Below are positions 1-64,000 of a stretch of DNA of 64,000 bases, piece by piece. The position numbers and the translations under genes were made by a program. The notes under the pieces are model-generated. The model made no database searches. It saw only the letters and a list, made by a program, of their open reading frames with translations, and was not told where the DNA came from. The first letter of the stretch is position 1. Every line of letters begins with the position of its first letter. Where the stretch lies: contig JAUVEN010000002.1 of the NCBI GenBank assembly GCA_030594815.1, positions 1 to 64,000 on the forward strand, written 5' to 3'. The stretch is from Gammaproteobacteria bacterium. GTDB taxonomy: Bacteria > Pseudomonadota > Gammaproteobacteria > UBA6429 > Thiohalophilaceae.

Positions 1-1
1 T

Positions 2-103
2 ATAAGTGGTATATTTTATTATTTAGCCAAAGAAGAAGCCGCTATCCGTAAAGATCCGGCAAAAAGAACCACTGAATTATTACGTCGAGTATTTTCTAAG
101 TAG
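2..103 (+). CDS. C-terminal end of an unidentified protein (cut by window edge)
   Basis: The frame is open from the left edge to a TAG at 101-103 and gives 33 residues. They begin with a short hydrophobic patch (ISGIFYYLA) and end in a basic tail (TTELLRRVFSK). This could be the end of a membrane-associated protein, but I do not recognise the family. The next gene starts 16 bases downstream on the same strand, so the two may be cotranscribed. Confidence 0.4.
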   Translation: MSGIFYYLAKEEAAIRKDPAKRTTELLRRVFSK

Positions 104-119
104 TGAATAAGTATAAAAA

Positions 120-407
120 ATGAAAACAATAAAACAATCTGATCCTTCAAAGTTAATTAAAAAACATCAGGAGCTTACTCACTCCGAAGCAGTGAGAGTT
201 ATTTCTCATGTGCAGCGTGATAAAGATGAGTGGATTCTCAATACTGTGATGATTGAAGACTGTGAAGCGCCCTTCAAGTTTAAACGTAAACAACAATATA
301 AAAATCTTAAAGGTGCACGAGTGAATATTACTTATTATCCAACAGTAGAAGTGGTTGCTGGTTTGGATTTTGATATTATGAATGTCGTTCGTATAAAGAT
401 TGCTTAG
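120..407 (+). CDS. Conserved-looking hypothetical protein, 95 aa
   Basis: This is a small soluble protein with no signal peptide or membrane segment. It is rich in lysine and has alternating hydrophobic and charged residues, consistent with a small alpha/beta fold. A basic stretch (KFKRKQQYKNLKGARVN) in the middle might contact nucleic acid, but that is only an inference. The ATG lies 16 bases after the preceding stop and has no clear Shine-Dalgarno sequence. I do not recognise the family. The codon use looks like that of the neighbouring genes. Confidence 0.55.
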   Translation: MKTIKQSDPSKLIKKHQELTHSEAVRVISHVQRDKDEWILNTVMIEDCEAPFKFKRKQQYKNLKGARVNITYYPTVEVVAGLDFDIMNVVRIKIA

Positions 408-551
408 AATGACGGTTAACTAACTGCCCAATACAGAGGTTCAAACTTAAAAGTGGATACTTAAAGAAGTCTTCAAAATGCATCTAAATTTACAAAATCA
501 TCAGAAATATCCTAGTGTTAATAAAAATTATTAGATATACTTTTTATCAAG

Positions 552-986
552 ATGAATAATTTTATCAGCATGTCCAGGTTCAGACTTAATATGACAATGT
601 TTCTTGTCTTAGTCTCTGCCATTCTTTCTATGCAGTGGACAACTGCACATATTCATTTAGAAGAACATCACGACCATGATGGAAGTCATCATATGCATGA
701 TGTTAAAGCTCATGCACATCAATCAATTACTCAAGATGATAATTCCAGTAGTTCCACGTATCAGATAGACAACCACTATGTAAACGTTGTAGATATTGAT
801 CACCAAGGTAATACAAAAAGTGGTAATCAAATTGATGATCACGTTATTGCATTAACTTCAGATTCTTTCCTTCCTCGTTATATTTCACTTCAAAGTAGCG
901 TTTTACCAATAGAATTTAATAGCTCCGAACTACAATATATTGATTACTCCACGATACATCTTCGTGCCCCTCCTAAGATCGCATAA
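552..986 (+). CDS. Secreted histidine-rich protein, probable metal binding
   Basis: The N-terminus is a signal peptide or membrane anchor (MTMFLVLVSAILSM from about residue 14). It is followed by a His/Asp cluster (HIHLEEHHDHDGSHHMHD) suited to binding Zn, Ni, Co or Cu outside the cytoplasmic membrane. The C-terminus ends LRAPPKIA, an ending I associate with small periplasmic metal-related proteins. Two downstream in-frame ATGs (codons 7 and 14) are alternative starts. It precedes a HupE/UreJ-type permease and another His-rich secreted protein on the same strand, which suggests a metal acquisition or handling cluster. The metal is not identifiable from sequence. Confidence 0.6.
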   Translation: MNNFISMSRFRLNMTMFLVLVSAILSMQWTTAHIHLEEHHDHDGSHHMHDVKAHAHQSITQDDNSSSSTYQIDNHYVNVVDIDHQGNTKSGNQIDDHVIALTSDSFLPRYISLQSSVLPIEFNSSELQYIDYSTIHLRAPPKIA

Positions 987-1055
987 TTCCCATTAGTTAT
1001 ATCAAATTTATTGGCGAAATCATTCGTCATAATCAAATTATTTATTGAGGTAATT

Positions 1056-2195
1056 ATGTTATCTACTTTTAAAGAGTCACGATGGTTGATCGTGATGTTA
1101 ACAATGCTTGTAGCAAGCCAAGCTTTTGGACATGGCATGTCGGAAGCAGAAAAACAAACGATTATAGAGGGTGGAAACCTACGCTATATTTGGATTGGTG
1201 CTACTCATATGCTATCTGGTTATGACCATTTAGCTTTTGTCTTTGGCATTATCTTTTTTCTGACACGGTTCAAAGATATTGTTAAGTACATTACAGCTTT
1301 TACTGTAGGGCATAGTATTACTCTTATCTATGCAACTTTTAATGCTATTCAGGTTAATTATTTTTTGATAGATGCAGTGATTGCATTGAGCGTCTGCTAT
1401 ATCGCTTTTACTAATTTGAACGGCTTTAAAAAATATCTAAACGTGAAAGCACCTAATATGATATTTATGATTTTTGGCTTAGGTTTAATTCACGGACTCG
1501 GATTGTCAACGAGGTTACAACAACTTCCACTAAGTGAAGATAATTTGTTAATGAATATTATCTCATTTAATGTTGGTATTGAACTTGGACAAATATCTGC
1601 ATTGGCTGTGATGTTATTGCTCATTGCTGCTTTTCGTAAAAGCCATGCTTTTAAGAGTTTCAGTAAAGCTGCAAATAGTTTTTTAATTATTGCAGGCGGA
1701 TATCTCTTTCTAATGCAAATGCATGGTTATGAGCATTCTGCTAATGCAGAAGAGTTCGTAAGCAAAGCGGAACCGTCTCAAGCAATACAAAAATCTGAAA
1801 TTGCTATTCGAGCTGACTGGAAAGATGTTATTACGGTAACCATTCCAGCCCGGGGTGATAAAGAGTTTAAATTACTTTTTCCAAAAGACAGTACGTTTGA
1901 ATACTCATGGACAACTAATGGAGAAAAATTGTTTTATGATTTCCATGGAGAACCAAAAGGAGAAAAAACGGGCTACTTTAAAAGTTTTGAAAAAAACACC
2001 AAAAGCAAATCCAACGGTACTTTAACAACATCATTTAAAGGTACTCATGGTTGGTATTGGAAAAACAATAGCTCATCTGCTGTTGATGTTATTTTGAAGA
2101 TTAGTGGTGATTATCAGCGCATGGATTTATTAAAGAAACAAAAGTCCGATTCAGAGCAAAAAAGTAGCTCTAAACAACACGATTCAATATTTTAA
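1056..2195 (+). CDS. HupE/UreJ-family permease fused to a C-terminal extracytoplasmic domain
   Basis: The start is the ATG at 1056, preceded by TTGAGG; an upstream TTG in frame at 1011 has no ribosome site. A signal-like N-terminus is followed by about seven membrane segments carrying the HupE/UreJ signatures GATHMLSGYDHLAF, TAFTVGHSITL and GLIHGLG, with membrane histidines typical of this Ni/Co (possibly other divalent metal) permease family. After roughly residue 235 comes a soluble domain of about 120 residues (motifs YDFHGEPKGEKTGYFKSFEK and GTHGWYWKNN). I remember that domain as a separate membrane-anchored protein encoded near metal efflux systems. The fusion couples transporter and external domain in one chain. 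The substrate is unknown. Confidence 0.7.
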   Translation: MLSTFKESRWLIVMLTMLVASQAFGHGMSEAEKQTIIEGGNLRYIWIGATHMLSGYDHLAFVFGIIFFLTRFKDIVKYITAFTVGHSITLIYATFNAIQVNYFLIDAVIALSVCYIAFTNLNGFKKYLNVKAPNMIFMIFGLGLIHGLGLSTRLQQLPLSEDNLLMNIISFNVGIELGQISALAVMLLLIAAFRKSHAFKSFSKAANSFLIIAGGYLFLMQMHGYEHSANAEEFVSKAEPSQAIQKSEIAIRADWKDVITVTIPARGDKEFKLLFPKDSTFEYSWTTNGEKLFYDFHGEPKGEKTGYFKSFEKNTKSKSNGTLTTSFKGTHGWYWKNNSSSAVDVILKISGDYQRMDLLKKQKSDSEQKSSSKQHDSIF

Positions 2196-2212
2196 TTTAA
2201 GAGGTTTACATT

Positions 2213-2557
2213 ATGAAATTTAAAGAACTAATACTTGGCTTTACATTAACTATATTTTCAATGATGGCTGTTGCCGGAGGAGGCCATAACCACGGGCATT
2301 CACATTCACCAGTAAATCAAAAAGCTGCAAATGCGATAGCAACAAAAATTATTGCGAGTTTCATCAAGCAAAAAACGCTTGATAAGAGTTGGGCATCGAC
2401 TACGGTAAGCTCGTCAGAGAAAAAAACATTTAATAGCAAGCAAGAATGGGTTGTTAGTTTTATCAACGAAAAAGTATCTGATGCTGAAAAACGTAAACTG
2501 TATGTCTTTTTAACTTTGAGTGGTGATTATATTGCTGCCAACTATACGGGCAAATAA
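2213..2557 (+). CDS. Small secreted His-rich protein (DUF6488-like)
   Basis: A signal peptide of about 21 residues (ending MMAVAGG) precedes the metal-binding motif GGGHNHGHSHS. The rest is a compact domain of about 80 residues (KTLDKSWAS, EWVVSFINEK, LYVFLTLSGDYIAANYTG). The pattern matches my memory of the DUF6488 group of periplasmic proteins, but this was not searched. An AAGAGG ribosome site lies 7 bases before the ATG, and the gene starts 17 bases after the permease stop, so they form an operon. It is probably a periplasmic metal chaperone or sensor for that permease. Confidence 0.6.
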   Translation: MKFKELILGFTLTIFSMMAVAGGGHNHGHSHSPVNQKAANAIATKIIASFIKQKTLDKSWASTTVSSSEKKTFNSKQEWVVSFINEKVSDAEKRKLYVFLTLSGDYIAANYTGK

Positions 2558-2645
2558 ATCAATTTAGAAAGATGGTATTGCCTCATATTTATCTTGAGAT
2601 TGTATTCATGCTAGGTGTGGGGCATATATTATAAGGTTAGGAACT

Positions 2646-2996
2646 ATGGCTTATTACACACTAAAAATTATAATTACTACAATATTAATTGTGGCCATAT
2701 CTGAAATATCTAAACGAAGTACTTTTGTTGGTGCGATTCTGGCTTATGTACCGCTTGTTTCAGTACTTGCCATGATATGGCTTTATGTAGACACAAAAGA
2801 TATTTTGAAAGTGAGTGCGTTATCAACGAGTGTTTTTTGGCTTGTTTTACCATCGTTAACATTATTTATTTCGCTACCAATATTACTTAAGCAGAACATT
2901 AACTTTTATTTAAGTATTTCAATTTCTATATTTGTAACTATATTAAGTTATTGGCTAATGATATCAGTTTTGAGTCGCTTCGGTATTAAGTTGTGA
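2646..2996 (+). CDS. DUF3147-like integral membrane protein
   Basis: The 116-residue protein has four predicted membrane helices and short loops. The motif SEISKRSTFVGAILAYVPLVS with a conserved acidic/basic pair in the first loop is typical of DUF3147 (small membrane proteins of unknown function). The start ATG at 2646 follows AGGTTAGGAACT. An attC-like structure follows immediately after its stop, so the gene could be an integron cassette. The function is unknown. Confidence 0.6.
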   Translation: MAYYTLKIIITTILIVAISEISKRSTFVGAILAYVPLVSVLAMIWLYVDTKDILKVSALSTSVFWLVLPSLTLFISLPILLKQNINFYLSISISIFVTILSYWLMISVLSRFGIKL

Positions 2997-3007
2997 GACT
3001 GTGATGA

Positions 3008-3101
3008 TTTGTGAACGTCTTCAACTTCATTGATTACTCGGTCATTTATCGGGGAGAAGGTCACGCCGCAAAGCGGCGCCATTTAATTCAAGCGTTAGGT
3101 G
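3008..3101 (+). other. attC-like integron recombination site
   Basis: The right half has the hallmarks of an attC: a short perfect hairpin (ACGCCGC, AAA, GCGGCGCC at 3063-3080), then TTAATTCAAGCGTTAGGT, where GTTAGGT fits the GTTRRRY core. The left half (TGAACG, CTTCAACTT around 3011-3028) pairs only in part with it. The site sits between two small genes on the same strand, as expected between cassettes. No integrase is visible nearby. Confidence is limited by the degenerate left half. Confidence 0.45.
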
Positions 3102-3146
3102 ATAGATAACAAACAATTTACAATTGAACAAGATAGGAGAGCTATT

Positions 3147-3593
3147 ATGAAAAGAAATATTATTTTAAGTATAATGTTGGCGAGCATGATTATTTCCAGC
3201 AGCTACGCAGAAACGAAAACAGCAGAACAGCTTGTTGCCTCTATGAAAAAGGCGGATATGACATATCGGCAGCTAATGGAAGTTATGGGGAGAAGTACTA
3301 GCATGATGCATGAGGGAATCCTGCGAGAAAACAAGCAGATGGTTGAAGTGGGGGCAAATTTTATATTGACTCATCCTGCTCCGAATCATAAACCATGGAC
3401 TATCATGAAAAAGGAAGATCAAGAAGGTTTTAAACAGAGTCTTCTTACGTTTGATAAAATTCTTGATATACATACAGAAGCTATGGTTGAAGCAGCAAAA
3501 AAGGAAGATTGGATTGAGGCTAGTAAAGCATCACACGAATTATTGAATTCATGCGTTTCATGTCATGTAATGTGGAGGAATAAGGTGAAATAG
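3147..3593 (+). CDS. Secreted monohaem cytochrome c, c'-like
   Basis: The start is the ATG at 3147, behind AGGAGA; an upstream GTG frame extension lacks a ribosome site. A signal peptide (cleavage near SSSYA-E) is followed by a helical domain and a single C-terminal haem site CVSCH (about 10 residues from the end). A haem motif near the C-terminus in a four-helix protein resembles cytochrome c' or c556 (class II), which bind haem at the end of the last helix. It is probably periplasmic. The gene lies between an attC-like site and a GCCTAAC core sequence at 3592-3598, so it may be a captured cassette. Confidence 0.7.
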   Translation: MKRNIILSIMLASMIISSSYAETKTAEQLVASMKKADMTYRQLMEVMGRSTSMMHEGILRENKQMVEVGANFILTHPAPNHKPWTIMKKEDQEGFKQSLLTFDKILDIHTEAMVEAAKKEDWIEASKASHELLNSCVSCHVMWRNKVK

Positions 3594-3648
3594 CCTAACA
3601 ATACATGCAGTCGGATAAAATAAAGTTTCGCTTGTTCCTCATTACGCT

Positions 3649-4941
3649 TTAAAGTTTCTTTGAAGTAAAATACAACCAAATAAAACCTGAAAGCCCCGTA
3701 AGCAATGATGCAAATAAAATGCCTGTTTTCGCCATCAATAAATCTTCAGGCGAATGAGCAAAGCCTAGTTCCGCGATAAATATAGACATCGTAAAACCAA
3801 TACCGCCCATTAGAGCAACACCAATAATATGATTAAATTTTAGATCTTTTGGTAAAGAGGTTAGCCCAAGCTTTATTGCTATCCATGAGAACCCTGCAAT
3901 ACCCAGTAATTTACCTAAAACTAAACCTGCAGTAATGCCTATTGAAACAGGGTGAGTGACGATGCTACTTAAAGAACTCCATTCTATCGGTACACCTGCA
4001 TTGGCTAAAGAAAAAACAGGAATAATGATATAAGCGGAAGGCAAGTGCATGGTGCGTTCCATGATTTGTGCCGGTGCCTGTACTAAATGTACACCTTCAC
4101 CTAGTGCTTGTACTCTTGAACGTAGCTCTCCATTTTTAATAATATTTTCTTCCTTTCGGTAAGCATGTTTAATCTGTTCTACCATCTCATTTATATGGGT
4201 GAGAAAAAGAGAGGGTTCATATTTTGGACGCATTGGAATCGTGAAAGCGAGAAAGATACCGGCAAGCGTGGCATGCACACCACTTTTCAACATGGCTATC
4301 CAAAGAACAATGCCCAGTAAAACATAAGGAAGCGGACGACGTATTCCACCAAGGTTGAGAGAAACTAATAACAATAACAAGATAAAAACTGTAATCAACG
4401 CAGGGATACTAATGGTCTCGGTATAAAAAACAGCGATAACCATTACGGCGCCAAGATCGTCAACGATCGCAAGCGCGACTAAATAAGTGAGAAGTGTTTT
4501 AGGAATTCTTTTTCCGAGTAATGCTAAAGCACCCAGGGCAAAGGCAATGTCCGTTGCCATTGGTATGCCCCAGCCATCAAAGCTATGGCCTTGTGGATTA
4601 ATAATGATATAAATTAAAACCGGAACTACCATGCCACCAATAGCCGCAACGATAGGAAGTATTGCTTGTTTCGGATCAGCAAGTTCTCCAACTAATATTT
4701 CGCGTTTAAGTTCTAATCCTATTACGAAAAAAAACAACGCCATCAAACCATCGTTGATCCAGTGATGTAGAGATTTTGATAATTCAAATCCAGGAACGCC
4801 AATGGTAAAAGGTAATTCTAATATATGATGGTAAGCAGTACTCCACTGACTATTAGCAATATAAAGTGCTGCGACAGCACATAGCATAAGTAAAATACCA
4901 CTGGTCGTTTGACGATGTATAAAATCATCAAGTGGGCTCAA
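3649..4941 (-). CDS. nhaA: Na+/H+ antiporter NhaA, start disrupted by a repeat
   Basis: Electroneutrality and pH control by Na+/H+ exchange in the inner membrane is the expected role. The protein has about 11-12 membrane helices, the NhaA signatures GLELKREILVGEL and MATDIAFALGAL, and the paired aspartates in LAIVDDLGAV. The listed start is a TTG, the first possible initiator in the open frame, but the frame continues upstream in sense (reading EYIAPWEKAFDKV) without any ATG until a stop at 5005-5007. An ATG at 5019-5021 overlaps the stop of the upstream antiporter gene (TAATG) and looks like the true start, but three copies of a 10-bp repeat put it out of frame. One repeat copy would restore a continuous gene. 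Confidence 0.85.
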   Translation of the reverse strand: MSPLDDFIHRQTTSGILLMLCAVAALYIANSQWSTAYHHILELPFTIGVPGFELSKSLHHWINDGLMALFFFVIGLELKREILVGELADPKQAILPIVAAIGGMVVPVLIYIIINPQGHSFDGWGIPMATDIAFALGALALLGKRIPKTLLTYLVALAIVDDLGAVMVIAVFYTETISIPALITVFILLLLLVSLNLGGIRRPLPYVLLGIVLWIAMLKSGVHATLAGIFLAFTIPMRPKYEPSLFLTHINEMVEQIKHAYRKEENIIKNGELRSRVQALGEGVHLVQAPAQIMERTMHLPSAYIIIPVFSLANAGVPIEWSSLSSIVTHPVSIGITAGLVLGKLLGIAGFSWIAIKLGLTSLPKDLKFNHIIGVALMGGIGFTMSIFIAELGFAHSPEDLLMAKTGILFASLLTGLSGFIWLYFTSKKL

Positions 4942-4980
4942 TACCTTATCAAATGCTTTTTCCCATGGTGCGATATATTC

Positions 4981-5010
4981 TTTTTTAGTCTTTTTTAGTC
5001 TTTTTTAGTC
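4981..5010. repeat. Tandem 10-bp repeat (3 copies) in the nhaA start region
   Basis: TTTTTTAGTC occurs three times in a row on the plus strand and is followed by TTTTTTATCA. On the nhaA strand each unit is GACTAAAAAA, so each junction contains AAAAAAG, a slippery run. Because 10 is not a multiple of 3, gain or loss of a unit changes the reading frame between the upstream ATG and the rest of nhaA. Confidence 0.9.
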
Positions 5011-5020
5011 TTTTTTATCA

Positions 5021-6634
5021 TTAAGTAATCTCTAAAAAAATTGAATTATTAAGTTCTACGTGATTTGCAAATCCTGCACCTGCTTCGGTGTAGATATTAA
5101 ACACCGCTGTTGCCCCAGACTTCTTTAATAACTGCACTTCATCTGGAAATCTTGCAGTTGCAGCAATGAATCCGGGAAAAGAAATTCTTTGTAATTGTTC
5201 CAGTGCATCTAAATTGGCTTGAAGATTTGGTAGGGCCAACATAACAAGTTTTATACTATGATCTTGTGCTATTTTTTCCCAAAAATCAGCATCACTGGGA
5301 TCACCATGTAATACTTTTCGTCCTTTTAATTGATGCTTGTTAACTCGATAGCTATCAAAGTCTATACCTACGACAGTGTCACCATGACGTTCACGCATTT
5401 TGTCATATGCACCCGTACCGACTCGCCCCATACCAAAGATGGCAATAGTAGAGCCGTGTGTGTCGAGCAACGTATCATCTTCAAGTCTCTCTTTACGTTG
5501 AAACTTCAACCAGAATGATTTGAATTGGCTATAGAGTTTGTCATCAATATTATTGAGTGGAGCAGCAACAATAAATGATACGGAGAGTGCAATTGCAATA
5601 ACCACTAACCATTCGGCATTCATCCAACCATTTGATACACCAATTGCCGCTACGATAAGACCAAACTCGCTGTAGTTTGTCAGGTTTAACGTTGCCAACA
5701 GAGATGTTCGCGCACGTAGTTTGAAACGGGTCATGAGGAAAAACATGAGTGCAGATTTAAAGAATACAAAAGGAACCATTAGCAGGCCAATGATTAGCAC
5801 TTGCGGTGAAAAATAACCTGACATACCTATGGAGAGGAAGAAGCCCACCAGAAATAGATCTTTAAGTCCCAGCATCGACTTAGACATTTCGTTAGATTTA
5901 GCGTGGGTTGAGATCAATACGCCCATAATGAGTGCACCCAGATCACCTTTTACACCAGCCAGTTCAAACAGTTCGGCTCCACCCAAAGCCAGCACCAGTC
6001 CATATAGAACCAACAGTTCGCCATGCCCGGTTTTTTGCAAAAAATGGTGAAACAAAGGGCGCAATGGAATAAGGAGAAACAGCAGTAATGCCCAGAGTGA
6101 AGGTATTTTGCCTGTGGAAGCGGCCAGAAAAATAACGGCAGCCAGATCCTGCATCACCAAAATACCAATCGCAATGCGTCCATGCAGAGATCTCATTTCG
6201 CCTTTTTCTTCAAGAGACTTTACGACAAAGACGGTACTGGAAAAGCTCAAGGCAAAAGCAAGCATCAGTGAAATTTTAAGGTCTAATTCTGAGAAAAGGG
6301 ATGCGCCCACTAAAGCCAGGCCAAAAATAAGTGCACCGAAGGTAACGATAATGATCGATATATGCAGTACCGTTACAGACCATACTTGAGGGCGTATTAA
6401 TACTTTTAAATTTAATTTTAGACCGACAGTGAATAAGAGGAGTGTGATACCCAGGTCAGCAAGTTTTTGCAAAGTCTCGCCACTGGTAATACCAAAATAA
6501 TTAAGTATGAAACCTGTTGCCAGAAAACCAACCAGGGGTGGCAGGTTAATGTATCGTGCGAGGAAACCCAGCACAAAAGCCAGAGATATCCAGGTAACGT
6601 CACCAAGTGCAATTGCAACCCATTCAAAATCCAC
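5021..6634 (-). CDS. KefB-like monovalent cation:proton antiporter (CPA2) with TrkA-N domain
   Basis: This 537-residue inner-membrane protein has about 12 N-terminal helices of the CPA2 exchanger type (LGDLGAL-like signature GVKGDLGALIMGVL and LADLGITLLLFTVGL) followed by a cytoplasmic Rossmann domain (GMGRVGTGAYDKM, residues about 395-500) that binds nucleotides and gates K+ or Na+ efflux. The GTG start follows AGGAAAG at a good distance. Its stop overlaps the probable nhaA start by one base (TAATG), so the two antiporters are translationally coupled. The cation specificity cannot be read from sequence; kefB/kefC or ybaL are the nearest named relatives. Confidence 0.85.
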   Translation of the reverse strand: MDFEWVAIALGDVTWISLAFVLGFLARYINLPPLVGFLATGFILNYFGITSGETLQKLADLGITLLLFTVGLKLNLKVLIRPQVWSVTVLHISIIIVTFGALIFGLALVGASLFSELDLKISLMLAFALSFSSTVFVVKSLEEKGEMRSLHGRIAIGILVMQDLAAVIFLAASTGKIPSLWALLLFLLIPLRPLFHHFLQKTGHGELLVLYGLVLALGGAELFELAGVKGDLGALIMGVLISTHAKSNEMSKSMLGLKDLFLVGFFLSIGMSGYFSPQVLIIGLLMVPFVFFKSALMFFLMTRFKLRARTSLLATLNLTNYSEFGLIVAAIGVSNGWMNAEWLVVIAIALSVSFIVAAPLNNIDDKLYSQFKSFWLKFQRKERLEDDTLLDTHGSTIAIFGMGRVGTGAYDKMRERHGDTVVGIDFDSYRVNKHQLKGRKVLHGDPSDADFWEKIAQDHSIKLVMLALPNLQANLDALEQLQRISFPGFIAATARFPDEVQLLKKSGATAVFNIYTEAGAGFANHVELNNSIFLEIT

Positions 6635-6884
6635 GGATTATCTTTCCTCAGCCTATTATTAATATTCAATAGTACTATAAGTTCAGATGTGAATCTTGTC
6701 TGGCTTGGTTAATTATGACCTGAGTATTTACTGGTATACAATATTTGAATGGGACTCGTTAACGGTTTCAAATATATAAGGTATATGATGGGTTTCAGGC
6801 GAAAAAAATACATTTTGCGTCCAGTGCAACAAATAGCTAATTATTTAAAGTGTACGTCGATTATGACAACAGGTATAAGTAACT

Positions 6885-7361
6885 ATGGATAATGAGAATA
6901 AAAAAGACCTTTTCGGTGAACCCGGTCATGAACTTGCAAATAATTCAGAAGATGCCTTTATGGGCTTTCTTCACAAGATTATACGTGTAGCAGTAAAAGT
7001 GTTGGCGGTCTTAATGGTTGCCGTCATTGTTTGGGGTATCGGTGATGTTATTTATGTTTTGTATCAGCGACTTATGGAGCCTCCCTTTTTACTTTTAAGT
7101 ATTAGCGATATCCTGGCAACATTTGGTGCTTTCCTGGCAGTATTAATTGCTATAGAAATATTTATTAATATTACTCTCTACCTTAAAACCGACGTTATTC
7201 CAGTCAGGTTAGTTGTCGCGACTGCGCTAATGGCCATTTCACGTAAGGTGATAATTTTTGACTTTGAAAAAATTACTCCCATGTTTGTATTAGCAACGGG
7301 CGCTGTTGTTTTGGCATTAGGAATAACCTACTGGCTTATTAGTAAAAAGATTTGTGAATGA
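6885..7361 (+). CDS. PsiE-family membrane protein
   Basis: After a polar N-terminal 25 residues come four membrane helices. The segment from about residue 75 to 125 (ILATFGAFLAVLIAIEI, then ATALMAISRKVIIFDFE) carries the conserved AISRKVI motif of the PsiE (phosphate-starvation-inducible E) family. The molecular function of that family is unknown. It is transcribed away from the KefB-like gene and lies 43 bases before a P-type ATPase gene, so a shared transcript and a role in ion homeostasis are plausible. Confidence 0.75.
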   Translation: MDNENKKDLFGEPGHELANNSEDAFMGFLHKIIRVAVKVLAVLMVAVIVWGIGDVIYVLYQRLMEPPFLLLSISDILATFGAFLAVLIAIEIFINITLYLKTDVIPVRLVVATALMAISRKVIIFDFEKITPMFVLATGAVVLALGITYWLISKKICE

Positions 7362-7404
7362 TTAATAAATAGATGTAACAGGTTTGGTATGAACAGGTGT
7401 CCAT

Positions 7405-10269
7405 ATGAATGAGAATCTTACATGGCATTTTGATGTTGCGGTTATCGAATGGTTAATTATCCTTGTTATGCTGGTTATCCTGTCTATTGTGGGTGCTGTG
7501 GTAACACGTCGGTCACTTAAAGCATTCAGAAAGCTAAATGGTACATCAGGTGAGCCGATTTCGCCATCAGAAAGCTGGCATACAGAAAGTACTGAAGAAG
7601 TTTTATCCTCGCTAAAAACAACTGCAAACGGTTTATCTAAAGAAGAAGTCACTGGCAGACTTGCTCAATATGGTTCGAACCGGCTACCCGAGCCTAAGAC
7701 GCGAGGTGCATTGATACGATTTTTTTGCCAATTCCATAATGTATTAATCTATGTGTTGATTGCTGCAAGCGCGGTCACCGTTATGCTGGGGCACTGGGTG
7801 GATGGCAGCGTGATCTTGGCCGTGGTTTTGCTTAATGCCATGATCGGTTTCATACAAGAAGGCAAGGCCGAGGATGCTTTGAAGGCAATACGACAGATGC
7901 TTTCTCCCAGTGCCATGGTGTTGCGTGATGACCGGCAAATAACCATTAAGGCTGAAGAGTTGCTGCCTGGTGATATCGTTTTATTACAATCAGGCGATAA
8001 GGTACCGGCTGACTTACGATTATTGCGAGTCAAGGGACTGCAAATACAAGAGTCCGTTCTCACAGGTGAGTCGATGGCGGTAGAAAAAATTACTGATCCT
8101 GTCGCCTCGCAAAGCGTGATCGGTGATCGCCGTTGCATGGCCTATTCGGGCACGCTTGTTACCCATGGTCAAGGTAGTGGCGTTGTCGTGGCAATCGGTG
8201 CACAAACCGAGATTGGCCGCATCAGTACCATGGTTTCAGAAGTGGCGTCTGTAACAACACCACTGTTACGTCAAATGGCCCAGTTTGGCCGTTGGCTTAC
8301 GTTAGCTATTCTGGCACTTGCCATTATCACTTTCGCTTTTGGTTTACTGGTGCGTGATTATGCTGCCGCTGAAATGTTTCTTGCTGCGGTAAGCCTGGCG
8401 GTGGCCGCCATTCCAGAAGGATTACCAGCCATTATGACCATTACGTTGGCGATCGGTGTTCAACGTATGGCCAGGCGTAATGCCATTATTCGCAGATTAC
8501 CTGCTGTTGAAACATTAGGGGCGGTATCAGTAATTTGTTCAGACAAAACCGGCACCCTGACCCGTAATGAAATGACCGTGCGGGCGATTGCCACTAGTAA
8601 TAATTTGTTTGAGCTAAGTGGTACCGGTTACGACCCTCATGGTGTGATATCAATGGCGGGTAAAGATATATTGCCGGAGGAAAGGCCCTTTTTGCAAGAG
8701 CTACTCCGAGCCGCGGTGCTTTGTAATGATGCATCACTGGAAAAAAATAACAGTGAATGGCTTGTGCATGGTGACCCTATGGAAGGGGCATTATTGGTGG
8801 CAGGGTTAAAGGCAGGTTTGGATATCGAGGCAGATGGTAAACAATATCCGCGTACCGATCTTATTCCGTTTGAGTCAGAACATCGTTTTATGGCAACTCT
8901 GCATCACAGTCATAGCGGTGATGCTTTTATCTATCTCAAAGGTGCACCTGAACGTGTATTAGAGATGTGTGCTAATCAAAAAACGCTTGATGGTGACCAG
9001 CCTTTGAACAGAACTTTATGGCTTGCTCGTATTGAAGAAATGGCGCAGCAGGGTCAACGAGTATTAGCCATCGCGGTCAAACAGGTAAGCCATGAAAAAA
9101 TGGAGTTAACCTTCAGTGATGTTGATAGTGACCTGACACTGTTAGGTATGTTTGGCTTGATCGATCCACCTCGTGAAGAAGCCATTGAGGCAGTGGAGGT
9201 TTGTGATAGAGCAGGCATTCGGGTGAAAATGATTACTGGCGATCATGGAGCCACTGCCCTTGCCATCGCCCGGCAACTAAAACTTGTTAATACCAAAGAT
9301 GTACTCACTGGGCAGGAACTTGAATTACTTAATGAGCAAGAGTTAAGTCAGAGAGTACAGGATGTTGATGTTTATGCTCGAGTAAACCCGGAACACAAAC
9401 TGCTCCTGGTAAGACTGATGCAAGATCAAGGTTTAATCGTTGCTATGACGGGCGATGGTGTAAACGATGCACCGGCCTTGAAACGTGCTGATGTCGGTAT
9501 AGCCATGGGCCAAAATGGAACCGAAGCGGCAAAGGAAGCCGCCGAAATGGTTTTGGCCGATGATAATTTTGCTTCGATTACTCATGCCGTAGAAGAAGGT
9601 CGTACTGTTTACGATAACCTTAAGAAAGCTATTCTTTTTATTCTTCCGACCAATGGCGGTGAAGCACTGATCATTCTTGCTGCCATCATATTAGGTTTCC
9701 AACAGCTACCGTTAACACCTGTACAGATTTTATGGGTGAATATGATCACCGCCGTTACCCTGGCGCTATCGCTTGCCTTTGAACCACCCGAATCGAAAGT
9801 TATGCAACGCCCACCACGTGATGCTCATGAACCAATGCTGACTTCCTATTTAATCTGGCGCGTTGCATTTGTCTCCGTTATTTTGATGAGTGGGACATTT
9901 GGCCTTTTTATTTGGGAAATGAAAAGTGGTATGGGTATCGAGCATGCACGTACAGTGGCTGTGAATACCCTGGTTATGTTTGAAATATTTTATCTGTTCA
10001 ACTCTCGTTATATTACTGCCTCGGTATTTAACTGGGCAGGTTTAACAGGTAACCGTTATGTACTAATTGCTATTGGTATACTTATTATCTTTCAGCTTGG
10101 ATTTACCTACCTTGCGCCACTACAGTCTTTATTTGGCACCACGGCAATCGGCTTTGATATATGGTTGCGTATTTTTCTTGTTTCCTCTTCGGTGTTATTT
10201 TTAGTTGAGTTGGAGAAGTATTTTGTACGCGCATGGAACAAAACAGAGAGTAGAAGAAAATCTAATTAA
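7405..10269 (+). CDS. Type II (Ca2+-ATPase-like) cation-transporting P-type ATPase
   Basis: The 954-residue pump contains, in order, an N-terminal cation-ATPase domain, the actuator motif LTGES, the membrane motif PEGLP (about residue 337), the phosphorylation site DKTGTLT (about residue 380), a nucleotide-binding domain ([11 protein letters not shown]), [11 protein letters not shown] (about residue 682) and six C-terminal helices. PEGLP rather than CPC excludes the heavy-metal class. Bacterial relatives are annotated as Ca2+, Mn2+ or monovalent-cation pumps, so the ion is uncertain. An extra hydrophobic helix precedes the actuator domain at residues 12-32, which is longer than usual. Confidence 0.9.
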
Positions 10270-10483
10270 ATGAAGTATTTAGCTATGCCACAGCAAGTAC
10301 TACAACAAACCATTAATACCATGGTTGATAGTGTATGTGGCATTCTGGCTGTCTATAAAAGTTCTCCCGTTATTGCTTTCCACCTGCTCGAGTTACGGTT
10401 AAAAATACATTTCATTTTATGGTGAAATATATTTAAATCTCATAATGTAAGAGATGATTATATTTTATAAGCCTGGTCGTATC

Positions 10484-11389
10484 CTAAGCTTGTGGCCACA
10501 ACCATGCTGCTCCTCGTACACCGCTTGAATCGCCATGTTTTGGTGGTACTAGTTGGGTTGTTACAAGATCAGAAAAAACATACTTACCCCATCTTTCAGG
10601 AACGGCGGTATAGAGTTGTTTGATATTTGACATACCCCCACCCAATACTATGACATCGGGATCGAGTACGTTAATGATGCTTGCCAGACTTTTTGCCAAA
10701 CGCTCTGTATAAAGCTGCAGTGAGGCTTGAGCATATTCATTGCCATCTTCAGCTTGTAAAACAATTTCTTTAGCTGTTGAAGGGGAGATTAATTTATTTA
10801 TTGAGAGGTGATCGTTTACAAAGCCCGGGCCGCTTAACCATGTTTCTATGCAACCATTCTTACCGCAATAACATTCTCTTCCGGGTAGTTCATCCAGAGT
10901 TGGCCACGGTAAAGAATTGTGGCCCCATTCACCGGCGATGGCATTTGCACCGACAATGGATTGTCCACGAACATAAATGCCACCACCTGTACCTGTTCCA
11001 ATAATGACGCCAAACGATATTTCTGCATCTTTAGCTGCGCCATCGGTTGCTTCAGAAACAACAAAACAATTGGCATCATTTTCAATGCGTATGGTTCGTT
11101 TAAGTAAGGTTTCAAGATTAGTTTGAAGAGGTTGGCCGATTAACCAGGTTGAATTAGCGTTTTTAACTAACCCGCTTTGCGGTGAAAGGGTACCCGGTAT
11201 CCCTATGCCGACACTGCCAGTTAATTTCGTCTTAGATTCAATATCAGAAATAAGATCAACGATGGCATTAAGCGTATTTTGATAATTGCCTTGTGGTGCA
11301 TCGATGCGTTTACGTGTGAGCTCTTCGCCAGCATCATCAAGTGCGATGCCTTCAATTTTTGTACCGCCAAGATCAATTCCAATTCTCAT
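10484..11389 (-). CDS. ROK-family sugar kinase (fructokinase or N-acetylglucosamine kinase type)
   Basis: The N-terminal phosphate motif IGIDLGGTKIEG, the catalytic region IENDANCFVVSE, the ROK sugar signature with GEWGHNSLP, and the zinc site CYCGKNGCIETWLSG identify a ROK kinase of usual length (301 residues). ATP-dependent phosphorylation of a free hexose in the cytosol is the expected reaction. Proteobacterial proteins of this subtype are often called fructokinase (Mak). No sugar transporter lies nearby, so the substrate is open. It converges on the ATPase gene across about 210 bases that contain no supported gene. Confidence 0.85.
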   Translation of the reverse strand: MRIGIDLGGTKIEGIALDDAGEELTRKRIDAPQGNYQNTLNAIVDLISDIESKTKLTGSVGIGIPGTLSPQSGLVKNANSTWLIGQPLQTNLETLLKRTIRIENDANCFVVSEATDGAAKDAEISFGVIIGTGTGGGIYVRGQSIVGANAIAGEWGHNSLPWPTLDELPGRECYCGKNGCIETWLSGPGFVNDHLSINKLISPSTAKEIVLQAEDGNEYAQASLQLYTERLAKSLASIINVLDPDVIVLGGGMSNIKQLYTAVPERWGKYVFSDLVTTQLVPPKHGDSSGVRGAAWLWPQA

Positions 11390-11506
11390 CTCGTATACCT
11401 TGTAATTATCAATATATTTTAATGAAAAAAATACTAAAAATATCTTTATTTGGTATATTGTATCTCAAACTGAACATACACGTTTTTAATCAGCAAGAGC
11501 CCCGTT

Positions 11507-13825
11507 ATGGATTGTAAATATAGATTTTATCACTTAATACTTTCATTTTTATTGGCGTTAATAGTCTATTTACCATCAACTCATGTTCTTGCTGTACCTG
11601 AAAATACTAATGACTGGCTAAAACAAGCTACTGCCACTATTAAACAACATGAAAAAAGTCAGAAACGTCTCACAATTGAAAATGTAAAAATTGAAACGCT
11701 TACTATTTCACTCAAAGAAATTAGCCTTATAAGAAGCAAATCACAAGAATGTATTGCTGAAACTGAAAGTCTGTTAGTTAAAACAATTCAAGATCTAAAA
11801 GCTCTTGGTGAAATAACTAAAAAAGAAAATCCTGAGGTAAGTAAAAAACGACGTGATTTAATAAAAGAAAACAAAAACCTGGATTTGAAGCTTGCGACAT
11901 GCAATTTATTGCTTATCCAAAGTCAAGACTTAACAAAGTCTATTAATCAACTTCAGCAGGCTATGATTGCCCAACAATTATCGGCACGTACTCCTGATAT
12001 TATTAGCGTAATTCAGGAAACGCTGCAATCACCGATTGCTAGCTGGAATGAAACAATAAGCTTTATTAAAAATCAATATCGCCAAAAGTTACTTACTACA
12101 AAGCAAATTAGTTTGCTTACTGCTTTAATGCTATTTTCATTTTTAATTGGTGTGTTTGTTAAACGAAAATGGCTTTCACAACCTATATTGGCACAGTTAC
12201 CCAGCGATACTCTCTCTGCTTTCATACAGTCAATCCGTTGTACCTTGATAAATGCAATTCCAGTGCTTTTACCTATACTGGTTATGTTGCTCTTTCTTGT
12301 TATTGCTCTGCCATTAAAACCATTACCATTGATAACAAAAACAAGTTTTGTTATTGCAAGTTATATCAGTCTTATTGTATTTATTAATGTGCTGCTTCAT
12401 CCAACTCCGCCTGCCCAAAATTATCTGGTTAAAGATGAACATTTATCGCGTAAATTTTCTTTTCAACTAAAAGTACTTTTAACGCTAGCTTTAACAAATT
12501 TTTTTCTATCAGGTGAATTTAAGGCTGGTCTCAGTGAACAGCTTTATTACTCTAGCCGTGGAGTGATAAGTGTTCTGTTAATTATAAATTTAGTTTCTAT
12601 ATTATGGTTAGTGCGTAACTTTTCATGGGCTATTTTGTCGCGTAAACCACGTATCTTCTTAACGTTATTATTATTTGTCACATTGATTGTAGAGCTGGCG
12701 GGATATCGAAATTTATCTGGTTATATACTTGGTGGATTATTGGGAACATTGGCCGCTTTTGCTTTTACTTTGTTAATTTATCATTTATTAAAAGATCTCT
12801 GTGATGGCTTGGATGAAGGTAGACTTGATTGGGAAATACGTTTTCGTAAAGCGCTTGGTCTAAAGAAAAACAGCATGGTTCCGGGATTGATCTGGATTCG
12901 ATTAATTATATTTACTGTATTGTGGGGTGGTTTTGCCTACTTATTTCTCAATATATGGCAACTGGATGATCCCTGGGTAGCAATTATTACCAGTTCCATT
13001 ACTGATGGCTTCCAGGTTGGCTCTCTTAACGTTACACCTACACTGTTGATCAGTGGATTGTTTTCTCTAATCGTATTATTAAGCCTGACACGTTATGCAA
13101 AAAAACACTTTTTACCAAATATACTAAAACATACACGGCTCGATCGTGGTGCTAAAGAAGCCATTACATCATTATTTGGTTATGCAGGAGTTGCGATTGC
13201 TATTCTCGTAGCACTCTCTATAACCGGTGTGAAGATGCAAAACATTGCACTCATCGCGGGTGCGTTATCAGTTGGTATCGGTTTTGGCTTACAGAATATA
13301 GTTAATAACTTTATCTCTGGTTTAATTTTATTATTTGAGCGTCCGATTCGTAGAGGTGACTGGATCATAACGGGTGAAACTGAAGGATATGTTAAATCTA
13401 TAAATATCCGTTCTACTCAGATTCAAACCTTCGATCAGGCTGATGTAATCGTCCCTAACTCAGAACTAATTACCGCTAAAGTAACCAATTGGATGCTACG
13501 TAATGCTCATGGCCGTATTACAGTTAAAATTGGGGTTGGATATGATTCTGATGTTGATAAAGTGAGCAGCATCCTTATTGATATTGCACATAATCATCCA
13601 ATGGTAATGAATGAGAAAAGTAATCAAGCGTCGCCACCTAAAGTTTTATTTAGAGACTTTGGAGATAGCGCGTTGAATTTTGAATTACGTTGTTTTATTT
13701 ATGATATTGATCAGCGTGTAAATGTTATTAGTGAAATCAATTATTCAATAATTAAAGCTTTCCGCGAAGAAAATATCGAGATTCCATTCCCGCAGCGAGT
13801 GATTACATATCCTGATTCAAAGTAA
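11507..13825 (+). CDS. Large MscS-family mechanosensitive channel (MscK/KefA-like)
   Basis: The protein has 772 residues, against about 290 for MscS and 1,100 for MscK. A signal peptide and a periplasmic region rich in heptads (residues 25-170) precede about ten membrane segments. The C-terminal third has the pore helix and beta domain of MscS: IAGALSVGIGFGLQNIVNN, then FERPIRRGDWI and VPNSELIT. It would open under hypo-osmotic tension in the inner membrane. Its last codons overlap by 9 bases the 3' end of the convergent cupin gene. Confidence 0.9.
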   Translation: MDCKYRFYHLILSFLLALIVYLPSTHVLAVPENTNDWLKQATATIKQHEKSQKRLTIENVKIETLTISLKEISLIRSKSQECIAETESLLVKTIQDLKALGEITKKENPEVSKKRRDLIKENKNLDLKLATCNLLLIQSQDLTKSINQLQQAMIAQQLSARTPDIISVIQETLQSPIASWNETISFIKNQYRQKLLTTKQISLLTALMLFSFLIGVFVKRKWLSQPILAQLPSDTLSAFIQSIRCTLINAIPVLLPILVMLLFLVIALPLKPLPLITKTSFVIASYISLIVFINVLLHPTPPAQNYLVKDEHLSRKFSFQLKVLLTLALTNFFLSGEFKAGLSEQLYYSSRGVISVLLIINLVSILWLVRNFSWAILSRKPRIFLTLLLFVTLIVELAGYRNLSGYILGGLLGTLAAFAFTLLIYHLLKDLCDGLDEGRLDWEIRFRKALGLKKNSMVPGLIWIRLIIFTVLWGGFAYLFLNIWQLDDPWVAIITSSITDGFQVGSLNVTPTLLISGLFSLIVLLSLTRYAKKHFLPNILKHTRLDRGAKEAITSLFGYAGVAIAILVALSITGVKMQNIALIAGALSVGIGFGLQNIVNNFISGLILLFERPIRRGDWIITGETEGYVKSINIRSTQIQTFDQADVIVPNSELITAKVTNWMLRNAHGRITVKIGVGYDSDVDKVSSILIDIAHNHPMVMNEKSNQASPPKVLFRDFGDSALNFELRCFIYDIDQRVNVISEINYSIIKAFREENIEIPFPQRVITYPDSK

Positions 13826-14179
13826 ATCAGTATCTTCGTGACTATAAGGTGGTGAGCACATACAAAGTATATGCAGTGGAGTGGTGCCGGTATTTTTAAT
13901 ATTATGCGGCGTGCCGGGTTTAATACATAAGGTGTCACCAACGCTTACTTCAAACTGGTCTTCACCTAAAAACATTAATCCTTGTCCCTGGGTAATATGG
14001 TAAAGCTCTTCAGAAGAATGATGCTGATGTTTATGAGTGGTTTGCCCGGGACTGATAATTGCTTCGGCAAGGCTTTGATTTTGATTGCCGTGATATTTAG
14101 GGTGCATCAGTTCTCTGATTTCAGAGTCATCCTTGGTGCGATAAGAATAAATTTCACTGCAATGGGTGCGATTAGTCAT
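13817..14179 (-). CDS. Small single-domain cupin protein
   Basis: The 120-residue protein has both cupin motifs: HKHQHHSSEELYHITQG (metal-binding His and Glu) and PGTPHNIKNTG. A single cupin with HxH...E and a later H usually binds Fe, Mn or Zn; functions vary from isomerase to dioxygenase and cannot be chosen here. The ATG lies directly behind the Rof-like gene, one base after its stop, so hemW, rof and this gene form one transcript. Confidence 0.8.
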   Translation of the reverse strand: MTNRTHCSEIYSYRTKDDSEIRELMHPKYHGNQNQSLAEAIISPGQTTHKHQHHSSEELYHITQGQGLMFLGEDQFEVSVGDTLCIKPGTPHNIKNTGTTPLHILCMCSPPYSHEDTDLL

Positions 14180-14180
14180 A

Positions 14181-14432
14181 CTAGCTCAGAATACGCATTT
14201 CTGTAATATGGTCAAGTCGTATACAAATATTTTCACCATTGGATGTTACTGCTATAAGGTATTCCGCTTTGTTTTTAGTTTGCACGTCGGTAGGAGTGAC
14301 TATACTACTCACGCTGGAATAATTATCAGATTGATAAGTTAAATGTAATTTATTTTTATGCATAATTGCCAATTCATATTGGCTATGAAGATCACATGAA
14401 ACAGGTTTGTAGCTATCGTTATTGCGATCCAT
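14181..14432 (-). CDS. rof: Rof-like Rho-binding antiterminator
   Basis: The pattern YKPVSCDLHSQYELAIMHKN, then AEYLIAV and ICIRLDHITEM, aligns by eye with E. coli Rof/YaeO (PINCDDYDNLELACQHH, EYLVVE, RELRLDKITSF) at nearly the same length (83 versus about 85 residues). Rof inhibits transcription terminator Rho by binding its RNA-binding domain. The conserved Cys-Asp pair and the acidic/aliphatic helix start are present. It begins 2 bases after the hemW stop. A small Sm-like fold of another role is the alternative. Confidence 0.7.
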   Translation of the reverse strand: MDRNNDSYKPVSCDLHSQYELAIMHKNKLHLTYQSDNYSSVSSIVTPTDVQTKNKAEYLIAVTSNGENICIRLDHITEMRILS

Positions 14433-14434
14433 TG

Positions 14435-15601
14435 TTAATCACCATCAGGCATAAAAAGTTCAAGTAAATTATTTAGATATTGTCGCCCTGTATCCGTTGG
14501 CTTTATTCGCTTTAATTCCCAGTTAATCCAGCCTTTTTCCTCGGCTTGTTTTAATGCTTTTTCAATTATTGTAATGGGTAAGCCAACATGCCGTTGAAAT
14601 AACTCGGTTTCAAAGCCATTGTTTAAACGTAAAACATTCATCATGAACTCAAAACTGGCATCATCACGTGTTAATGTTTTTTCTCCGGAAATTCTTTTAT
14701 CGGTTGTTGCATTGTCTAAATAATCCTGGGGTTGTTTTACTTTCCAGCTTCGAGTGATTTTTTGTTCAGCAGCATTGGAGAGTTTGCCGTGTGCCCCCGC
14801 ACCAATGCCAAGGTAATCACCAAACTGCCAATAGTTTAAATTGTGTTGGGCTTGAAAACCGTTTTTGGAATAGGCGGATATTTCATATTGCTCATAGCCA
14901 CTTTTTGCAAGACTTGTTTGGCAAGCTAACTGCATTTCCCATAATTGATCATCATCGGGTGTAGTAGGCGGTTTATGATGAAAGTATGTGTTTGGCTCAA
15001 TAGTCAGTTGGTAATGTGAAAGATGTTTTGGTTCTAACGCTATGGCGGTTTCAATATCTTCAATTGCTTGCTCAAGTGTTTGAAAGGGTAAGCCGTACAT
15101 AAGATCTAAATTAAAACTATTAAAATCGGCATCATGCGCAAGTTCAGCCGCACGTATTGCTTCTTTTCGACCATGAATTCTGCCAAGGCTTGTAAGCTTG
15201 GTATCACTAAAACTTTGAATACCAATGGATAATCGATTGATACCTGCATGACTAAATTCTTTAAACTTTCCAAGCTCCATCGTGCCGGGATTGGCTTCCA
15301 TAGTGATCTCAATATCAGGAGCAAAAGTAAGCCTGGCTCGCAAAGCAGAGAGAAGGTCATCAATACTTTCCGGACTAAATAAACTGGGTGTACCACCACC
15401 CATAAAAATACTGCTGATGCTTCTTCCCCAGAACAGGGGGAGCTCCTGTTCAAGATCAGCAACTAAAGCGTTAATGTATTTTTTTTCATCGAGTGATGTT
15501 TTTAATTCGTGTGAATTAAAATCACAATAGGGACATTTTTGTACGCACCATGGAAAGTGTATATATAAGGATAACGGAGGTAGTTCAGTAAAGTTAAACA
15601 T
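14435..15601 (-). CDS. hemW: HemW, radical-SAM heme chaperone (coproporphyrinogen oxidase-like)
   Basis: The radical-SAM cluster site CVQKCPYC (Cys19, Cys23, Cys26), the GGGTPSLF motif and a C-terminal HemN-like domain identify the family. The N-terminus YIHFPWC is as in HemW; HemW lacks the extra N-terminal region and extra cysteine of true HemN, and inserts heme into respiratory enzymes. The length (388 residues) is normal. It heads a three-gene transcript with rof and the cupin gene. Confidence 0.88.
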   Translation of the reverse strand: MFNFTELPPLSLYIHFPWCVQKCPYCDFNSHELKTSLDEKKYINALVADLEQELPLFWGRSISSIFMGGGTPSLFSPESIDDLLSALRARLTFAPDIEITMEANPGTMELGKFKEFSHAGINRLSIGIQSFSDTKLTSLGRIHGRKEAIRAAELAHDADFNSFNLDLMYGLPFQTLEQAIEDIETAIALEPKHLSHYQLTIEPNTYFHHKPPTTPDDDQLWEMQLACQTSLAKSGYEQYEISAYSKNGFQAQHNLNYWQFGDYLGIGAGAHGKLSNAAEQKITRSWKVKQPQDYLDNATTDKRISGEKTLTRDDASFEFMMNVLRLNNGFETELFQRHVGLPITIIEKALKQAEEKGWINWELKRIKPTDTGRQYLNNLLELFMPDGD

Positions 15602-15949
15602 AATTTAAATTGTGCAAAAATATGAGTGTGCTTATTGGGTTATATGGAAAGTGTAAACATGAATTGTACATTCACACACTTTATATAACTATTGTTATCT
15701 GCAATTTATATATTAAAACTTCATTATATTTTTATAATTAATAAAATTGTGCCATAGAATTTAATGTCTGAAGATAAATTTAAAGTGTGTTCTAGTTTGC
15801 ATTCTGCATTTGCCAATTATTATATAAATGCTAAATGAAACAATTATGGAAGTTGAAACACTTAAAAATAAAAGTGTTAAATCCATAAAGTTTATAACAA
15901 GAATAAAACACTTACAGTTCAGTTGTCTGTTAATAAAAGGGCTAAAGGT
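15602..15949. other. AT-rich non-coding stretch between hemW and a small membrane-protein gene
   Basis: The 348 bases are very AT-rich and hold the divergent promoters of hemW and the small gene at 15950. I see a hairpin AACACTT...AAAGTGTT near 15857-15878 and a partial dyad GTGTAAACATG...CATTCACAC near 15650-15676. No coding potential is supported in it. Confidence 0.4.
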
Positions 15950-16114
15950 ATGTTTAAGGAATATCAAGACGCTGCACGAAAAGAAGAAAGGCAAAAATTG
16001 TTAGTGAGTTTAATGCCTGCTGTTGCCGGTATAGTTCTTTCTCTCACATTGTTTTTTATTTCGCAATATACAAATTTATTTTCTTTAATAACATCATGGT
16101 TTGTTTTGTCTTAG
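15950..16114 (+). CDS. Small membrane protein, 54 aa
   Basis: The ATG at 15950 follows AAAGG at the right distance; an upstream TTG at 15923 is less likely. A charged, helical N-terminus (FKEYQDAARKEERQK) is followed by two short hydrophobic segments with a turn between them. The family is not recognised. Its 3' end overlaps the decayed reverse-strand cytochrome b5-type gene, so it may be a chance frame, but the ribosome site and amphipathic layout favour a real gene. Confidence 0.4.
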   Translation: MFKEYQDAARKEERQKLLVSLMPAVAGIVLSLTLFFISQYTNLFSLITSWFVLS

Positions 16115-16514
16115 TTTGACGGAGTAATCTTTTGGCTGATTATTAGAGTAATTAATATTATTTTCTTTAAAATATGAGTCGGCTCTATTTTTTAGAGTAA
16201 TAAAAAACTTATTTTCAAAAGAATTAAATAGAGCTTTGTATTCTTTAACAGAGCCAATTAAGAATTTTTGTAGCAGGTTTTTTGAGGTCTTAAAATGATT
16301 AGAATAGAACGTAGCTGATGCATCTTCACCAGCAAGGATAGTGAAGGCATTACCGTCAGGATGTTCTTTAATCCATGGAGTAGTGTCATAAACAAATTGA
16401 TCGATTACAATCCAGCAGTCATTTAGATTATTATGTTTTTTTAATATCTTTCCAGCTAAAAGTTTGAATATTTTCGATTAGCAGATCAGGTTTATTTTGT
16501 AGAAGAACGTCCAT
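16094..16514 (-). pseudogene. Broken cytochrome b5-domain gene (possible desaturase remnant)
   Basis: From the ATG at 16514 the frame reads 27 residues to TFSWKDIKK and then stops. Shifting by one base in a run of seven A (16436-16442) continues it as HNNLNDCWIVIDQFVYD, then WIKEHPDGNAF, LAGEDASATFYSNHF and LIGSVKEY to a stop at 16094. This is a cytochrome b5 fold with both haem histidines (HPDG and FYSNH). The tail (FFITLKNRADSYFKEN) resembles the link to a membrane desaturase in fused front-end desaturases, but the desaturase is missing. Removing one A restores a continuous protein of about 138 residues. A sequencing error at the homopolymer is possible, but the missing catalytic half suggests decay. 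Confidence 0.75.
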
Positions 16515-16596
16515 GTATTATTCTGTAATTTTTTTGTTTGAGTAAGACTTCCTTAAATACTATTGTGTTTGCCGCATATACTCAGTAGTTTAAATA

Positions 16597-17430
16597 TTAA
16601 TTAAACCCCCAAACGGTACTGACTAGATTGGCTAATCCATCATATTCTTTAGAATTCGCTTTGATGAGGTTTTTCTTTTTAAATCTTTTTAATAATCCAG
16701 TTGTAACCTTTTGGCCGTCATTATTTAATAATAGCTCAGCCAATGTTGCTGCTAAATCAGGACTAACTTTTGCTCCAACGGTAAATGTACGTTCAGGAAA
16801 GGTTTCTGGGAAGGATGCCATAATTTTAAGACCTTTAGATGTGCCTGTTTTTTTTGCTTTACCCCATAATTTTTTTCGTAAAACGGCCACATCACCTTTT
16901 CCTTTTTTTACGCACTTAATAATATTTTTAAAACCACGGACTCTGACAATGCCTGGTTGTCTTGCTGGATTAGAATAATGAGAAAGAAAGGTCATCGTCA
17001 GTAAACTAGGTGGAAAAAAGGCACAGGCTTTAATGCCATATTCCAGATCTTTTAATGTAGTTAATTTAGAACTTTCTTTTACCGCAACAACAACCTGAAT
17101 TCTTCCTGGTAATCGAACAATAGGTCTGTGTTGAAGATGTTTAATCCTCCAGTCGACAAGATGGGGGCCATCAAAAATAATGTCGTAATCACCACGTTGC
17201 ATTCTCGCAGAGTATTGTCCGAAGCTCTGGGGTATAGACAGAGTGATTTTTTTACCTGTTTGATTGGAAAGATACTCAACAATAGGCGTATATATTTTTT
17301 TTGTTTCATTTGCCGAATGTGTTGGGGCAGTAGCAAAAATTAATTCATCTCCAGCTGCATAAAGCAGCTGACTATGTGAGAAAGCCAGCAAAAGTGAGAT
17401 GAATGTAAAATTTTTATTTATATTTTTCAT
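16597..17430 (-). CDS. PhnD-like phosphate/phosphonate-type ABC substrate-binding protein
   Basis: A signal peptide (to about residue 26, LLYAAGD) is followed by a periplasmic binding fold of the PhnD group: YTPIVEYLSNQTGKKITL, YDIIFDGPHLVDWRI and a late FPERTFTVGAKVSPD. The length (277 residues) is a little short. No permease or ATPase gene is adjacent, so it is either an orphan binding protein or the sensory part of another system. The strong terminator at 17578-17608 isolates it from the upstream rdgB gene. Confidence 0.75.
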   Translation of the reverse strand: MKNINKNFTFISLLLAFSHSQLLYAAGDELIFATAPTHSANETKKIYTPIVEYLSNQTGKKITLSIPQSFGQYSARMQRGDYDIIFDGPHLVDWRIKHLQHRPIVRLPGRIQVVVAVKESSKLTTLKDLEYGIKACAFFPPSLLTMTFLSHYSNPARQPGIVRVRGFKNIIKCVKKGKGDVAVLRKKLWGKAKKTGTSKGLKIMASFPETFPERTFTVGAKVSPDLAATLAELLLNNDGQKVTTGLLKRFKKKNLIKANSKEYDGLANLVSTVWGFN

Positions 17431-17577
17431 GTATATACCTTACAGCACAGTGTGATATTTGTGATTTGATCACCGATAATTCATTGTATCGGATAGATGA
17501 AGAAAGACTGAATCTAATTAAAAACGAATATTTGAACACTTTCAATGGGGGGAGGAAAGTATATAAAAATATAACTT

Positions 17578-17608
17578 AAAAAAAAAGGAGAGGAAGGGGT
17601 TCCTCTCC
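17578..17608 (-). terminator. Strong Rho-independent terminator
   Basis: Read on the minus strand this is a 9-bp perfect stem (GGAGAGGAA / TTCCTCTCC) with a CCCC loop, followed by nine T. It can end transcription from rdgB or, more interestingly, from a start just downstream of the FNR box at 17742-17755. Confidence 0.9.
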
Positions 17609-17707
17609 TGCAAGAACTCAAGGTATGTCGAATATCCATGAGTAAAAACCGTTAAACGAATAATAAATAGTCATCTTAATATTTTCTATTCGTTAAGTAT
17701 TAACGCG
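17578..17707 (-). ncRNA. Candidate FNR-controlled small RNA
   Basis: There is no supported gene between rdgB (ending at 17795) and the terminator at 17578-17608. A perfect FNR box lies at 17742-17755. Class II spacing (box centred at -41.5) predicts a start near 17707 and an RNA of about 130 nt; class I spacing (-61.5) predicts about 110 nt, starting just after TAATAC. The layout matches FnrS-type small RNAs, but I see no sequence similarity to FnrS. The exact 5' end is an inference. Confidence 0.4.
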
Positions 17708-17741
17708 GATGCAATAGTCGGATTATTTTGTATTGTTAACC

Positions 17742-17755
17742 TTGATCTGGATCAA
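17742..17755 (-). promoter_or_regulatory. FNR/ANR-type box
   Basis: The sequence TTGATCTGGATCAA is a perfect match to the FNR consensus TTGAT-N4-ATCAA. It lies in a 364-base gap and is followed on the minus strand by a terminator before any gene begins, so it probably controls a short transcript rather than the PhnD-like gene. Confidence 0.7.
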
Positions 17756-17794
17756 TAATCTGCAATAAAAGATGGTGATTAAAATAGAATATTA

Positions 17795-18388
17795 TTATGC
17801 TGCTTTTAATGCAGTTAATAACTTTTTTAACGCCTGGCCACGGTGGCTGAGAACATTTTTTTCGTCTGAACTAAGCTGCGCAGAACTACAATTATGGGTA
17901 GGTACATAAAAGACAGGATCGTAGCCAAAACCATTTTCGCCTTGTGGCTCAGTGGTGATAATTCCTTCCCAGGTTCCCTGGCAAATTAACGGTGTCGGGT
18001 CTTCAGCATGACGCATATAAACTAAAAGACATTGAAAGCGAGCAGTACGTTTTTCTTCCGGAACATCTTTTAGTGCGTCGAGTAATTTAAGTAAGTTTTT
18101 TTCGTCCGTTGCGCCTTCGCCGGAATAACGTGCAGAATAAATCCCCGGCGCACCGTTTAAAAAATCTACTTCTAAACCAGAGTCATCTGCTATCGCAGGT
18201 AAACCTGCAATAGCAGAGGCATGGCGTGCTTTTATAATTGCATTTTCAACAAAGGTTAAACCTGTTTCGTCGGCATCTTCAATATTAAACGTGGCTTGCG
18301 GTATCACTTCCATATTAAGCGTTGAAAGCATTTCACCGAATTCACGGACTTTGCCTTTGTTGTTACTTGCTAATACGATTTTTTGCAT
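17795..18388 (-). CDS. rdgB: RdgB/Ham1 XTP/dITP diphosphatase
   Basis: House-cleaning hydrolysis of dITP, XTP and ITP to monophosphates is the family reaction. The signatures are [14 protein letters not shown] at the N-terminus, [20 protein letters not shown], and the C-terminal [10 protein letters not shown]. The length (197 residues) is standard. It follows rph on the same strand, a common arrangement, with a 165-base palindromic repeat between them. Confidence 0.95.
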
Positions 18389-18410
18389 AAGATTTAAACC
18401 CTTAGAAGAT

Positions 18411-18547
18411 TAGCCACGAAGTACACCAAGAATATAAAAACTTTAAACTACGGGCAACACGGGGAAATTATGTTAAATATGTAAATCCCCGTGCTCCCAG
18501 TGTTTTTTATTTTTTCCCTTTGTGTTCTTAGTGTCCTTGGTGGCCAA
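18411..18547. repeat. Palindromic intergenic repeat (family A)
   Basis: The ends CCACGAAGTACACCAAGAA and TTCTTAGTGTCCTTGGTGG are near inverted copies, and the centre has a second inverted pair (ACGGGCAACACGGGGA / TCCCCGTGCTCCCAGTGT). Related sequences occur at 19348-19455, 22276-22351 and 61310-61378, all between genes. Confidence 0.7.
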
Positions 18548-18553
18548 CAGTTT

Positions 18554-19273
18554 TTATTTACCTAACGCTTCAATTTGTTTTTCGATTAAACCTTCAATCG
18601 AATTTTTTGCTAAAGCTAACATTTCAGTGAGTTGCGTACTGGTGAAAGGATCATCACCTTCTGCAGTACCTTGAATTTCAATAAAACCACCGTTGTTATC
18701 CATAATGATATTCATGTCGGTATCACAATCTGAATCTTCAATGTAATCAAGATCTGAAACTGGTGTACCTTTATATACGCCAACTGAAACAGAAGCGATG
18801 TGACGAGTCAGAGGGCTTTTCTTAATCATTTTTTCTTCGAGCATATAATTAATGGCATCAGCTAAAGCAACATATCCACCGGTAATTGAAGCGGTACGTG
18901 TACCCCCGTCTGCCTGAATGACATCGCAATCAATCGTGATGGAGTTTTCGCCTAGTGCCTTTAAATTAATTGCAGCACGTAAAGAACGACCGATTAGACG
19001 TTGGATTTCCATAGTACGCCCACCTTGTTTTCCACGAGCAGCTTCACGCCCCATACGACTGCCGGTAGAACGGGGCAACATGCCATATTCGGCTGTCACC
19101 CAACCTTGTCCCTGGCCACGTAAAAATCCAGGTACACGAGATTCAACAGATGCAGTACAAATAACTTTTGTGTCACCAAATTCAACAAGCACAGAACCTT
19201 CTGCATGTTTAGTAAAGTTACGGGTGATGCGAATTTCTCGCATTTGTTCTGGAGTTCGGCCACTTGGTCGCAT
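18554..19273 (-). CDS. rph: Ribonuclease PH
   Basis: This phosphorolytic 3'-5' exoribonuclease trims tRNA 3' ends. Characteristic sequences are [14 protein letters not shown] at the start, [14 protein letters not shown], the substrate-binding [15 protein letters not shown], and [15 protein letters not shown]. The length (239 residues) is standard. The gene is followed by rdgB on the same strand. Confidence 0.96.
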
Positions 19274-19347
19274 GATAAGTCCTTAATGATTGCAGAAAAA
19301 TAATAGGGGGAGATTATACCTAAAGACCATATTAAAAAATAAAAAAC

Positions 19348-19455
19348 CACGGGGAAGAAGGTGAAATCGAAGATTGAGAGACTAGCCTGGGCTACACAGG
19401 GTGCACGGGGTTTAAAATATATTTCCCTATGCTCTCCGTGTCCCCTGTGGTTAAA
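19348..19455. repeat. Palindromic intergenic repeat (family A)
   Basis: The outer arms are ACCACGGGGAAGAAGG-type and CCCCTGTGGT; the inner arms are ACACAGGGTGCACGGGG and CCCTATGCTCTCCGTG. A core of about 45 bases (GAAGGTGAAATCGAAGATTG onward) recurs inverted at 61330-61375, showing this is a dispersed element. Confidence 0.7.
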
Positions 19456-19468
19456 TTTTGATTTATCT

Positions 19469-20365
19469 TTATTCGTCCATTTCATCTTTATAATAGTTAA
19501 ACGCATCTTCAATTTCCTGAATTGCGCCATCTAAGGGTGTTTCAGATTTTTTTGATGCCGACTTTTTATTTGTAACTGTTTTATTGAGGTCCTGCATAGA
19601 GATCACTTTCATTGCTAAAACAGTGGTGTTGTCACTTTTTGGGTAGCTACTTTGTTCGGCTCTTGCAGCAAGTTTGGTGATGGCATCTTTAACGTGGCTA
19701 TCAACGAGGTTGCTGCCAATTTGTGCATCATCTAAGGGCTCCCAAAAGCCATCACTGCAAAGTAACAAGGTATCATTTTTTTGTAGCTCGATACCTTTAC
19801 TTACTTTGACCTTAGGTTGTGTTTCCATAAGGCCAATGCATTGCGTGACGTAATTACGCATAGGGTGTCCATCACGTTTTTCCAGGCTGATTTCACCACG
19901 CTGATAAAGATGTTCAACATAGGAGTCATCGCGTGTGCGATAAATTGGCAGGCCATCGCGAAATAAATAAAGACGGCTGTCACCAACATGCGCCCACCAG
20001 GCCTTTTTATTTTGTATTAAACATAAAACAGCTGTTGAACCGGGTTCAATGGGCGGGTTTTGTTTTTGTCCTGCTGAGCGGACGGCATAATGCGCTTTAA
20101 TAATAAGTTTTTCTAATAACTTTTCGGGTTCTTCTACCGGCATGATTTCATGTTGCAGTGAATGCTGTACAGATTTAACCAGTGTTTCTGCTGCAAGTTC
20201 GCCGCCGGGTTTGCCACCTAAACCATCACCTAAAATTAATACGACGCCACCATGGCTTTCGAATACACCCAGTCTATCCTGATTGTTTTTGCGGTTTCCT
20301 AGTAAGCTGACGCGGCCTATTTCATATTGCATTTTAATAAGCTCACTCGACTTCTTTGGAGACAC
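19469..20365 (-). CDS. PP2C-family serine/threonine phosphatase
   Basis: The metal-binding motifs ILGDGLGGKPGGELAAE, WWAHVGDSRLYLF and LLLCSDGFWE, with a late DNTTV, are those of bacterial PP2C (Stp-like) enzymes. The C-terminal 50 residues are lysine-rich and extend beyond the catalytic domain. The start overlaps the end of the kinase gene by 23 bases, so the two are translationally coupled and likely oppose each other on the same targets. Confidence 0.9.
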   Translation of the reverse strand: MSPKKSSELIKMQYEIGRVSLLGNRKNNQDRLGVFESHGGVVLILGDGLGGKPGGELAAETLVKSVQHSLQHEIMPVEEPEKLLEKLIIKAHYAVRSAGQKQNPPIEPGSTAVLCLIQNKKAWWAHVGDSRLYLFRDGLPIYRTRDDSYVEHLYQRGEISLEKRDGHPMRNYVTQCIGLMETQPKVKVSKGIELQKNDTLLLCSDGFWEPLDDAQIGSNLVDSHVKDAITKLAARAEQSSYPKSDNTTVLAMKVISMQDLNKTVTNKKSASKKSETPLDGAIQEIEDAFNYYKDEMDE

Positions 20366-21254
20366 CGTTTTGTGTCAGGGATTTAATAGATTTTAGTTTG
20401 CTAAGAAGCGGTTCAACTTTTTGTGGGCGTAGCATTGGATCCACTTCCATTGCCCAATCGATCGCTTCTAATAGTTCAAAAGAGTACCTTTTCTTATAGG
20501 CATTCACTGCCGGTCGCATGGTGTCTTTTTCGCGTCGCTTTGGTGAAGGAGGTGGTGGTGTACCTTCAATGCAGGCGCGAATAGTTGAGCCAATGGCATA
20601 TATATCTGTCCACGGCCCCACGTAACCACCCGGATCCAGTTGTTCTATTGGGGAGAAACCGGGAGTAATAACCTGGTTTGGCTGGAACTGGCGTGAATGC
20701 ATCATTTCATGAACTGCACCAAAGTCGAGTAATAAGGGGTTGGCACCACTGCATAAATGAATGTTGCCGGGTTTAATATCAAGATGTAACAGTCCGCTAC
20801 TATGGATTAATTCCAGCCCTTCCAGTAATGGAATAAAAACAGCTCCGAGTAGAGCCTCACTTAATCCGCCTTTATGTTTTTTGATATAACTTTGCAGATT
20901 TACGCCATCCTCATAGTCCATCACCATATATACCGTGCCATTAGCGCGGAAGAAATTGATGACGTTAACAATGTTGGGGTGTTTGAGGTTGATAAGGGTG
21001 CCGGCTTCCTGAAAAAACAGGCGACGGCCATGAGCAAAACGCTCAATATTGGCATCTGTGGTGGGCTTTACTTCATTATTTTCACCACGTGAGGCAAGTC
21101 TGCTTGGCATGTATTCTTTGATGACCACTTTTTGATCATCTTTATCATGTGCTAGATACACAATACTAAAGCCACCTCCACCGAGGATGCTATCAATTGT
21201 GTAGTTATCTAGCGTAGTGCCTTTTTTAAGAGAATTATCGGTTGTTTTACTCAT
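20343..21254 (-). CDS. Hanks-type serine/threonine protein kinase
   Basis: The kinase domain fills the whole protein: glycine loop LGGGGFSIVYLA, catalytic lysine in VVIKEYMPS, catalytic loop HLDIKPGNIHL, metal-binding DFGAV, and an activation segment ending TPGFSPIEQ. No transmembrane or sensor domain follows, so it is probably cytosolic. It is paired with the PP2C phosphatase downstream. The block next to yicC-gmk-rpoZ-spoT suggests housekeeping regulation rather than secretion. Confidence 0.9.
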   Translation of the reverse strand: MSKTTDNSLKKGTTLDNYTIDSILGGGGFSIVYLAHDKDDQKVVIKEYMPSRLASRGENNEVKPTTDANIERFAHGRRLFFQEAGTLINLKHPNIVNVINFFRANGTVYMVMDYEDGVNLQSYIKKHKGGLSEALLGAVFIPLLEGLELIHSSGLLHLDIKPGNIHLCSGANPLLLDFGAVHEMMHSRQFQPNQVITPGFSPIEQLDPGGYVGPWTDIYAIGSTIRACIEGTPPPPSPKRREKDTMRPAVNAYKKRYSFELLEAIDWAMEVDPMLRPQKVEPLLSKLKSIKSLTQNGVSKEVE

Positions 21255-21399
21255 CAGGCTTATATTTCAGTTGTTATCTTTGATTGGGGGTTAGATTTTC
21301 AGGTTAGCACAGCAGGCATGTTATTAGGCATAAATTATAAAATTGAGCTTATAATGAACCTTTGGCACTAGAGTCACTACTTCAAATAAGAGGATTATT

Positions 21400-22269
21400 A
21401 TGGCACGTAGTATGACCGCATTTGCACGGCAAGAACGGGTAAAGGACTGGGGCACACTTACCCTGGAATTACGTTCGGTAAACCATCGTTATTTAGATGT
21501 TTCGTTACGGATGCCGGAAGAGTTTCGAAGTCACGAGTCAAAAATCAGGGAGAAAATATCTGCCAGATTAGCTCGAGGCAAAGTTGATATTGGACTGAGA
21601 TTTTCTCGTACTGAAACCAGCAGCTCTGGCGATATTGTTATAGACAAAGAGTTAGTCCAGCAAATATCGAACGCCAGCCGTGAGATTGATCATATTCTCT
21701 ATAATCCTGAAGCAGTGTCATCGCTGGACATCTTACGTTGGCCGGGTGTGATTCAATCACCAGAACTGGACAAAAATGAATTAACAATAGCTTTGTTTGA
21801 GTTGGTAGATGAGACCTTGAAAGACATGCTTGAAGGGCGAGAACGTGAAGGTGAAAAATTAGCAGAGCTTATTTCGCAACGTTGTCAGTCTATATCTGAA
21901 GTCATTGTTAAGGTAAAAAAACGTCTGCCGGAAATTATGCAGATCTGGCGTGAAAAATTATTAACCCGTATTCAGGATGCCAGTGTAGAAGTTGATGAAA
22001 ATCGACTTGAGCAAGAGCTGGTCATTATTGCGCAAAAAACAGATGTTGATGAAGAGCTTGATCGCTTAACGACTCACATTACTGAAGTTGAACGAGTACT
22101 AAAAGATAAAAAACCAATAGGTCGCCGACTCGATTTTTTAATGCAAGAGTTGAATCGTGAAGCCAATACTTTAGGATCCAAGTCCATAGATACTGAAACA
22201 ACAAAAGCATCGGTTGATTTGAAAGTGCTTATTGAACAAATGCGCGAGCAGATCCAGAATATCGAATAA
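21400..22269 (+). CDS. yicC: YicC-family endoribonuclease
   Basis: MARSMTAFARQE at the start, LTLELRSVNHRYLDVSLRMP, and the C-terminal GRRLDFLMQELNREANTLGSKS are diagnostic of the YicC/YloC family. E. coli YicC has been reported to act as an endoribonuclease affecting small RNA turnover. The length (289 residues) is normal. AGAGGA precedes the ATG. It lies upstream of gmk, the usual neighbour. Confidence 0.93.
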   Translation: MARSMTAFARQERVKDWGTLTLELRSVNHRYLDVSLRMPEEFRSHESKIREKISARLARGKVDIGLRFSRTETSSSGDIVIDKELVQQISNASREIDHILYNPEAVSSLDILRWPGVIQSPELDKNELTIALFELVDETLKDMLEGREREGEKLAELISQRCQSISEVIVKVKKRLPEIMQIWREKLLTRIQDASVEVDENRLEQELVIIAQKTDVDEELDRLTTHITEVERVLKDKKPIGRRLDFLMQELNREANTLGSKSIDTETTKASVDLKVLIEQMREQIQNIE

Positions 22270-22275
22270 GTTGTT

Positions 22276-22351
22276 AACCACTGGGTAGACGGGGAGCACA
22301 GGGCAATAAAAACAATAAAATTGTTTCCCCTGTGCTCCCCGTGGTTTGTAT
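22276..22351. repeat. Palindromic intergenic repeat (family A)
   Basis: This short copy has CGGGGAGCACAGGG in the left arm and CCCTGTGCTCCCCG in the right arm, around an A/T-rich loop, giving a strong hairpin between yicC and gmk. It might attenuate or stabilise the transcript. Confidence 0.75.
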
Positions 22352-22382
22352 TTATCGTTAAATATTATTAATAAGAGTTTAA

Positions 22383-23006
<624 letters not shown>

Positions 23007-23091
23007 ACAGCATCTGATCGGTATACTTGCCGACCTTTTTTGATTTTCCCCTTTGCTGGGGTTTATTTTATTGTTTTTGGAGATTTGCCAG

Positions 23092-23460
23092 ATGGCTCGA
23101 GTAACTGTTGAAGATTGTCTTGAAAATGTTGATAACCGCTTTGAATTGGTTAGATTAGCTTCGAGACGTGCACGCCAACTTGCACAAGGTAAAGATCCTC
23201 TTGTTGATCCAGAAAATGATAAGCCTACTGTTATTGCTTTACGTGAAATCGCAGCAGGTTTAATTGACGAGCAGATTCTGGATGAAGCAGAAGCAGCTGA
23301 AAAACGACAGTTTACAGAAGTTGACACTGAAGACGGTGCTGAAGAATCAGGTGAAATGAAAGAATCTGATACACTTGATATGGCAGCAGCAATTAAAGCA
23401 GCATTAAGTGGGGACACAGGCAGCAGTGACTCAGATATCACAGGAAACAGCGCAGAATAA
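23092..23460 (+). CDS. rpoZ: RNA polymerase omega subunit
   Basis: The start ATG at 23092 gives [20 protein letters not shown], the standard omega N-terminus; the frame is open further upstream but without homology. The conserved RARQLA and [11 protein letters not shown] follow. The C-terminal 45 residues are acidic and extended. Omega assists assembly of RNA polymerase and, with DksA/ppGpp, responds to stringent signals; it is paired with spoT here. Confidence 0.95.
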
Positions 23461-23536
23461 ACATTACCCTGATAAAGGTAATGCCTCGCTATATCAAAAA
23501 GATCCAACTGCCTTTCGAATAAGCCACCTGTGTGAA

Positions 23537-25645
23537 ATGCTCGAGACTTATCTCGAGATGGAACAAGTGGCTGAAGTCTACCAAGCCTACCTTTTTGGCG
23601 CAGAAGCGCATGATGGCCAGCTTCGAAAAACTGGCGAACCTTATATTTATCACCCTTTAGCCGTTGCCCGCATCCTTGCAGAAATGCACATGGATCAGAA
23701 AAGTATTATCTCCGCGATATTGCATGACGTTATTGAAGATACTCCCTTTGCCAAAGACCAGGTTGAAAAGCGCTTCGGAGAAGAAGTTGCCGAGTTAGTC
23801 GATGGCGTCAGTAAACTTACCCACATAGAATTTGCCAGTAAGGCCGAAGCCCAGGCAGAAAACTTTCGCAAAATGATGCTGGCGATGGTGAAAGACATCC
23901 GTGTCATACTCATTAAACTTGCCGATCGACTACATAATATGCGCACCCTGGGCATTATGCGCCCGGATAAACGTCGTCGTATTGCCCGAGAAACCTTAGA
24001 AATTTATTCGCCGATTGCTCATCGTCTGGGTATGAATCGCATGCGCCTTGAACTCGAAGATTTGGGTTTTTTGGCTATGTATCCAGAGCGGTATCGAGTA
24101 ATCAATGAAAATGTAAAAAAAGCACGCGGCAATCGTAAAGAAATAGTTGGCAAGCTTGAAGAATCTATTTTAGAGCGTATGCGCCAGGAAGGTCTTGTTG
24201 GCCGTGTAGTTGGCCGGGAAAAACATCTTTTTAGTATCTATAACAAGATGAAAAATAAGCAGCTTTCTTTCAGTGAAGTAATGGATGTGTATGCATTACG
24301 TATTGTCGTTAACTCGGTTGATATGTGTTATCGCGTATTAGGTGCGGTACATAATTTATATAAACCAGTGCCGGGTAAGTTTAAAGATTATATTGCGATT
24401 CCCAAATCGAACGGTTATCAATCATTACATTCTGTTTTATTTAGTCCTTATGGTGTTGCTATTGAAGTACAAATTCGCACCGAAGATATGGACAGAGTGG
24501 CAGAAGCAGGCATCGCAGCACATTGGTTATATAAAAATGATGACGAGGCAGCGAGTAACAGTGCACAAGTAAGGGCTCGCCGCTGGTTGCATGACTTATT
24601 AGAACTACAACAACATGCCGGCAACTCAATAGAGTTTTTGGAAAATGTTAAAATTGATTTATTCCCGGATGAAGTTTATGTATTCACACCTGGTGGTGAA
24701 ATTATGGAACTGCCGCGCGGTGCGACCGTGGTAGATTTTGCATATGCCGTACACACCGATGTGGGTAATCAATGTGTTGCAGCAAAAGTTGATCGTCAGT
24801 TAGTTCCACTGCGAACAAAACTATTAACTGGTCAAACAGTTGAAATTATTACTGCTCCAAACGCATCACCCAATCCAATCTGGATGGATTTTGTATTCAC
24901 AGCAAAAGCCCGTACCAATATTCGTCATTATTTACATCAGCTGCATCATGATGAAGCGGAAGAACTGGGCAAACGATTGTTAAACAAATGCCTTGCAGTA
25001 CATGGCACCTCGATTGATGTTATTCCTGAAGACGAAGTTCAGCTAGTGAGTGAAGAACAGGGTTTTGTAAGTATTAGTGATATGTATTGCGCGTTAGGTC
25101 TTGGTAATCATATTCCTATTGTTGTGGCTTTAGCCTTATCGCAAATTCGCAAAAAAATGGGTGATCGCACAGGCCGTGATGATGAAAAAGAGTTAAAGTC
25201 ACAACCGCTGGCAATAAAAGGGACAGAAGGTGCAGTTATTAATTACGCAAAATGTTGCCGCCCCATTCCCGGTGATCCCATTTTAGGTTTTATTACCGCA
25301 GGTCGTGGTATTGTTATCCATACTCAGGATTGTAAGAATGTCGCAGAATTTCGTGACAAGCCTGAAAAATGGTTAGATGTTAAATGGGAAGATGATATTC
25401 ACGGTGATTTCCCCATTGATATCAACTTGCTGGTAATCAGTAGGCGAGGTGTACTTGCTCGAGTTGCATCAACCATTGCCGGTATGGAAGCGAATATTGA
25501 AAATGTAAATATCGAAGAACGCGATGGTACCCATTCAACCTTAAGCTTTACCGTTATGGTCGAAAACAGACAGCATCTTGCAAGGATTATGAGAGAGCTA
25601 CGAAAGATGGAAGAGGTAATCAGAATCCAACGTATCAACAAATAA
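23537..25645 (+). CDS. spoT: SpoT, bifunctional (p)ppGpp synthetase/hydrolase
   Basis: Domains in order are the HD hydrolase (LHDVIEDTP near residue 63, with conserved HD pairs), RelA/SpoT synthetase (YQSLHSVLF, VEVQIRT-like motif), TGS (VFTPGGEIMELPRGATVVDFAYA) and C-terminal ACT. The intact HD motif indicates hydrolase activity, hence SpoT rather than RelA. The ATG at 23537 gives 702 residues, the same as E. coli SpoT; an in-frame GTG at 23408, inside rpoZ, is an alternative but the added residues look non-conserved. No obvious Shine-Dalgarno precedes 23537. Confidence 0.94.
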   Translation: MLETYLEMEQVAEVYQAYLFGAEAHDGQLRKTGEPYIYHPLAVARILAEMHMDQKSIISAILHDVIEDTPFAKDQVEKRFGEEVAELVDGVSKLTHIEFASKAEAQAENFRKMMLAMVKDIRVILIKLADRLHNMRTLGIMRPDKRRRIARETLEIYSPIAHRLGMNRMRLELEDLGFLAMYPERYRVINENVKKARGNRKEIVGKLEESILERMRQEGLVGRVVGREKHLFSIYNKMKNKQLSFSEVMDVYALRIVVNSVDMCYRVLGAVHNLYKPVPGKFKDYIAIPKSNGYQSLHSVLFSPYGVAIEVQIRTEDMDRVAEAGIAAHWLYKNDDEAASNSAQVRARRWLHDLLELQQHAGNSIEFLENVKIDLFPDEVYVFTPGGEIMELPRGATVVDFAYAVHTDVGNQCVAAKVDRQLVPLRTKLLTGQTVEIITAPNASPNPIWMDFVFTAKARTNIRHYLHQLHHDEAEELGKRLLNKCLAVHGTSIDVIPEDEVQLVSEEQGFVSISDMYCALGLGNHIPIVVALALSQIRKKMGDRTGRDDEKELKSQPLAIKGTEGAVINYAKCCRPIPGDPILGFITAGRGIVIHTQDCKNVAEFRDKPEKWLDVKWEDDIHGDFPIDINLLVISRRGVLARVASTIAGMEANIENVNIEERDGTHSTLSFTVMVENRQHLARIMRELRKMEEVIRIQRINK

Positions 25646-25652
25646 ATACTCA

Positions 25653-25810
25653 GCACGAATAATGAGAGCGCAGATAGCTGCGTTTACCCTCCATTTTATA
25701 ATTGAAATGTTGGGTACGGCGAAAACCTCTTCAAAATGCTCACCTACTTATTGTAGGCTCCGCTTTTTCATCGGTTTTGCCTTGCTCTCCACGCTCTCAT
25801 TATCCGTGTT
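25653..25810. repeat. Palindromic intergenic repeat (family C)
   Basis: The left arm GCACGAATAATGAGAGCG and right arm CGCTCTCATTATCCGTG pair, with inner arms around TTCAAAATGCTCA and a TCCGCTTTTTCATCGGTTTTGCC segment. A second copy lies at 37713-37836. Both sit immediately after a stop codon, as bidirectional terminators or mobile foldback elements would. Confidence 0.75.
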
Positions 25811-25848
25811 AAGCATTTATAATAATTAAAAAAATTCAGGAGAATAAG

Positions 25849-26232
25849 ATGGCGCGGGAAATAATAAAAACAGATAAAGCACCACAGGCAATTGGCACTT
25901 ATTCACAAGCAATTAAAGTTGGCACCACGGTTTATATGTCAGGTCAGATCCCATTAATTCCAGAAACAATGGAAATGGTAGAGGGTGATATTTCTGTAAA
26001 TATTCGTCGCGTCTTTGATAATTTAAAAGCGGTTGCACAGGCAGCGGGTGGTGATTTAAAAGATATTGCCAAATTAAATATTTTTTTAACCGATTTAAGT
26101 CATTTTCCTACAGTAAATGAAGTGATGGCAGAATATTTCACAGAACCATATCCAGCTCGTGCTGCGATTGGCGTTGCATCATTACCAAAAGATGCGCAAG
26201 TTGAGATGGATGCGGTATTGGAATTAGAATAA
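25849..26232 (+). CDS. ridA: RidA, enamine/imine deaminase
   Basis: The 127-residue protein belongs to the YjgF/YER057c/UK114 family: [27 protein letters not shown] and the catalytic-arginine region [20 protein letters not shown]. It hydrolyses reactive enamines made by PLP enzymes such as threonine dehydratase. AGGAGA lies before the ATG. It follows spoT, its usual neighbour. Confidence 0.95.
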
Positions 26233-26613
26233 TAAATAGCCACAAAGGGCACAAAGAAGAACAAAAAATTAACCACTGTGTTATGTGAAATTTTTTGTAG
26301 GTTGGTTTAAGGGATTATATGACTAAACCAACAAAGAGCATTCATCGTAAAGGTGCTAAGAACGTAGAAGTAAAAATTCTTTTGATCTTGTTTTAACAAA
26401 AAGCATCGTTGGCTCCACTGCGCTTGAGCCAACCTACGAATTTCATGTAGGTGGGTTCAAGGAATGAAATGACGGAACCAACAAAGAGCACAGGGGTAAG
26501 AACTTAGTTTTGTTTAAGCAAAGTATGCCCTTGCCCTATGTTAACACCGTGATTCTTATAGTTTAATATTGAAATCTTGGTGTTCTTCGTGCCCTTTGTG
26601 GTTAATATTTAAA
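26233..26613. repeat. Repeat-filled gap between ridA and recG (families A-like and B)
   Basis: The outer pair GCCACAAAGGGCACAAAGAA (26238) and TTCTTCGTGCCCTTTGTGG (from 26583) are inverted copies. Nested inside are two family B units: TGTAGGTTGGTTTAAGGGA...GAGCCAACCTACG (26296-26438) and TGTAGGTGGGTTCAAGGAA...GGAACCAACAAAGAG (26446-26488). No gene is supported; the structure looks like one repeat inserted in another. Confidence 0.7.
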
Positions 26614-28704
26614 ATGAAATCTACTACAACAGATTCAAATTCACTTTTAAATTTAAAAGGTGTTGGCCCTAAGGTTGCAGAAAAACTGCAACGTCTTGAT
26701 ATTCATAATCAGGAAGATTTACTTTTCCATCTGCCGTTACGCTATCAGGATCGTTCTCACATTTATCCTATCGGTTCTTTAAGAGCTGGTATGGAATGCC
26801 AGATCACAGGTGAAGTGCAATTAAGTGAAATAAAGTATGGGCGTGGACGTATGTTGTTAACACGTTTATCAGATGGCACGGGTTTTATCAGCTTACGTTT
26901 TTTTCATTTTAGTAATGCGCAAAAAAATCAATTAAAACGTGGTGCTAAGCTTTTATGTTACGGCGAGGTTCGGCGAGGAAAAGTGGGCTTTGAAATGGCT
27001 CATCCTGAATACCAATTCATAAAAGAAAATGAAGATATTGTATTAGATGAAAATCTGTCCTCGATTTATCCCACCACGGAAGGTGTTCATCAATTAACCT
27101 TGCGAAATGTGATGTCACAAGTCATCGCAAAACTTAAATCAGATGAGTTAACACTTCCAAGTTTAATACCTATTGAGTTATTAGAAAAAAATCACTGGCC
27201 AACGATTAAAGAGGCCTTGTTGTATATTCACAATCCACCGGTGGACACGCTATTAGAAGACATCTCAGATGGGAAACATCCAGCACAACAAAGTTTAATT
27301 GTTGAAGAACTATTAGCGCATCATCTTAGTTTGCGACAATTACGCGTTGCGATGCAAAAAGAAAACGCACCCGCTCTGGTTAAAAAAACAAATTTAATAA
27401 ATCAATTTTTATCAGCTTTGCCGTTTAAGTTAACAGGTGCACAGGAAAAAGTTGTGCAAGACATTAATTTTGATTTAGAAAATAACTATCCAATGCAGCG
27501 TTTAGTTCAGGGCGATGTAGGTTCAGGTAAAACAGTTGTTGCTGCTTTGGCCATGTTAAAAGCGATTGAGTCTGGATATCAGGCCGCGATTATGGCGCCA
27601 ACTGAGTTGTTGGCAGAGCAACATTTTCAAAACTTTAAAAGCTGGCTGGAACCTCTGGGCATCAATGTTGTGTGGTTATCGGGGAAACTAAAAGCAGCCG
27701 CAAAACGAGATGCGATCGAAAAAATTGGCAGCCCGGAAGGACAGGTTATTGTTGGTACTCACGCTTTATTTCAGGAAGGCGTGGAGTTTTTTAAATTGGG
27801 TTTAATCGTTGTCGATGAACAACATCGTTTTGGCGTGCACCAACGCTTAGCGTTAAGAGAAAAAGGTAACAAACAAGACGGTCATCCCCATCAGCTCATA
27901 ATGACCGCAACACCAATTCCTCGAACGTTAGCAATGACGGCTTATGCTGATTTAGATTGCTCTGTGATTGATGAACTGCCACCAGGACGTATCCCTGTCG
28001 AAACGGTTGTTATACCAGAATCAAAACGTGATGCGATTGTGCAAAGAGTAGAGCGAGCCTGCTCTGAAGGTCGGCAAATTTATTGGGTATGCACATTAAT
28101 TGAAGAGTCAGAATCTTTACAGGCACAAGCAGCAGAAGATACCGCTAACAAGCTCGCTGAAGCTTTAACCCAGGTGCGTGTTGCGCTGGTTCATGGACGT
28201 ATGAAGGCAGAGCAAAAAGAAAAAGTAATGGCTGCGTTTAAGGCGGGTGAAGTTGATTTGCTGGTCGCCACTACTGTTATTGAAGTCGGAGTTGATGTAC
28301 CCAATGCAAGTCTAATGATTATCGAAAATGCAGAGCGATTAGGTTTGGCGCAATTGCATCAATTGCGAGGTCGGGTTGGTCGAGGTTCACAGGAAAGTGC
28401 CTGCGTACTCATGTATCATGGCACTTTATCGGATACTGCAAGGCAGCGCTTAGCGGTTATGCGTGAAACTAATGATGGCTTTGAAATCGCCAGAAAAGAT
28501 CTGGAACTACGTGGGCCAGGAGAGGTATTGGGTATAAAGCAAACAGGTTTAATGCAAATGCGCATTGCTGATTTACAACGCGATCAAAATTTGATTCCAG
28601 CAGTAGCAGAAATGGCCGATCAAATTTTCCAGCATTTTCCAGGTGCGGTTGAACCGTTAATAAAGCGCTGGATAGGGCGGGCAACAAAATATGCTGCTGT
28701 TTAA
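26614..28704 (+). CDS. recG: RecG, ATP-dependent branched-DNA helicase
   Basis: RecG reverses stalled forks and processes Holliday junctions. The start at 26614 (MKSTTTDSN) gives 696 residues, as expected; the frame extends into repeat sequence upstream. An N-terminal wedge domain (LKGVGPKVAEKL, LPLRYQDR) is followed by helicase motifs GDVGSGKTVVA, DEQHRFGVHQR, TATPIPRTLA and QLRGRVGRG, and the C-terminal RecG motif ARKDLELRGPGEVLG. Confidence 0.95.
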   Translation: MKSTTTDSNSLLNLKGVGPKVAEKLQRLDIHNQEDLLFHLPLRYQDRSHIYPIGSLRAGMECQITGEVQLSEIKYGRGRMLLTRLSDGTGFISLRFFHFSNAQKNQLKRGAKLLCYGEVRRGKVGFEMAHPEYQFIKENEDIVLDENLSSIYPTTEGVHQLTLRNVMSQVIAKLKSDELTLPSLIPIELLEKNHWPTIKEALLYIHNPPVDTLLEDISDGKHPAQQSLIVEELLAHHLSLRQLRVAMQKENAPALVKKTNLINQFLSALPFKLTGAQEKVVQDINFDLENNYPMQRLVQGDVGSGKTVVAALAMLKAIESGYQAAIMAPTELLAEQHFQNFKSWLEPLGINVVWLSGKLKAAAKRDAIEKIGSPEGQVIVGTHALFQEGVEFFKLGLIVVDEQHRFGVHQRLALREKGNKQDGHPHQLIMTATPIPRTLAMTAYADLDCSVIDELPPGRIPVETVVIPESKRDAIVQRVERACSEGRQIYWVCTLIEESESLQAQAAEDTANKLAEALTQVRVALVHGRMKAEQKEKVMAAFKAGEVDLLVATTVIEVGVDVPNASLMIIENAERLGLAQLHQLRGRVGRGSQESACVLMYHGTLSDTARQRLAVMRETNDGFEIARKDLELRGPGEVLGIKQTGLMQMRIADLQRDQNLIPAVAEMADQIFQHFPGAVEPLIKRWIGRATKYAAV

Positions 28705-28745
28705 TATATTGTAATTAAACAAGCTGCAGCTTAATTGAGACCATA

Positions 28746-29324
28746 TTGAAATCGATAATACATAACAATTTTGGCAACCATGTTTTAGAGCCAGTATGGC
28801 GTGGCCACGATATGTTAATGAGTCACTCCGTACCGCTTGAGCTTGCGCCCTGGTTGTTTGAGCAAGGATCATTAACACGTCGAATTTTACTGCACTGCAC
28901 AAAAAAATTTCGTGTCGAAGTATTATCCCAACAATGGCAACGGCCAATGTTAAATGAAGCTCTTCGCTTAAGTGCACATCCTGAGCACCTTGCTTTAATT
29001 CGAGAAGTTTTACTTTATTGCGGCGGCGAACCGTGGGTGTTTGCACGCAGTGTTTTACCACGTAAAACATTAACCGGGCCACGGCGTTTTCTTGGCAAGT
29101 TAGGTAATCGACCTTTAGGCGAAATTTTATTTTCTGATCCGAAAATTCAACGTGATGAATTGGAAGTTGCTGAAATAAAAAAAGGCCAACGTATGTTTAG
29201 TTGTGCAACAGAGTGTTTAACCCATCCACCGGATGCGGTTTGGGGACGGAGATCTGTTTTTTATTTACATAAAAAGCCATTGCTCGTAAATGAAGTTTTT
29301 TTACCGTCAATTTTAATTAAGTGA
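28746..29324 (+). CDS. ubiC: UbiC, chorismate pyruvate-lyase
   Basis: Chorismate is split to 4-hydroxybenzoate and pyruvate, the first step of ubiquinone synthesis. Matching features are [36 protein letters not shown] (with the substrate-binding region), [11 protein letters not shown] and WGRRSVFYL. The start is a TTG at 28746 with a weak GAGA upstream; it gives about 27 residues before the first conserved helix, near the E. coli arrangement. ubiA follows after 13 bases, forming the ubiCA operon. Confidence 0.88.
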
Positions 29325-29337
29325 AAAATATACAAAC

Positions 29338-30228
29338 ATGAAAAACCATTTAAAACAGGGTATTAACTGGCCACATATTCGACAACGAGCATATCAATAT
29401 GCTGTTTTAGCTCGCTTAAATAAACCCGTAGGTATTTTTTTACTGTTGTGGCCAACATTGTGGGCCTTGTGGATTGCCGCAGAAGGTGTGCCGCATCCTG
29501 GAGTGTTAACGGTGTTTGTTCTTGGTGTCATTTTAATGCGCTCTGCAGGATGTGTGATCAATGATTATGCTGATCGGGAAATTGATCCTCGGGTAAACAG
29601 AACGAAAGATCGCCCCATTGCAGCGGGAAGAGTCTCTGCTGATGAAGCGATGCTGTTATTTATGGCTTTGTGTTTTGGTGCTTTCATACTTGTGCTGACT
29701 ATGAATACATTCACCATTCTGTTATCGCTAGGTGGTGTGGTGCTGGCGGGAATCTATCCGTTTATGAAACGTTATACACATATGCCACAGATCGTTTTAG
29801 GTATGGCATTTGGCTGGGCGGTGCCTATGGCCTTTGCAGCACAAACCAATAGCGTGCCGAAAATTGCCTGGCTTATCTATGTTGTCACTGTACTTTGGGC
29901 GGTCATTTACGACACCATGTACGCGATGGCGGATCGCATGGATGATTTAAAAATTGGCGTAAAATCAACGGCCATTCTTTTTGGTGATGCAGATCGCATC
30001 ATTATAGGCATTCTGCAAGCGATGATGCTTTTTGCTCTTTACTTGATAGGCGAACAGGCGCAGTTAGGTGAGGCCTACTCGGTCGCGATAGCCATTGCGG
30101 CAGCCTTGATGATTTACCATCAATATTTAATCCGGTATCGCCAACCAGCTTTATGTATAAGCGCCTTTTTGAACAATAATTGGTTGGGAGCCGCCCTCTT
30201 TATTGGAATTGTGGCCAGTTATTGGTGA
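29338..30228 (+). CDS. ubiA: UbiA, 4-hydroxybenzoate polyprenyltransferase
   Basis: This integral membrane enzyme attaches the polyprenyl tail to 4-hydroxybenzoate. The two aspartate-rich motifs are [19 protein letters not shown] and [20 protein letters not shown], with about eight helices. The length (296 residues) is standard. It is in an operon with ubiC. Confidence 0.95.
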
Positions 30229-30381
30229 TCACTTTAATCCCATACTTTATGAGTGCTATTGAGAGTAGGCAAACAGAAAAAAATATTCTATAATCTCTAA
30301 GAAAACATAGGCTTACGAATGAAAGCTAGAGTCAAATGTTAAATATTTGTGTCTTAATGTAATAATTGAGTCGGAGGCTGG

Positions 30382-31434
30382 GTGTTCAATTTCTTTAAAA
30401 AGAAAAAACGCGGTCAGGGAACGAATGCATTAGTACTTTCTGAGGAAGGTATTGCACACGCATGCATATTCCGTAATGCCGGCCAGCCATCTACCCTTCA
30501 ATCCTTCCACTATTTATCTATTGAGAATAAAGCAGAAACCAGCAACACACTAAAACAGTTTATACAAAAGAATAAGTGTGAAGATTTTTCAGTCGTCACA
30601 ACCTTGTTGCCAGCAGATTCAACTTTAGTGATGTTAGAAAAACCAGAAGTTGCCGATGATGAACTTCGCCAGGCAGTACGCTGGCGCATAAAAGATAGCC
30701 TTTCTTTCGATGTTAATAATGCCATAGTTGATGTATTTGAAATACCGGGACAGAAAGAACGTGGCCGTACCCCGTTAGTGTATGTAACTGCTGCAGAAAA
30801 AGAGCTATTAAAGAAACGCATTCAACTTTTAGAAGAACAAAACCTTGAAGTAGAAAGTATTGATATTGCCGAGTTAGTGATGCGTAATATTGCGGCCTTG
30901 TTACCAGAAGATCAGCAAGGCGTTGCATTGTTAAAACTTGATGCAAACAATGGTGTAATGACGTTAACACAAGATTCAACGCTTTATTTAGCACGTAATA
31001 TTGATGTTGGTTATTCATCACTTTCCACTGTTGCTACTGCAGGTTCTATTCTAGGTGAAGATCCAAACGAAGCAGATGGTTTATCGTTAGAACAAGGTAT
31101 GTCACCTGACCAGCAACGTTCACTCGATGCGATTATTTTAGAGGTACAACGTTCACTCGATTATTATGAAAGTCATTTTGCAAAACCTGCAATAAACAGT
31201 CTGGTTATAGCTCCATTACCCTATGAAATTCCTGGTGTAGTTAAATATCTGGCTGGTGCGCTTGGCTTACAAGTGCGTTTACTTGATTTAAATGCCGTAC
31301 TTGATGTGCGGACACCAATGAGTGATGCAGAGCAGGCAAATTGTTTTTTTGCAATTGGTGCAGCATTAAAAGAATCAACTTCAGAAGAGCACGCTTCATT
31401 AAGCCAGCAACAAGGGCAAGGCGAAGCTGCATGA
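30382..31434 (+). CDS. mshI: MshI/PilM-like MSHA pilus biogenesis protein
   Basis: The GTG start follows GGAGG. The 350-residue protein has a PilM-type actin-like ATPase fold (ALVLSEEGIAHACI near the N-terminus, AVRWRIKDSLSF, VALLKLDANNGVMTL). In type IV pilus systems the PilM homologue anchors the PilN/PilO inner-membrane platform on its cytoplasmic face. The order of the next six genes identifies the MSHA version. It overlaps the next gene by ATGA. Confidence 0.85.
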   Translation: MFNFFKKKKRGQGTNALVLSEEGIAHACIFRNAGQPSTLQSFHYLSIENKAETSNTLKQFIQKNKCEDFSVVTTLLPADSTLVMLEKPEVADDELRQAVRWRIKDSLSFDVNNAIVDVFEIPGQKERGRTPLVYVTAAEKELLKKRIQLLEEQNLEVESIDIAELVMRNIAALLPEDQQGVALLKLDANNGVMTLTQDSTLYLARNIDVGYSSLSTVATAGSILGEDPNEADGLSLEQGMSPDQQRSLDAIILEVQRSLDYYESHFAKPAINSLVIAPLPYEIPGVVKYLAGALGLQVRLLDLNAVLDVRTPMSDAEQANCFFAIGAALKESTSEEHASLSQQQGQGEAA

Positions 31435-32045
31435 GTACGCAACAAGTAAATTTATACCAGGACGAATTAAAGAAGGTAAAGCTAAATTATTCGGCGTTAA
31501 TGTTAACGCAGCTGAGCATTATCTTACTTATTGTATTTTCAGCCGCTGCTGGTTTTAGATATTTTCAGTTGCAACAGCATCAAGTCAGCCTGGTTGAAAA
31601 GCAGAAAAATCAAAAAGTAGCCATGGCTGAGTTACAAAAAATACAAGCTGAACTTTCCTTAAGAAAAAAAGATGCAGCCCTGGCAAAACGAATTACTGAT
31701 AAAACAAAAGAGCTATCTAATAAGCAAAAGGTGGTTGGGATTTTAAGCCGTGATGAATTTGGTAATACCAAAGGATTTATTGAACATGTTAGTGGCTTGG
31801 CTAGACAACGCATAGAAGGTTTATGGTTAACACAAATTCGCATTGCTGGAGGCGGTACAAATATTTCTTTGCAAGGCACAACATCTGAAGCGAAATTATT
31901 GCCTAAATACTTACAACGTTTATCCGCAGAAAAAGCATTCGCTGGTACCGATTTTCAAAGTTTAGTAATGACTCGGGAAGAAAATAAAAAACAGTGGCTT
32001 AACTTTAGTTTGCAAAATAAAAATACGGATGAGGCTGCGCCGTAA
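31431..32045 (+). CDS. PilN-like MSHA biogenesis protein
   Basis: The ATG at 31431 overlaps the mshI stop; the longer upstream frame is not coding. The protein starts MSTQQVNLYQDELKK, like PilN (INLYQ near the N-terminus), has one membrane helix (residues 24-45), a periplasmic coiled coil (residues 47-100) and an alpha/beta C-terminal domain. It would pair with the PilO-like MshJ. It is often called MshI2 in this operon. Confidence 0.8.
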   Translation: MSTQQVNLYQDELKKVKLNYSALMLTQLSIILLIVFSAAAGFRYFQLQQHQVSLVEKQKNQKVAMAELQKIQAELSLRKKDAALAKRITDKTKELSNKQKVVGILSRDEFGNTKGFIEHVSGLARQRIEGLWLTQIRIAGGGTNISLQGTTSEAKLLPKYLQRLSAEKAFAGTDFQSLVMTREENKKQWLNFSLQNKNTDEAAP

Positions 32046-32713
32046 TGAGTTTAAAGACACAATTACAGCCATTATTTGCAAAGTTTGATGCTTTAAATGA
32101 GCGCGAACGACTTTTCGTTATGCTTTTGTCTGTTGTAGCGATAATTATTGTTTTTGTTGAGTTACTTATTTCACCTCTTAATCAGCAATACGATGTTGTT
32201 GATAAGCAAATTGTAAGTTTGCGAACACAAACAACGCAACTTGAAAGTCAAATCATCATTTTAAAAAGTAAAAGAACTCGTGATCCTGATTTCCAGGAAA
32301 AGCTAAAAATTAAATTACTTGATGAACAGATTGAAAATTTAAATGTTCAGTTAAAAGAAAAAATGCATGGTTTAATTGAACCCAGACAAATGGCCAAAGT
32401 ATTGGAATTGGTCCTCGCGCAAAATACAGATTTAAAATTGCAACGAGTGCAAAGTTTAGGTGCTGAACCTTTGTCACCAATAAAAGCAAAAGAAGGTGAG
32501 CAAGCAGAAGCTTTGGGTATTTATCGCCATGGAATGCAAATTGAGTTTAAAGGTTCTTATTTAAGTACTTTAAAATATCTCAAAGCATTAGATGACTTGC
32601 CGTGGAATTTTTACTGGGATGTACTGGAATTAAATGTCGACAAATATCCGGTGTCTAAAATAGTAATCACAGTACACACATTAAGTTTCCATGAGGGTTG
32701 GATTGGTGTTTAA
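32045..32713 (+). CDS. mshJ: MshJ, PilO-like MSHA biogenesis protein
   Basis: The start codon overlaps the previous stop (TAATG). There is a single membrane helix near residues 24-42, a long coiled coil (NQQYDVVDKQIVSLRTQTTQ onward) and a C-terminal domain (YLSTLKYLKALDDLPWNFYW) characteristic of PilO/MshJ. It forms the periplasmic alignment subcomplex with the PilN-like protein. Confidence 0.82.
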   Translation: MSLKTQLQPLFAKFDALNERERLFVMLLSVVAIIIVFVELLISPLNQQYDVVDKQIVSLRTQTTQLESQIIILKSKRTRDPDFQEKLKIKLLDEQIENLNVQLKEKMHGLIEPRQMAKVLELVLAQNTDLKLQRVQSLGAEPLSPIKAKEGEQAEALGIYRHGMQIEFKGSYLSTLKYLKALDDLPWNFYWDVLELNVDKYPVSKIVITVHTLSFHEGWIGV

Positions 32714-33056
32714 GCTAAAGACGTTATTATTCAGCTTATTTATGTTGATGATTTCTTTTGCATCAATGACAGTAAAAGCCCAGTTAGATGATCCAACACG
32801 TCCGCCGGGTTATCGTTTGGTTTTACCAGGTGGACTAAAAGCAGCGGCAAGAATATATTTTTCATTATCTTCGGTTCGTATATCGCCAACGCGTCGTTCC
32901 GCGATAATAAATGATCGCTCAGTTGAAGCTGGAGATACAGTGAATGGTGCAAAAGTAATTGCCATCTATCCTTCTTCAGTAAAGTTAAAAAAGAAGGGTA
33001 AAGTTTTTACTGTAAGGCTAATTTCGAGTATTTCGAAGAAAATTGTGAGACGGTAA
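32706..33056 (+). CDS. mshK: MshK, MSHA biogenesis protein
   Basis: The GTG at 32706 follows GAGGG at ideal spacing; an ATG at 32691 is possible but has no ribosome site. A signal peptide (ending SMTVKAQ) precedes the motif DDPTRPPGYR and a short PilP-like beta domain (SPTRRSAIINDRSVEAGDTV). The motif RxAIINGxxVxxGD is typical of MshK/PilP-like proteins linking the inner platform to the secretin. Confidence 0.8.
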   Translation: MFKLKTLLFSLFMLMISFASMTVKAQLDDPTRPPGYRLVLPGGLKAAARIYFSLSSVRISPTRRSAIINDRSVEAGDTVNGAKVIAIYPSSVKLKKKGKVFTVRLISSISKKIVRR

Positions 33057-33127
33057 AAAAAGCCTACAGTAGGCTGGATATAATTTATTTGACTATCTTT
33101 ATACTTAAAGATTAGGCGGAGAGTAGT

Positions 33128-34828
33128 TTGAAAAAAAGTAACAATACAATTCATTGGATGACAGTTGGCATGGTATGCATGTTGTTGAGTGCTTGTGCCA
33201 GTCAACCCGAAACGAAGGATGTCAGTGCTCTGGATCAAATGATCAGTGATGCCTTTGATAGCAGTCAACCGACAGCCACATCAGCCGAACAAATCGCGTC
33301 TGAAGATGAAGTAGCCTCTGCATTATTGCCCGATATTAATTTAAGTGCACCAGGTGCAGGCAGTATTGATGTTGAACCCCGTTTCGATATTAAAGTTCAC
33401 CGGGCAAAAGTCAGACAGTTTTTTATGGGCCTGGTTGAAGACAGTGATCACAACATGGTTTTACATCCAAAAGTAAGAGGTCGTATTACTCTTGATTTAA
33501 AAAATGTAAATGTTGGCGAAGTCATGGAAGTTGTACGTGATGTGTATGGCTATGATTTTGAGAAAACCAAAACGGGTTATAGTGTATTTCCAAACACGAT
33601 GCGTACGCGCATATTTACCATGAACTACCTTAATGTAAATCGTAGCGGTGGTTCAAAAATGAGTGTCAGTTCCGGACAAGTTACTGAATCTATAAGTGGT
33701 ACCGGTACAACTGCAAGCACCTCACAAAGTATTTCCGGAACTAATCTTAGTACTGAGAGCAAATCAGATTTTTGGGCTGAATTAAAACAAAGTTTAACCG
33801 CACTTGTTGGCAATAAAGAAGGTCGAAATGTCGTTGTTAGCCCACAATCCGGTATGGTTGTTGTACGTGCAATGCCGTATGAATTACGTGCAGTAGAAAA
33901 ATATATAAATAAAACACAAAGCTTCGTTCAGCGTCAGGTGATAATCGAGGCTAAAATTCTTGAAGTAGAATTGAGTGAACGTTTCCAAACCGGCATTAAC
34001 TGGGCAAAGTTAGCCGAATCGGGAAGTAGCAGCGCACTGCTTGGTCAAACAGGTGGTGGTAGTATTTTTGGTGGTTCAGGTGTGACCGGTATTGCTGGTA
34101 ATACCGGCGATTTAAATCCTGCCTCGTTAACGCTACCCGTAGGTACCGCTACTTCAGCATTTGGTGGCATGTTTACAGCGGCATTAAATATAGGCTCTGA
34201 TTTTACTGCCTTTATTGAATTGTTAAAAACTCAGGGTGATGTACAGGTTTTATCCAGTCCACAAATATCTACTGTTAATAATCAAAAGGCAGTTATTAAA
34301 GTCGGTAAAGATGAATTCTTTATTACAGATGTGGAAACTAATACCAGCACAACAACGGCAACAGCATCAACATCAAGTAATGTAGAGTTAACCCCTTTCT
34401 TTTCTGGTGTCGCATTAGATGTCATTCCACAAATCAGTGAGAGTGGTGAAATAATTTTACATGTACATCCTTCAGTGAGCGCCGTTTCTGAAAAGATTAA
34501 AGATATTAGTGTCGCTTCTGACACAGCATTAAGTGTCCCTTTAGCAGTAAGCACAATACGTGAGTCAGATAGTATTATTCGCGCCAGAAGTGGTCAGGTT
34601 GTTATTATTGGTGGCTTGATGCAAAACAGAATTGATGAAAATGTATCAAAAGTTCCTTTGCTCGGTGACATTCCGCTATTGGGTGAGTTATTCACGCATA
34701 GACAGGAAATCTCGGTAAAAAGTGAACTGGTTATTTTGTTAAAGCCCATTGTGATTGATAGTGAGCAACAAATGGCTGCACAAGTGAATCGTGCGAAATC
34801 ACGTTTTAAACAAGTAAGAATGCAATAG
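33128..34828 (+). CDS. mshL: MshL, outer-membrane secretin of the MSHA pilus
   Basis: The TTG start follows GGCGGAGAG. The N-terminus is a lipoprotein signal (MLLSACAS). Then come an STN-like domain (IKVHRAKVRQFFMGLV), a Ser/Gly/Thr-rich region, the secretin domain (QRQVIIEAKILEVELSE) and the C-terminal motif VVIIGGLMQNRIDENVSKVP followed by GDIPLLGELF. It forms the pore through which the pilus emerges. The length (566 residues) matches MshL. Confidence 0.93.
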   Translation: MKKSNNTIHWMTVGMVCMLLSACASQPETKDVSALDQMISDAFDSSQPTATSAEQIASEDEVASALLPDINLSAPGAGSIDVEPRFDIKVHRAKVRQFFMGLVEDSDHNMVLHPKVRGRITLDLKNVNVGEVMEVVRDVYGYDFEKTKTGYSVFPNTMRTRIFTMNYLNVNRSGGSKMSVSSGQVTESISGTGTTASTSQSISGTNLSTESKSDFWAELKQSLTALVGNKEGRNVVVSPQSGMVVVRAMPYELRAVEKYINKTQSFVQRQVIIEAKILEVELSERFQTGINWAKLAESGSSSALLGQTGGGSIFGGSGVTGIAGNTGDLNPASLTLPVGTATSAFGGMFTAALNIGSDFTAFIELLKTQGDVQVLSSPQISTVNNQKAVIKVGKDEFFITDVETNTSTTTATASTSSNVELTPFFSGVALDVIPQISESGEIILHVHPSVSAVSEKIKDISVASDTALSVPLAVSTIRESDSIIRARSGQVVIIGGLMQNRIDENVSKVPLLGDIPLLGELFTHRQEISVKSELVILLKPIVIDSEQQMAAQVNRAKSRFKQVRMQ

Positions 34829-34856
34829 TAAATATTATGCGGGTAATATAACGAGT

Positions 34857-35759
34857 ATGTATCAAGAATACTTTGGTTTAACAGAAGCACCTTTTTCAAT
34901 AACTCCTGATACGAGCTATTTCTATGCGCACGGACATTATTCAGAAGCTTTAAATACATTACTGGTTGCGTTACGCACGGGGGAAGGTTTTATTAAAGTT
35001 ACCGGTGAAGTGGGTACCGGTAAAACCATGCTTTGCCGCATGTTATTAAATACAGTTGAAGATCGGTTTGTAACAGCATATATCCCGAATCCAATGTTGA
35101 CGCCTTACGGTTTGCAAAGCGCGGTAGCAGATGAACTTGGCCTTGATATGAGCCGGCACTATGGTCACCATCAATTGCTTAAAATGATCACTAATCGTTT
35201 ACTTGAATTAACAGCAGATGGCAAGAATGTTGTTTTATGTATCGATGAAGCGCAGGCAATGCCGGTTGAAACAATGGAAGCTTTACGTCTGCTAACAAAT
35301 CTGGAAACAGAAAAGCAAAAATTATTACAGGTTGTTTTATTTGGTCAGCCAGAACTTGATGAACGACTGAATGAAAAAAATGTTCGCCAATTAAAACAAC
35401 GCATCACTTTCTCATATAAATTAAAACCTATTGATAAAGACGGAATGGAATTGTATCTAACACATCGCTTAGGTATCGCTGGTTATAAAGGCGGAAACCT
35501 GTTTGAAGTTAAAGCGATGAACAGTTTGTTTAAAGCCAGCCGTGGTATACCTCGTTTAATAAATATTCTTTCGCATAAATCAATGATGTCTGCTTATGGT
35601 GAGGGCACGAAGTATGTTGATAATAAAAACATGCGTGCTGCAATTAAAGATACAGAAGATGCTCAGCTGCGTAGTGCGGACAAAAAGAAACCCGGTTGGT
35701 TCGCAGTTTTTTCTGCGGTGCTTGTAGTTTCTCTCACCACCTTTGTTTTACTTCGTTAA
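34857..35759 (+). CDS. mshM: MshM, ExeA-like AAA ATPase
   Basis: The Walker A motif GEVGTGKT is at residues 50-57 and the Walker B VVLCIDEAQAM near 123-133. The N-terminal MYQEYFGLTEAPFSITPD is typical of the ExeA/MshM ATPases that help secretin insertion through peptidoglycan. A C-terminal membrane helix (FAVFSAVLVVSLTTFVLL) is present. Confidence 0.9.
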   Translation: MYQEYFGLTEAPFSITPDTSYFYAHGHYSEALNTLLVALRTGEGFIKVTGEVGTGKTMLCRMLLNTVEDRFVTAYIPNPMLTPYGLQSAVADELGLDMSRHYGHHQLLKMITNRLLELTADGKNVVLCIDEAQAMPVETMEALRLLTNLETEKQKLLQVVLFGQPELDERLNEKNVRQLKQRITFSYKLKPIDKDGMELYLTHRLGIAGYKGGNLFEVKAMNSLFKASRGIPRLINILSHKSMMSAYGEGTKYVDNKNMRAAIKDTEDAQLRSADKKKPGWFAVFSAVLVVSLTTFVLLR

Positions 35760-35776
35760 GTTAGAGCAGAGATGAC

Positions 35777-36826
35777 ATGAGTCTTATTAATCAAATGTTA
35801 AAAGATCTCGAGAAACGTCGTTCTCGTGATTTAGAAACGTCAGAATCTTTAAGCGAAAATATTACCTGGGAGACTCGTCCTGCTTCCAGAAATTTTAATT
35901 TCCAGATGGTTGCTTTAATCAGTATTTTGCTAGCACTGGTTTTGGTTATCGCGTATTTATTTTGGGAAAGATCAGAGTTTAAGGATGAGTTGCTTACTGC
36001 CGTAAATAAAAAAACTGTCGTTGTAAAAAATTCTAAAAAAACACATGTTAAAGCAAGAAAACAGAATGTAATTAAAAAAACATCGGTTAAAAAGCAAACA
36101 AGCATAAAAACAAAAAATAATATTGCATCAAATCAAGTGTATGCAGAAGTGCTTGAAACGGACAATGTTGTTGACACCGAAGAGGTTGAAAACGATACTC
36201 CGATAAAACTGAATAAAAAACATCGCCCGCTTAATTATAAGCAGCAAGCAGAAATAGAATATAAAAAAGGTTACCTCGCATTACAGCGAGGTCGCATGCG
36301 TCAAGGTAAAGAACACTTACGTGAAGCTTTGTCACTTTATGCGCCGCACCGGAAGTCTCGTGAAATGTTAGCCGGAATTTATATTAAATCAGGACGCTAT
36401 GTAGAGGCGGCTGAACTTTTACGCGAAGGCATAAGAGTGGTGCCAACCTATTCCTTGTTCGCAAAATTATATGCCCGCGTATTACTCGAACAAAATAATC
36501 CATACTTAGCAATAAAAGTACTGGAAAGCAGTGCTAAAGCATTAGATGTTGATCTTGATTACCATGCTTTGTTAGCTGCAACGTACCAGCGAGTTAAAAA
36601 TCATAAAAAAGCAATTGCGATTTATTTGCGACTCGTCAAAGAAAAGTCATCTGTTGGCATCTGGTGGTTAGGTTTAGCAATATCATTAGAAAAATCAGGT
36701 AAAAATAAAGAAGCTCTCGAGGCATATCAGCGTGCTCAGAAAACAGGGAGTTTAAAAGCGGGTTTAGTTAAGTTTACCAACAACAGGGTTTCAGCATTGA
36801 AAGAAATTGGTTTTCCTGAGAGCTAG
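35777..36826 (+). CDS. mshN: MshN, TPR-containing MSHA protein
   Basis: The protein begins MSLINQMLKDLEKRR, the hallmark of MshN, has one membrane helix (residues 43-62), a Lys/Thr-rich linker and a C-terminal array of about four TPR helices from residue 155. It is probably an inner-membrane protein with periplasmic TPRs. It is the last msh gene here: the usual mshE, mshG and pilin genes do not follow. Confidence 0.9.
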   Translation: MSLINQMLKDLEKRRSRDLETSESLSENITWETRPASRNFNFQMVALISILLALVLVIAYLFWERSEFKDELLTAVNKKTVVVKNSKKTHVKARKQNVIKKTSVKKQTSIKTKNNIASNQVYAEVLETDNVVDTEEVENDTPIKLNKKHRPLNYKQQAEIEYKKGYLALQRGRMRQGKEHLREALSLYAPHRKSREMLAGIYIKSGRYVEAAELLREGIRVVPTYSLFAKLYARVLLEQNNPYLAIKVLESSAKALDVDLDYHALLAATYQRVKNHKKAIAIYLRLVKEKSSVGIWWLGLAISLEKSGKNKEALEAYQRAQKTGSLKAGLVKFTNNRVSALKEIGFPES

Positions 36827-36982
36827 GGGCTGTTGATCTTTCAGATGTTAGGCTGATTTTGAGATTGTTTAGTACTGACAAGGCATTTGTTGTGTATCAA
36901 TGCATTCCATTGATAGCAATAAATAACGCAGGCAGGGCTAAACAATCTCAAAATCAGACAATAGATGGAAGATCAACAGCCC
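36827..36982. mobile_element. Foldback (MITE-like) element, 156 bp
   Basis: The ends are perfect 14-bp inverted repeats (GGGCTGTTGATCTT / AAGATCAACAGCCC), with inner perfect 20-bp arms CTGATTTTGAGATTGTTTAG at 36853-36872 and their complement at 36938-36957. The element starts on the base after the mshN stop codon. It encodes no protein. I see no clear target duplication. Confidence 0.75.
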
Positions 36983-37131
36983 TTGGTAATTAACAAAAAA
37001 TCACAATTGTGAGAACAACTAACTAGTTTCAGCGCGGTCTCTCAGCTATAATTTTCGTAACAATCATCCCCCACAAGTTTAAGTTGCTTACGGATGAGCT
37101 ATTTTTTAACTAAATTTTATTATTTTGACTT

Positions 37132-37704
37132 ATGGCCATGAATATCAACAACATAGGAAAACTTTTAGCGTTAATAGCAATGCTGTTTTCTGCTGTTCTT
37201 GTTGCTGAGCAAAGTGAGTCCTTACTTAATTTTAAGTTTAATCATTTATCAAATATTCAAAACTCTGATCAGTCATTTCAATTAGTTCCTTCATCAAATA
37301 GCACTACCCTGGAATTTGCTCAGTTTGATGCGACCTGGACATATCCGTTGGAAACTAAAAATATGAATATTGATCTAGGTGTAACGTTACGTCATTTATC
37401 TGGTTTTACAAATTCTATTGAAAATGCAGGAAATGGTCATTTTCAGGAAGTCTTACCTTTATTACATGCTTCTGCATTGTATGCGCTTCCACTGCGGGGC
37501 TTGTCTGCGGGTATCGAGGGCAGTCATCTTGATTCAAATACGCGTCAGGTTTTTGATTATCGCGCCAAGGTTTCATATGAATGGCGCAAAGGATTTGGCT
37601 TACAAGGTGGTTGGCAGCATCAGCAATTTAAGCTTGATTCAGCTGATACTGGAGCAGATTATGAGCTCAATGGGCCTTTCGTAGATTTCTACCTAAACTT
37701 CTAA
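37132..37704 (+). CDS. Small outer-membrane beta-barrel protein (YfaZ-like)
   Basis: A signal peptide (about 24 residues, ending AVLVAEQ) is followed by alternating polar/aromatic strands and a C-terminal phenylalanine (DFYLNF), the usual outer-membrane barrel ending. The pattern recalls the YfaZ/TIGR04219 group of about 200-residue porin-like proteins, but this was not searched. It has its own upstream region of about 150 bases after the foldback element. Confidence 0.65.
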   Translation: MAMNINNIGKLLALIAMLFSAVLVAEQSESLLNFKFNHLSNIQNSDQSFQLVPSSNSTTLEFAQFDATWTYPLETKNMNIDLGVTLRHLSGFTNSIENAGNGHFQEVLPLLHASALYALPLRGLSAGIEGSHLDSNTRQVFDYRAKVSYEWRKGFGLQGGWQHQQFKLDSADTGADYELNGPFVDFYLNF

Positions 37705-37712
37705 AAATCTCC

Positions 37713-37836
37713 GCACGAATAACGAGAAGCATGATAGCGGCGTTAAAAACTGTCTCAAAATGCTCATGTACTTCGTGTACATTCCGCTTTTTCGTCAGTT
37801 TTTGCCTTGCTCTCAGGCTTCTCGTTATCCGTACGA
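37713..37836. repeat. Palindromic intergenic repeat (family C)
   Basis: This is the second copy of the element at 25653-25810: arms GCACGAATAACGAGAAGC and GCTTCTCGTTATCCGT, with the shared core CAAAATGCTCA and TTTTTGCCTTGCTCTC. It lies between convergent genes and can act as a bidirectional terminator. Confidence 0.75.
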
Positions 37837-37860
37837 AGATTTTGGAATAAACTAAAAGTT

Positions 37861-38592
37861 TTAGTTATTTTTATTAGGCGTTCGAGCGATCGCCCACACT
37901 TCTATTGTTTCAACACCACTTTGTTTTAATTGCCTGGCAAGTTCATTGACGGTTGTGCCTGTAGTAACAACATCATCAAATATGGCGACATGTTTATATG
38001 AATGATTTTTTGTTACACAAAATGCATTTTTCAGGTTTTGTTTGCGCTGTTTTGCGCTAAGGCCACTTTGAAATGGAGTGGCTTTATTACGCTGACAAAG
38101 TGCGTAATCGAGTGGAATATTGAGTTTCCTGGCGATAATCCGTGCTAATTCCAGAGCTTGATTAAAGCCTCGTTCACGCAGGCGTTGTGGATGTAATGGA
38201 ACAGGAATTATACATTCGGGTAAGTTATTTTTACGGTGTTCGATAGAGCGAATAAAATTCTGAGCTAACAATGGAGCATGAGTGAGATTACCCTGAAATT
38301 TTAAGTTGCTAATGAGCTGTTTTAGAGGCGATGTGTAAATATGTGGAATTAGACTCGTTGTATAAAATGGAGGGCTTTTTTGGCATTTGCCACAAATAAG
38401 GGAAGCCTGAGTAGGCTGTGTTGTGGCAAAAGGAATCGCACAAATAATACAGTAAGATTTGTTCTCAGGTAAATCTCTCTCACAGTCTGAGCAAAGTAAG
38501 TGCTTATTATTGGTAGGACTTAGACACAATAAGCATTGCTTTGAAAACAGGCCGGAAAGGTTATTTTTTAACCAGTTGTAAATCATTGACAT
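37861..38592 (-). CDS. comF: ComF-family phosphoribosyltransferase-like protein
   Basis: The N-terminus has zinc-finger pairs (CLLCLSP, CSDCERD, CIICAIP, CGKCQKSPP) and the C-terminal PRTase motif HVAIFDDVVTTGTTVNELA. Members aid natural transformation (ComF, GntX); the enzymatic reaction is unknown. The length (243 residues) is normal. It is transcribed away from the bio operon. Confidence 0.92.
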   Translation of the reverse strand: MSMIYNWLKNNLSGLFSKQCLLCLSPTNNKHLLCSDCERDLPENKSYCIICAIPFATTQPTQASLICGKCQKSPPFYTTSLIPHIYTSPLKQLISNLKFQGNLTHAPLLAQNFIRSIEHRKNNLPECIIPVPLHPQRLRERGFNQALELARIIARKLNIPLDYALCQRNKATPFQSGLSAKQRKQNLKNAFCVTKNHSYKHVAIFDDVVTTGTTVNELARQLKQSGVETIEVWAIARTPNKNN

Positions 38593-38604
38593 CCATATCA
38601 GTTG

Positions 38605-38622
38605 ACACCTAATCTAAGGTGT
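38605..38622. promoter_or_regulatory. Inverted repeat between comF and the bioB operon
   Basis: ACACCT and AGGTGT are separated by 6 bases in the divergent promoter region. It could be an operator for the biotin operon, but it does not closely match the E. coli BirA site. No regulator gene is adjacent. Confidence 0.3.
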
Positions 38623-38693
38623 TTATCATTCACGTTCCTGTGAAAAGCACCAAATTGTAACTGAATAACCCCCTGAGTACTGAAGAAATAACC

Positions 38694-39206
38694 ATGACAA
38701 TTTCAAATGAAGCTTCAATTAACGCAAATGAAATAATAGAAAAGACTAAAATCATTCCTGCAAAAAATGCTCGAATGTTTGCCCGGTTATTTAATTTTGG
38801 CAATCTCCTGTCTTTACTGCCAGGTTTGATCGTTGCCCCTATTATCCTACTTGGCGAACATGAGCGAATGTCTATGATCTTCATGTTTATCGCCATGATT
38901 GTGCCACCTATTTTATGGTTTGGCCTTTCAATTATGATTTACATTATTGCGCGTCATCATCCGAATGAGCTGGTAGGACATTACACGCAACAAGCGGCTT
39001 ATCGATATTACGGCATGATAGGTGTTGTCATTCCGATTGGAACATTTTTTGGTACAGACTGGGAGCTTTGGATTTTGATGGGCGGAGTGGTTGGCCTGGT
39101 TCTTGTTCCCTGGACGATTTGGGAATTAATAAAAAGTCAAAAAGAAAGTTGGCAAGATATCGAAATAAAAATTGAAATAGCAAAAAGTGAAGGAGATATG
39201 GCATGA
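38694..39206 (+). CDS. Membrane protein of unknown function in the bioB operon
   Basis: The 170-residue protein has a polar N-terminus, then four hydrophobic segments ([70 protein letters not shown]) and a charged C-terminal tail. The stop overlaps the bioB start (ATGA), so expression is coupled to biotin synthesis. The family is not recognised; a biotin-related transport or membrane role is only a guess from context. Confidence 0.6.
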
Positions 39207-40180
39207 GCGTCATGATGGACAAAATAGAAAAACGAAATGATATGTTGCGTCACGACTGGACGGTTGATGATATTGCAGCCTTATATGATATGCCGTTTAA
39301 CGATTTAATATTTGAAGCACAAACGATTCATCGTAAAAATTTTGATGCTAATGCTGTTCAGGTTAGTACACTGCTGAGCATTAAAACGGGTAAATGCTCA
39401 GAAGACTGTGGTTACTGTCCTCAAAGTGCGCGTTATGACACCGAGTTAGAAAATGAACCGTTGATGCCGTTGAGTGAGGTCATTGCCGCAGCAAAAATAG
39501 CCAAAGATAATGGTTCAAGCCGTTTTTGTATGGGAGCAGCATGGCGTAGCCCTAAAGATAAAGATCTTGGCCCCGTAATAGAAATGGTAAAAGAAGTTAA
39601 AGCGATGGGCATGGAAACATGCGTAACCTTAGGCATGTTGAGCGACAAGCAAACGGAAGAACTAAAAGAAGCCGGACTTGATTATTACAATCATAACCTC
39701 GACACGTCGCCTGAATATTATGGTGAAGTGATTACCACACGAACTTATCAAGACAGATTAGACACCATTCAACGTGTTCGAAACGCAGGCATGAATGTCT
39801 GTTGTGGTGGCATCGTTGGAATGGGCGAAAGTCGTCGTGATCGTATTGGTTTGTTTCAGGAGCTTGCGAATCAACCACAACATCCTGAAAGTGTACCCAT
39901 TAATATGTTGGTTCGTGTTAGTGGAACACCAATGGAAAATGGTGATGATCTGGATCCGTTGGAATTTATTCGCAGTGTTGCTGTTGCACGAGTCATGATG
40001 CCGAAATCCTATGTGCGTTTATCTGCGGGCCGGGAAAAAATGAGCGATGAAATGCAAGCCATGTGTTTCTTTGCTGGTGCAAACTCTATTTTTTATGGAG
40101 ATAAATTATTAACCACACCAAACCCGGAAACCAATGATGATATGCAGTTGTTTGAACGCTTAGGTATCAAGGCTATTTAA
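39203..40180 (+). CDS. bioB: Biotin synthase
   Basis: This radical-SAM enzyme inserts sulfur into dethiobiotin. The cluster cysteines are Cys65, Cys69 and Cys72 in [25 protein letters not shown], the second-cluster region and the C-terminal [17 protein letters not shown] are conserved. The length (325 residues) is standard. It is the first biotin gene of the block bioB-bioF-bioH-bioC. Confidence 0.96.
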
Positions 40181-40199
40181 AAGTCGAAATCAAAATATT

Positions 40200-40357
40200 T
40201 CAACGCAAAGGCGCGAAGAACGCAAAGTTCGCCAAGAAAATAAGGTGTGTTGTGTATTTAATTATTTTTAATGGCACGTAATTATGAAGCTCAATTTATT
40301 TTACATTAAAAACTCTGCGTTCCTTTGCGCCTTTGCGCCTTTGCGTTGGGTTTTGAT
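40200..40357. repeat. Palindromic intergenic repeat (family E) between bioB and bioF
   Basis: The left arm AACGCAAAGGCGCGAAGAACG and the right arm, containing GCGCCTTTGCGCCTTTGCGTT, are near inverted copies about 90 bases apart. The right arm holds a short tandem duplication (CCTTTGCG). Such repeats are common filler in this genome. Confidence 0.7.
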
Positions 40358-40363
40358 TTTATA

Positions 40364-41521
40364 ATGTTAGATAAACTGGGTTTACAGCTTGAGCAGCGTA
40401 AAACTGAGCATCTTTATCGAACTCGTAAAGTTTTAGAATCGCCACAATCAGTTGAACCAATCATTAATGGCAAAAAAGTTTTATCTTTTTGCAGTAATGA
40501 TTATCTTGGTTTAGCAAATCATCCTGATGTTATAAAAAGTTTTAAACAGGCGGCTGATAAATATGGTGTTGGTAGCGGTTCTGCCCATCTGGTTTCAGGT
40601 CATTCTGCTGAGCACCATGCATTAGAAGAAGAGCTGGCAGTTTTTATCGGTTCTGAACGCGCCTTGTTATTTTCTACAGGTTACATGGCAAATCTTGGTG
40701 TTGTTTCCGCTTTATGTGATCGCCACAGTGAAATATTTGAAGATAAATTGAATCACGCCTCTTTATTAGATGCGGCTTTACTATCACGAGCAAAGCGAAT
40801 TCGATATCCCCATCTCGATACTAATAATTTACAACAGCGTCTAATAGATTCTGAGGCTGTTAATAAATTTATTATTAGTGATGGTGTATTCAGTATGGAC
40901 GGTGATCTTGCTCCGTTAAATGAGTTAGTTAATTTAGCTGAAAATAATAATGCCACATTAATGATTGATGATGCTCATGGTATTGGCGTCTTAGGTAAGA
41001 AGGGAAAAGGTATCATTGAACACTTTGAGCTTGATAATAAACAAGTTCCTGCTTTAATAGGAACACTAGGAAAATCCTTCGGTACAGCAGGTGCTTTTGT
41101 TGCAGGAAGTGAAGAATTAATTGAGACGTTAATTCAAAAATCTCGCAGTTATATTTTTACTACTGCAATGCCGGCGGCTATCGCTGCTGCAACACGTAAA
41201 AGTTTACAAATCTTAGCAGAAGAAAGCTGGCGTCGAGAAAAACTACAAAGCTTGATTGGTCAATTTAGAAAGGGTGCAAGTGAATTAGGATTTGAGTTAA
41301 TTGACTCAATCACACCTATTCAACCTATTATTATTGGTGCAAGCGAACAAACCTTGAACCGGAGTGAAAAGTTATTAGAAAAAAACATACTAATCAGTGC
41401 AATTCGACCGCCCACTGTGCCGGAAGGGACGGCACGTTTGCGGGTTACTTTTTCTGCTACCCATACAGAAGAGCATGTAGATAAATTATTAGCAATGTTA
41501 AATGAAGTTACAATTAAATGA
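40364..41521 (+). CDS. bioF: 8-amino-7-oxononanoate synthase
   Basis: This PLP enzyme condenses pimeloyl thioester with alanine. The start ATG at 40364 (MLDKLGLQLEQRK) gives 385 residues, as expected; the open frame upstream lies in a repeat. Signatures are CSNDYLGLANHP, GSAHLVSGHSAEH, DDAHGIGVLG and the PLP lysine in GTLGKSFGTAGAF (about residue 239). Confidence 0.94.
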   Translation: MLDKLGLQLEQRKTEHLYRTRKVLESPQSVEPIINGKKVLSFCSNDYLGLANHPDVIKSFKQAADKYGVGSGSAHLVSGHSAEHHALEEELAVFIGSERALLFSTGYMANLGVVSALCDRHSEIFEDKLNHASLLDAALLSRAKRIRYPHLDTNNLQQRLIDSEAVNKFIISDGVFSMDGDLAPLNELVNLAENNNATLMIDDAHGIGVLGKKGKGIIEHFELDNKQVPALIGTLGKSFGTAGAFVAGSEELIETLIQKSRSYIFTTAMPAAIAAATRKSLQILAEESWRREKLQSLIGQFRKGASELGFELIDSITPIQPIIIGASEQTLNRSEKLLEKNILISAIRPPTVPEGTARLRVTFSATHTEEHVDKLLAMLNEVTIK

Positions 41522-41540
41522 CCTCTGGACTTTAAAAATA

Positions 41541-41630
41541 TGTAGGTTGGTTCAAGTCATAAAATGACGGAACCAACAAAAGATGCGAAAAATGATGGCT
41601 CCGTCACTTTGTTTTTTGATCCATCCTACT
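41541..41630. repeat. Palindromic intergenic repeat (family B)
   Basis: It begins TGTAGGTTGGTTCAAGTCA and ends GATCCATCCTACT, with inner GACGGAACCAACA / ATGATGGCTCCGTC. Related units occur at 26296-26488 and 61119-61293. It lies between bioF and bioH. Confidence 0.7.
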
Positions 41631-41660
41631 TTTTAGTTTGAATCTGTTTGGAATTATTTA

Positions 41661-42440
41661 GTGTTTTCTAAAATATACAGCGAAGTAAAAGGCCACGGTC
41701 ATAATGTCGTGTTATTACACGGTTGGGGAATGCACGGAGGTCTATGGGGTAAGTTTAATGAATTACTTTCGAAAGACTTTCAAACTCACACAATAGATCT
41801 TCCTGGATTTGGATATAGCAAAGATGTAAAAAATAATTTTACTCTGGATTCTATGACGAAAGTTGTTGAACAATACATAAATGATTTAAGCAGGCCAGTT
41901 AGCTTAATAGGTTGGTCACTAGGTGGTTTGATAACACTTAATATTTTGAAAAGAAAAAATATTAAATTAGAAAATGTTGTGTTTATTTCTACAACACCAA
42001 GCTTCACTAAAAAACAAGACTGGGAGTTTGCTATGGAACAATCCGTGTTTAATGGGTTTTCAAATGATCTTAAGGCTGATTATAAAAAAACATTAAAGCG
42101 ATTTTTATCTTTGCAAACACGCGGTAGCGAATTGTCCAGAGATGAGTTGCGAGAGTTAAACAGTAAGCTGAATGAGCGTGGCGAACCCAATATTAAAGCA
42201 TTAGAAAATGGTTTGAAAATTTTAAGCGATACAGATTTAAGAAGAGAAAGTGAAAACAAAATACCTGCAATGGTTATTTTAGGTGAAAAAGATACATTAG
42301 TGCCATTATCAGTTAAAAAAGAATTTGAAAAAATGTTCCCTGATCTTGAAAAAATAATTTTAGAAAAAACAGGCCATGCTCCGTTTATCTCTAACCCCGA
42401 ACTTTGTGCAGAAAAAATAAAGAATTTTATTAATGAATAA
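41661..42440 (+). CDS. bioH: BioH, pimeloyl-ACP methyl ester esterase
   Basis: The alpha/beta-hydrolase removes the methyl group from pimeloyl-ACP methyl ester. The catalytic triad is readable: Ser in GWSLGG, Asp in LGEKDTLVP and His in KTGHAPF; LLHGWGMHGGLW forms the oxyanion side. The start is a GTG without a strong ribosome site. It overlaps bioC by 8 bases. The 259-residue length is normal. Confidence 0.92.
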   Translation: MFSKIYSEVKGHGHNVVLLHGWGMHGGLWGKFNELLSKDFQTHTIDLPGFGYSKDVKNNFTLDSMTKVVEQYINDLSRPVSLIGWSLGGLITLNILKRKNIKLENVVFISTTPSFTKKQDWEFAMEQSVFNGFSNDLKADYKKTLKRFLSLQTRGSELSRDELRELNSKLNERGEPNIKALENGLKILSDTDLRRESENKIPAMVILGEKDTLVPLSVKKEFEKMFPDLEKIILEKTGHAPFISNPELCAEKIKNFINE

Positions 42441-43323
42441 CAGTAAAGAAAATAAACCACTAGAGATTGCTGAGATTGACAGGCAGGCAATGCGTGCCGC
42501 ATTTGAAAAAGCGGCAACATCTTATGATGCGGTTGCAGTATTACAACAAGAAGTGGCAGATCGCTTAGTTGAGCGAATGGATTTAATGTCTATGAAACCT
42601 ATCAGCATATTAGATGCAGGATCAGGTACGGGCTTTGTGAGTCAGTTATTAGCTGCACGTTATCCTAAAGCAAAAATCACTGGGTTAGATCTAGCGTTTA
42701 ATATGTTAAAACAAGCTAAAGGTAAACGTAGCTTTAAACAACGCTGGAATAAACAATTTCATTACGTTCATGCTGAAGTTGAAAATCTACCATTTGCAGA
42801 TGCCAGCGTTGAATTAGTGATATCTGGTTTAACTTTACAGTGGTGTCAGGACTTACCGAAAGTATTTAAAGAATTTAAACGAGTGCTCGCACCGGGTGGA
42901 TTGTTAATGTTCAGCAGTTTTGGTCCTGATTCTTTAAAAGAACTGCGTCAAAGCTGGGCTGAGGTTGATGAAGTACCTCATGTAAATGCCTTTGCAGATA
43001 TGCATGATGTTGGTGATGCATTAATGCAGAGTGGATTTGCAGATCCAGTAATGGATATGGAAATGTTAACCGTGACCTATAACGATGTAAAAACAGTCAT
43101 GCGCGATTTAAAACAAATCGGTGCACACAATGTTATGCAAGGTCGTTCACATAACATTACGGGTAAAACTAAATTACAAAAAATGATTCAAGCCTACGAA
43201 CAATTTCGAGTGGATGGTTTAGTGCCAGTTAGCCATGAAATTGTGTATGGTCATGCCTGGGTAGCAGAAGCAAAAAATACTGAGAGTACAGTAATTGTAG
43301 ACTTTCAAAGTTTTAATTCTTAA
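42433..43323 (+). CDS. bioC: BioC, malonyl-ACP O-methyltransferase
   Basis: The SAM-binding motif ILDAGSGTGFVSQLL and the later LVISGLTLQWCQDL are typical of BioC, which methylates malonyl-ACP to start pimelate synthesis. The length is 296 residues, somewhat above E. coli (251). It is coupled to bioH by overlap, and a strong terminator follows. Confidence 0.92.
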   Translation: MNNSKENKPLEIAEIDRQAMRAAFEKAATSYDAVAVLQQEVADRLVERMDLMSMKPISILDAGSGTGFVSQLLAARYPKAKITGLDLAFNMLKQAKGKRSFKQRWNKQFHYVHAEVENLPFADASVELVISGLTLQWCQDLPKVFKEFKRVLAPGGLLMFSSFGPDSLKELRQSWAEVDEVPHVNAFADMHDVGDALMQSGFADPVMDMEMLTVTYNDVKTVMRDLKQIGAHNVMQGRSHNITGKTKLQKMIQAYEQFRVDGLVPVSHEIVYGHAWVAEAKNTESTVIVDFQSFNS

Positions 43324-43326
43324 AGA

Positions 43327-43379
43327 AACCAAACTGCTTAATTGACATTGCTGGTTGCAGTGGATTAAGCAGTTTGGTT
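43327..43379. terminator. Bidirectional terminator between bioC and peroxiredoxin
   Basis: The arms AACCAAACTGCTTAATT and ATTAAGCAGTTTGGTT form a nearly perfect 15-16-bp stem around about 20 bases. It sits directly after the bioC stop and 22 bases beyond the stop of the convergent peroxiredoxin gene, so it can end both transcripts. Confidence 0.8.
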
Positions 43380-43401
43380 GAACAAGAAAAGTAAGAAGTT
43401 G

Positions 43402-44061
43402 TTACAAATCCTTTTTACAGAAATACCAGTCAGTACACTCATAACCTTCATTCATACGAGTATCTGCGGCATTAGCATCTTGTGGTGGTGGAACAATAAC
43501 TTTTTCACCAGGCTGCCATCCTTCTGGAGTCGCAACTTTATATTCATCCGAAGCCTGTAGCGCTTTAATTATGCGCAAAAATTCAGGGATTGAACGGCCG
43601 TTAGTCATTGGATAATAAACCATCGCCCTTAATATACCATCAGGATCAATGATGAATGTTGAGCGAACTGCTGATGTATCGGCAGCTCCAGGATGAATCA
43701 TGCCGTAAGATTTTGCTACGGACATGGATAAATCTTCAATAATAGGGAAATTAATATCTACACCAAATTTCTCTTTTATATTTCGTACCCATGCTACATG
43801 GCTGTATAGACTATCAATAGATAATCCAAGTAAATCTGCTCCAACATCAAGAAATTCTTCGTGGTGCTTAGCAAAAGCCATGAATTCTGTTGTACACACA
43901 GGCGTAAAATCAGCAGGGTGTGAAAATAAAACTAGCCATCTACCTTTATAGTCAGACAGTTTTTTAACACCATGTGTTGTTTTTGCCTCAAAAGCAGGGG
44001 CAGGTTTATTTAATTGAGGGAATGTGATTGTTGCTTCTTCGATATTTTCCATTTTGCTCAC
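43402..44061 (-). CDS. Peroxiredoxin, Prx6/AhpC-TSA type (copy A)
   Basis: The peroxidatic cysteine lies in HPADFTPVCTTEF, and the Arg in the SAVRSTFIIDP region completes the site. A C-terminal CTDWYFC pair suggests a 2-Cys mechanism as in archaeal long-form peroxiredoxins. The 219 residues differ at only about a dozen positions from copy B (47370-48029). It reduces peroxides in the cytosol. The promoter keeps the same OxyR-like site at the same distance as copy B. Confidence 0.93.
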   Translation of the reverse strand: MSKMENIEEATITFPQLNKPAPAFEAKTTHGVKKLSDYKGRWLVLFSHPADFTPVCTTEFMAFAKHHEEFLDVGADLLGLSIDSLYSHVAWVRNIKEKFGVDINFPIIEDLSMSVAKSYGMIHPGAADTSAVRSTFIIDPDGILRAMVYYPMTNGRSIPEFLRIIKALQASDEYKVATPEGWQPGEKVIVPPPQDANAADTRMNEGYECTDWYFCKKDL

Positions 44062-44107
44062 CTTTAGGGTTAACTGTTTAATGAGTCATATCGTAAGCAA
44101 GATTTAT

Positions 44108-44133
44108 TGATTCGTATAATCGTTTAATTCTAT
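44108..44133 (-). promoter_or_regulatory. OxyR-like site upstream of peroxiredoxin A
   Basis: On the minus strand the tetranucleotides ATAG, CGAT, ATCA are separated by 7 bases each, close to the OxyR pattern ATAG-N7-CTAT-N7-ATAG. The site ends 47 bases before the start codon. The same arrangement occurs at peroxiredoxin B. Confidence 0.5.
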
Positions 44134-44306
44134 ATGTTTGATTGTTAATTCCTATTATTAATATTTATAGATTTCTAGTGACTTAAACAAGAGACTTGCA
44201 AAAAGAAGAGCACAGCACCACTTTTCAGAAGTTACATTGAGTAATAAGAAAACGGCTTAATGCTGTTGTTATACACTTATTGGTTGTTCACAAATATTAT
44301 CACCAT

Positions 44307-45464
44307 CTATTTAAAATGGTCACGGGCAAGCCTGACTAATAACCAACCTGTCATTAATTGCAGAACAATTAAAAAGAATGAAAGCCCTACATACACAACA
44401 TCAAATTTACTAATGATTCCGCTAGCTACCATCGCGTTATTTATAAAGAAATGTCCTGAGACTACTAATGCAACACCAGGACAGATCAAAGCAAAGACTA
44501 CTGGAGAATTTTCCTTTCTATCGAGTAGTAATTTGAAATAGTTCATCCGTTTCATGACTGCCAGGCCCATAAGTACAAACATGATTTGCAGAGAGAAAAC
44601 AGTGACTAGTAAAATAAAGTTTGATCCAGCGTGGCTAAGTTCCAGCGTATGTAGACCATGTTTTACACGCAATATGGCGATAGCTGCCGTAGTTAATATT
44701 GGGATAATTACCCAAAGAGTAGGTAGTGAAGCCAGTGATGCACCTTCCTTAAACATATCATTCATGCCAATAATTAATTTTATTAGGCCAAGAAGTAAAG
44801 CGGTCGTAATGAAGAATAGCGCTAATATACAGCTAATTGCGATGACCATTTTATTATTGCTCAATGCAGCGGGAGCAGAAAGGCCAACACCAATCATGAC
44901 AAAGGCAAAGCTCGGTAATAGTTGGGCAAGTGAATTATTACTGCTGTTATCAAAACTACCATGCTCAAGAATATGGCCGAAGAAACTCAGGTAGATACGG
45001 CTAGCCCATATACCGAGTAGAACAAATATCATAATGGAAATAGGGAACAGCCATTCAATGATATTCCATAGTCCGGGAATAAACACCGCAGCAATAAGAA
45101 AACTGACATTAATACTCATTGCATAGGCTAATGGCATCGCCAGTAGTTGAGTATGGGCGTTGGTGCCTATAATTTTTTCAACATCACCACTTTTAGTGTA
45201 TTGACGGTAGTTTTTGAAATTTAGAAGCAGCCACCAAAAATGCAGATAGCCAAATATTATAATACCTGCCAGGGCAAAAATAATAAGTGCTTGATTGCCA
45301 ATATTTGTCATTTGAAAATAAGATACCCAGTCATTGAAAACAGGAATAGGCTGACCAGTGTGGGGTACCCAGAACATAAGAAACATAAAGAAGGTAATAA
45401 CCATACCACCTGCACCCAGGGCGGCAAGAAAATATAATGGTGACCAATTAGTAATTTGCTTCAT
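44307..45464 (-). CDS. Polytopic membrane protein, TsoY-like
   Basis: The 385-residue protein has about ten membrane helices, starting NWSPLYFLAALGAGGMVITFF and including FGYLHFWWLLLNF and ICPGVALVVSGHFFINNAMV. I associate the overall pattern with the TsoY family, linked with sulfur-oxidising bacteria and including selenoprotein members, but the recollection is weak; similarity to the TehA/SLAC1 anion channels is the alternative. It lies upstream of peroxiredoxin A, which has its own promoter, in a peroxide/iron cluster. Confidence 0.45.
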   Translation of the reverse strand: MKQITNWSPLYFLAALGAGGMVITFFMFLMFWVPHTGQPIPVFNDWVSYFQMTNIGNQALIIFALAGIIIFGYLHFWWLLLNFKNYRQYTKSGDVEKIIGTNAHTQLLAMPLAYAMSINVSFLIAAVFIPGLWNIIEWLFPISIMIFVLLGIWASRIYLSFFGHILEHGSFDNSSNNSLAQLLPSFAFVMIGVGLSAPAALSNNKMVIAISCILALFFITTALLLGLIKLIIGMNDMFKEGASLASLPTLWVIIPILTTAAIAILRVKHGLHTLELSHAGSNFILLVTVFSLQIMFVLMGLAVMKRMNYFKLLLDRKENSPVVFALICPGVALVVSGHFFINNAMVASGIISKFDVVYVGLSFFLIVLQLMTGWLLVRLARDHFK

Positions 45465-45566
45465 GATAGAAAACGCCTATTAGTTGTTAAATTACGTAAT
45501 ATATTTTGATGCTTAAATGTACATGAAATTGTAGCTTAATCTCTCAATTAATTTTTCGGTTATAAC

Positions 45567-45653
45567 GTTTTGCGTAACTGGCTGCCTGAAGCTGCGAAGC
45601 GAAGCGGCGCAGTTTTAGGCAGCCCAAGTTGACGTGATTGTTAGAAATTACTT
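45567..45653 (-). other. attC-like imperfect palindrome
   Basis: On the minus strand TTCTAACAATCACGTCAACTT leads into GGGCTGCCTAAAACTGC, then a complementary GCAGCTTCAGGCAGCC, then AGTTACGCAAAACGTTATAA. One side of the second paired box carries a single extra base, as in attC sites, and core-like AAC/GTT triplets lie at both ends, but the cores deviate from consensus. It follows the tail of a decayed peroxiredoxin gene. A similar hairpin downstream of peroxiredoxin B (47295-47340) suggests it could instead be a copied terminator. Confidence 0.4.
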
Positions 45654-45661
45654 CCAACTTC

Positions 45662-45728
45662 TTACAGCTCCTTTGTGCAGAAATACCTGCCTGTACACTC
45701 ATAGCCTTCAGTGATACGAGCTTCGTTT
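45662..45728 (-). pseudogene. C-terminal remnant of a third peroxiredoxin gene
   Basis: Read on the minus strand this gives ARITEGYECTGRYFCTKEL and a stop, clearly the ending of the two intact peroxiredoxins (ARMNEGYECTDWYFCKKDL in composite). The rest of the gene is missing; the ZIP transporter gene begins only 10 bases away. It records a former additional copy, lost by deletion. Confidence 0.8.
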
Positions 45729-45738
45729 CATAACTAAT

Positions 45739-46473
45739 CTAAGGCTTTGATAAAACGATTATTATGGCAACCAGAACACCACCACTCAATGCAACAAAAC
45801 TGTATTTCTTATGTTCCTGTTCTGCTTTAGGTAAAAGGTGCGTTGCACCGACATAGACCAGTGCACCAGCGGACAGTGCTAATAAAGCTCCCAAAGTTGG
45901 TTTATCAATTTCACTTATGATGGGGTATGAGATCAGCATACCAAGCGGAGTCGTTAAAGCAGCTGAAAGAAAAGCCAGAATCATAGCGTTTCGTTCTTTA
46001 AATCCGCCTTTCAATAATAATAGATATATGATGATACCTTCAGGAAATTCATGTAATACCATCCCTGCAGTTGCAAGAAATCCAGTAAAAATACTTACCG
46101 TAAAAGCAATCGAATAAACAAAGCCATCTAAGAGTGAATGAATGCCGATGCCTATCATTGGCACCAGCGCGATACCATATTGCTCTTTTTCCGGATTTTT
46201 TTGACATACGAATGCTGTAATAAAGCGATTAAATAAATGTAAGCTAAAAAACCCTACCAGCAGATAGGTCGGAGCATGGGGATTCATTGAAAAAGATTTC
46301 GGGATAATATGAAGAAATGATGCGGATATAAGAACTCCTGCGGCGAAACACATAAAATATGTACTGTTACGCTGCCCCCAGCCGACAAAATTACGTATTG
46401 TATATATGCCTACCGAGGTGACAATGGCTGCTAATAAACTGGTAGCAAGAGCTGTCCAAAAAGTATTTTCCAT
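45739..46473 (-). CDS. ZIP-family divalent metal transporter
   Basis: About eight helices with the ZIP signatures IHSLLDGFVYSIAF (helix 4) and LHEFPEGIIIYLLL (helix 5), whose His, Asp, Glu residues bind the metal. These importers carry Zn2+, Fe2+ or Mn2+. The length is 244 residues. It starts 10 bases after the ferritin-like gene, so it is in its operon; together with the ferritin-like genes this suggests iron. Confidence 0.88.
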   Translation of the reverse strand: MENTFWTALATSLLAAIVTSVGIYTIRNFVGWGQRNSTYFMCFAAGVLISASFLHIIPKSFSMNPHAPTYLLVGFFSLHLFNRFITAFVCQKNPEKEQYGIALVPMIGIGIHSLLDGFVYSIAFTVSIFTGFLATAGMVLHEFPEGIIIYLLLLKGGFKERNAMILAFLSAALTTPLGMLISYPIISEIDKPTLGALLALSAGALVYVGATHLLPKAEQEHKKYSFVALSGGVLVAIIIVLSKP

Positions 46474-46482
46474 ATTAAAAAT

Positions 46483-46938
46483 TTATTTAAAGTGTTGGCT
46501 GCGACGACGATGTAACCTTCGTCCATCACCCGGGTTATCTTCTCTTTCGACACATCGTTGAAAGGCAGGAAGATGGTTTTCTTTTGAAGCTCTTTGTAAT
46601 TGTATGAGTACCTCTTGAACATCCGGGTATTCTATTGTTGATTCAAGTAACCTGTTATACATTTCAGCATTTTCGATTTCAGCTTCAACTCCTACGCGAC
46701 AAGCTTCAAGTATCGATGAGGGTAATTCTATACGTGACTCCCAATCATCTTCGGGCACAGTGACATCATATTTTTCAAACAGCGGTAATAATGCTTCGAT
46801 ATGCCGACTTTCGGCTTCTACGATATTGATGAAGGGCCGTATTTCACCAAACTGGCTTATAACAAGACGATATGTTGCTCGTGCTTTGTATTCATCATTG
46901 ATCGCTTCTATAAGAACATTACTTAATATCTCTGACAT
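46483..46938 (-). CDS. Ferritin-like protein (DUF2202-like)
   Basis: The 151-residue helical protein has two repeated carboxylate/His helices, DEYKARATY plus ESRHIEALL and AEIENAEMY plus ASKENHLPAFQR, the arrangement of a di-iron four-helix bundle. The N-terminal AINDEYKARATY pattern recalls DUF2202 proteins. The C-terminal tail is short and basic (GRRLHRRRSQHF). The ribosome leader GAGAGAATAATGTC is the same as that of the next ferritin-like gene upstream. A ferroxidase or iron-binding role is likely. Confidence 0.7.
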   Translation of the reverse strand: MSEILSNVLIEAINDEYKARATYRLVISQFGEIRPFINIVEAESRHIEALLPLFEKYDVTVPEDDWESRIELPSSILEACRVGVEAEIENAEMYNRLLESTIEYPDVQEVLIQLQRASKENHLPAFQRCVEREDNPGDGRRLHRRRSQHFK

Positions 46939-46965
46939 TATTCTCTCTCGTAAAATAGGCCTTGC

Positions 46966-47253
46966 CTATTTATGTGCGATTGGCTTTTCAGTAAACAGAT
47001 AATCTTTTAATTCTTTATCCATAGCTGGATCTTTTCTTCGTATCCATTCTAAAACCATGGCGGCATGTTCTTTTTCTTCATCACGGTTGTGTGCAAGTAT
47101 TGCTCTTAGTTCATCATCTTTACATGCATCAACTCTTTGGTTGTACCAATCAACTGCTTCTAATTCTTCCATTAATGAAGTAATAGCTCGATGCATGTCT
47201 CGTGTTTCATCAGAAAGTTCTTCAAGGGGTTCGTGGTAACCTTCGTTTGACAT
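46966..47253 (-). CDS. Encapsulated-ferritin (EncFtn) homologue without targeting tail
   Basis: The 95 residues align without gaps to what I recall of Rhodospirillum rubrum EncFtn: HEPLEELSDETRDMHRAI, then MEELEAVDWYNQRVDA, then LAHNRDEEKEHAAM. The di-iron ligands correspond to Glu30, Glu60 and His63, the entry site to Glu29 and Glu32, and Trp36 is kept. EncFtn normally ends in a short peptide that directs it into an encapsulin shell; here the protein stops at FTEKPIAHK and no shell gene is in the window. GGGAGAG precedes the ATG. It is in an operon with the DUF2202-like and ZIP genes. Confidence 0.85.
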   Translation of the reverse strand: MSNEGYHEPLEELSDETRDMHRAITSLMEELEAVDWYNQRVDACKDDELRAILAHNRDEEKEHAAMVLEWIRRKDPAMDKELKDYLFTEKPIAHK

Positions 47254-47369
47254 TATTCTCTCCCGTTAATTTATATTATTACTCTAATATTTAAGTGTAA
47301 CCGGCTGCCCCAAATAACATCACTTAGGGCAACTGGATTAAGAGGACTAGTAAAAATTACTTTAGCCTA

Positions 47370-48029
47370 TTACAGATCTTTTTTACAGAAGTACCAGTCT
47401 GTACACTCATAGTCTTCGTTCATACGAGCTTCCGCGGCATTAGCATCTTGAGGCGGAGGAACGATTACCTTCTCACCTGGTTGCCAGCCTTCTGGTGTTG
47501 CAATCTTATGCTCATCTGATGCCTGTAATGCTTTAATAATACGCAAGAACTCAGGGATTGAACGTCCATTGGTCATTGGATAGTAAACCATTGCTCTTAA
47601 TACACCATTTGGATCAATAATGAATGTTGAGCGAACAGCTGACGTATCCGCTGCACCTGGATGAATCATGCCGTATGATTTCGCCACTGACATTGATAAA
47701 TCTTCAATAATAGGAAATTTAATGTCCACACCAAATTTCTCTTTTATATTTCGTACCCATGCTACATGGCTGTAAAGGCTATCAATAGATAAACCTAGCA
47801 AGTCTGCGCCAACAGCCAAAAACTCTTCATGGTACTTAGCAAAAGCCATGAATTCTGTTGTACAAACAGGCGTAAAATCTGCTGGGTGTGAAAATAAAAC
47901 AAGCCATCTGCCTTTATAGTCAGATAGTTTTTTAACACCATGCGTTGTTTTTGCCTCAAAAGAAGGGGCAGGTTTATTCAATTGTGGGAACGTGATTGTT
48001 GCTGCTTCGATGTTTTCCATTTTACTCAC
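47370..48029 (-). CDS. Peroxiredoxin, Prx6/AhpC-TSA type (copy B)
   Basis: It is nearly identical to copy A, with the same active site HPADFTPVCTTEF and C-terminal CTDWYFC. The DNA differs more than the protein, so the duplication is not very recent and selection has kept both. It stands upstream of the ferritin-like genes, and a hairpin near 47295-47340 separates them from it only on the far side, so partial cotranscription is possible. Its promoter has an OxyR-like site at 48076-48101. Confidence 0.93.
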   Translation of the reverse strand: MSKMENIEAATITFPQLNKPAPSFEAKTTHGVKKLSDYKGRWLVLFSHPADFTPVCTTEFMAFAKYHEEFLAVGADLLGLSIDSLYSHVAWVRNIKEKFGVDIKFPIIEDLSMSVAKSYGMIHPGAADTSAVRSTFIIDPNGVLRAMVYYPMTNGRSIPEFLRIIKALQASDEHKIATPEGWQPGEKVIVPPPQDANAAEARMNEDYECTDWYFCKKDL

Positions 48030-48075
48030 CTTTAGAGTTAACTATTTCGATGAGTCAATATTAGCCAATGTATTT

Positions 48076-48101
48076 TGATTGTTATAATCGTTTGATTCTA
48101 T
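48076..48101 (-). promoter_or_regulatory. OxyR-like site upstream of peroxiredoxin B
   Basis: The same ATAG-N7-CGAT-N7-ATCA pattern as at 44108-44133 occurs at the same distance (47 bases) from the start codon, while much of the surrounding sequence has diverged. Conservation across the duplicates supports function. Confidence 0.5.
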
Positions 48102-48243
48102 ATTATTGATAGGCGTTAACTATCAGTGAAATTCTTAAGTTTCTATCGATATAAATGACATTGTTTTGTTACAAATTTAAGTTTTATAAAAATAAAAATT
48201 ATGTTTTCAATGATGCCTGTTTCGTATTTTTTCCTTTGGGTGT

Positions 48244-48331
48244 GCTAACGCGCTGCTCACCGGAAACCAAAAGTAGAGCGCCTTTTTTTAAAAGTCCCAG
48301 CGAGTGGTAGCGAGCGATCTTGACTTGCTTG
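48244..48331 (-). other. attC site interrupted by an IS element (main part)
   Basis: On the minus strand this ends GAGCAGCGCGTTAGC, a standard attC right core. The stem region contains GGGACTTTTAAAAAAAGGCGC, like the neighbouring attC at 50027-50111, and the other side starts CAAGCAAGTCAAGATCG. The missing outer core GCCTAACAAGC lies beyond the insertion at 49501-49513. Joining the two gives a complete attC. Confidence 0.65.
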
Positions 48332-49469
<1,138 letters not shown>

Positions 49470-49505
49470 TGGACTAATTAACGGGGTTGACACCACAGTC
49501 GCTTG

Positions 49506-50003
49506 TTAGGCGATAATTTCATAATAAAGCATGAATGTTGCACCAATACCAAGCCCAAACGCTATATGTGAAATAATAGGCGAAATTATAGGTTTAGAGC
49601 CAGCAGGAGCTTTAGTTCCAAACATACCCCAGCCAAAAGAAGGCATTAAAATAAACCAAGGAAAAACACCAGTAAGAAGACCAAAAATAGAACTAAGCAA
49701 TAAATGATTAGATATTGTTTCAAACCCAATAATAATAAGGAATACAGGATATAAAAGAGCTACGGCACCACCACCAACTATAAAATGAAAAAGTAGACCA
49801 ATACGAGCTTCATTATTTATTGGTTTTGTTTTAGCAATATCTTTATGCATAAAAACACCACCAAGTATTCCATAAAACCAACGCCCTATATATGCGCCTT
49901 TAACTCCACTGCTAATGCCATGTTTAGACAATTGTACTTCGGTAATATCCATAAATACTGAACCTGATATTCCACCGATGAATGCTACTAACCAAATTTC
50001 CAA
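49506..50003 (-). CDS. DUF2938-like membrane protein (cassette gene)
   Basis: The 165-residue protein has about five helices and the motifs GSVFMDITEVQL, YIGRWFYGILGGVF, FPWFILMPSFGWGMFG and SHIAFGLGIG, which I recall from DUF2938 proteins of unknown role. It lies between two attC sites in the orientation expected for an integron cassette; its stop codon is next to the attC core GCCTAAC, now split by the IS element. Confidence 0.65.
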   Translation of the reverse strand: MEIWLVAFIGGISGSVFMDITEVQLSKHGISSGVKGAYIGRWFYGILGGVFMHKDIAKTKPINNEARIGLLFHFIVGGGAVALLYPVFLIIIGFETISNHLLLSSIFGLLTGVFPWFILMPSFGWGMFGTKAPAGSKPIISPIISHIAFGLGIGATFMLYYEIIA

Positions 50004-50026
50004 TTACTTACTCCAATTTTTTTATA

Positions 50027-50111
50027 GCCTAACGTTATGGTTAAGCGGGTTTTTAAAAGAGAAGCGAGAGCGCCTCTTTTAAAAAGTCCGATTTGAACGT
50101 CTTGTTAGGGC
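50027..50111 (-). other. attC recombination site
   Basis: On the minus strand it reads GCCCTAACAAGACGTTCAAA, then a long stem (CTTTTTAAAAGAG with its complement CTCTTTTAAAAAC), then CCGCTTAACCATAACGTTAGGC. Both outer cores fit RYYYAAC/GTTRRRY with at most one mismatch, and one inner box carries the unpaired extra base typical of attC. It contains the brnA stop codon, as is common for cassettes. Confidence 0.82.
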
Positions 50112-50329
50112 TTTGAATTCCATGAGATATCAACTTTTCTATGGTGGGAAACACAGTCTCTAAGATATAAATTAATTAAACTTTGGTAAGGAACACCAGA
50201 GTCTTTAGCCATGCCTTTGAAGTAATCAATAACATCTTCGCTTAAACGAATAGTTACTGGCTTTTTAAGTTTAGATGCGTAAGGATTTTTACGCGATTTC
50301 ATATTAGATAAGTCATATTCTTTTTTCAT
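50105..50329 (-). CDS. brnA: BrnA-family antitoxin
   Basis: The 74-residue protein has a basic N-terminus (KSRKNPYASKLKKPVTIRLS) followed by a ribbon-helix-helix DNA-binding motif (EDVIDYFKGMAKDSGVPYQSL). RHH antitoxins of this type neutralise BrnT and repress their own operon. It starts inside the end of brnT (ATGA overlap), giving coupled translation. The stop lies inside the attC. Confidence 0.82.
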   Translation of the reverse strand: MKKEYDLSNMKSRKNPYASKLKKPVTIRLSEDVIDYFKGMAKDSGVPYQSLINLYLRDCVSHHRKVDISWNSKP

Positions 50330-50613
50330 AATGAGCCACCTTTATATAGCTTACTTTCATTTTTTGTTGCTTTACGAGCAGATATGATTCGAATTATATT
50401 TCCTTCTTCTTTTTCGCAGTGACACACAAGTAATAATTTAGATTCGTTACTAAGGCCAAGCATGAGAAAGCGATCTTCTATTTCGGAATTTTCTTCATCA
50501 TAGAATTGAACGGCAAAATCATCATAAAACACCGATTGGGCTTCTTCGAAAGAAACATCATGTTTCTTTTTATTTGATATTGCTTTGGTTGGATTCCATT
50601 CGAACTCAATCAT
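50326..50613 (-). CDS. brnT: BrnT-family toxin (ribonuclease)
   Basis: The 95-residue protein begins FEWNPTKAISNKKKHDVSFEEA, the BrnT signature (FEWDxxKxxxNxxKHGVSFEEA), and has RFLMLGLSN, then IIRIISARKATKNE with the catalytic Arg region. BrnT is a RelE-like RNase that arrests growth. The start ATG is inside a palindrome and has no Shine-Dalgarno, so translation may be leaderless. The pair probably stabilises the cassette array. Confidence 0.85.
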   Translation of the reverse strand: MIEFEWNPTKAISNKKKHDVSFEEAQSVFYDDFAVQFYDEENSEIEDRFLMLGLSNESKLLLVCHCEKEEGNIIRIISARKATKNESKLYKGGSL

Positions 50614-50635
50614 ATGTACATTGTATGTACATATG
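50611..50635. promoter_or_regulatory. Palindromic operator at the brnT start
   Basis: Perfect 10-bp arms CATATGTACA and TGTACATATG flank TTGTA. The left end is the brnT start codon on the complementary strand. This is the expected location for the RHH antitoxin to bind and repress the toxin-antitoxin operon. Confidence 0.65.
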
Positions 50636-50653
50636 CGGATTTGTCAAGTTGAA

Positions 50654-50730
50654 GCCCTAACAGTTATTTAGGCAGATTCTGTCTTTTACCTTATTAGACA
50701 GAATCTGCCTATTGTTTTATTAATGGTTAG
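50654..50730 (-). other. attC-like site upstream of brnT
   Basis: A perfect 15-bp inverted repeat (AGGCAGATTCTGTCT / AGACAGAATCTGCCT) is flanked by GCCCTAAC at 50654 and GGTTAG at 50725-50730, in the geometry of an attC. On the minus strand it ends AACTGTTAGGGC, a good core. The distal core (CTAACC) is poorer. It would mark the outer edge of the brnT-brnA cassette. Confidence 0.5.
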
Positions 50731-50815
50731 TAAATATGTTCGTTTTTGTAAATAAAATCAATTACATATCAAGTAAATTTATATTCTTAACAACATAAAA
50801 AGCAGAACACTCTAT

Positions 50816-51736
50816 TTATATTAGGCTTTCAATCACATCATTCCAAGCTGTTTTAATATTATCTAAGTTATAACCTCCGCCCCCCATTGCAAGTAATTTT
50901 CTTTCACAATGTTTGTTTGCTAATAATACTAATCGAGAAGTTACGAAGGCATGAAAACCAGAAGTAAGATTAAGCTGGGTAATAGGATCACCGGCTAAAC
51001 TGTCTGCACCACATTGTAATAAAATAAATTCAGGTTTAAATTTGTCTATAAAAGCTTCGGTATTTTTCCAAAGTGCTTTTGCCATTTCGTCGGTGCTGTT
51101 TGGTGGTAAGGGGATATTAAGTTTTGTACCTATAGCTTTACCTTTTCCTGTTTCATTTATAAAACCGGTGCCAGGGTAAAGAGTGGTTCCGTCTTGATGA
51201 AAGTCAACAAAACAAAGAACAGGATCTTCTTCAAACTCATAAAACACACCATCGCCATGATGGGCATCAATATCAATGTAGGCGATACGTTGCAGGTTAT
51301 ATCCTTTACGTAAATACTCGATTGCTATGCCGCAGTCATTAAATACACAAAATCCGGCAGCACTTTCGCGTGTGGCATGGTGTAAACCAGCTATTGGTGT
51401 GAAGGCAAAGTGGCAGTCGCCCTTCATAATAAGATCAATTGCTTTGAGAGTGGTTCCTACAACGGTGCGGGCAGGTTCATAGATTCCCTTGATTGCAGGA
51501 GTGTCTCCACAGTCGAGATAGCCTTCACCTTTTTCAGAAAGTGTTTTAACTTTATCAATGTAGTCCTGGGTATGAAATAACGCGAGTTGCTCTTCGGTTG
51601 CTTGTTGTGGATTAGATAAAATAACTTTTTTATTTAAACCCCGCTGTTCAAATTCTTTTTTAAATGCCCAGTATCGTTTTGGGCCAAAGGGATGTTGTTC
51701 GCCAAAGTGATAGTCAGCAAGTTCATCGCCAAACAT
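50816..51736 (-). CDS. Histone-deacetylase-family hydrolase (AcuC/HdaH-like)
   Basis: A zinc amidohydrolase of the arginase/deacetylase superfamily: GLHHATRESAAGFCVFND, the metal motif IDIDAHHGDGVFYEF, and LLQCGADSLAGDP plus AMGGGGYNL at the C-terminus. Bacterial members deacetylate acetyl-lysine proteins or small acetylated amines; the substrate is open. The first residue is taken at the ATG 51736, but the open frame continues upstream without ATG, so the start is uncertain. It is divergent from bioD. Confidence 0.85.
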   Translation of the reverse strand: MFGDELADYHFGEQHPFGPKRYWAFKKEFEQRGLNKKVILSNPQQATEEQLALFHTQDYIDKVKTLSEKGEGYLDCGDTPAIKGIYEPARTVVGTTLKAIDLIMKGDCHFAFTPIAGLHHATRESAAGFCVFNDCGIAIEYLRKGYNLQRIAYIDIDAHHGDGVFYEFEEDPVLCFVDFHQDGTTLYPGTGFINETGKGKAIGTKLNIPLPPNSTDEMAKALWKNTEAFIDKFKPEFILLQCGADSLAGDPITQLNLTSGFHAFVTSRLVLLANKHCERKLLAMGGGGYNLDNIKTAWNDVIESLI

Positions 51737-51858
51737 AACGCAGAGTTGTTTTTCCTGATGGTTGATTTTTAATGCCCTTATGGTTATGGAGGGTGCTTGG
51801 GATATCGCTTTAATGTTATTATCATAGACTATATTTAAACTTTTACGTTGAGATTTTA

Positions 51859-52557
51859 ATGTCTGGATTTTTTATTACAGGTACGGATACTGAAATTGGC
51901 AAGACCTTTGTGAGTTCTTTGCTTATTAAACTTCTTGTTGAAGAAGGCCTGCAAGTAACGGGTATGAAGCCTATTGCAAGTGGTGCAAAGATTGTTGATG
52001 GTGTTTTAAAAAATGAAGATGCTTTATCTTTAATTCAGGCATCCAATGTTAGTTCTGATTATAAAAATATTAACCCTTATGTTTTTGAACCGCCTGTTTC
52101 ACCTCACCTTGCAGCAGAACAAGCGGGTGTTGAAATTAATATTGATGATATTCAAAAACATTTTTCTAGGTTACAAGAAATTTCAGATGTAGTTATTGTT
52201 GAGGGTGTTGGTGGCTGGTACGCACCAATCAGCTGTCACACGACGGTAGCAGACTTAGCCGAGATATTAGGGTTACCTGTTATATTAGTAGTGGGTTTAC
52301 GCCTGGGTTGTTTAAATCATGCTTTGTTAACTGCGCAAGCGCTTCGACAATCGGGTATACCCATTGCCGGTTGGATTGCAAATCATGTCGATAACGCGTT
52401 TTCTTCTGCCGATAAAAATATTTCAACATTAAAACATTATCTTAATGATATTCCTTTCCTTGGTTCTGTTCCCTTCCAATCAAATCAAAGTGATCATTGC
52501 AGCATGCACCATATAAATAAGAAAAGTCTAATCAATAGACTTAGTATAAAAAAGTAA
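51859..52557 (+). CDS. bioD: Dethiobiotin synthetase
   Basis: ATP-dependent carboxylation of 7,8-diaminononanoate is the reaction. The P-loop is GTDTEIGKTFVSSLL at residues 7-21; MKPIASGA, VIVEGVGGWYAPI and GWIANHV follow. It lies about 8.5 kb from the bioBFHC block; bioA is not in the window. Confidence 0.93.
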   Translation: MSGFFITGTDTEIGKTFVSSLLIKLLVEEGLQVTGMKPIASGAKIVDGVLKNEDALSLIQASNVSSDYKNINPYVFEPPVSPHLAAEQAGVEINIDDIQKHFSRLQEISDVVIVEGVGGWYAPISCHTTVADLAEILGLPVILVVGLRLGCLNHALLTAQALRQSGIPIAGWIANHVDNAFSSADKNISTLKHYLNDIPFLGSVPFQSNQSDHCSMHHINKKSLINRLSIKK

Positions 52558-52910
52558 TTGTACTATTCTCCATAATTTTATATGGTTATAGCTAAAGAAA
52601 AAGTGCGTTTAAAGCTGTAATAATAGAGCTAAAGAAAATAATTATATTCTAATATTCTTTTATATCTGTTTGTTATAAGGTCATTTTATCTTTTGTATTG
52701 CGGTGCATAGCAGAGATGTTTTAGGATGCACCCGATAAACTTTTTACATAAAGTTACTTATGTAAATTTTTACATAAATATAATAATAAAAAAAGAATTT
52801 CCTGTGTTTGTTTTAAATAAAAGCAATAAATTAAAACAAGCATAGTTAATAAAATAAATATAAAAATTAAATATCACTTTTGTAAGTATCCTAACCTGAG
52901 AGGTAAAGGT
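52558..52910 (+). promoter_or_regulatory. AT-rich control region upstream of the cox operon with TTTACATAA repeats
   Basis: No gene is supported in these 353 bases. At 52743-52766 a perfect 9-bp inverted repeat TTTACATAA / TTATGTAAA is separated by 6 bases, and a third TTTACATAA lies at 52769-52777. This looks like a regulator-binding cluster for the cytochrome oxidase operon. GAGAGGTAAAGGT before 52911 is the coxB ribosome site. Confidence 0.4.
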
Positions 52911-54074
52911 ATGTCGGTAAGCAAAGTAACCAAAAAGTTGGGCAGGTTATTATTGACTGCGTTTCTATTTGGGCCAGCAATGGCATTTGCAGAATACTCC
53001 ACACTGAACATGACGGAGAGTGTGTCTAATGTAGGTCAACAAATGTATGACCTTCATATGCTCGTTCTCTGGATTTGTGTTGTCGCGGGTGTTCTTGTAT
53101 TCGGTGTAATCATATGGTCAATCATATTCCACCGTAAATCCAAGGGAGCAAAACCTGCTCACTTTCATGAAAACACAACAATTGAAGTGGTTTGGACATC
53201 AATCCCTTTAATTATCCTTGTTGCAATTGCAGTTCCTGCAACCAAAACATTATTAGAGTATGAAGACACCACAAACTCTGATCTGACGATTAAAGCGACA
53301 GGTTGGCAGTGGAAGTGGGAATACGATTACATCGACGATAAAGTGGGTGATTCAAAAGGTATTCGTTTCTTCAGCTCTTTATCTAAAGAAAGTAATGATG
53401 CTCGCCAATTAGGTGCAAATAAAGAGTTTCCTGAACACTACTTATTAGATGTGGATAAACGCATTGTTGTTCCTGTTGGTAAAAAAGTGCGAATTCTTAC
53501 GACAGCATCTGATGTTATTCACTCATGGTGGGTTCCTGAACTTGCGATTAAACGCGATGCGATTCCAGGTTTCATTAATGAAAGCTGGTTCCAGGCAGAA
53601 AAAGAAGGTGTTTACCGCGGCCAGTGTGCTGAGCTTTGTGGTAAAGACCATGGTTTCATGCCTATCGTTGTTGAAGTGAAAAGTGTTGAAGGCTACAAAC
53701 AATGGGCATTAGCTGCAAAAGGTGATGCTTCTAAAGCCGCTGCTGCAGCCGCTGCTGCTTCAGGCAAAAGCTATACAAAAGCTGAGTTAATGGCGAAAGG
53801 TCAAGCGGTCTATAAGAAAAGTTGTTTCTTCTGTCATGGTGCTAACGGTGAAGGCACGGGTCCATTCCCTGCATTAGTTGGAAGCAAAATTATAACAGGT
53901 CCAGTTGCAGCTCATATTAATATTGTTGCCAATGGTAAGCCCAATACAGCTATGGCAGCTTTTGCCAAGCAGGGATTGTCCGCACTTGATATTGCAGCAG
54001 TTGTTACGTACGAACGTAATGCCTGGGGTAATAACATGGGCGACATTGTTCAACCATCACAAGTTTCACAATAG
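52911..54074 (+). CDS. coxB: Cytochrome c oxidase subunit II with fused cytochrome c domain
   Basis: A signal peptide (to MAFAEYS), two membrane helices, then the CuA domain with the binding loop CAELCGKDHGFM. An Ala-rich linker leads to a C-terminal cytochrome c domain with CFFCH (about residue 306) and a distal Met in NTAMAAF. This caa3-type arrangement carries its own electron-delivery haem. The protein is 387 residues and begins the cox/cta operon. Confidence 0.95.
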   Translation: MSVSKVTKKLGRLLLTAFLFGPAMAFAEYSTLNMTESVSNVGQQMYDLHMLVLWICVVAGVLVFGVIIWSIIFHRKSKGAKPAHFHENTTIEVVWTSIPLIILVAIAVPATKTLLEYEDTTNSDLTIKATGWQWKWEYDYIDDKVGDSKGIRFFSSLSKESNDARQLGANKEFPEHYLLDVDKRIVVPVGKKVRILTTASDVIHSWWVPELAIKRDAIPGFINESWFQAEKEGVYRGQCAELCGKDHGFMPIVVEVKSVEGYKQWALAAKGDASKAAAAAAAASGKSYTKAELMAKGQAVYKKSCFFCHGANGEGTGPFPALVGSKIITGPVAAHINIVANGKPNTAMAAFAKQGLSALDIAAVVTYERNAWGNNMGDIVQPSQVSQ

Positions 54075-54089
54075 GCGGAGGATAAAAAA

Positions 54090-55655
54090 ATGAGCGAACA
54101 TCACGCAGCGCCTACTGGTATCACACGTTGGTTGTTTACAACTAATCACAAAGATATTGGTACTTTATATTTATGGTTCTCTTTCATCATGCTGTTACTC
54201 GGCGGTTCCATGGCTATGGTTATCCGTTCGGAACTTATGTATCCAGGCATGCAGGTAGTAGATCCTAACTTCTTTAATATGATGACAACCATGCATGGTT
54301 TAATCATGGTATTCGGTGCCATCATGCCGGCCATGGTGGGTCTTGCTAACTGGTTAATTCCGATGATGATCGGTGCACCGGATATGGCATTGCCTCGTAT
54401 GAACAACTGGAGCTTCTGGATTCTTCCAGGCGCAGCTATTCTTTTAGTTGCACCAATGTTCATGGGTGGTGATTTCATGGCAGGTCAAGGTCCGGCTTTT
54501 GGTTGGACTTTTTATGAGCCACTCTCTGGTCAATACGGTAAATTAGCGTTCTTCGTCTTTGCTGTGCATCTGTTAGGTTTCTCATCCATCATGGGTTCTA
54601 TCAACATCATTGCAACGATTCTTAATATGCGTGCTCCTGGCATGACATTAATGAAAATGCCAATGTTTGTCTGGACATGGTTAATCACAGCATTCCTACT
54701 TATTGCGGTTATGCCTGTACTGGCTGGCGTAGTAACGATGATGTTGACGGATAAATACTTCGGTACATCGTTCTTTGATGCTGCTGGTGGTGGTGATCCG
54801 GTTATGTTCCAGCATGTATTCTGGTTCTTTGGTCATCCTGAAGTGTATATCATGATCTTACCCGCATTTGGTGTGGTCTCAATGATCATTCCAACGTTTG
54901 CACGTAAGAAACTCTTTGGTTATGCCTCAATGGTATATGCAACTGCAGCCATCGCATTCTTGTCATTCATCGTATGGGCACACCACATGTTTACTGTTGG
55001 TATGCCTGTCGCCGGTGAGTTGTACTTTATGTATGCAACGGTAATGATTGCGGTTCCAACAGCGGTTAAAGTCTTTAACTGGACAGCAACCATGTGGAAA
55101 GGCTCTATGACATTTGAAATTCCAATGTTATGGGCGATTGCATTTGTATTCATGTTCACCATTGGTGGTTTCACAGGTTTAATGCTTGGCCTTACTCCTG
55201 TTGATTTCCAATACCATGATACTTATTTCGTAGTAGCGCATTTCCATTATGTATTGGTAACCGGTTCATTGTTCGCAATCATTGCAGCATTCTATTACTG
55301 GGTACCCAAGTGGACAGGTAACATGTATCCACCACTACTAAGTAAAATTCATTTCTGGGCGTCTTTAATCTCAGTAAATGTATTGTTCTTCCCGCAACAC
55401 TTTATTGGACTCGCAGGTATGCCTCGTCGTATTCCTGATTACGCAGTTCAGTTTGCTGACTGGAATTACTGGTCATCAATTGGTGGTTTTGCATTCGGTC
55501 TTTCACAAATCCTGTTCCTGGTTATTGTTATCAAAACAATTAAGGGTGGAGAGAAAGCAACGGATCAAGTATGGGAAAGTGCAGAAGGTCTGGAATGGAC
55601 AATTCCTTCACCAGCGCCATACCATACATTTGCTACACCGCCGGAAGTAAAATAG
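54090..55655 (+). CDS. coxA: Cytochrome c oxidase subunit I
   Basis: Twelve helices with the haem a3/CuB ligands in HPEVYIMILPAFG (with the His-Tyr cross-link), AHHMFTVGMP and HFHYVLVTG. The motif GHPEVY contains the D-channel glutamate of type A1 oxidases. The length is 521 residues. It reduces O2 to water and pumps protons. It starts 16 bases after coxB. Confidence 0.97.
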   Translation: MSEHHAAPTGITRWLFTTNHKDIGTLYLWFSFIMLLLGGSMAMVIRSELMYPGMQVVDPNFFNMMTTMHGLIMVFGAIMPAMVGLANWLIPMMIGAPDMALPRMNNWSFWILPGAAILLVAPMFMGGDFMAGQGPAFGWTFYEPLSGQYGKLAFFVFAVHLLGFSSIMGSINIIATILNMRAPGMTLMKMPMFVWTWLITAFLLIAVMPVLAGVVTMMLTDKYFGTSFFDAAGGGDPVMFQHVFWFFGHPEVYIMILPAFGVVSMIIPTFARKKLFGYASMVYATAAIAFLSFIVWAHHMFTVGMPVAGELYFMYATVMIAVPTAVKVFNWTATMWKGSMTFEIPMLWAIAFVFMFTIGGFTGLMLGLTPVDFQYHDTYFVVAHFHYVLVTGSLFAIIAAFYYWVPKWTGNMYPPLLSKIHFWASLISVNVLFFPQHFIGLAGMPRRIPDYAVQFADWNYWSSIGGFAFGLSQILFLVIVIKTIKGGEKATDQVWESAEGLEWTIPSPAPYHTFATPPEVK

Positions 55656-55744
55656 TACAAGTTAAGTAATAACAGATTACTGCTTACTCAAATACTGAGT
55701 AAGCAGCTAATTTAAGTTATAGATTTAAATGAATAGAGAAAAAC

Positions 55745-55837
55745 GTGGATAAAAATAATAAAAAGGCTTTAACAATAATACTATTAGTTATCGCTGCAAT
55801 TAGTGTCTACGCATTTGTTTTTATTCAGCACATGTAA
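55745..55837 (+). CDS. Small cytochrome oxidase assembly-type protein, 30 aa
   Basis: A GTG start gives a 30-residue single-helix peptide (MDKNNKK followed by ALTIILLVIAAISVYAFVF). Very small single-helix proteins between coxA and ctaG are annotated in many proteobacteria as cytochrome oxidase small assembly protein. AGAGAAA lies upstream. Too short for most gene finders. Confidence 0.55.
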   Translation: MDKNNKKALTIILLVIAAISVYAFVFIQHM

Positions 55838-55854
55838 TGGGTTAATGGAGAGTG

Positions 55855-56424
55855 ATGCAAGTTAGCCAGAAACAAGCAAATGCACGAACAACTAGAAAAA
55901 TCCTGTTGATTGTTGTTTTTATGTTTAGTTTTGGTTTTTTTGTTCTTCCACCTTTATATGCTGCGATATGTGATGTGTTTGGTTTAAATGGCCGCTTTAT
56001 TGAATTAAAAAAAGTGGAGCGGGCTGAATATATCGTTAACGTTGAAAAACGTATCGATGAATCACGCACAATAAGAATAGAGTTTTTGACAACATTAAAT
56101 CAAAAGCTGAATTGGGAATTTCGTGCCAAACAAAACACGATAGATGTACATCCCGGTAAAGTGACAGAAGTAATGTTTTATGCCAAAAATTTAACGAATA
56201 GAAAAGTAGTTGCGCAGGCAATACCGAGTGTTACTCCCGGCTATGCTGCAAAATATTTTTCAAAAATGGAATGTTTCTGTTTTTCACAGCAAACATTCGA
56301 ACCGGGTGAAGCACGGGATATGCCACTACGTTTTTATGTGGACCCTAACTTACCTAAAAAAGTTAAAACGATTTCGCTGGGGTATACTTTTTTTGATACC
56401 AATAGAAAGTTAGCCAGTAAATAG
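55855..56424 (+). CDS. ctaG: CtaG/Cox11 copper-delivery protein for subunit I
   Basis: One N-terminal membrane helix (ILLIVVFMFSFGFFVLPPLY) anchors a periplasmic immunoglobulin-like domain. The conserved copper cysteines are in the KMECFCFSQQTFEPGE motif. Cox11 inserts CuB into subunit I. ATG at 55855 is chosen behind GGAGAG; a GTG one codon earlier is possible. Confidence 0.93.
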   Translation: MQVSQKQANARTTRKILLIVVFMFSFGFFVLPPLYAAICDVFGLNGRFIELKKVERAEYIVNVEKRIDESRTIRIEFLTTLNQKLNWEFRAKQNTIDVHPGKVTEVMFYAKNLTNRKVVAQAIPSVTPGYAAKYFSKMECFCFSQQTFEPGEARDMPLRFYVDPNLPKKVKTISLGYTFFDTNRKLASK

Positions 56425-56512
56425 ATTAATAAGAAAAAAACACGATGACAGATTTATAAAGTCTGTTGAAATTTTAATAATTTTTCAGGTTTCTGGATAA
56501 AGAGGGGAAAAC

Positions 56513-57397
56513 ATGTCAGACGTAGCAGGCAGTTATTATCTTCCTGAGCCAAGTAAGTGGCCAGCAGTTGGCTCAATTGGCTTATTTTTAACAACGGGTG
56601 GTTTTGCATATGCATTAACCAGCGGTGTTGATGGTGCGATGGGTAGCATGACTATTATGTATATTGGTTTTGCAGTCATGGCCTATATGTTATTTGGCTG
56701 GTTTGGTCAGGTTATCGACGAAAGTGAAGCCGGTAAATACAACGCACAAGTAGATACATCTTTCCGTATGGGAATGATGTGGTTTATCTTTTCTGAAGTA
56801 ATGTTCTTCGCAGCATTCTTTGGCGCTTTATTTTATGCTCGTGTCTTAGCAGGACCCTGGTTAGACGGAGCAGGTAATAATGCCATGACGGGTAGCTTAT
56901 TATGGCCAGACTTTACCTTTGAATGGCCAATGTTAAGCGTTCCTGGTGAAGGATATGATACGCCTACAGGTACTATTGGTGCATGGGGTGTTCCTTTCTA
57001 CAATACGTTAATTCTTTTAACTTCAGGCCTGACTGTTACATGGGCACACTGGGGATTGAAAAAAGATAACCGTAAACAATTGATTATTGGTTTAGCTTTA
57101 ACTGTTGCTTTAGGTTTCTTATTTGTATTCATGCAAGCAGAAGAATACATTGAAGCTTATTCTCATTTAAATCTAAAATTATCTTCAGGTACTTATGGCT
57201 CAACCTTCTTCATGTTAACCGGCTTCCATGGTTTACATGTGACGATTGGTGCCATCATGTTAACTGTAATGTTAATTCGCTCAATTAAAGGTCATTTTTC
57301 TGAGAAGCATCACTTCGCATTTGAAGCTGCAGCTTGGTACTGGCACTTTGTTGACGTGGTATGGTTAGGCTTATTTGTTGTAGTTTACTGGCTTTAA
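56513..57397 (+). CDS. coxC: Cytochrome c oxidase subunit III
   Basis: Seven helices with FRMGMMWFIFSEVMFFAAFFG, TGFHGLHVTIGAIML and AAWYWHFVDVVWLGLFVVVY, all hallmarks of subunit III. The length is 294 residues. GAGGGGAAAAC precedes the ATG. A terminator follows 21 bases after the stop, so later cta genes need another promoter or read-through. Confidence 0.96.
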   Translation: MSDVAGSYYLPEPSKWPAVGSIGLFLTTGGFAYALTSGVDGAMGSMTIMYIGFAVMAYMLFGWFGQVIDESEAGKYNAQVDTSFRMGMMWFIFSEVMFFAAFFGALFYARVLAGPWLDGAGNNAMTGSLLWPDFTFEWPMLSVPGEGYDTPTGTIGAWGVPFYNTLILLTSGLTVTWAHWGLKKDNRKQLIIGLALTVALGFLFVFMQAEEYIEAYSHLNLKLSSGTYGSTFFMLTGFHGLHVTIGAIMLTVMLIRSIKGHFSEKHHFAFEAAAWYWHFVDVVWLGLFVVVYWL

Positions 57398-57418
57398 TAG
57401 CTGCAACAAACATACGAA

Positions 57419-57446
57419 AAGGCGCTGTTATTACAGCGCCTTTTTT
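57419..57446 (+). terminator. Rho-independent terminator after coxC
   Basis: The stem AAGGCGCTGT / ACAGCGCCTT closes a TATT loop and is followed by a run of T. It ends the coxB-coxC transcript; on the opposite strand AAAA also allows termination of the small gene at 57497. Confidence 0.9.
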
Positions 57447-57496
57447 ATTGTTTTTAATTAAATTATTCTAGTTATAAAAATATTCAAATAGCTAAA

Positions 57497-57703
57497 TCAG
57501 GCGCCATGTGGTGAAATAAGACCGAATTGAGCGCCAACCATCATTAGGACAAGTAAGCCTATTGAGAGAGCAATACGAAAAGTTAGGGCTTTAAGCATTC
57601 TGTCAGAATCACGATTTTTTTGGACAAAAGCAAACAACGCAACACCTAAACTAAAAATAATAAATAAAAGAATAGAAACGATAATAATTTTAAACATGCT
57701 CAT
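57497..57703 (-). CDS. Twin-transmembrane protein, DUF2909-like
   Basis: The 68-residue protein has two helices (IIIVSILLFIIFSLGVALFA and IALSIGLLVLMMVGAQFG) joined by the motif QKNRDSDRMLKALTFRI, the pattern of DUF2909. Such genes are habitual neighbours of cox operons, transcribed oppositely. Its function is unknown. GGGGTAA before the ATG is a reasonable ribosome site. Confidence 0.75.
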   Translation of the reverse strand: MSMFKIIIVSILLFIIFSLGVALFAFVQKNRDSDRMLKALTFRIALSIGLLVLMMVGAQFGLISPHGA

Positions 57704-57756
57704 TTACCCCTGATAATTTGGGTAAGTATAACAAATTAGTTATAAAAATAATTAAA

Positions 57757-58500
57757 ATGCAAATAGGAAATAAAACATTTAAACCTGGCCTGGTTCCAAC
57801 AATTGTAACGTTGTTGATTTTACCTGTTTTATTGCGCCTGGGTTTTTGGCAACTGGATCGCGCAGAGGAAAAAAGAGATCTAATCGAACTGTTTAAAAAG
57901 CAAAATGAATCAGGACCTCTATATATAAAAGACTTTATCGATAAGGATAAAAATCTGAATTATCGTTTAGCAAAAATTGATGGTCATTATGTTTTAGATA
58001 AACAGATCTTTATAGATAACAAAGTTCACCAGGGTAAAACTGGGGTGTATGTCATGACACCTTTCAAATTAAAGAATAGTGAATACAGTATTTTAGTTAA
58101 CCGAGGCTGGGTGCTAATGGCGATTGACCGATCAAGCTTGCCTAAAATAGAGACAATATCAGGATTTTTAAAGTTGTCAGGAAAAATAAAGGTGTTAGGT
58201 AAAAAACCATTTATGGTTGGCGATCAGTATCAAAGCAATGAAGGTTGGCCTGCCCTAATGCAATGGATCAGTTTTAACGATATTGAAAATAAATCCGGTT
58301 TAAAATTGTTACCTTACATTTTTTTATTGGATGAAAAAGAACAAAGTGGTTATGTACGTAACTGGAAGCCCGTTGTTATGCAGCCAGAAAAAAGTACCAG
58401 CTATGCTGTGCAATGGTTTGCTTTGGCGTTAGCGCTGGTTATTATTTATATTGTTGTTAATTTAAAAGAAAGAAAAAGTGAGTTAGAAGATGGAGAATAA
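57757..58500 (+). CDS. SURF1-family cytochrome oxidase assembly protein
   Basis: The start ATG at 57757 gives MQIGNKTFKPGLVPT and a helix LRLGFWQLDRAEEKRDLI, the SURF1 N-terminal signature. The C-terminal helix motif SYAVQWFALALALVIIYI and the internal LVNRGWV are conserved. It acts in haem a insertion into subunit I. A TTG at 57718 is an alternative start. It overlaps the next gene by 11 bases. Confidence 0.9.
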   Translation: MQIGNKTFKPGLVPTIVTLLILPVLLRLGFWQLDRAEEKRDLIELFKKQNESGPLYIKDFIDKDKNLNYRLAKIDGHYVLDKQIFIDNKVHQGKTGVYVMTPFKLKNSEYSILVNRGWVLMAIDRSSLPKIETISGFLKLSGKIKVLGKKPFMVGDQYQSNEGWPALMQWISFNDIENKSGLKLLPYIFLLDEKEQSGYVRNWKPVVMQPEKSTSYAVQWFALALALVIIYIVVNLKERKSELEDGE

Positions 58501-59101
58501 AAAAGGTAAAGGTCGTCAGCAATTAATATTATTAATGGCCTTTTTTGTCGCCCCCATTATTATTGCGATCATCATGTATAACCTGGTGCCAGAAGGTGGT
58601 CCGACTAAAACTAAAAACCATGGAGATTTGGTTGTACCTGCAAGACCATTAACCGATGTCACTTTGCAATTAGCATCAGGAAAGGATTTCAAGTTTTCTG
58701 ATATAAATAAAACATGGGTGATGCTTTATATTGGTGACGCCAGCTGCAACGATGCTTGTGCCGAAGTTTTATATAAAATGCGTCAAAGCAGATTAGCGCA
58801 ACGTGGTGAACATTTACGCATTAAACGTTTATACATTTCCACATCAGGTAAAGCCAAGGCTTCCTTACTGGAAATATTAAAAGATCACCCCGGTTTAGAA
58901 GTGGTATCCGGGGCTGATAAAGAAATTAAGTCAGTATTAAAACAATTTGAACTTGATAACAAAGCCGCAGCAAAATCTGCTGATCGATTATATTTGGTTG
59001 ACCCTTTTGGCAATCTCATGATGTCGTATGAAAAAGGGTTCGATGCAACAGGTTTGATTAAAGACATGACACTATTATTAAAAGTTTCGCGAATTGGTTA
59101 A
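58490..59101 (+). CDS. SCO1/SenC-like thioredoxin-fold protein of the cox operon
   Basis: One N-terminal membrane helix (LILLMAFFVAPIIIAIIMY) is followed by a thioredoxin-like domain with CNDAC, equivalent to the CPDVC copper/redox site of Sco proteins, and a C-terminal YLVDPFGNLMMSY. The usual distal His of SCO1 is not obvious, so it may act as a thiol-disulfide factor rather than a copper donor. Found between SURF1 and ctaA genes, as in many gammaproteobacteria. Confidence 0.75.
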   Translation: MENKKGKGRQQLILLMAFFVAPIIIAIIMYNLVPEGGPTKTKNHGDLVVPARPLTDVTLQLASGKDFKFSDINKTWVMLYIGDASCNDACAEVLYKMRQSRLAQRGEHLRIKRLYISTSGKAKASLLEILKDHPGLEVVSGADKEIKSVLKQFELDNKAAAKSADRLYLVDPFGNLMMSYEKGFDATGLIKDMTLLLKVSRIG

Positions 59102-59150
59102 GACTTTTTTTAAATGCCGCGATTGAAAACAATTTTTTCGGAACAGTATT

Positions 59151-60164
59151 ATGAATAAATCACTATTTTTTAAAATGGCCTTTGCCGCAACCTGTTTAGC
59201 CTATGTTGTTATTTTGCTTGGAGCCTATACACGCCTGGCGGATGCTGGTTTAGGTTGTCCGGACTGGCCAGGTTGTTATGGCCATGTTGGCGTACCAAAA
59301 CATGTAGATGATGTTGCTGCAGCGAATCAGGCTTATCCTGATCGTCCAGTTGAAGCAGCTAAGGCCTGGAAGGAAATGATCCACCGTTACTTTGCCAGCA
59401 CGTTAGGCTTAATGATTTTTGTGATTGGTATTATTGCCATCAGGAAACGAAAAGAAGCGAATCATGCCTTTAAACTTCCACTATTTCTAATGGCCTTAGT
59501 TGTTTTTCAAGGTATGTTAGGAATGTGGACGGTCACGATTAAATTAAATCCTGCCATTGTAATGTCGCATTTAATGGGCGGTATGACCACCCTATCAATA
59601 TTATGGTGGCTAACATTACGCTCTGGATCACTTTTTAAGTTTGGTCATGTCGATAGCGTTTATTTAAAAAAATTAAGAGCCCCCGCCTTAATTGGATTAA
59701 TCATTGTTGTTATCCAGGTCATGTTGGGTGGCTGGACCAGTTCAAATTATGCTGCGTTAAATTGCATAGAATTTCCAACCTGTATTGCTGGCGAGTATTT
59801 GCCGCCGATGAATTTTTCAGAAGGATTTACACTCTGGCATGGTACCGAGAAAAATTTTGAATTTGGCATTTTAAGTCACGAGGCAAGGGTTGCCATTCAT
59901 ACTACTCACCGAATTGGTGCGGTAATTACTGCTATATTTGTGCTTTGGTTAGGGTTCAAAATTTTATTAACACCGGCATATAGCCCACTTAAAAATGCAG
60001 GAATAGCCTTGATAGCCGTAGTGGCACTACAGTTTATTTTAGGTGTTTCAAACGTGTTACTATCTTTACCTTTATTAGTTGCGGTAGCACACAATGGTGG
60101 CGGCGCTTTACTGATTTTGACTTTAGTTACCGTAAATCATTTAGTTCGTAATCAAAGAAAATAA
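59151..60164 (+). CDS. ctaA: Heme A synthase (CtaA/Cox15)
   Basis: Eight helices in two four-helix repeats. The motif YTRLADAGLGCPDWPGCYG holds the conserved cysteines, and the haem-binding histidines are in EMIHRYFAST, MSHLMGGM, THRIGAV and AHNGGGALL. It oxidises heme O to heme A for the aa3 oxidase. It is followed after 12 bases by ctaB. Confidence 0.95.
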   Translation: MNKSLFFKMAFAATCLAYVVILLGAYTRLADAGLGCPDWPGCYGHVGVPKHVDDVAAANQAYPDRPVEAAKAWKEMIHRYFASTLGLMIFVIGIIAIRKRKEANHAFKLPLFLMALVVFQGMLGMWTVTIKLNPAIVMSHLMGGMTTLSILWWLTLRSGSLFKFGHVDSVYLKKLRAPALIGLIIVVIQVMLGGWTSSNYAALNCIEFPTCIAGEYLPPMNFSEGFTLWHGTEKNFEFGILSHEARVAIHTTHRIGAVITAIFVLWLGFKILLTPAYSPLKNAGIALIAVVALQFILGVSNVLLSLPLLVAVAHNGGGALLILTLVTVNHLVRNQRK

Positions 60165-60176
60165 GAAAGAATTAAA

Positions 60177-61088
60177 ATGGAAAATACAGCCAAGAACGAA
60201 AATCCAAGAGTCGGTTTTTTTACGACGTGTAATAGTTTCTACGAATTATGTAAGCCTCGTGTTGTTATGATGCTTGTTTTTACGGCTGTAATAGGGATGT
60301 TTCTTGCGACACCAGGCATGGTGCCATGGCAACCTCTTGTTTTTGGCACTATCGGTATTGGCCTGGCTGCGGCATCCGCTGCTGCAATTAACCAGGTGGT
60401 TGATCAGAAGATCGATAAGGAAATGCGTCGAACGGAAGCTCGCCCTTTACCATCAGGTAATGTTACAAATTCTCAGGCACTATTTTTTGCGATTGCTCTA
60501 GGCATAATCGCTATGGTCATTTTAACTTTTCTAGTTAATGGTTTAACCGCCTGGCTGACATTCTTGTCACTAATCGGATATGCCGTCATTTATACGATGT
60601 ATCTGAAGCATGCGACACCACAAAATATTGTTATTGGCGGTGCTGCCGGAGCGGCTCCACCTGTTCTAGGTTGGGTAGCGGTAACGGGGACGATTGATCC
60701 GAATAGCCTGATGTTATTTTTAATCATCTTCACCTGGACGCCACCTCACTTTTGGGCGTTGGCCATTCATCGTCGTGAAGAATATGCCAAGGCTGATGTA
60801 CCTATGTTGCCAGTAACGCACGGCATTGAGTACACCCGTCTTCAGGTACTTCTTTATACTATTATAATGATTGCTGTCACCCTGTTACCTTTTGCTACAC
60901 GCATGAGCGGTGTCGTTTACCTGGGTGGTGTGATTATTCTTGATGCCATCTTCCTCTACTATGCTATTAAAATGCAATCTGGCAAAGATGACAGCATTCC
61001 TATCAAAACTTTTGCCTACTCCATTCTTTATTTGATGCTTCTTTTCGCATTATTACTGATCGATCATTACCTGCCTCAGACTTTTTAA
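60177..61088 (+). CDS. ctaB: Heme O synthase (protoheme IX farnesyltransferase)
   Basis: This UbiA-superfamily membrane enzyme adds a farnesyl group to heme B. The aspartate motifs are NQVVDQKIDKEMRRTEARP and the YAKADVPMLPVTHG region; TWTPPHFWALAIHRREEYA is diagnostic of CtaB/CyoE. The length is 303 residues. It ends the cta operon; repeats follow. Confidence 0.95.
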   Translation: MENTAKNENPRVGFFTTCNSFYELCKPRVVMMLVFTAVIGMFLATPGMVPWQPLVFGTIGIGLAAASAAAINQVVDQKIDKEMRRTEARPLPSGNVTNSQALFFAIALGIIAMVILTFLVNGLTAWLTFLSLIGYAVIYTMYLKHATPQNIVIGGAAGAAPPVLGWVAVTGTIDPNSLMLFLIIFTWTPPHFWALAIHRREEYAKADVPMLPVTHGIEYTRLQVLLYTIIMIAVTLLPFATRMSGVVYLGGVIILDAIFLYYAIKMQSGKDDSIPIKTFAYSILYLMLLFALLLIDHYLPQTF

Positions 61089-61118
61089 AGACAAGTACTA
61101 CTCTATGCTTGTTTGAGA

Positions 61119-61293
61119 TGTAGGTTGGGTTAAGGAGTAACACGACGAACCCAACAGGATTAAATCGTTGGATCCGCTTCACTTGATCCCACCTACATGC
61201 AAAAAATCATAGTTGTAGGTTGGATTAAGGAGTAACACGACGAACCCAACAATATCAAAAATGTTGGATTCGCTGCGCTTAATCCAACCTACT
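61119..61293. repeat. Two family B palindromic repeats in tandem
   Basis: Unit 1 starts TGTAGGTTGGGTTAAGGAGT and ends TGATCCCACCTACA; unit 2 starts TGTAGGTTGGATTAAGGAGT and ends TTAATCCAACCTACT. Both contain CACGACGAACCCAACA and a TTGGAT-CGCT motif. Each can fold as a long hairpin. Confidence 0.8.
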
Positions 61294-61309
61294 AGGTGTG
61301 TTAGCACAA

Positions 61310-61378
61310 AAGTTTCCCTGTGCGTCCTGTGTGGCCCAGGCCAGCCTCTCAATCTTCGATTTCACCTTCTTCCCAGTA
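61310..61378. repeat. Partial family A repeat
   Basis: TTCCCTGTGCGTCCTGTGT is followed by GGCCAGCCTCTCAATCTTCG and TTTCACCTTCTTCCC, the inverted core of the copy at 19348-19455. One arm is missing. Confidence 0.7.
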
Positions 61379-61415
61379 GTTTAATTTTTAAAGTGTAATT
61401 TATGACATAATGCGG

Positions 61416-61459
61416 TTGATTCGTGTGTATATGCACGTATAATTCCGTGCATATACACA
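61416..61459 (+). promoter_or_regulatory. marR promoter with a 14-bp palindromic operator
   Basis: A -35 TTGATT (61416-61421) and -10 TATAAT (61438-61443) are spaced by 16 bases. Perfect inverted arms TGTGTATATGCACG (61424-61437) and CGTGCATATACACA (61446-61459) flank the -10. A bound repressor would block polymerase, so autoregulation by the MarR protein encoded next is likely. Confidence 0.8.
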
Positions 61460-61472
61460 GTGGAGCTTAAAT

Positions 61473-61901
61473 ATGAATACAGAGATTGAAGGTGACGCAC
61501 CAAGCTGCATTAATATGCAAATCTTGCGCGCCAGCCACTATGTATTAAAAACATATGATGATGCTTACCGTGATCTGGGTATACGCGCGACACAAATGCC
61601 AGTTGTTGGCCTTATTTCGCGCAAAGGACCAATAACAATTCGTCAAATTGCCGATGAAATGGAATCAGAACGTAGTGTTATGAGCCGTAAGCTACAAGTC
61701 ATGGAAAAAAATGGCTGGATTAGTGAAGACCCACTAACAACAGGAAAAGAGAAATCTTTTATTCTTGCTGAAGCAGGTAAAGCACTGATTAAACGGGTAT
61801 TACCGGTTAAACATGCAGTGCAGCAAAAGATACTAAGTAAATTAAGTGACGATGAACGTAATTTGTTACTCAATTTATGTACTAAATTGAAACAAGAGTA
61901 A
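61473..61901 (+). CDS. MarR-family transcriptional regulator
   Basis: The 142-residue protein has a winged helix at residues 35-105 (KGPITIRQIADEMESERSVM, then LQVMEKNGWISEDP) with dimerisation helices at both ends. Two cysteines, Cys12 and one near the C-terminus (LLNLCTKL), might sense persulfide or oxidant; that is inferred from the target genes. It precedes a rhodanese and a persulfide dioxygenase. Its operator recurs before the rhodanese gene. Confidence 0.88.
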   Translation: MNTEIEGDAPSCINMQILRASHYVLKTYDDAYRDLGIRATQMPVVGLISRKGPITIRQIADEMESERSVMSRKLQVMEKNGWISEDPLTTGKEKSFILAEAGKALIKRVLPVKHAVQQKILSKLSDDERNLLLNLCTKLKQE

Positions 61902-61954
61902 GAAACAATGGTTGTACTGTCCTAAGCAGTCAGCCACATTTTTTTAAATAAATG

Positions 61955-61967
61955 TGTGTATATGCAC
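61955..61967 (+). promoter_or_regulatory. Second MarR operator half-site
   Basis: TGTGTATATGCAC repeats 13 bases of the palindrome arm at 61424-61437. It lies 28 bases before the rhodanese start codon, so the regulator probably also controls this promoter. Confidence 0.65.
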
Positions 61968-61994
61968 TAATGTAAAGATAAAGTGGAGTTAAAA

Positions 61995-62294
61995 ATGTTT
62001 GGAATGAGTATGAGTTTTATTGAGTGTCCTGAAGCACGTGAAATGGTGGCAAATGGTGCACAACTTGTTGATGTACGTTCACCACAAGAATTTGGTATGG
62101 GTGCAATTCCTGGTTCACTGAACGTTCCTTTGCAAGCAATTCATTCTGCAGAACAACACTTAGATAAAAGTAAACCGGTAATCGTTTATTGCGCAAGTGG
62201 TATGCGTAGTGAGCAAGCAAAAGGCGTTTTAAGCCAGCTTGGTTTTGGCGCTGTGCATAACTTAGGTTCAGTTAACAAGTACCTTTCTTGTTAA
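61995..62294 (+). CDS. Single-domain rhodanese
   Basis: The 99-residue protein has the active-site loop YCASGMRSEQA with catalytic Cys (about residue 67) and the upstream CPEAREMVANGAQLVDVRSPQEF. It transfers sulfane sulfur. ATG at 61995 follows GTGGAG; an in-frame GTG at 61983 is less likely. It is paired with the persulfide dioxygenase gene 46 bases downstream. Confidence 0.92.
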   Translation: MFGMSMSFIECPEAREMVANGAQLVDVRSPQEFGMGAIPGSLNVPLQAIHSAEQHLDKSKPVIVYCASGMRSEQAKGVLSQLGFGAVHNLGSVNKYLSC

Positions 62295-62340
62295 TAACAT
62301 TTTACATTATTAATTTAAAATATTTAATCAGGAGAGACAC

Positions 62341-63024
62341 ATGTTTGTAAGACAATTATTTGATCGTGAAACAAGTACATACACTTATTTAATCGCTGAT
62401 GAAGCAACATCTGAAGCTGCAATTATTGATCATGTAAAAGAACAGCTCGAACGTGATATTCTTTTAATTAAACAGCTTGGCTTTAACCTGAAGTATGTTT
62501 TAGAAACACATGTACATGCTGATCACATTACCAGCTCTGGAAAGTTAAGAGATGAATTCTCTGCTGAAGTTGTCTTACATGAAAATAGTGGTGCAGAATG
62601 TGCTGACTTGTTAATCAAAGACAACGATGTTTTGAAGTTAGGTGATATTGAAATTAAAGCATTACATACACCTGGTCATACAAATGCAGATTTAAGTTTT
62701 GCAGTTGAAGATTATGTGTTTACTGGTGATGCATTACTTGTTCGTGATTGTGGTCGCACAGATTTTCAAGCGGGCAGTTCAGTAACACTTTATAATTCAA
62801 TTAATGATAAAATATTTTCATTAGATGAAAAAACAACGATCTACCCTGGGCATGATTACTATGGTTTTACTGCTTCAACAGTTAAAGAAGAAAAACAGTT
62901 TAACAATCGTTTAGGTAATGGAAAAACTGAAGATGAGTTTGTTGAGATTATGGCGAATCTGGATTTAGCATTACCAAAAAAGATTAAAGAATCTGTTCCG
63001 GGTAACATGGCCTGCGGTTTATAA
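62341..63024 (+). CDS. ETHE1-like persulfide dioxygenase (metallo-beta-lactamase fold)
   Basis: The metal motif ETHVHADHITS, then LHTPGHTNADLSFAV, FTGDALLVRDCGRTDFQ and YPGHDYYGFTASTV match ETHE1/Blh-type persulfide dioxygenases, which oxidise glutathione persulfide to sulfite. CGRTDFQ is specific to that group rather than glyoxalase II. AGGAGAGAC precedes the ATG. With rhodanese it forms a sulfide detoxification pathway. Confidence 0.9.
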   Translation: MFVRQLFDRETSTYTYLIADEATSEAAIIDHVKEQLERDILLIKQLGFNLKYVLETHVHADHITSSGKLRDEFSAEVVLHENSGAECADLLIKDNDVLKLGDIEIKALHTPGHTNADLSFAVEDYVFTGDALLVRDCGRTDFQAGSSVTLYNSINDKIFSLDEKTTIYPGHDYYGFTASTVKEEKQFNNRLGNGKTEDEFVEIMANLDLALPKKIKESVPGNMACGL

Positions 63025-63055
63025 TTTAGCTAAAACGGCTAAGTTATTAAATAAT

Positions 63056-63094
63056 AAAAAAGAGCTTCACTATTCAATAGTGTGGCTCTTTTTT
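63056..63094. terminator. Bidirectional terminator
   Basis: AAAAAAGAGC...GCTCTTTTTT with inner CACTATT/AATAGTG arms forms a long hairpin between convergent genes, with A and T runs serving both directions. Confidence 0.9.
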
Positions 63095-63105
63095 ATGGGT
63101 ATTAT

Positions 63106-64000
63106 TCAGGAAGGATGATATTCCAGGGGAATAGTAAGATCAAAACTTGTTCCCTCATTCAAAGTGCTTTTTACGTTAATATCAATGCCAAGTAATTTAG
63201 CAAGATTTTCCGTTAAACTCATACCTAAACCGGTACCACCGTATTCACGAGTAGTTGAAATATCCGCCTGGGTGAAGGGTTTAGTGAGATCCTTTAATTG
63301 TTGTTCAGTCATACCTATACCGGTATCCGATATTGTAATTTTTAAATTATTGGTATTTGTTGTAACCCTAATCGCAACCTCGCCACTGGATGTGAATTTT
63401 GCAGCATTACCAATTATATTTAGAAGAATTTGACGTAACTTGGTGCTGTCTGATTTAATTGTGTGCGTGTTTTCAGGTACATCAAAAATAAATGTATTGT
63501 TATTTTTAGATACCAATGCTTCTGTTGTTTCCTTAATTCCGAAAAGTAAGTGAAAAACATTGATGTCTTCTACGTAAATGTCCATTTTCCCAGATTCTAT
63601 TTTAGAAAGATCAAGTACGTTGTTAATAAGTGCCAGCAAGTGTTTCCCGGCATGCGTTATTTTTTTTGCATCTTTGGGAATAGATTTAAAATCATTATCT
63701 TCTGCACAGTCAGCAATCATTTCGCTATAGCCTATAACAGCATTAAGTGGCGTACGTAATTCATGACTCATGTTTGCAAGGAAACTACTTTTTGCTGAAT
63801 TTGCCGCCTCTGCCTTTTTATATGAAGCCGTTGCTTGTTTAAGAAGATATTTATTTTCTATATGCAAAGTAATCGAACGCATGATGCTTTCGTTATGGCT
63901 GTGCGCAAGCACCATTAAAGAAATAACAAAAATAATAAGAAGTTGTAAGGTTGTTATGCTAAATAAATTAAACGTATCACTGAAAAATAGTTGAATAAGA
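63106..64000 (-). CDS. Sensor histidine kinase, N-terminal part beyond the window
   Basis: The frame stays open to the right edge and includes a membrane helix (FNLFSITTLQLLIIFVISLM) before the internal ATG at 63915. The kinase core follows: H-box SFLANMSHELRTPLNAVIG, N-box RQILLNIIGNAAKF, G1 DTGIGM and G2 GGTGLGMSL. It ends right after the ATPase domain, with no receiver domain. The sensor input domain must lie outside the window. Confidence 0.9.
   Translation of the reverse strand, partial: LIQLFFSDTFNLFSITTLQLLIIFVISLMVLAHSHNESIMRSITLHIENKYLLKQATASYKKAEAANSAKSSFLANMSHELRTPLNAVIGYSEMIADCAEDNDFKSIPKDAKKITHAGKHLLALINNVLDLSKIESGKMDIYVEDINVFHLLFGIKETTEALVSKNNNTFIFDVPENTHTIKSDSTKLRQILLNIIGNAAKFTSSGEVAIRVTTNTNNLKITISDTGIGMTEQQLKDLTKPFTQADISTTREYGGTGLGMSLTENLAKLLGIDINVKSTLNEGTSFDLTIPLEYHPS

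Follow-up and report, generated by a model that had tools for sequence, protein, structure and literature searches.

Probable expansion of a 10-bp tandem repeat behind the start codon of nhaA in a bacterium of the Thiohalophilaceae

The nhaA gene analysed here, which encodes an NhaA-type Na+/H+ antiporter, is separated from its translationally coupled start codon by three perfect copies of a 10-bp unit, and in the present allele translation from that ATG ends after eight codons. Because the nearest relative at the locus carries a single unit and a further relative an intact ORF from the same ATG, the arrangement probably arose recently, when slipped-strand mispairing (tandem duplication) directly after the nhaA start raised the copy number from one to three and so broke this start; such a change is potentially reversible but looks unlike an evolved switch. 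The allele was found in the window, a 64,000-nucleotide stretch at the start of one contig, in which nhaA lies behind a second antiporter gene on the minus strand; all coordinates of the locus given below refer to that strand of the window.

The kef-nhaA junction and its tandem array

The upstream gene (5021..6634) encodes a CPA2/Kef-type cation:proton antiporter of 537 aa, identified from its ORF and matches to PF00999 and TrkA_N, and will be called kef. Its orthologues are 95% identical in genome G001, 91% in G006, and 80% in G003. As an earlier note on this DNA had stated, the ATG of nhaA (5021-5019) overlaps the stop codon of kef, and the TAATG at 5021 can be read directly from the sequence. 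The same is true of the order that follows, in which the start codon and leader ATGATAAAAAA (5011..5021), with the first A6 run inside it and the same ATG in G006 and G001, is succeeded by three GACTAAAAAA units (4981..5010) and then by GAATATATCGCACCATGGGAAAAAGCATTTGATAAGGTATTG. The units are supported by TRF, by alignment with G001, and by their uniqueness in the genome; they include 20 extra bases that break the frame, and the claim that three copies hold the ATG and nhaA out of frame was likewise correct.

From the ATG, the frame reads ATG ATA AAA AAG ACT AAA AAA GAC TAA, giving the 8-aa product MIKKTKKD (4995..5021), with the TAA in the second unit. When copy number was simulated from this start, no unit (n = 0) gave 17 aa, one unit gave 450 aa, and every number from 2 to 12 gave MIKKTKKD. 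These values bear out the expectation that one copy would yield a continuous gene, as it does in relatives, and that two or three would yield a stop. The 10-bp unit itself carries TAA, and with at least three units TAA occurs in all three frames, so that no upstream start in any frame reads through the present array.

On the 3' side of the array, GAATATATCGCACCATGGGAAAAAGCATTTGATAAGGTA encodes EYIAPWEKAFDKV in the nhaA frame (4942..4980), ahead of the TTG at 4941. Frame simulation identifies this as a stranded N-terminal segment of NhaA, and homologues that have an upstream start in frame keep it, which agrees with the earlier proposal that the nhaA frame is open upstream of the TTG with conserved residues. 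Between the TAA of the first unit and TTG 4941, the nhaA frame contains no ATG, GTG, or TTG. From this TTG, a possible internal start or restart, 430 codons are open (3649..4941); their assignment to NhaA comes from alignment with the E. coli protein and from the curated models TIGR00773 (412.9 bits, cut-off 254) and PF06965 (485.5 bits), both matched over their full length. This is the single NhaA of the assembly.

The array, 39 bp in length, was scored by TRF as 3.9 copies with 100% match, and its score of 78 is the best of the window (the next is 51). Its units are probably young because they are perfectly identical. The 2.81-Mb assembly has no second four-fold phased A6N4 pattern, and a search of the family's 39 other genomes did not find the doubled unit. 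A repeat census of a 793-kb sample of the genome returned eight perfect arrays of this class, mostly outside long ORFs, of which the one in the nhaA leader is the third longest; of the other seven, a single one is clearly placed within a long ORF at its 5' end, and that array has a frame-neutral unit of 9 bp.

Several other repeats were observed in the same genome. Perfect copies of TTGCTAAGTT (x8.1) occupy an intergenic site immediately beyond a 253-aa ORF (L151, G000:C20, 4775-4855), and perfect copies of AGGTATTG (x8.9) run off a contig end (L141, G000:C10, 9186-9256). In the window, (CCTTTGCG)x3 lies at 40322-40345, some 20 bp ahead of the probable bioF ATG, and faces a counterpart in inverted orientation near 40203-40228. 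The doubled CCTTTGCG unit is found repeatedly in this genome and also in the congeners G004 and G007, and this repeat is probably a dispersed palindromic element. Within the nhaA array, four A6 tracts (4981-5016) are spaced exactly 10 bp apart; A6N4 spacing is the textbook pattern of intrinsically curved DNA.

The nhaA leader and gene in related genomes

In G001, the nearest relative at the locus (Kef protein 95% identical, dS 0.33), the leader ATGATAAAAAAGACTAAAAAAGAATAT holds exactly one unit and aligns to the window with a clean 20-bp gap. In G006, whose nhaA is 84% identical, the TAATG is shared and the sequence there is ATGATAAAAAATATTAAAAAAGAATAT, with a leader of the same length and a single continuous ORF of 451 aa, and G005 has a 458-aa ORF with a longer in-frame leader, MIKNIKRNKREYIAPWEKAFDKV. 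The perfect repeat is absent from the nhaA leaders of G006 and G005, and none of the 40 homologues checked has an array at the start of nhaA. In homologues from other genera, an upstream start reads in frame into the (A)PWEKAFDKV segment, and where the window has its TTG they carry an ordinary codon for Leu (or another hydrophobic residue); a few also have TTG there, and most of these have an upstream ATG too. Homologues beginning at the TTG position, the outcome that the earlier note had named as speaking against its reading, were looked for and not found in this NhaA subfamily. The window allele is thus derived, with a gain of two units, because G001 has one unit and G006, G005, and the other homologues have a continuous in-frame start. 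On these comparisons, the ancestral nhaA start is the ATG that overlaps kef and the ancestral leader is the one with a single unit. The same leader was found in none of the viral contigs searched.

The gene itself has a varied history among these genomes. In G001, the sister species, nhaA is a pseudogene: TGG has become TAG, 7 bp are deleted, and a larger deletion, of about 1.05 kb, has TGCATCATTG at both ends (L032 1860-2200). G003 has a kef orthologue without nhaA behind it, and no nhaA orthologue at comparable identity was found in G002, G004, or G007; because the assemblies of G002 and G004 are incomplete, its absence there is weak evidence. Judged from these sequences, nhaA is repeatedly broken or absent in the genus, and its loss or decay in the lineage of the window fits this pattern. 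In G005, the kef gene upstream of nhaA is cut to a 69-aa remnant (L034 2450-2659, minus strand), and an intact kef lies on another contig (L045 1501-3117).

Origin and consequences of the three-unit leader

An expansion of this type is ordinary in kind. The one-unit leader would already have held the direct repeat AAAAAAGA twice, 10 bp apart, and replication slippage (mispairing) on AAAAAAGA could have generated the 10-bp duplications. The expansion would strongly lower or abolish full-length NhaA, restart at TTG 4941 may allow a small amount of core NhaA to persist, and contraction to one unit could restore the gene, which would make the loss reversible in principle. Since the analysis covered one assembly of the species, other alleles may exist beside the three-unit one.

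The state of the remaining coding sequence bears directly on whether NhaA is still made. The normal start is disconnected from it, as in a pseudogene, the product being the 8-aa peptide. Nevertheless, dN/dS for nhaA between the window's genome (G000) and G006 is 0.074, and the branch of G000 has 60 synonymous and 20 non-synonymous changes, against 55 and 21 on that of the intact G006. Neither measure reveals relaxed selection on the nhaA frame, although a very recent loss would leave no mark on them. Such strong purifying selection implies that any loss is recent or that core NhaA is still made from the TTG. The alignment with E. coli NhaA (PDB 1zcd/7a0w; TIGR00773, PF06965) runs from residue 4 to residue 4 and shares the same transporter core over its whole length, with TTG 4941 at the position of Met1; a product begun there would therefore contain the whole core. 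The two proteins differ in that the window's subfamily has the N-terminal (A)PWEKAFDKV extension, which E. coli NhaA lacks and which in the window gene is cut off from its start codon. A new promoter was considered and rejected: the one minus-strand sigma-70-like match (4952-4924) lies downstream of the array and would start transcription downstream of the TTG, and sigma-70-like matches overall are no more frequent than in shuffled sequence.

The intact 430-codon frame and the intact segment upstream of the TTG speak against reading the expansion as a loss, and the internal TTG might suffice for function. It is conceivable, if rather doubtful, that nhaA is still functional with TTG 4941 as its new start, reached either by restart once the 8-aa peptide has ended or by direct initiation, minus its 20-residue N-terminal extension. 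The completeness of the core and the apparently intact selection on the 430 codons speak for such a start, as does an AAGG-type anti-SD match just upstream (-4.0 kcal/mol). However, only about 2 nt separate the end of this match from the TTG, a distance too short for good initiation, and equally good scores are reached by 13% of all TTGs in the window. Moreover, the extension is kept in nearly all close homologues, with Leu codons at the TTG position, and in the window the segment ahead of the TTG retains perfect conservation, as though selection had acted on it until recently. It is very improbable that the array is an assembly or sequencing artefact: the metagenome-type assembly is fragmented (162 contigs) and the repeat lies in a low-complexity stretch, but a 39-bp array falls easily within a short read, and an exact tandem gain of 20 bp is untypical of sequencing error.

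A phase switch at nhaA, as the earlier note had suggested, would have copy-number variation in the population turn NhaA on and off, and this is improbable. What invites the idea is that the gene carries at its 5' end a perfect tandem repeat, out of frame and unique in the genome, with a full ORF at one unit and not at three. At contingency loci, every third copy number is ON. Here, among copy numbers 0 to 12, the ATG leads to an ON state at n = 1 alone, two or more units give a stop, and no frame stays open with three, which prevents the array from cycling as a contingency locus does; the one-unit state, in turn, leaves little repeat to slip on. Nor is the repeat maintained in relatives, given the single unit of G001, the leaders of G006 and G005, and the 40 homologues, and the census offers just the one frame-neutral array in a comparable position among seven. 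Known contingency loci such as Neisseria opa/P.II (CTCTT) and modA (AGTC/AGCC) resemble nhaA in having a short 5' tandem repeat whose copy number shifts the frame (reviewed in PMC3899988). They differ from the nhaA array, which has a 10-bp unit containing TAA, just three units, a single locus, and a single-copy ancestral state. For phase variation of nhaA by repeats, the literature yielded only a co-mention, in a paper on genome reduction in a tick symbiont. The contingency-locus model was set aside on the grounds of codon arithmetic and the lack of conservation. A semi-reversible version, in which a mostly OFF or low-expression three-unit population would return to ON under sodium or alkali stress by contraction to one unit, the TTG supplying a basal amount of NhaA, has an equally small chance of being correct. 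Least credible of all is programmed -1 ribosomal frameshifting at the A6 runs. The earlier note had likened the AAAAAAG of each unit to slippery runs, and A6G is indeed present, as in the A_AAA_AAG cassettes of dnaX and IS150/IS3-type elements; however, the canonical heptamer is in frame at the first run only, where a slip leads to GAC TAA and the product MIKKD, so that no in-frame X_XXZ_ZZN heptamer leads into the downstream ORF. A -1 slip at the second run (or at the following GAC) does restore the frame in simulation, to a 457-aa ORF whose product, if made, would contain NhaA peptides spanning MIKKTKKRLKKTKKEYIAPW, but the second run is read as T AAA AAA G and offers only an A_AAA tetramer. 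Of the six tetramers active in E. coli, A_AAA shifts least efficiently, even when a pseudoknot is present, and tetramers lacking a stimulator barely exceed background (0.147% versus 0.112%; PMC4066793). No stem-loop stimulator was predicted, the 35 nt after the second run remaining unpaired when nested folds were considered. Unlike the known cassettes, the nhaA arrangement is not conserved, and relatives need no frameshift.

Implications for NhaA annotation and evolution

The locus illustrates how a mechanical reading of a repeat with A6 runs can suggest a switch that codon arithmetic excludes. It also bears on annotation, since the lost N-terminal segment would go unnoticed if nhaA were called from TTG 4941. 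With recent slippage expansion as the probable origin, the allele would represent a clean case, from an environmental bacterium, in which tandem expansion of a 10-bp unit has destroyed a coding start while the remainder of the gene is still conserved.

What the first reader, a model, noticed from the sequence alone, without database searches (positions are those of the whole stretch)
45739..47253. Orphan encapsulated-ferritin homologue beside a second ferritin-like protein
The 95-aa protein keeps the EncFtn di-iron and entry-site residues but lacks the usual C-terminal targeting peptide, and no encapsulin gene lies in the window. It shares an operon with a DUF2202-like ferritin-fold protein and a ZIP importer, between two peroxiredoxin genes. 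This may be a shell-free iron oxidation or storage system linked to peroxide defence.
Basis: partly seen in the sequence, partly recalled or inferred. Interest (0 to 1): 0.75.

Follow-up and report, generated by a model that had tools for sequence, protein, structure and literature searches.

The report
Shell-free encapsulated-ferritin relative, short-tailed class
This small iron-oxidising protein belongs to a widespread bacterial class that looks like the cargo of protein nanocages but has no cage or docking tag, and in many relatives it sits inside a peroxide-defence operon, suggesting that it detoxifies iron and peroxide in the open cytoplasm.

Summary
The 95-aa gene at 46966-47253 (-) is an EncFtn with all ferroxidase, entry and exit residues and no targeting peptide. 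It matches the orphan NE0167 structure (PDB 3k6c) end to end. A 2024 review already names this class s-FLP and calls its encapsulation unclear.

No family-1 encapsulin gene was found in the 94%-complete genome. In 369 genomes of the same class the family splits cleanly. Short tails (9-18 aa): 82 genomes, no targeting peptide, never beside a shell. Long tails: 20 genomes, 19 beside a shell. Only 4 of the 82 have a shell anywhere, each with its own long-tailed cargo. So the class is very probably shell-free.

The window's DUF2202-like/ZIP partners are not a conserved context (1 of 171 other loci). The recurrent context, unreported in the papers I could search, is the aerobic rubrerythrin module: s-FLP usually lies between its Fe-S oxidoreductase and DUF3501 (26 class loci, 20 families). 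This genome has that module elsewhere, without s-FLP.

Best reading: a cytosolic decameric ferroxidase that removes Fe2+ with O2 or H2O2, not a store. Shell-free is well supported; the chemistry and peroxide role are inferred.

The parts
46966..47253 (-). Short-tailed EncFtn (s-FLP), 95 aa, intact di-iron, entry and exit residues, no targeting peptide
   Evidence: PF22277, TIGR04535, PDB 3k6c full length; tail class and residue conservation
46483..46938 (-). DUF2202-like four-helix ferritin-fold protein, 151 aa; invariant E16, E43xxH46, E87, H122 (the fourth-helix ExxH glutamate is missing)
   Evidence: PF09968 30.4 bits; alignment of 8 relatives; model pLDDT 90 matching MJ0754, TM 0.8
45739..46473 (-). 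ZIP-family metal transporter, 244 aa, ZupT-related
   Evidence: PF02535 E=1.3e-27; also directly next to the DUF2202-like gene in L060 and L213
47370..48029 (-). Peroxiredoxin copy 1, upstream on the same strand, 116 nt before the s-FLP gene
   Evidence: NF009668 299 bits
43402..44061 (-). Peroxiredoxin copy 2, 94% identical protein
   Evidence: NF009668 299 bits; repeat D1; protein identity
45656..45720 (-). Remnant of a third peroxiredoxin 3' end directly downstream of ZIP
   Evidence: Repeat D2, 82-83% identity between copies

Best explanation
The gene encodes a shell-free (s-FLP) encapsulated-ferritin-type protein. It most likely forms the D5 decamer seen for NE0167/3k6c, with a di-iron ferroxidase centre built at each dimer interface. 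It works loose in the cytoplasm and oxidises Fe2+ with O2 or, more likely in its physiological setting, H2O2. That lowers Fenton-active iron and peroxide together with rubrerythrin or peroxiredoxin, without storing a mineral. Shown here by sequence: membership, intact active site, absence of targeting peptide, absence of family-1 shell genes, and recurrent placement in the rubrerythrin/RFO/DUF3501 module. Inferred: the decamer in this species, the substrate, the electron partner and the physiological role. In this genome the gene has left that module and is linked instead to a DUF2202-like protein, a ZIP importer and a peroxiredoxin.
For: All ligands are invariant in 91 short-tailed and 21 long-tailed sequences. 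The family is bimodal in tail length: 0 of 91 short-tailed sequences have the [VI]GxL targeting motif against 18 of 21 long-tailed. Shell presence is independent of the short form (4/82 vs 15/287, p=1.0) and nearly perfectly tied to the long form (19/20 vs 0/349, p=7e-31), also with one genome per family. In 49 of 50 further s-FLP genomes no shell was found. s-FLP lies with the rubrerythrin/RFO/DUF3501 module in 26 class loci and L061, against none of 22 long-tailed loci. Genome-wide co-occurrence with DUF3501 is 71% vs 36% (p=2e-8; one genome per family p=9e-6). OxyR-like or peroxiredoxin neighbours occur in L132, L161, L093, L095, L106 and the window. Purifying selection is strong: pairwise differences at codon positions 1/2/3 are 0.13/0.06/0.55.
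Against: No biochemical data exist here. Most s-FLP loci have no conserved neighbour. In the 50 genomes with the closest s-FLPs, DUF3501 presence is only 58%, little above the 43% class background. No Fur, OxyR, PerR, IscR, Zur or SoxR site is enriched upstream. R. rubrum EncFtn without its shell produced iron precipitates in vitro (PMC5012862), which would be a poor cytosolic product unless another protein takes the Fe3+.
Confidence: 0.6

Rival explanations
1. It is a real encapsulin cargo loaded in trans, through an undefined binding sequence in the short tail.
For: A 2024 review leaves this open: the 10-residue tail might hold an undefined signal and sterics would allow it (PMC11202242). 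The tail end I92-x-H94 is conserved.
Against: No family-1 shell gene in this genome, in 49/50 other s-FLP genomes, or in 78/82 class genomes; the four exceptions each have their own tagged cargo beside the shell. The LFT-x-KPI segment is shared with long-tailed cargos, which add a separate targeting peptide.
Confidence: 0.04
2. EncFtn, the DUF2202-like protein and ZIP form a dedicated iron uptake/oxidation/storage complex.
For: Tight spacing of 27 and 9 nt; the same three genes are near each other in a Colwellia MAG, L060, with an extra 76-aa ORF between.
Against: Only one of 171 other s-FLP loci shows it. The DUF2202-like/ZIP pair occurs in G443, which has no EncFtn match. The DUF2202-like protein was found in 8 of 369 genomes, none with an adjacent EncFtn except the window.
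Confidence: 0.1
3. s-FLP is an accessory to rubrerythrin: it loads or repairs its di-iron site, or passes iron or electrons between RFO and rubrerythrin, rather than detoxifying iron itself.
For: Placement inside the operon between RFO and DUF3501, 3-180 nt from its neighbours on the same strand; RFO is proposed to be an electron carrier (PMC5114695).
Against: About 30% of s-FLP genomes lack DUF3501 and most loci are not in the operon; the ferroxidase ligands are fully conserved, as for a catalyst.
Confidence: 0.2
4. It is a relic of a former encapsulin system that lost its shell, without a present function.
For: The tree allows several switches between the long and short form (5 changes; at least 2 forced by well-supported branches).
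Against: 85-97% protein identity across Gamma-, Beta-, Alpha- and Zetaproteobacteria with near-saturated third positions is not how a relic evolves.
Confidence: 0.02

Closest known systems
s-FLP class of EncFtn, NE0167 of Nitrosomonas europaea (PDB 3k6c)
   Same: Same length (95 aa), full-length match at E=1.6e-49, no targeting peptide
   Different: No known difference in the protein; the window gene sits with DUF2202-like and ZIP genes. The neighbourhood of NE0167 was not available to me
Encapsulated ferritins with a targeting peptide (R. rubrum Rru_A0973 5da5, H. ochraceum 5n5f)
   Same: Same fold family and all ferroxidase, entry and exit residues
   Different: Those carry a 10-40 residue disordered tail with a targeting peptide and lie beside an encapsulin gene; short forms also differ at N38, C44, R57/D58, I71, E81, D84 and K90
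Aerobic-type rubrerythrin module RBR/RFO/DUF3501 (PMC5114695)
   Same: Many s-FLP genes in the class sample lie in it, usually between RFO and DUF3501
   Different: EncFtn is not mentioned in the passages of that paper that I read (its figure key has only 'hypothetical protein'); in this genome the module is on another contig, without s-FLP
DUF2202 protein MJ0754 (PDB 3q4n, 3q4r with Zn)
   Same: Four-helix ferritin fold, TM about 0.8, for the second gene of the window operon
   Different: 24-25% identity only; the metal site lacks one usual glutamate

Membership tests
EncFtn family (PF22277) | Profile match over the whole domain | tested here: met
   E=3.5e-45, profile positions 2-85 of 85
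EncFtn family (PF22277) | Ferroxidase ligands Glu32/Glu62/His65 (R. rubrum numbering), entry site Glu31/Glu34 | tested here: met
   E30/E60/H63 and E29/E32 by alignment; invariant in 112 sequences
EncFtn family (PF22277) | Open decamer of D5 symmetry | not testable with these tools
   Only a monomer model was possible; the homologue 3k6c is reported to form decamers (PMC11202242)
s-FLP class | Short form without long C-terminal tail or targeting peptide | tested here: met
   Tail of 10 aa after profile position 85, no motif
Encapsulin cargo (FLP-TP) | C-terminal targeting peptide | tested here: not met
   0 of 91 short forms carry it; 18 of 21 long forms do
Encapsulin cargo (FLP-TP) | Family-1 encapsulin gene in the genome, normally adjacent | tested here: not met
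   PF04454 absent from G000; the same search finds shells beside 19 of 20 long-tailed cargos
Encapsulin cargo (other shell families) | Family-2 or other shell in the genome | tested here: inconclusive
   PF19307 gave nothing in G000, but the controls were silent as well
Aerobic-type rubrerythrin operon | Gene lies with RBR, RFO and DUF3501 | tested here: not met
   Met in 26 other class loci, not for the window copy; the genome's RFO/DUF3501 pair is on contig C123
Iron-storage ferritin | Closed cage with internal mineral cavity | not testable with these tools
   Not expected for a two-helix EncFtn; R. rubrum EncFtn alone did not mineralise iron (PMC5012862)
DUF2202 (partner protein) | PF09968 profile and four-helix fold | tested here: met
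   30.4 bits against cut-off 22; fold match to MJ0754

The most novel reading that the evidence does not exclude
Short-tailed EncFtn is a regular, so far unrecognised part of the aerobic rubrerythrin peroxide-defence system: a cytosolic decameric enzyme that couples Fe2+ oxidation to H2O2 removal without storing iron, with packaging into encapsulin shells being one derived use of the same enzyme.
Probability: 0.3. Interest if true: 0.75.

Novelty: new member of a known kind. Interest (0 to 1): 0.5.

Why it matters
[quoted passage not shown] The genome counts here make encapsulation of the short class very unlikely, and the rubrerythrin-module context gives a concrete, testable role. It also shows that the NCBI model TIGR04535 labels all tested short forms as encapsulin-associated, although their genomes mostly have no encapsulin.

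Tried and rejected
Neighbour clustering of the 80 closest loci found no conserved neighbour; only the broader class sample showed the rubrerythrin module, so the first negative was a sampling effect. A palindromic-looking enriched upstream motif (CCGTAGGCCTACGG) turned out to be the coding 3' end of the RFO gene, LLRxAYGI-stop. Fur, OxyR, PerR, IscR, Zur and SoxR sites upstream: not enriched over shuffles. The idea that s-FLP replaces classical ferritins: rejected, since 28/82 s-FLP genomes and 93/287 others lack a strong PF00210 match (p=0.79; counts made by hand, test). The own genome itself has only a weak PF00210 match (8.9e-8). Family-2 encapsulin search: uninformative because the controls were silent. 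The EncFtn monomer model is only moderate (pLDDT 77) and adds nothing to 3k6c. Literature for MJ0754/DUF2202 was not in the library.

Full report
WHAT IS THERE. Five genes on the minus strand, in transcription order: peroxiredoxin 48029-47370, s-FLP 47253-46966, DUF2202-like 46938-46483, ZIP 46473-45739, then, after TsoY-like 45464-44307, a second peroxiredoxin 44061-43402. s-FLP to DUF2202-like is 27 nt and DUF2202-like to ZIP 9 nt; the first peroxiredoxin ends 116 nt before s-FLP. An operon of three genes is inferred from spacing, not shown. A 65-nt remnant of the peroxiredoxin 3' end lies at 45656-45720, immediately downstream of ZIP. The s-FLP/DUF2202-like/ZIP block is therefore bracketed by a full peroxiredoxin gene and a peroxiredoxin 3' fragment, which is what integration by recombination at that gene would leave. 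This is inference.

IDENTITY. The 95-aa protein matches PF22277 (3.5e-45), TIGR04535 above its cut-off (138 vs 125 bits) and the whole of PDB 3k6c, NE0167 of Nitrosomonas europaea (1.6e-49). R. rubrum EncFtn uses Glu32, Glu62 and His65 for the ferroxidase centre, Glu31/Glu34 as entry site and His57/Glu61/Glu64 as proposed exit site (PMC5012862). The aligned residues E30, E60, H63; E29, E32; H55, E59, E62 are present and were invariant or nearly so in 91 short-tailed and 21 long-tailed sequences. A 2024 review names the class s-FLP, says it was first classed as non-encapsulated, and leaves its encapsulation open (PMC11202242). The protein is therefore a new member of a described class.

IS IT SHELL-FREE? 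PF04454 finds no encapsulin in the window's genome (2.8 Mb, 94% complete), nor in 49 of 50 other genomes with close s-FLPs; the fiftieth has a separate long-tailed cargo with shell (L087). In 369 genomes of the same class, PF22277 and PF04454 were searched in the same set. The loci were fetched and tail lengths measured. The distribution is bimodal: 9-18 residues after profile position 85 in the short form, 29 or more in the long form. Long forms carry targeting peptides such as SLGIGSLK or FTVGDLKG; of 21 long forms 18 fit [VI]GxL, against 0 of 91 short forms. Shell genes occur in 19 of 20 long-form genomes and 4 of 82 short-form genomes; those four also carry a long-form cargo beside the shell. 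Fisher tests: long vs shell p=7e-31, short vs shell p=1.0; with one genome per family p=1e-12 and 0.68. The lists for these tests were copied by hand from the tables. The long-form result is also a positive control for the sensitivity of the shell search. Limit: family-2 shells could not be excluded.

CONSERVATION. The 80 closest loci span Gamma-, Beta-, Alpha- and Zetaproteobacteria at 85-97% protein identity. Pairwise differences at codon positions 1/2/3 are 0.13, 0.06 and 0.55, so the gene is under strong purifying selection. Positions typical of the short form are N38, C44, R57/D58, I71, E81, D84 and K90. A tree of the cores needs about five switches between long and short (at least two forced), with many unresolved forks.

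CONTEXT. The window's partners are not a conserved context. The DUF2202-like and ZIP genes were found beside s-FLP in only one of 171 other loci, a Colwellia MAG (L060), with one extra ORF between. The DUF2202-like/ZIP pair recurs in G443, where no EncFtn was found. What recurs is different. Among 91 short-form loci of the class sample, DUF3501 lies nearby in 25, the RFO-like Fe-S protein in 21 and rubrerythrin in 16; against 22 long-form loci there were none. The usual order is rubrerythrin, RFO, s-FLP, DUF3501, same strand, with gaps of 3-180 nt; 26 class loci from 20 families plus L061 contain part or all of it (loci and families counted by eye). The rubrerythrin/DUF3501/RFO cluster was described in 2016 as the aerobic-type rubrerythrin lineage (PMC5114695); I found no paper in the held library that places EncFtn in it. 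Genome-wide, DUF3501 is present in 58 of 82 short-form genomes against 102 of 287 others (p=2e-8; one genome per family 28/37 vs 41/121, p=9e-6). In the 50 genomes with the closest s-FLPs it is 29 of 50, a weaker signal. Other peroxide-linked neighbours: an OxyR-like regulator directly downstream in L132, peroxiredoxin plus OxyR-like gene in L161, and peroxiredoxin-family genes in L093, L095 and L106. This genome has RFO and DUF3501 on contig C123 with 229 nt between them and no s-FLP remnant there.

PARTNER PROTEIN. The DUF2202-like protein is modelled as a four-helix bundle (pLDDT 90) matching MJ0754 (TM 0.8). Invariant E16, E43xxH46, E87 and H122 resemble a di-metal site, but the fourth helix lacks the glutamate of ExxH. 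Its function is open.

MECHANISM. From established EncFtn biochemistry (PMC5012862): Fe2+ enters through the glutamate entry site, is oxidised at the dimer-interface centre and leaves at the outer rim; the ring has no cavity and alone gives precipitate, not a mineral core. Without a shell, storage is unlikely. Given the peroxide-defence context I favour a cytosolic Fe2+/peroxide detoxifying ferroxidase that works with rubrerythrin or peroxiredoxin. Whether EncFtn prefers O2 or H2O2 is stated to be unknown (PMC7762939). Confidence is about 0.95 for no family-1 shell and 0.6 for the combined mechanism.

VERDICT. A real, well-described-by-structure but functionally open class member. The new elements are the genome-wide evidence against encapsulation and the link to the aerobic rubrerythrin module, both computed here and neither tested at the bench.

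Noticed in passing
window 45656-45720 (-): Third, truncated copy of the peroxiredoxin 3' end; together with the two full copies it brackets the s-FLP/DUF2202-like/ZIP block and suggests insertion by recombination.
   Followed up: partly
window 45550-45652 (-): Hairpin-forming stretch TCTAACAATCACG...AACGTTATAACC (17-nt arms, 88% complementary) that resembles an integron attC site, in the orientation expected downstream of a minus-strand cassette. Resemblance from memory; no attC model was run.
   Followed up: partly
L221 (G000:C123) 250-480: Where relatives carry s-FLP between RFO and DUF3501, this genome has about 190 nt of AT-rich sequence with inverted TTTGCG-type arms that looks like a small transposon-like repeat.
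   Followed up: no
window 44307-45464 (-): TsoY-family protein (NF047644, 435 bits), a family whose name includes selenoproteins, between the two peroxiredoxin genes.
   Followed up: no
window 50105-50613 (-): Adjacent small ORFs of 95 and 74 aa that look like a BrnT/BrnA-type toxin-antitoxin pair; family assignment by eye only.
   Followed up: no
window 48522-49469 (+): ORF resembling an IS110-type transposase just upstream of the first peroxiredoxin gene; by eye only.
   Followed up: no
L165 (G163): Only long-tailed EncFtn without shell or targeting peptide: a 37-residue tail rich in Lys, Ala and Pro.
   Followed up: no
NCBIfam TIGR04535: The model names all 16 tested short-tailed proteins as encapsulin-associated (matches at E<=0.001; the window protein also passes the curated cut-off), although the genomes searched mostly lack encapsulin: a likely source of misleading annotation.
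   Followed up: partly
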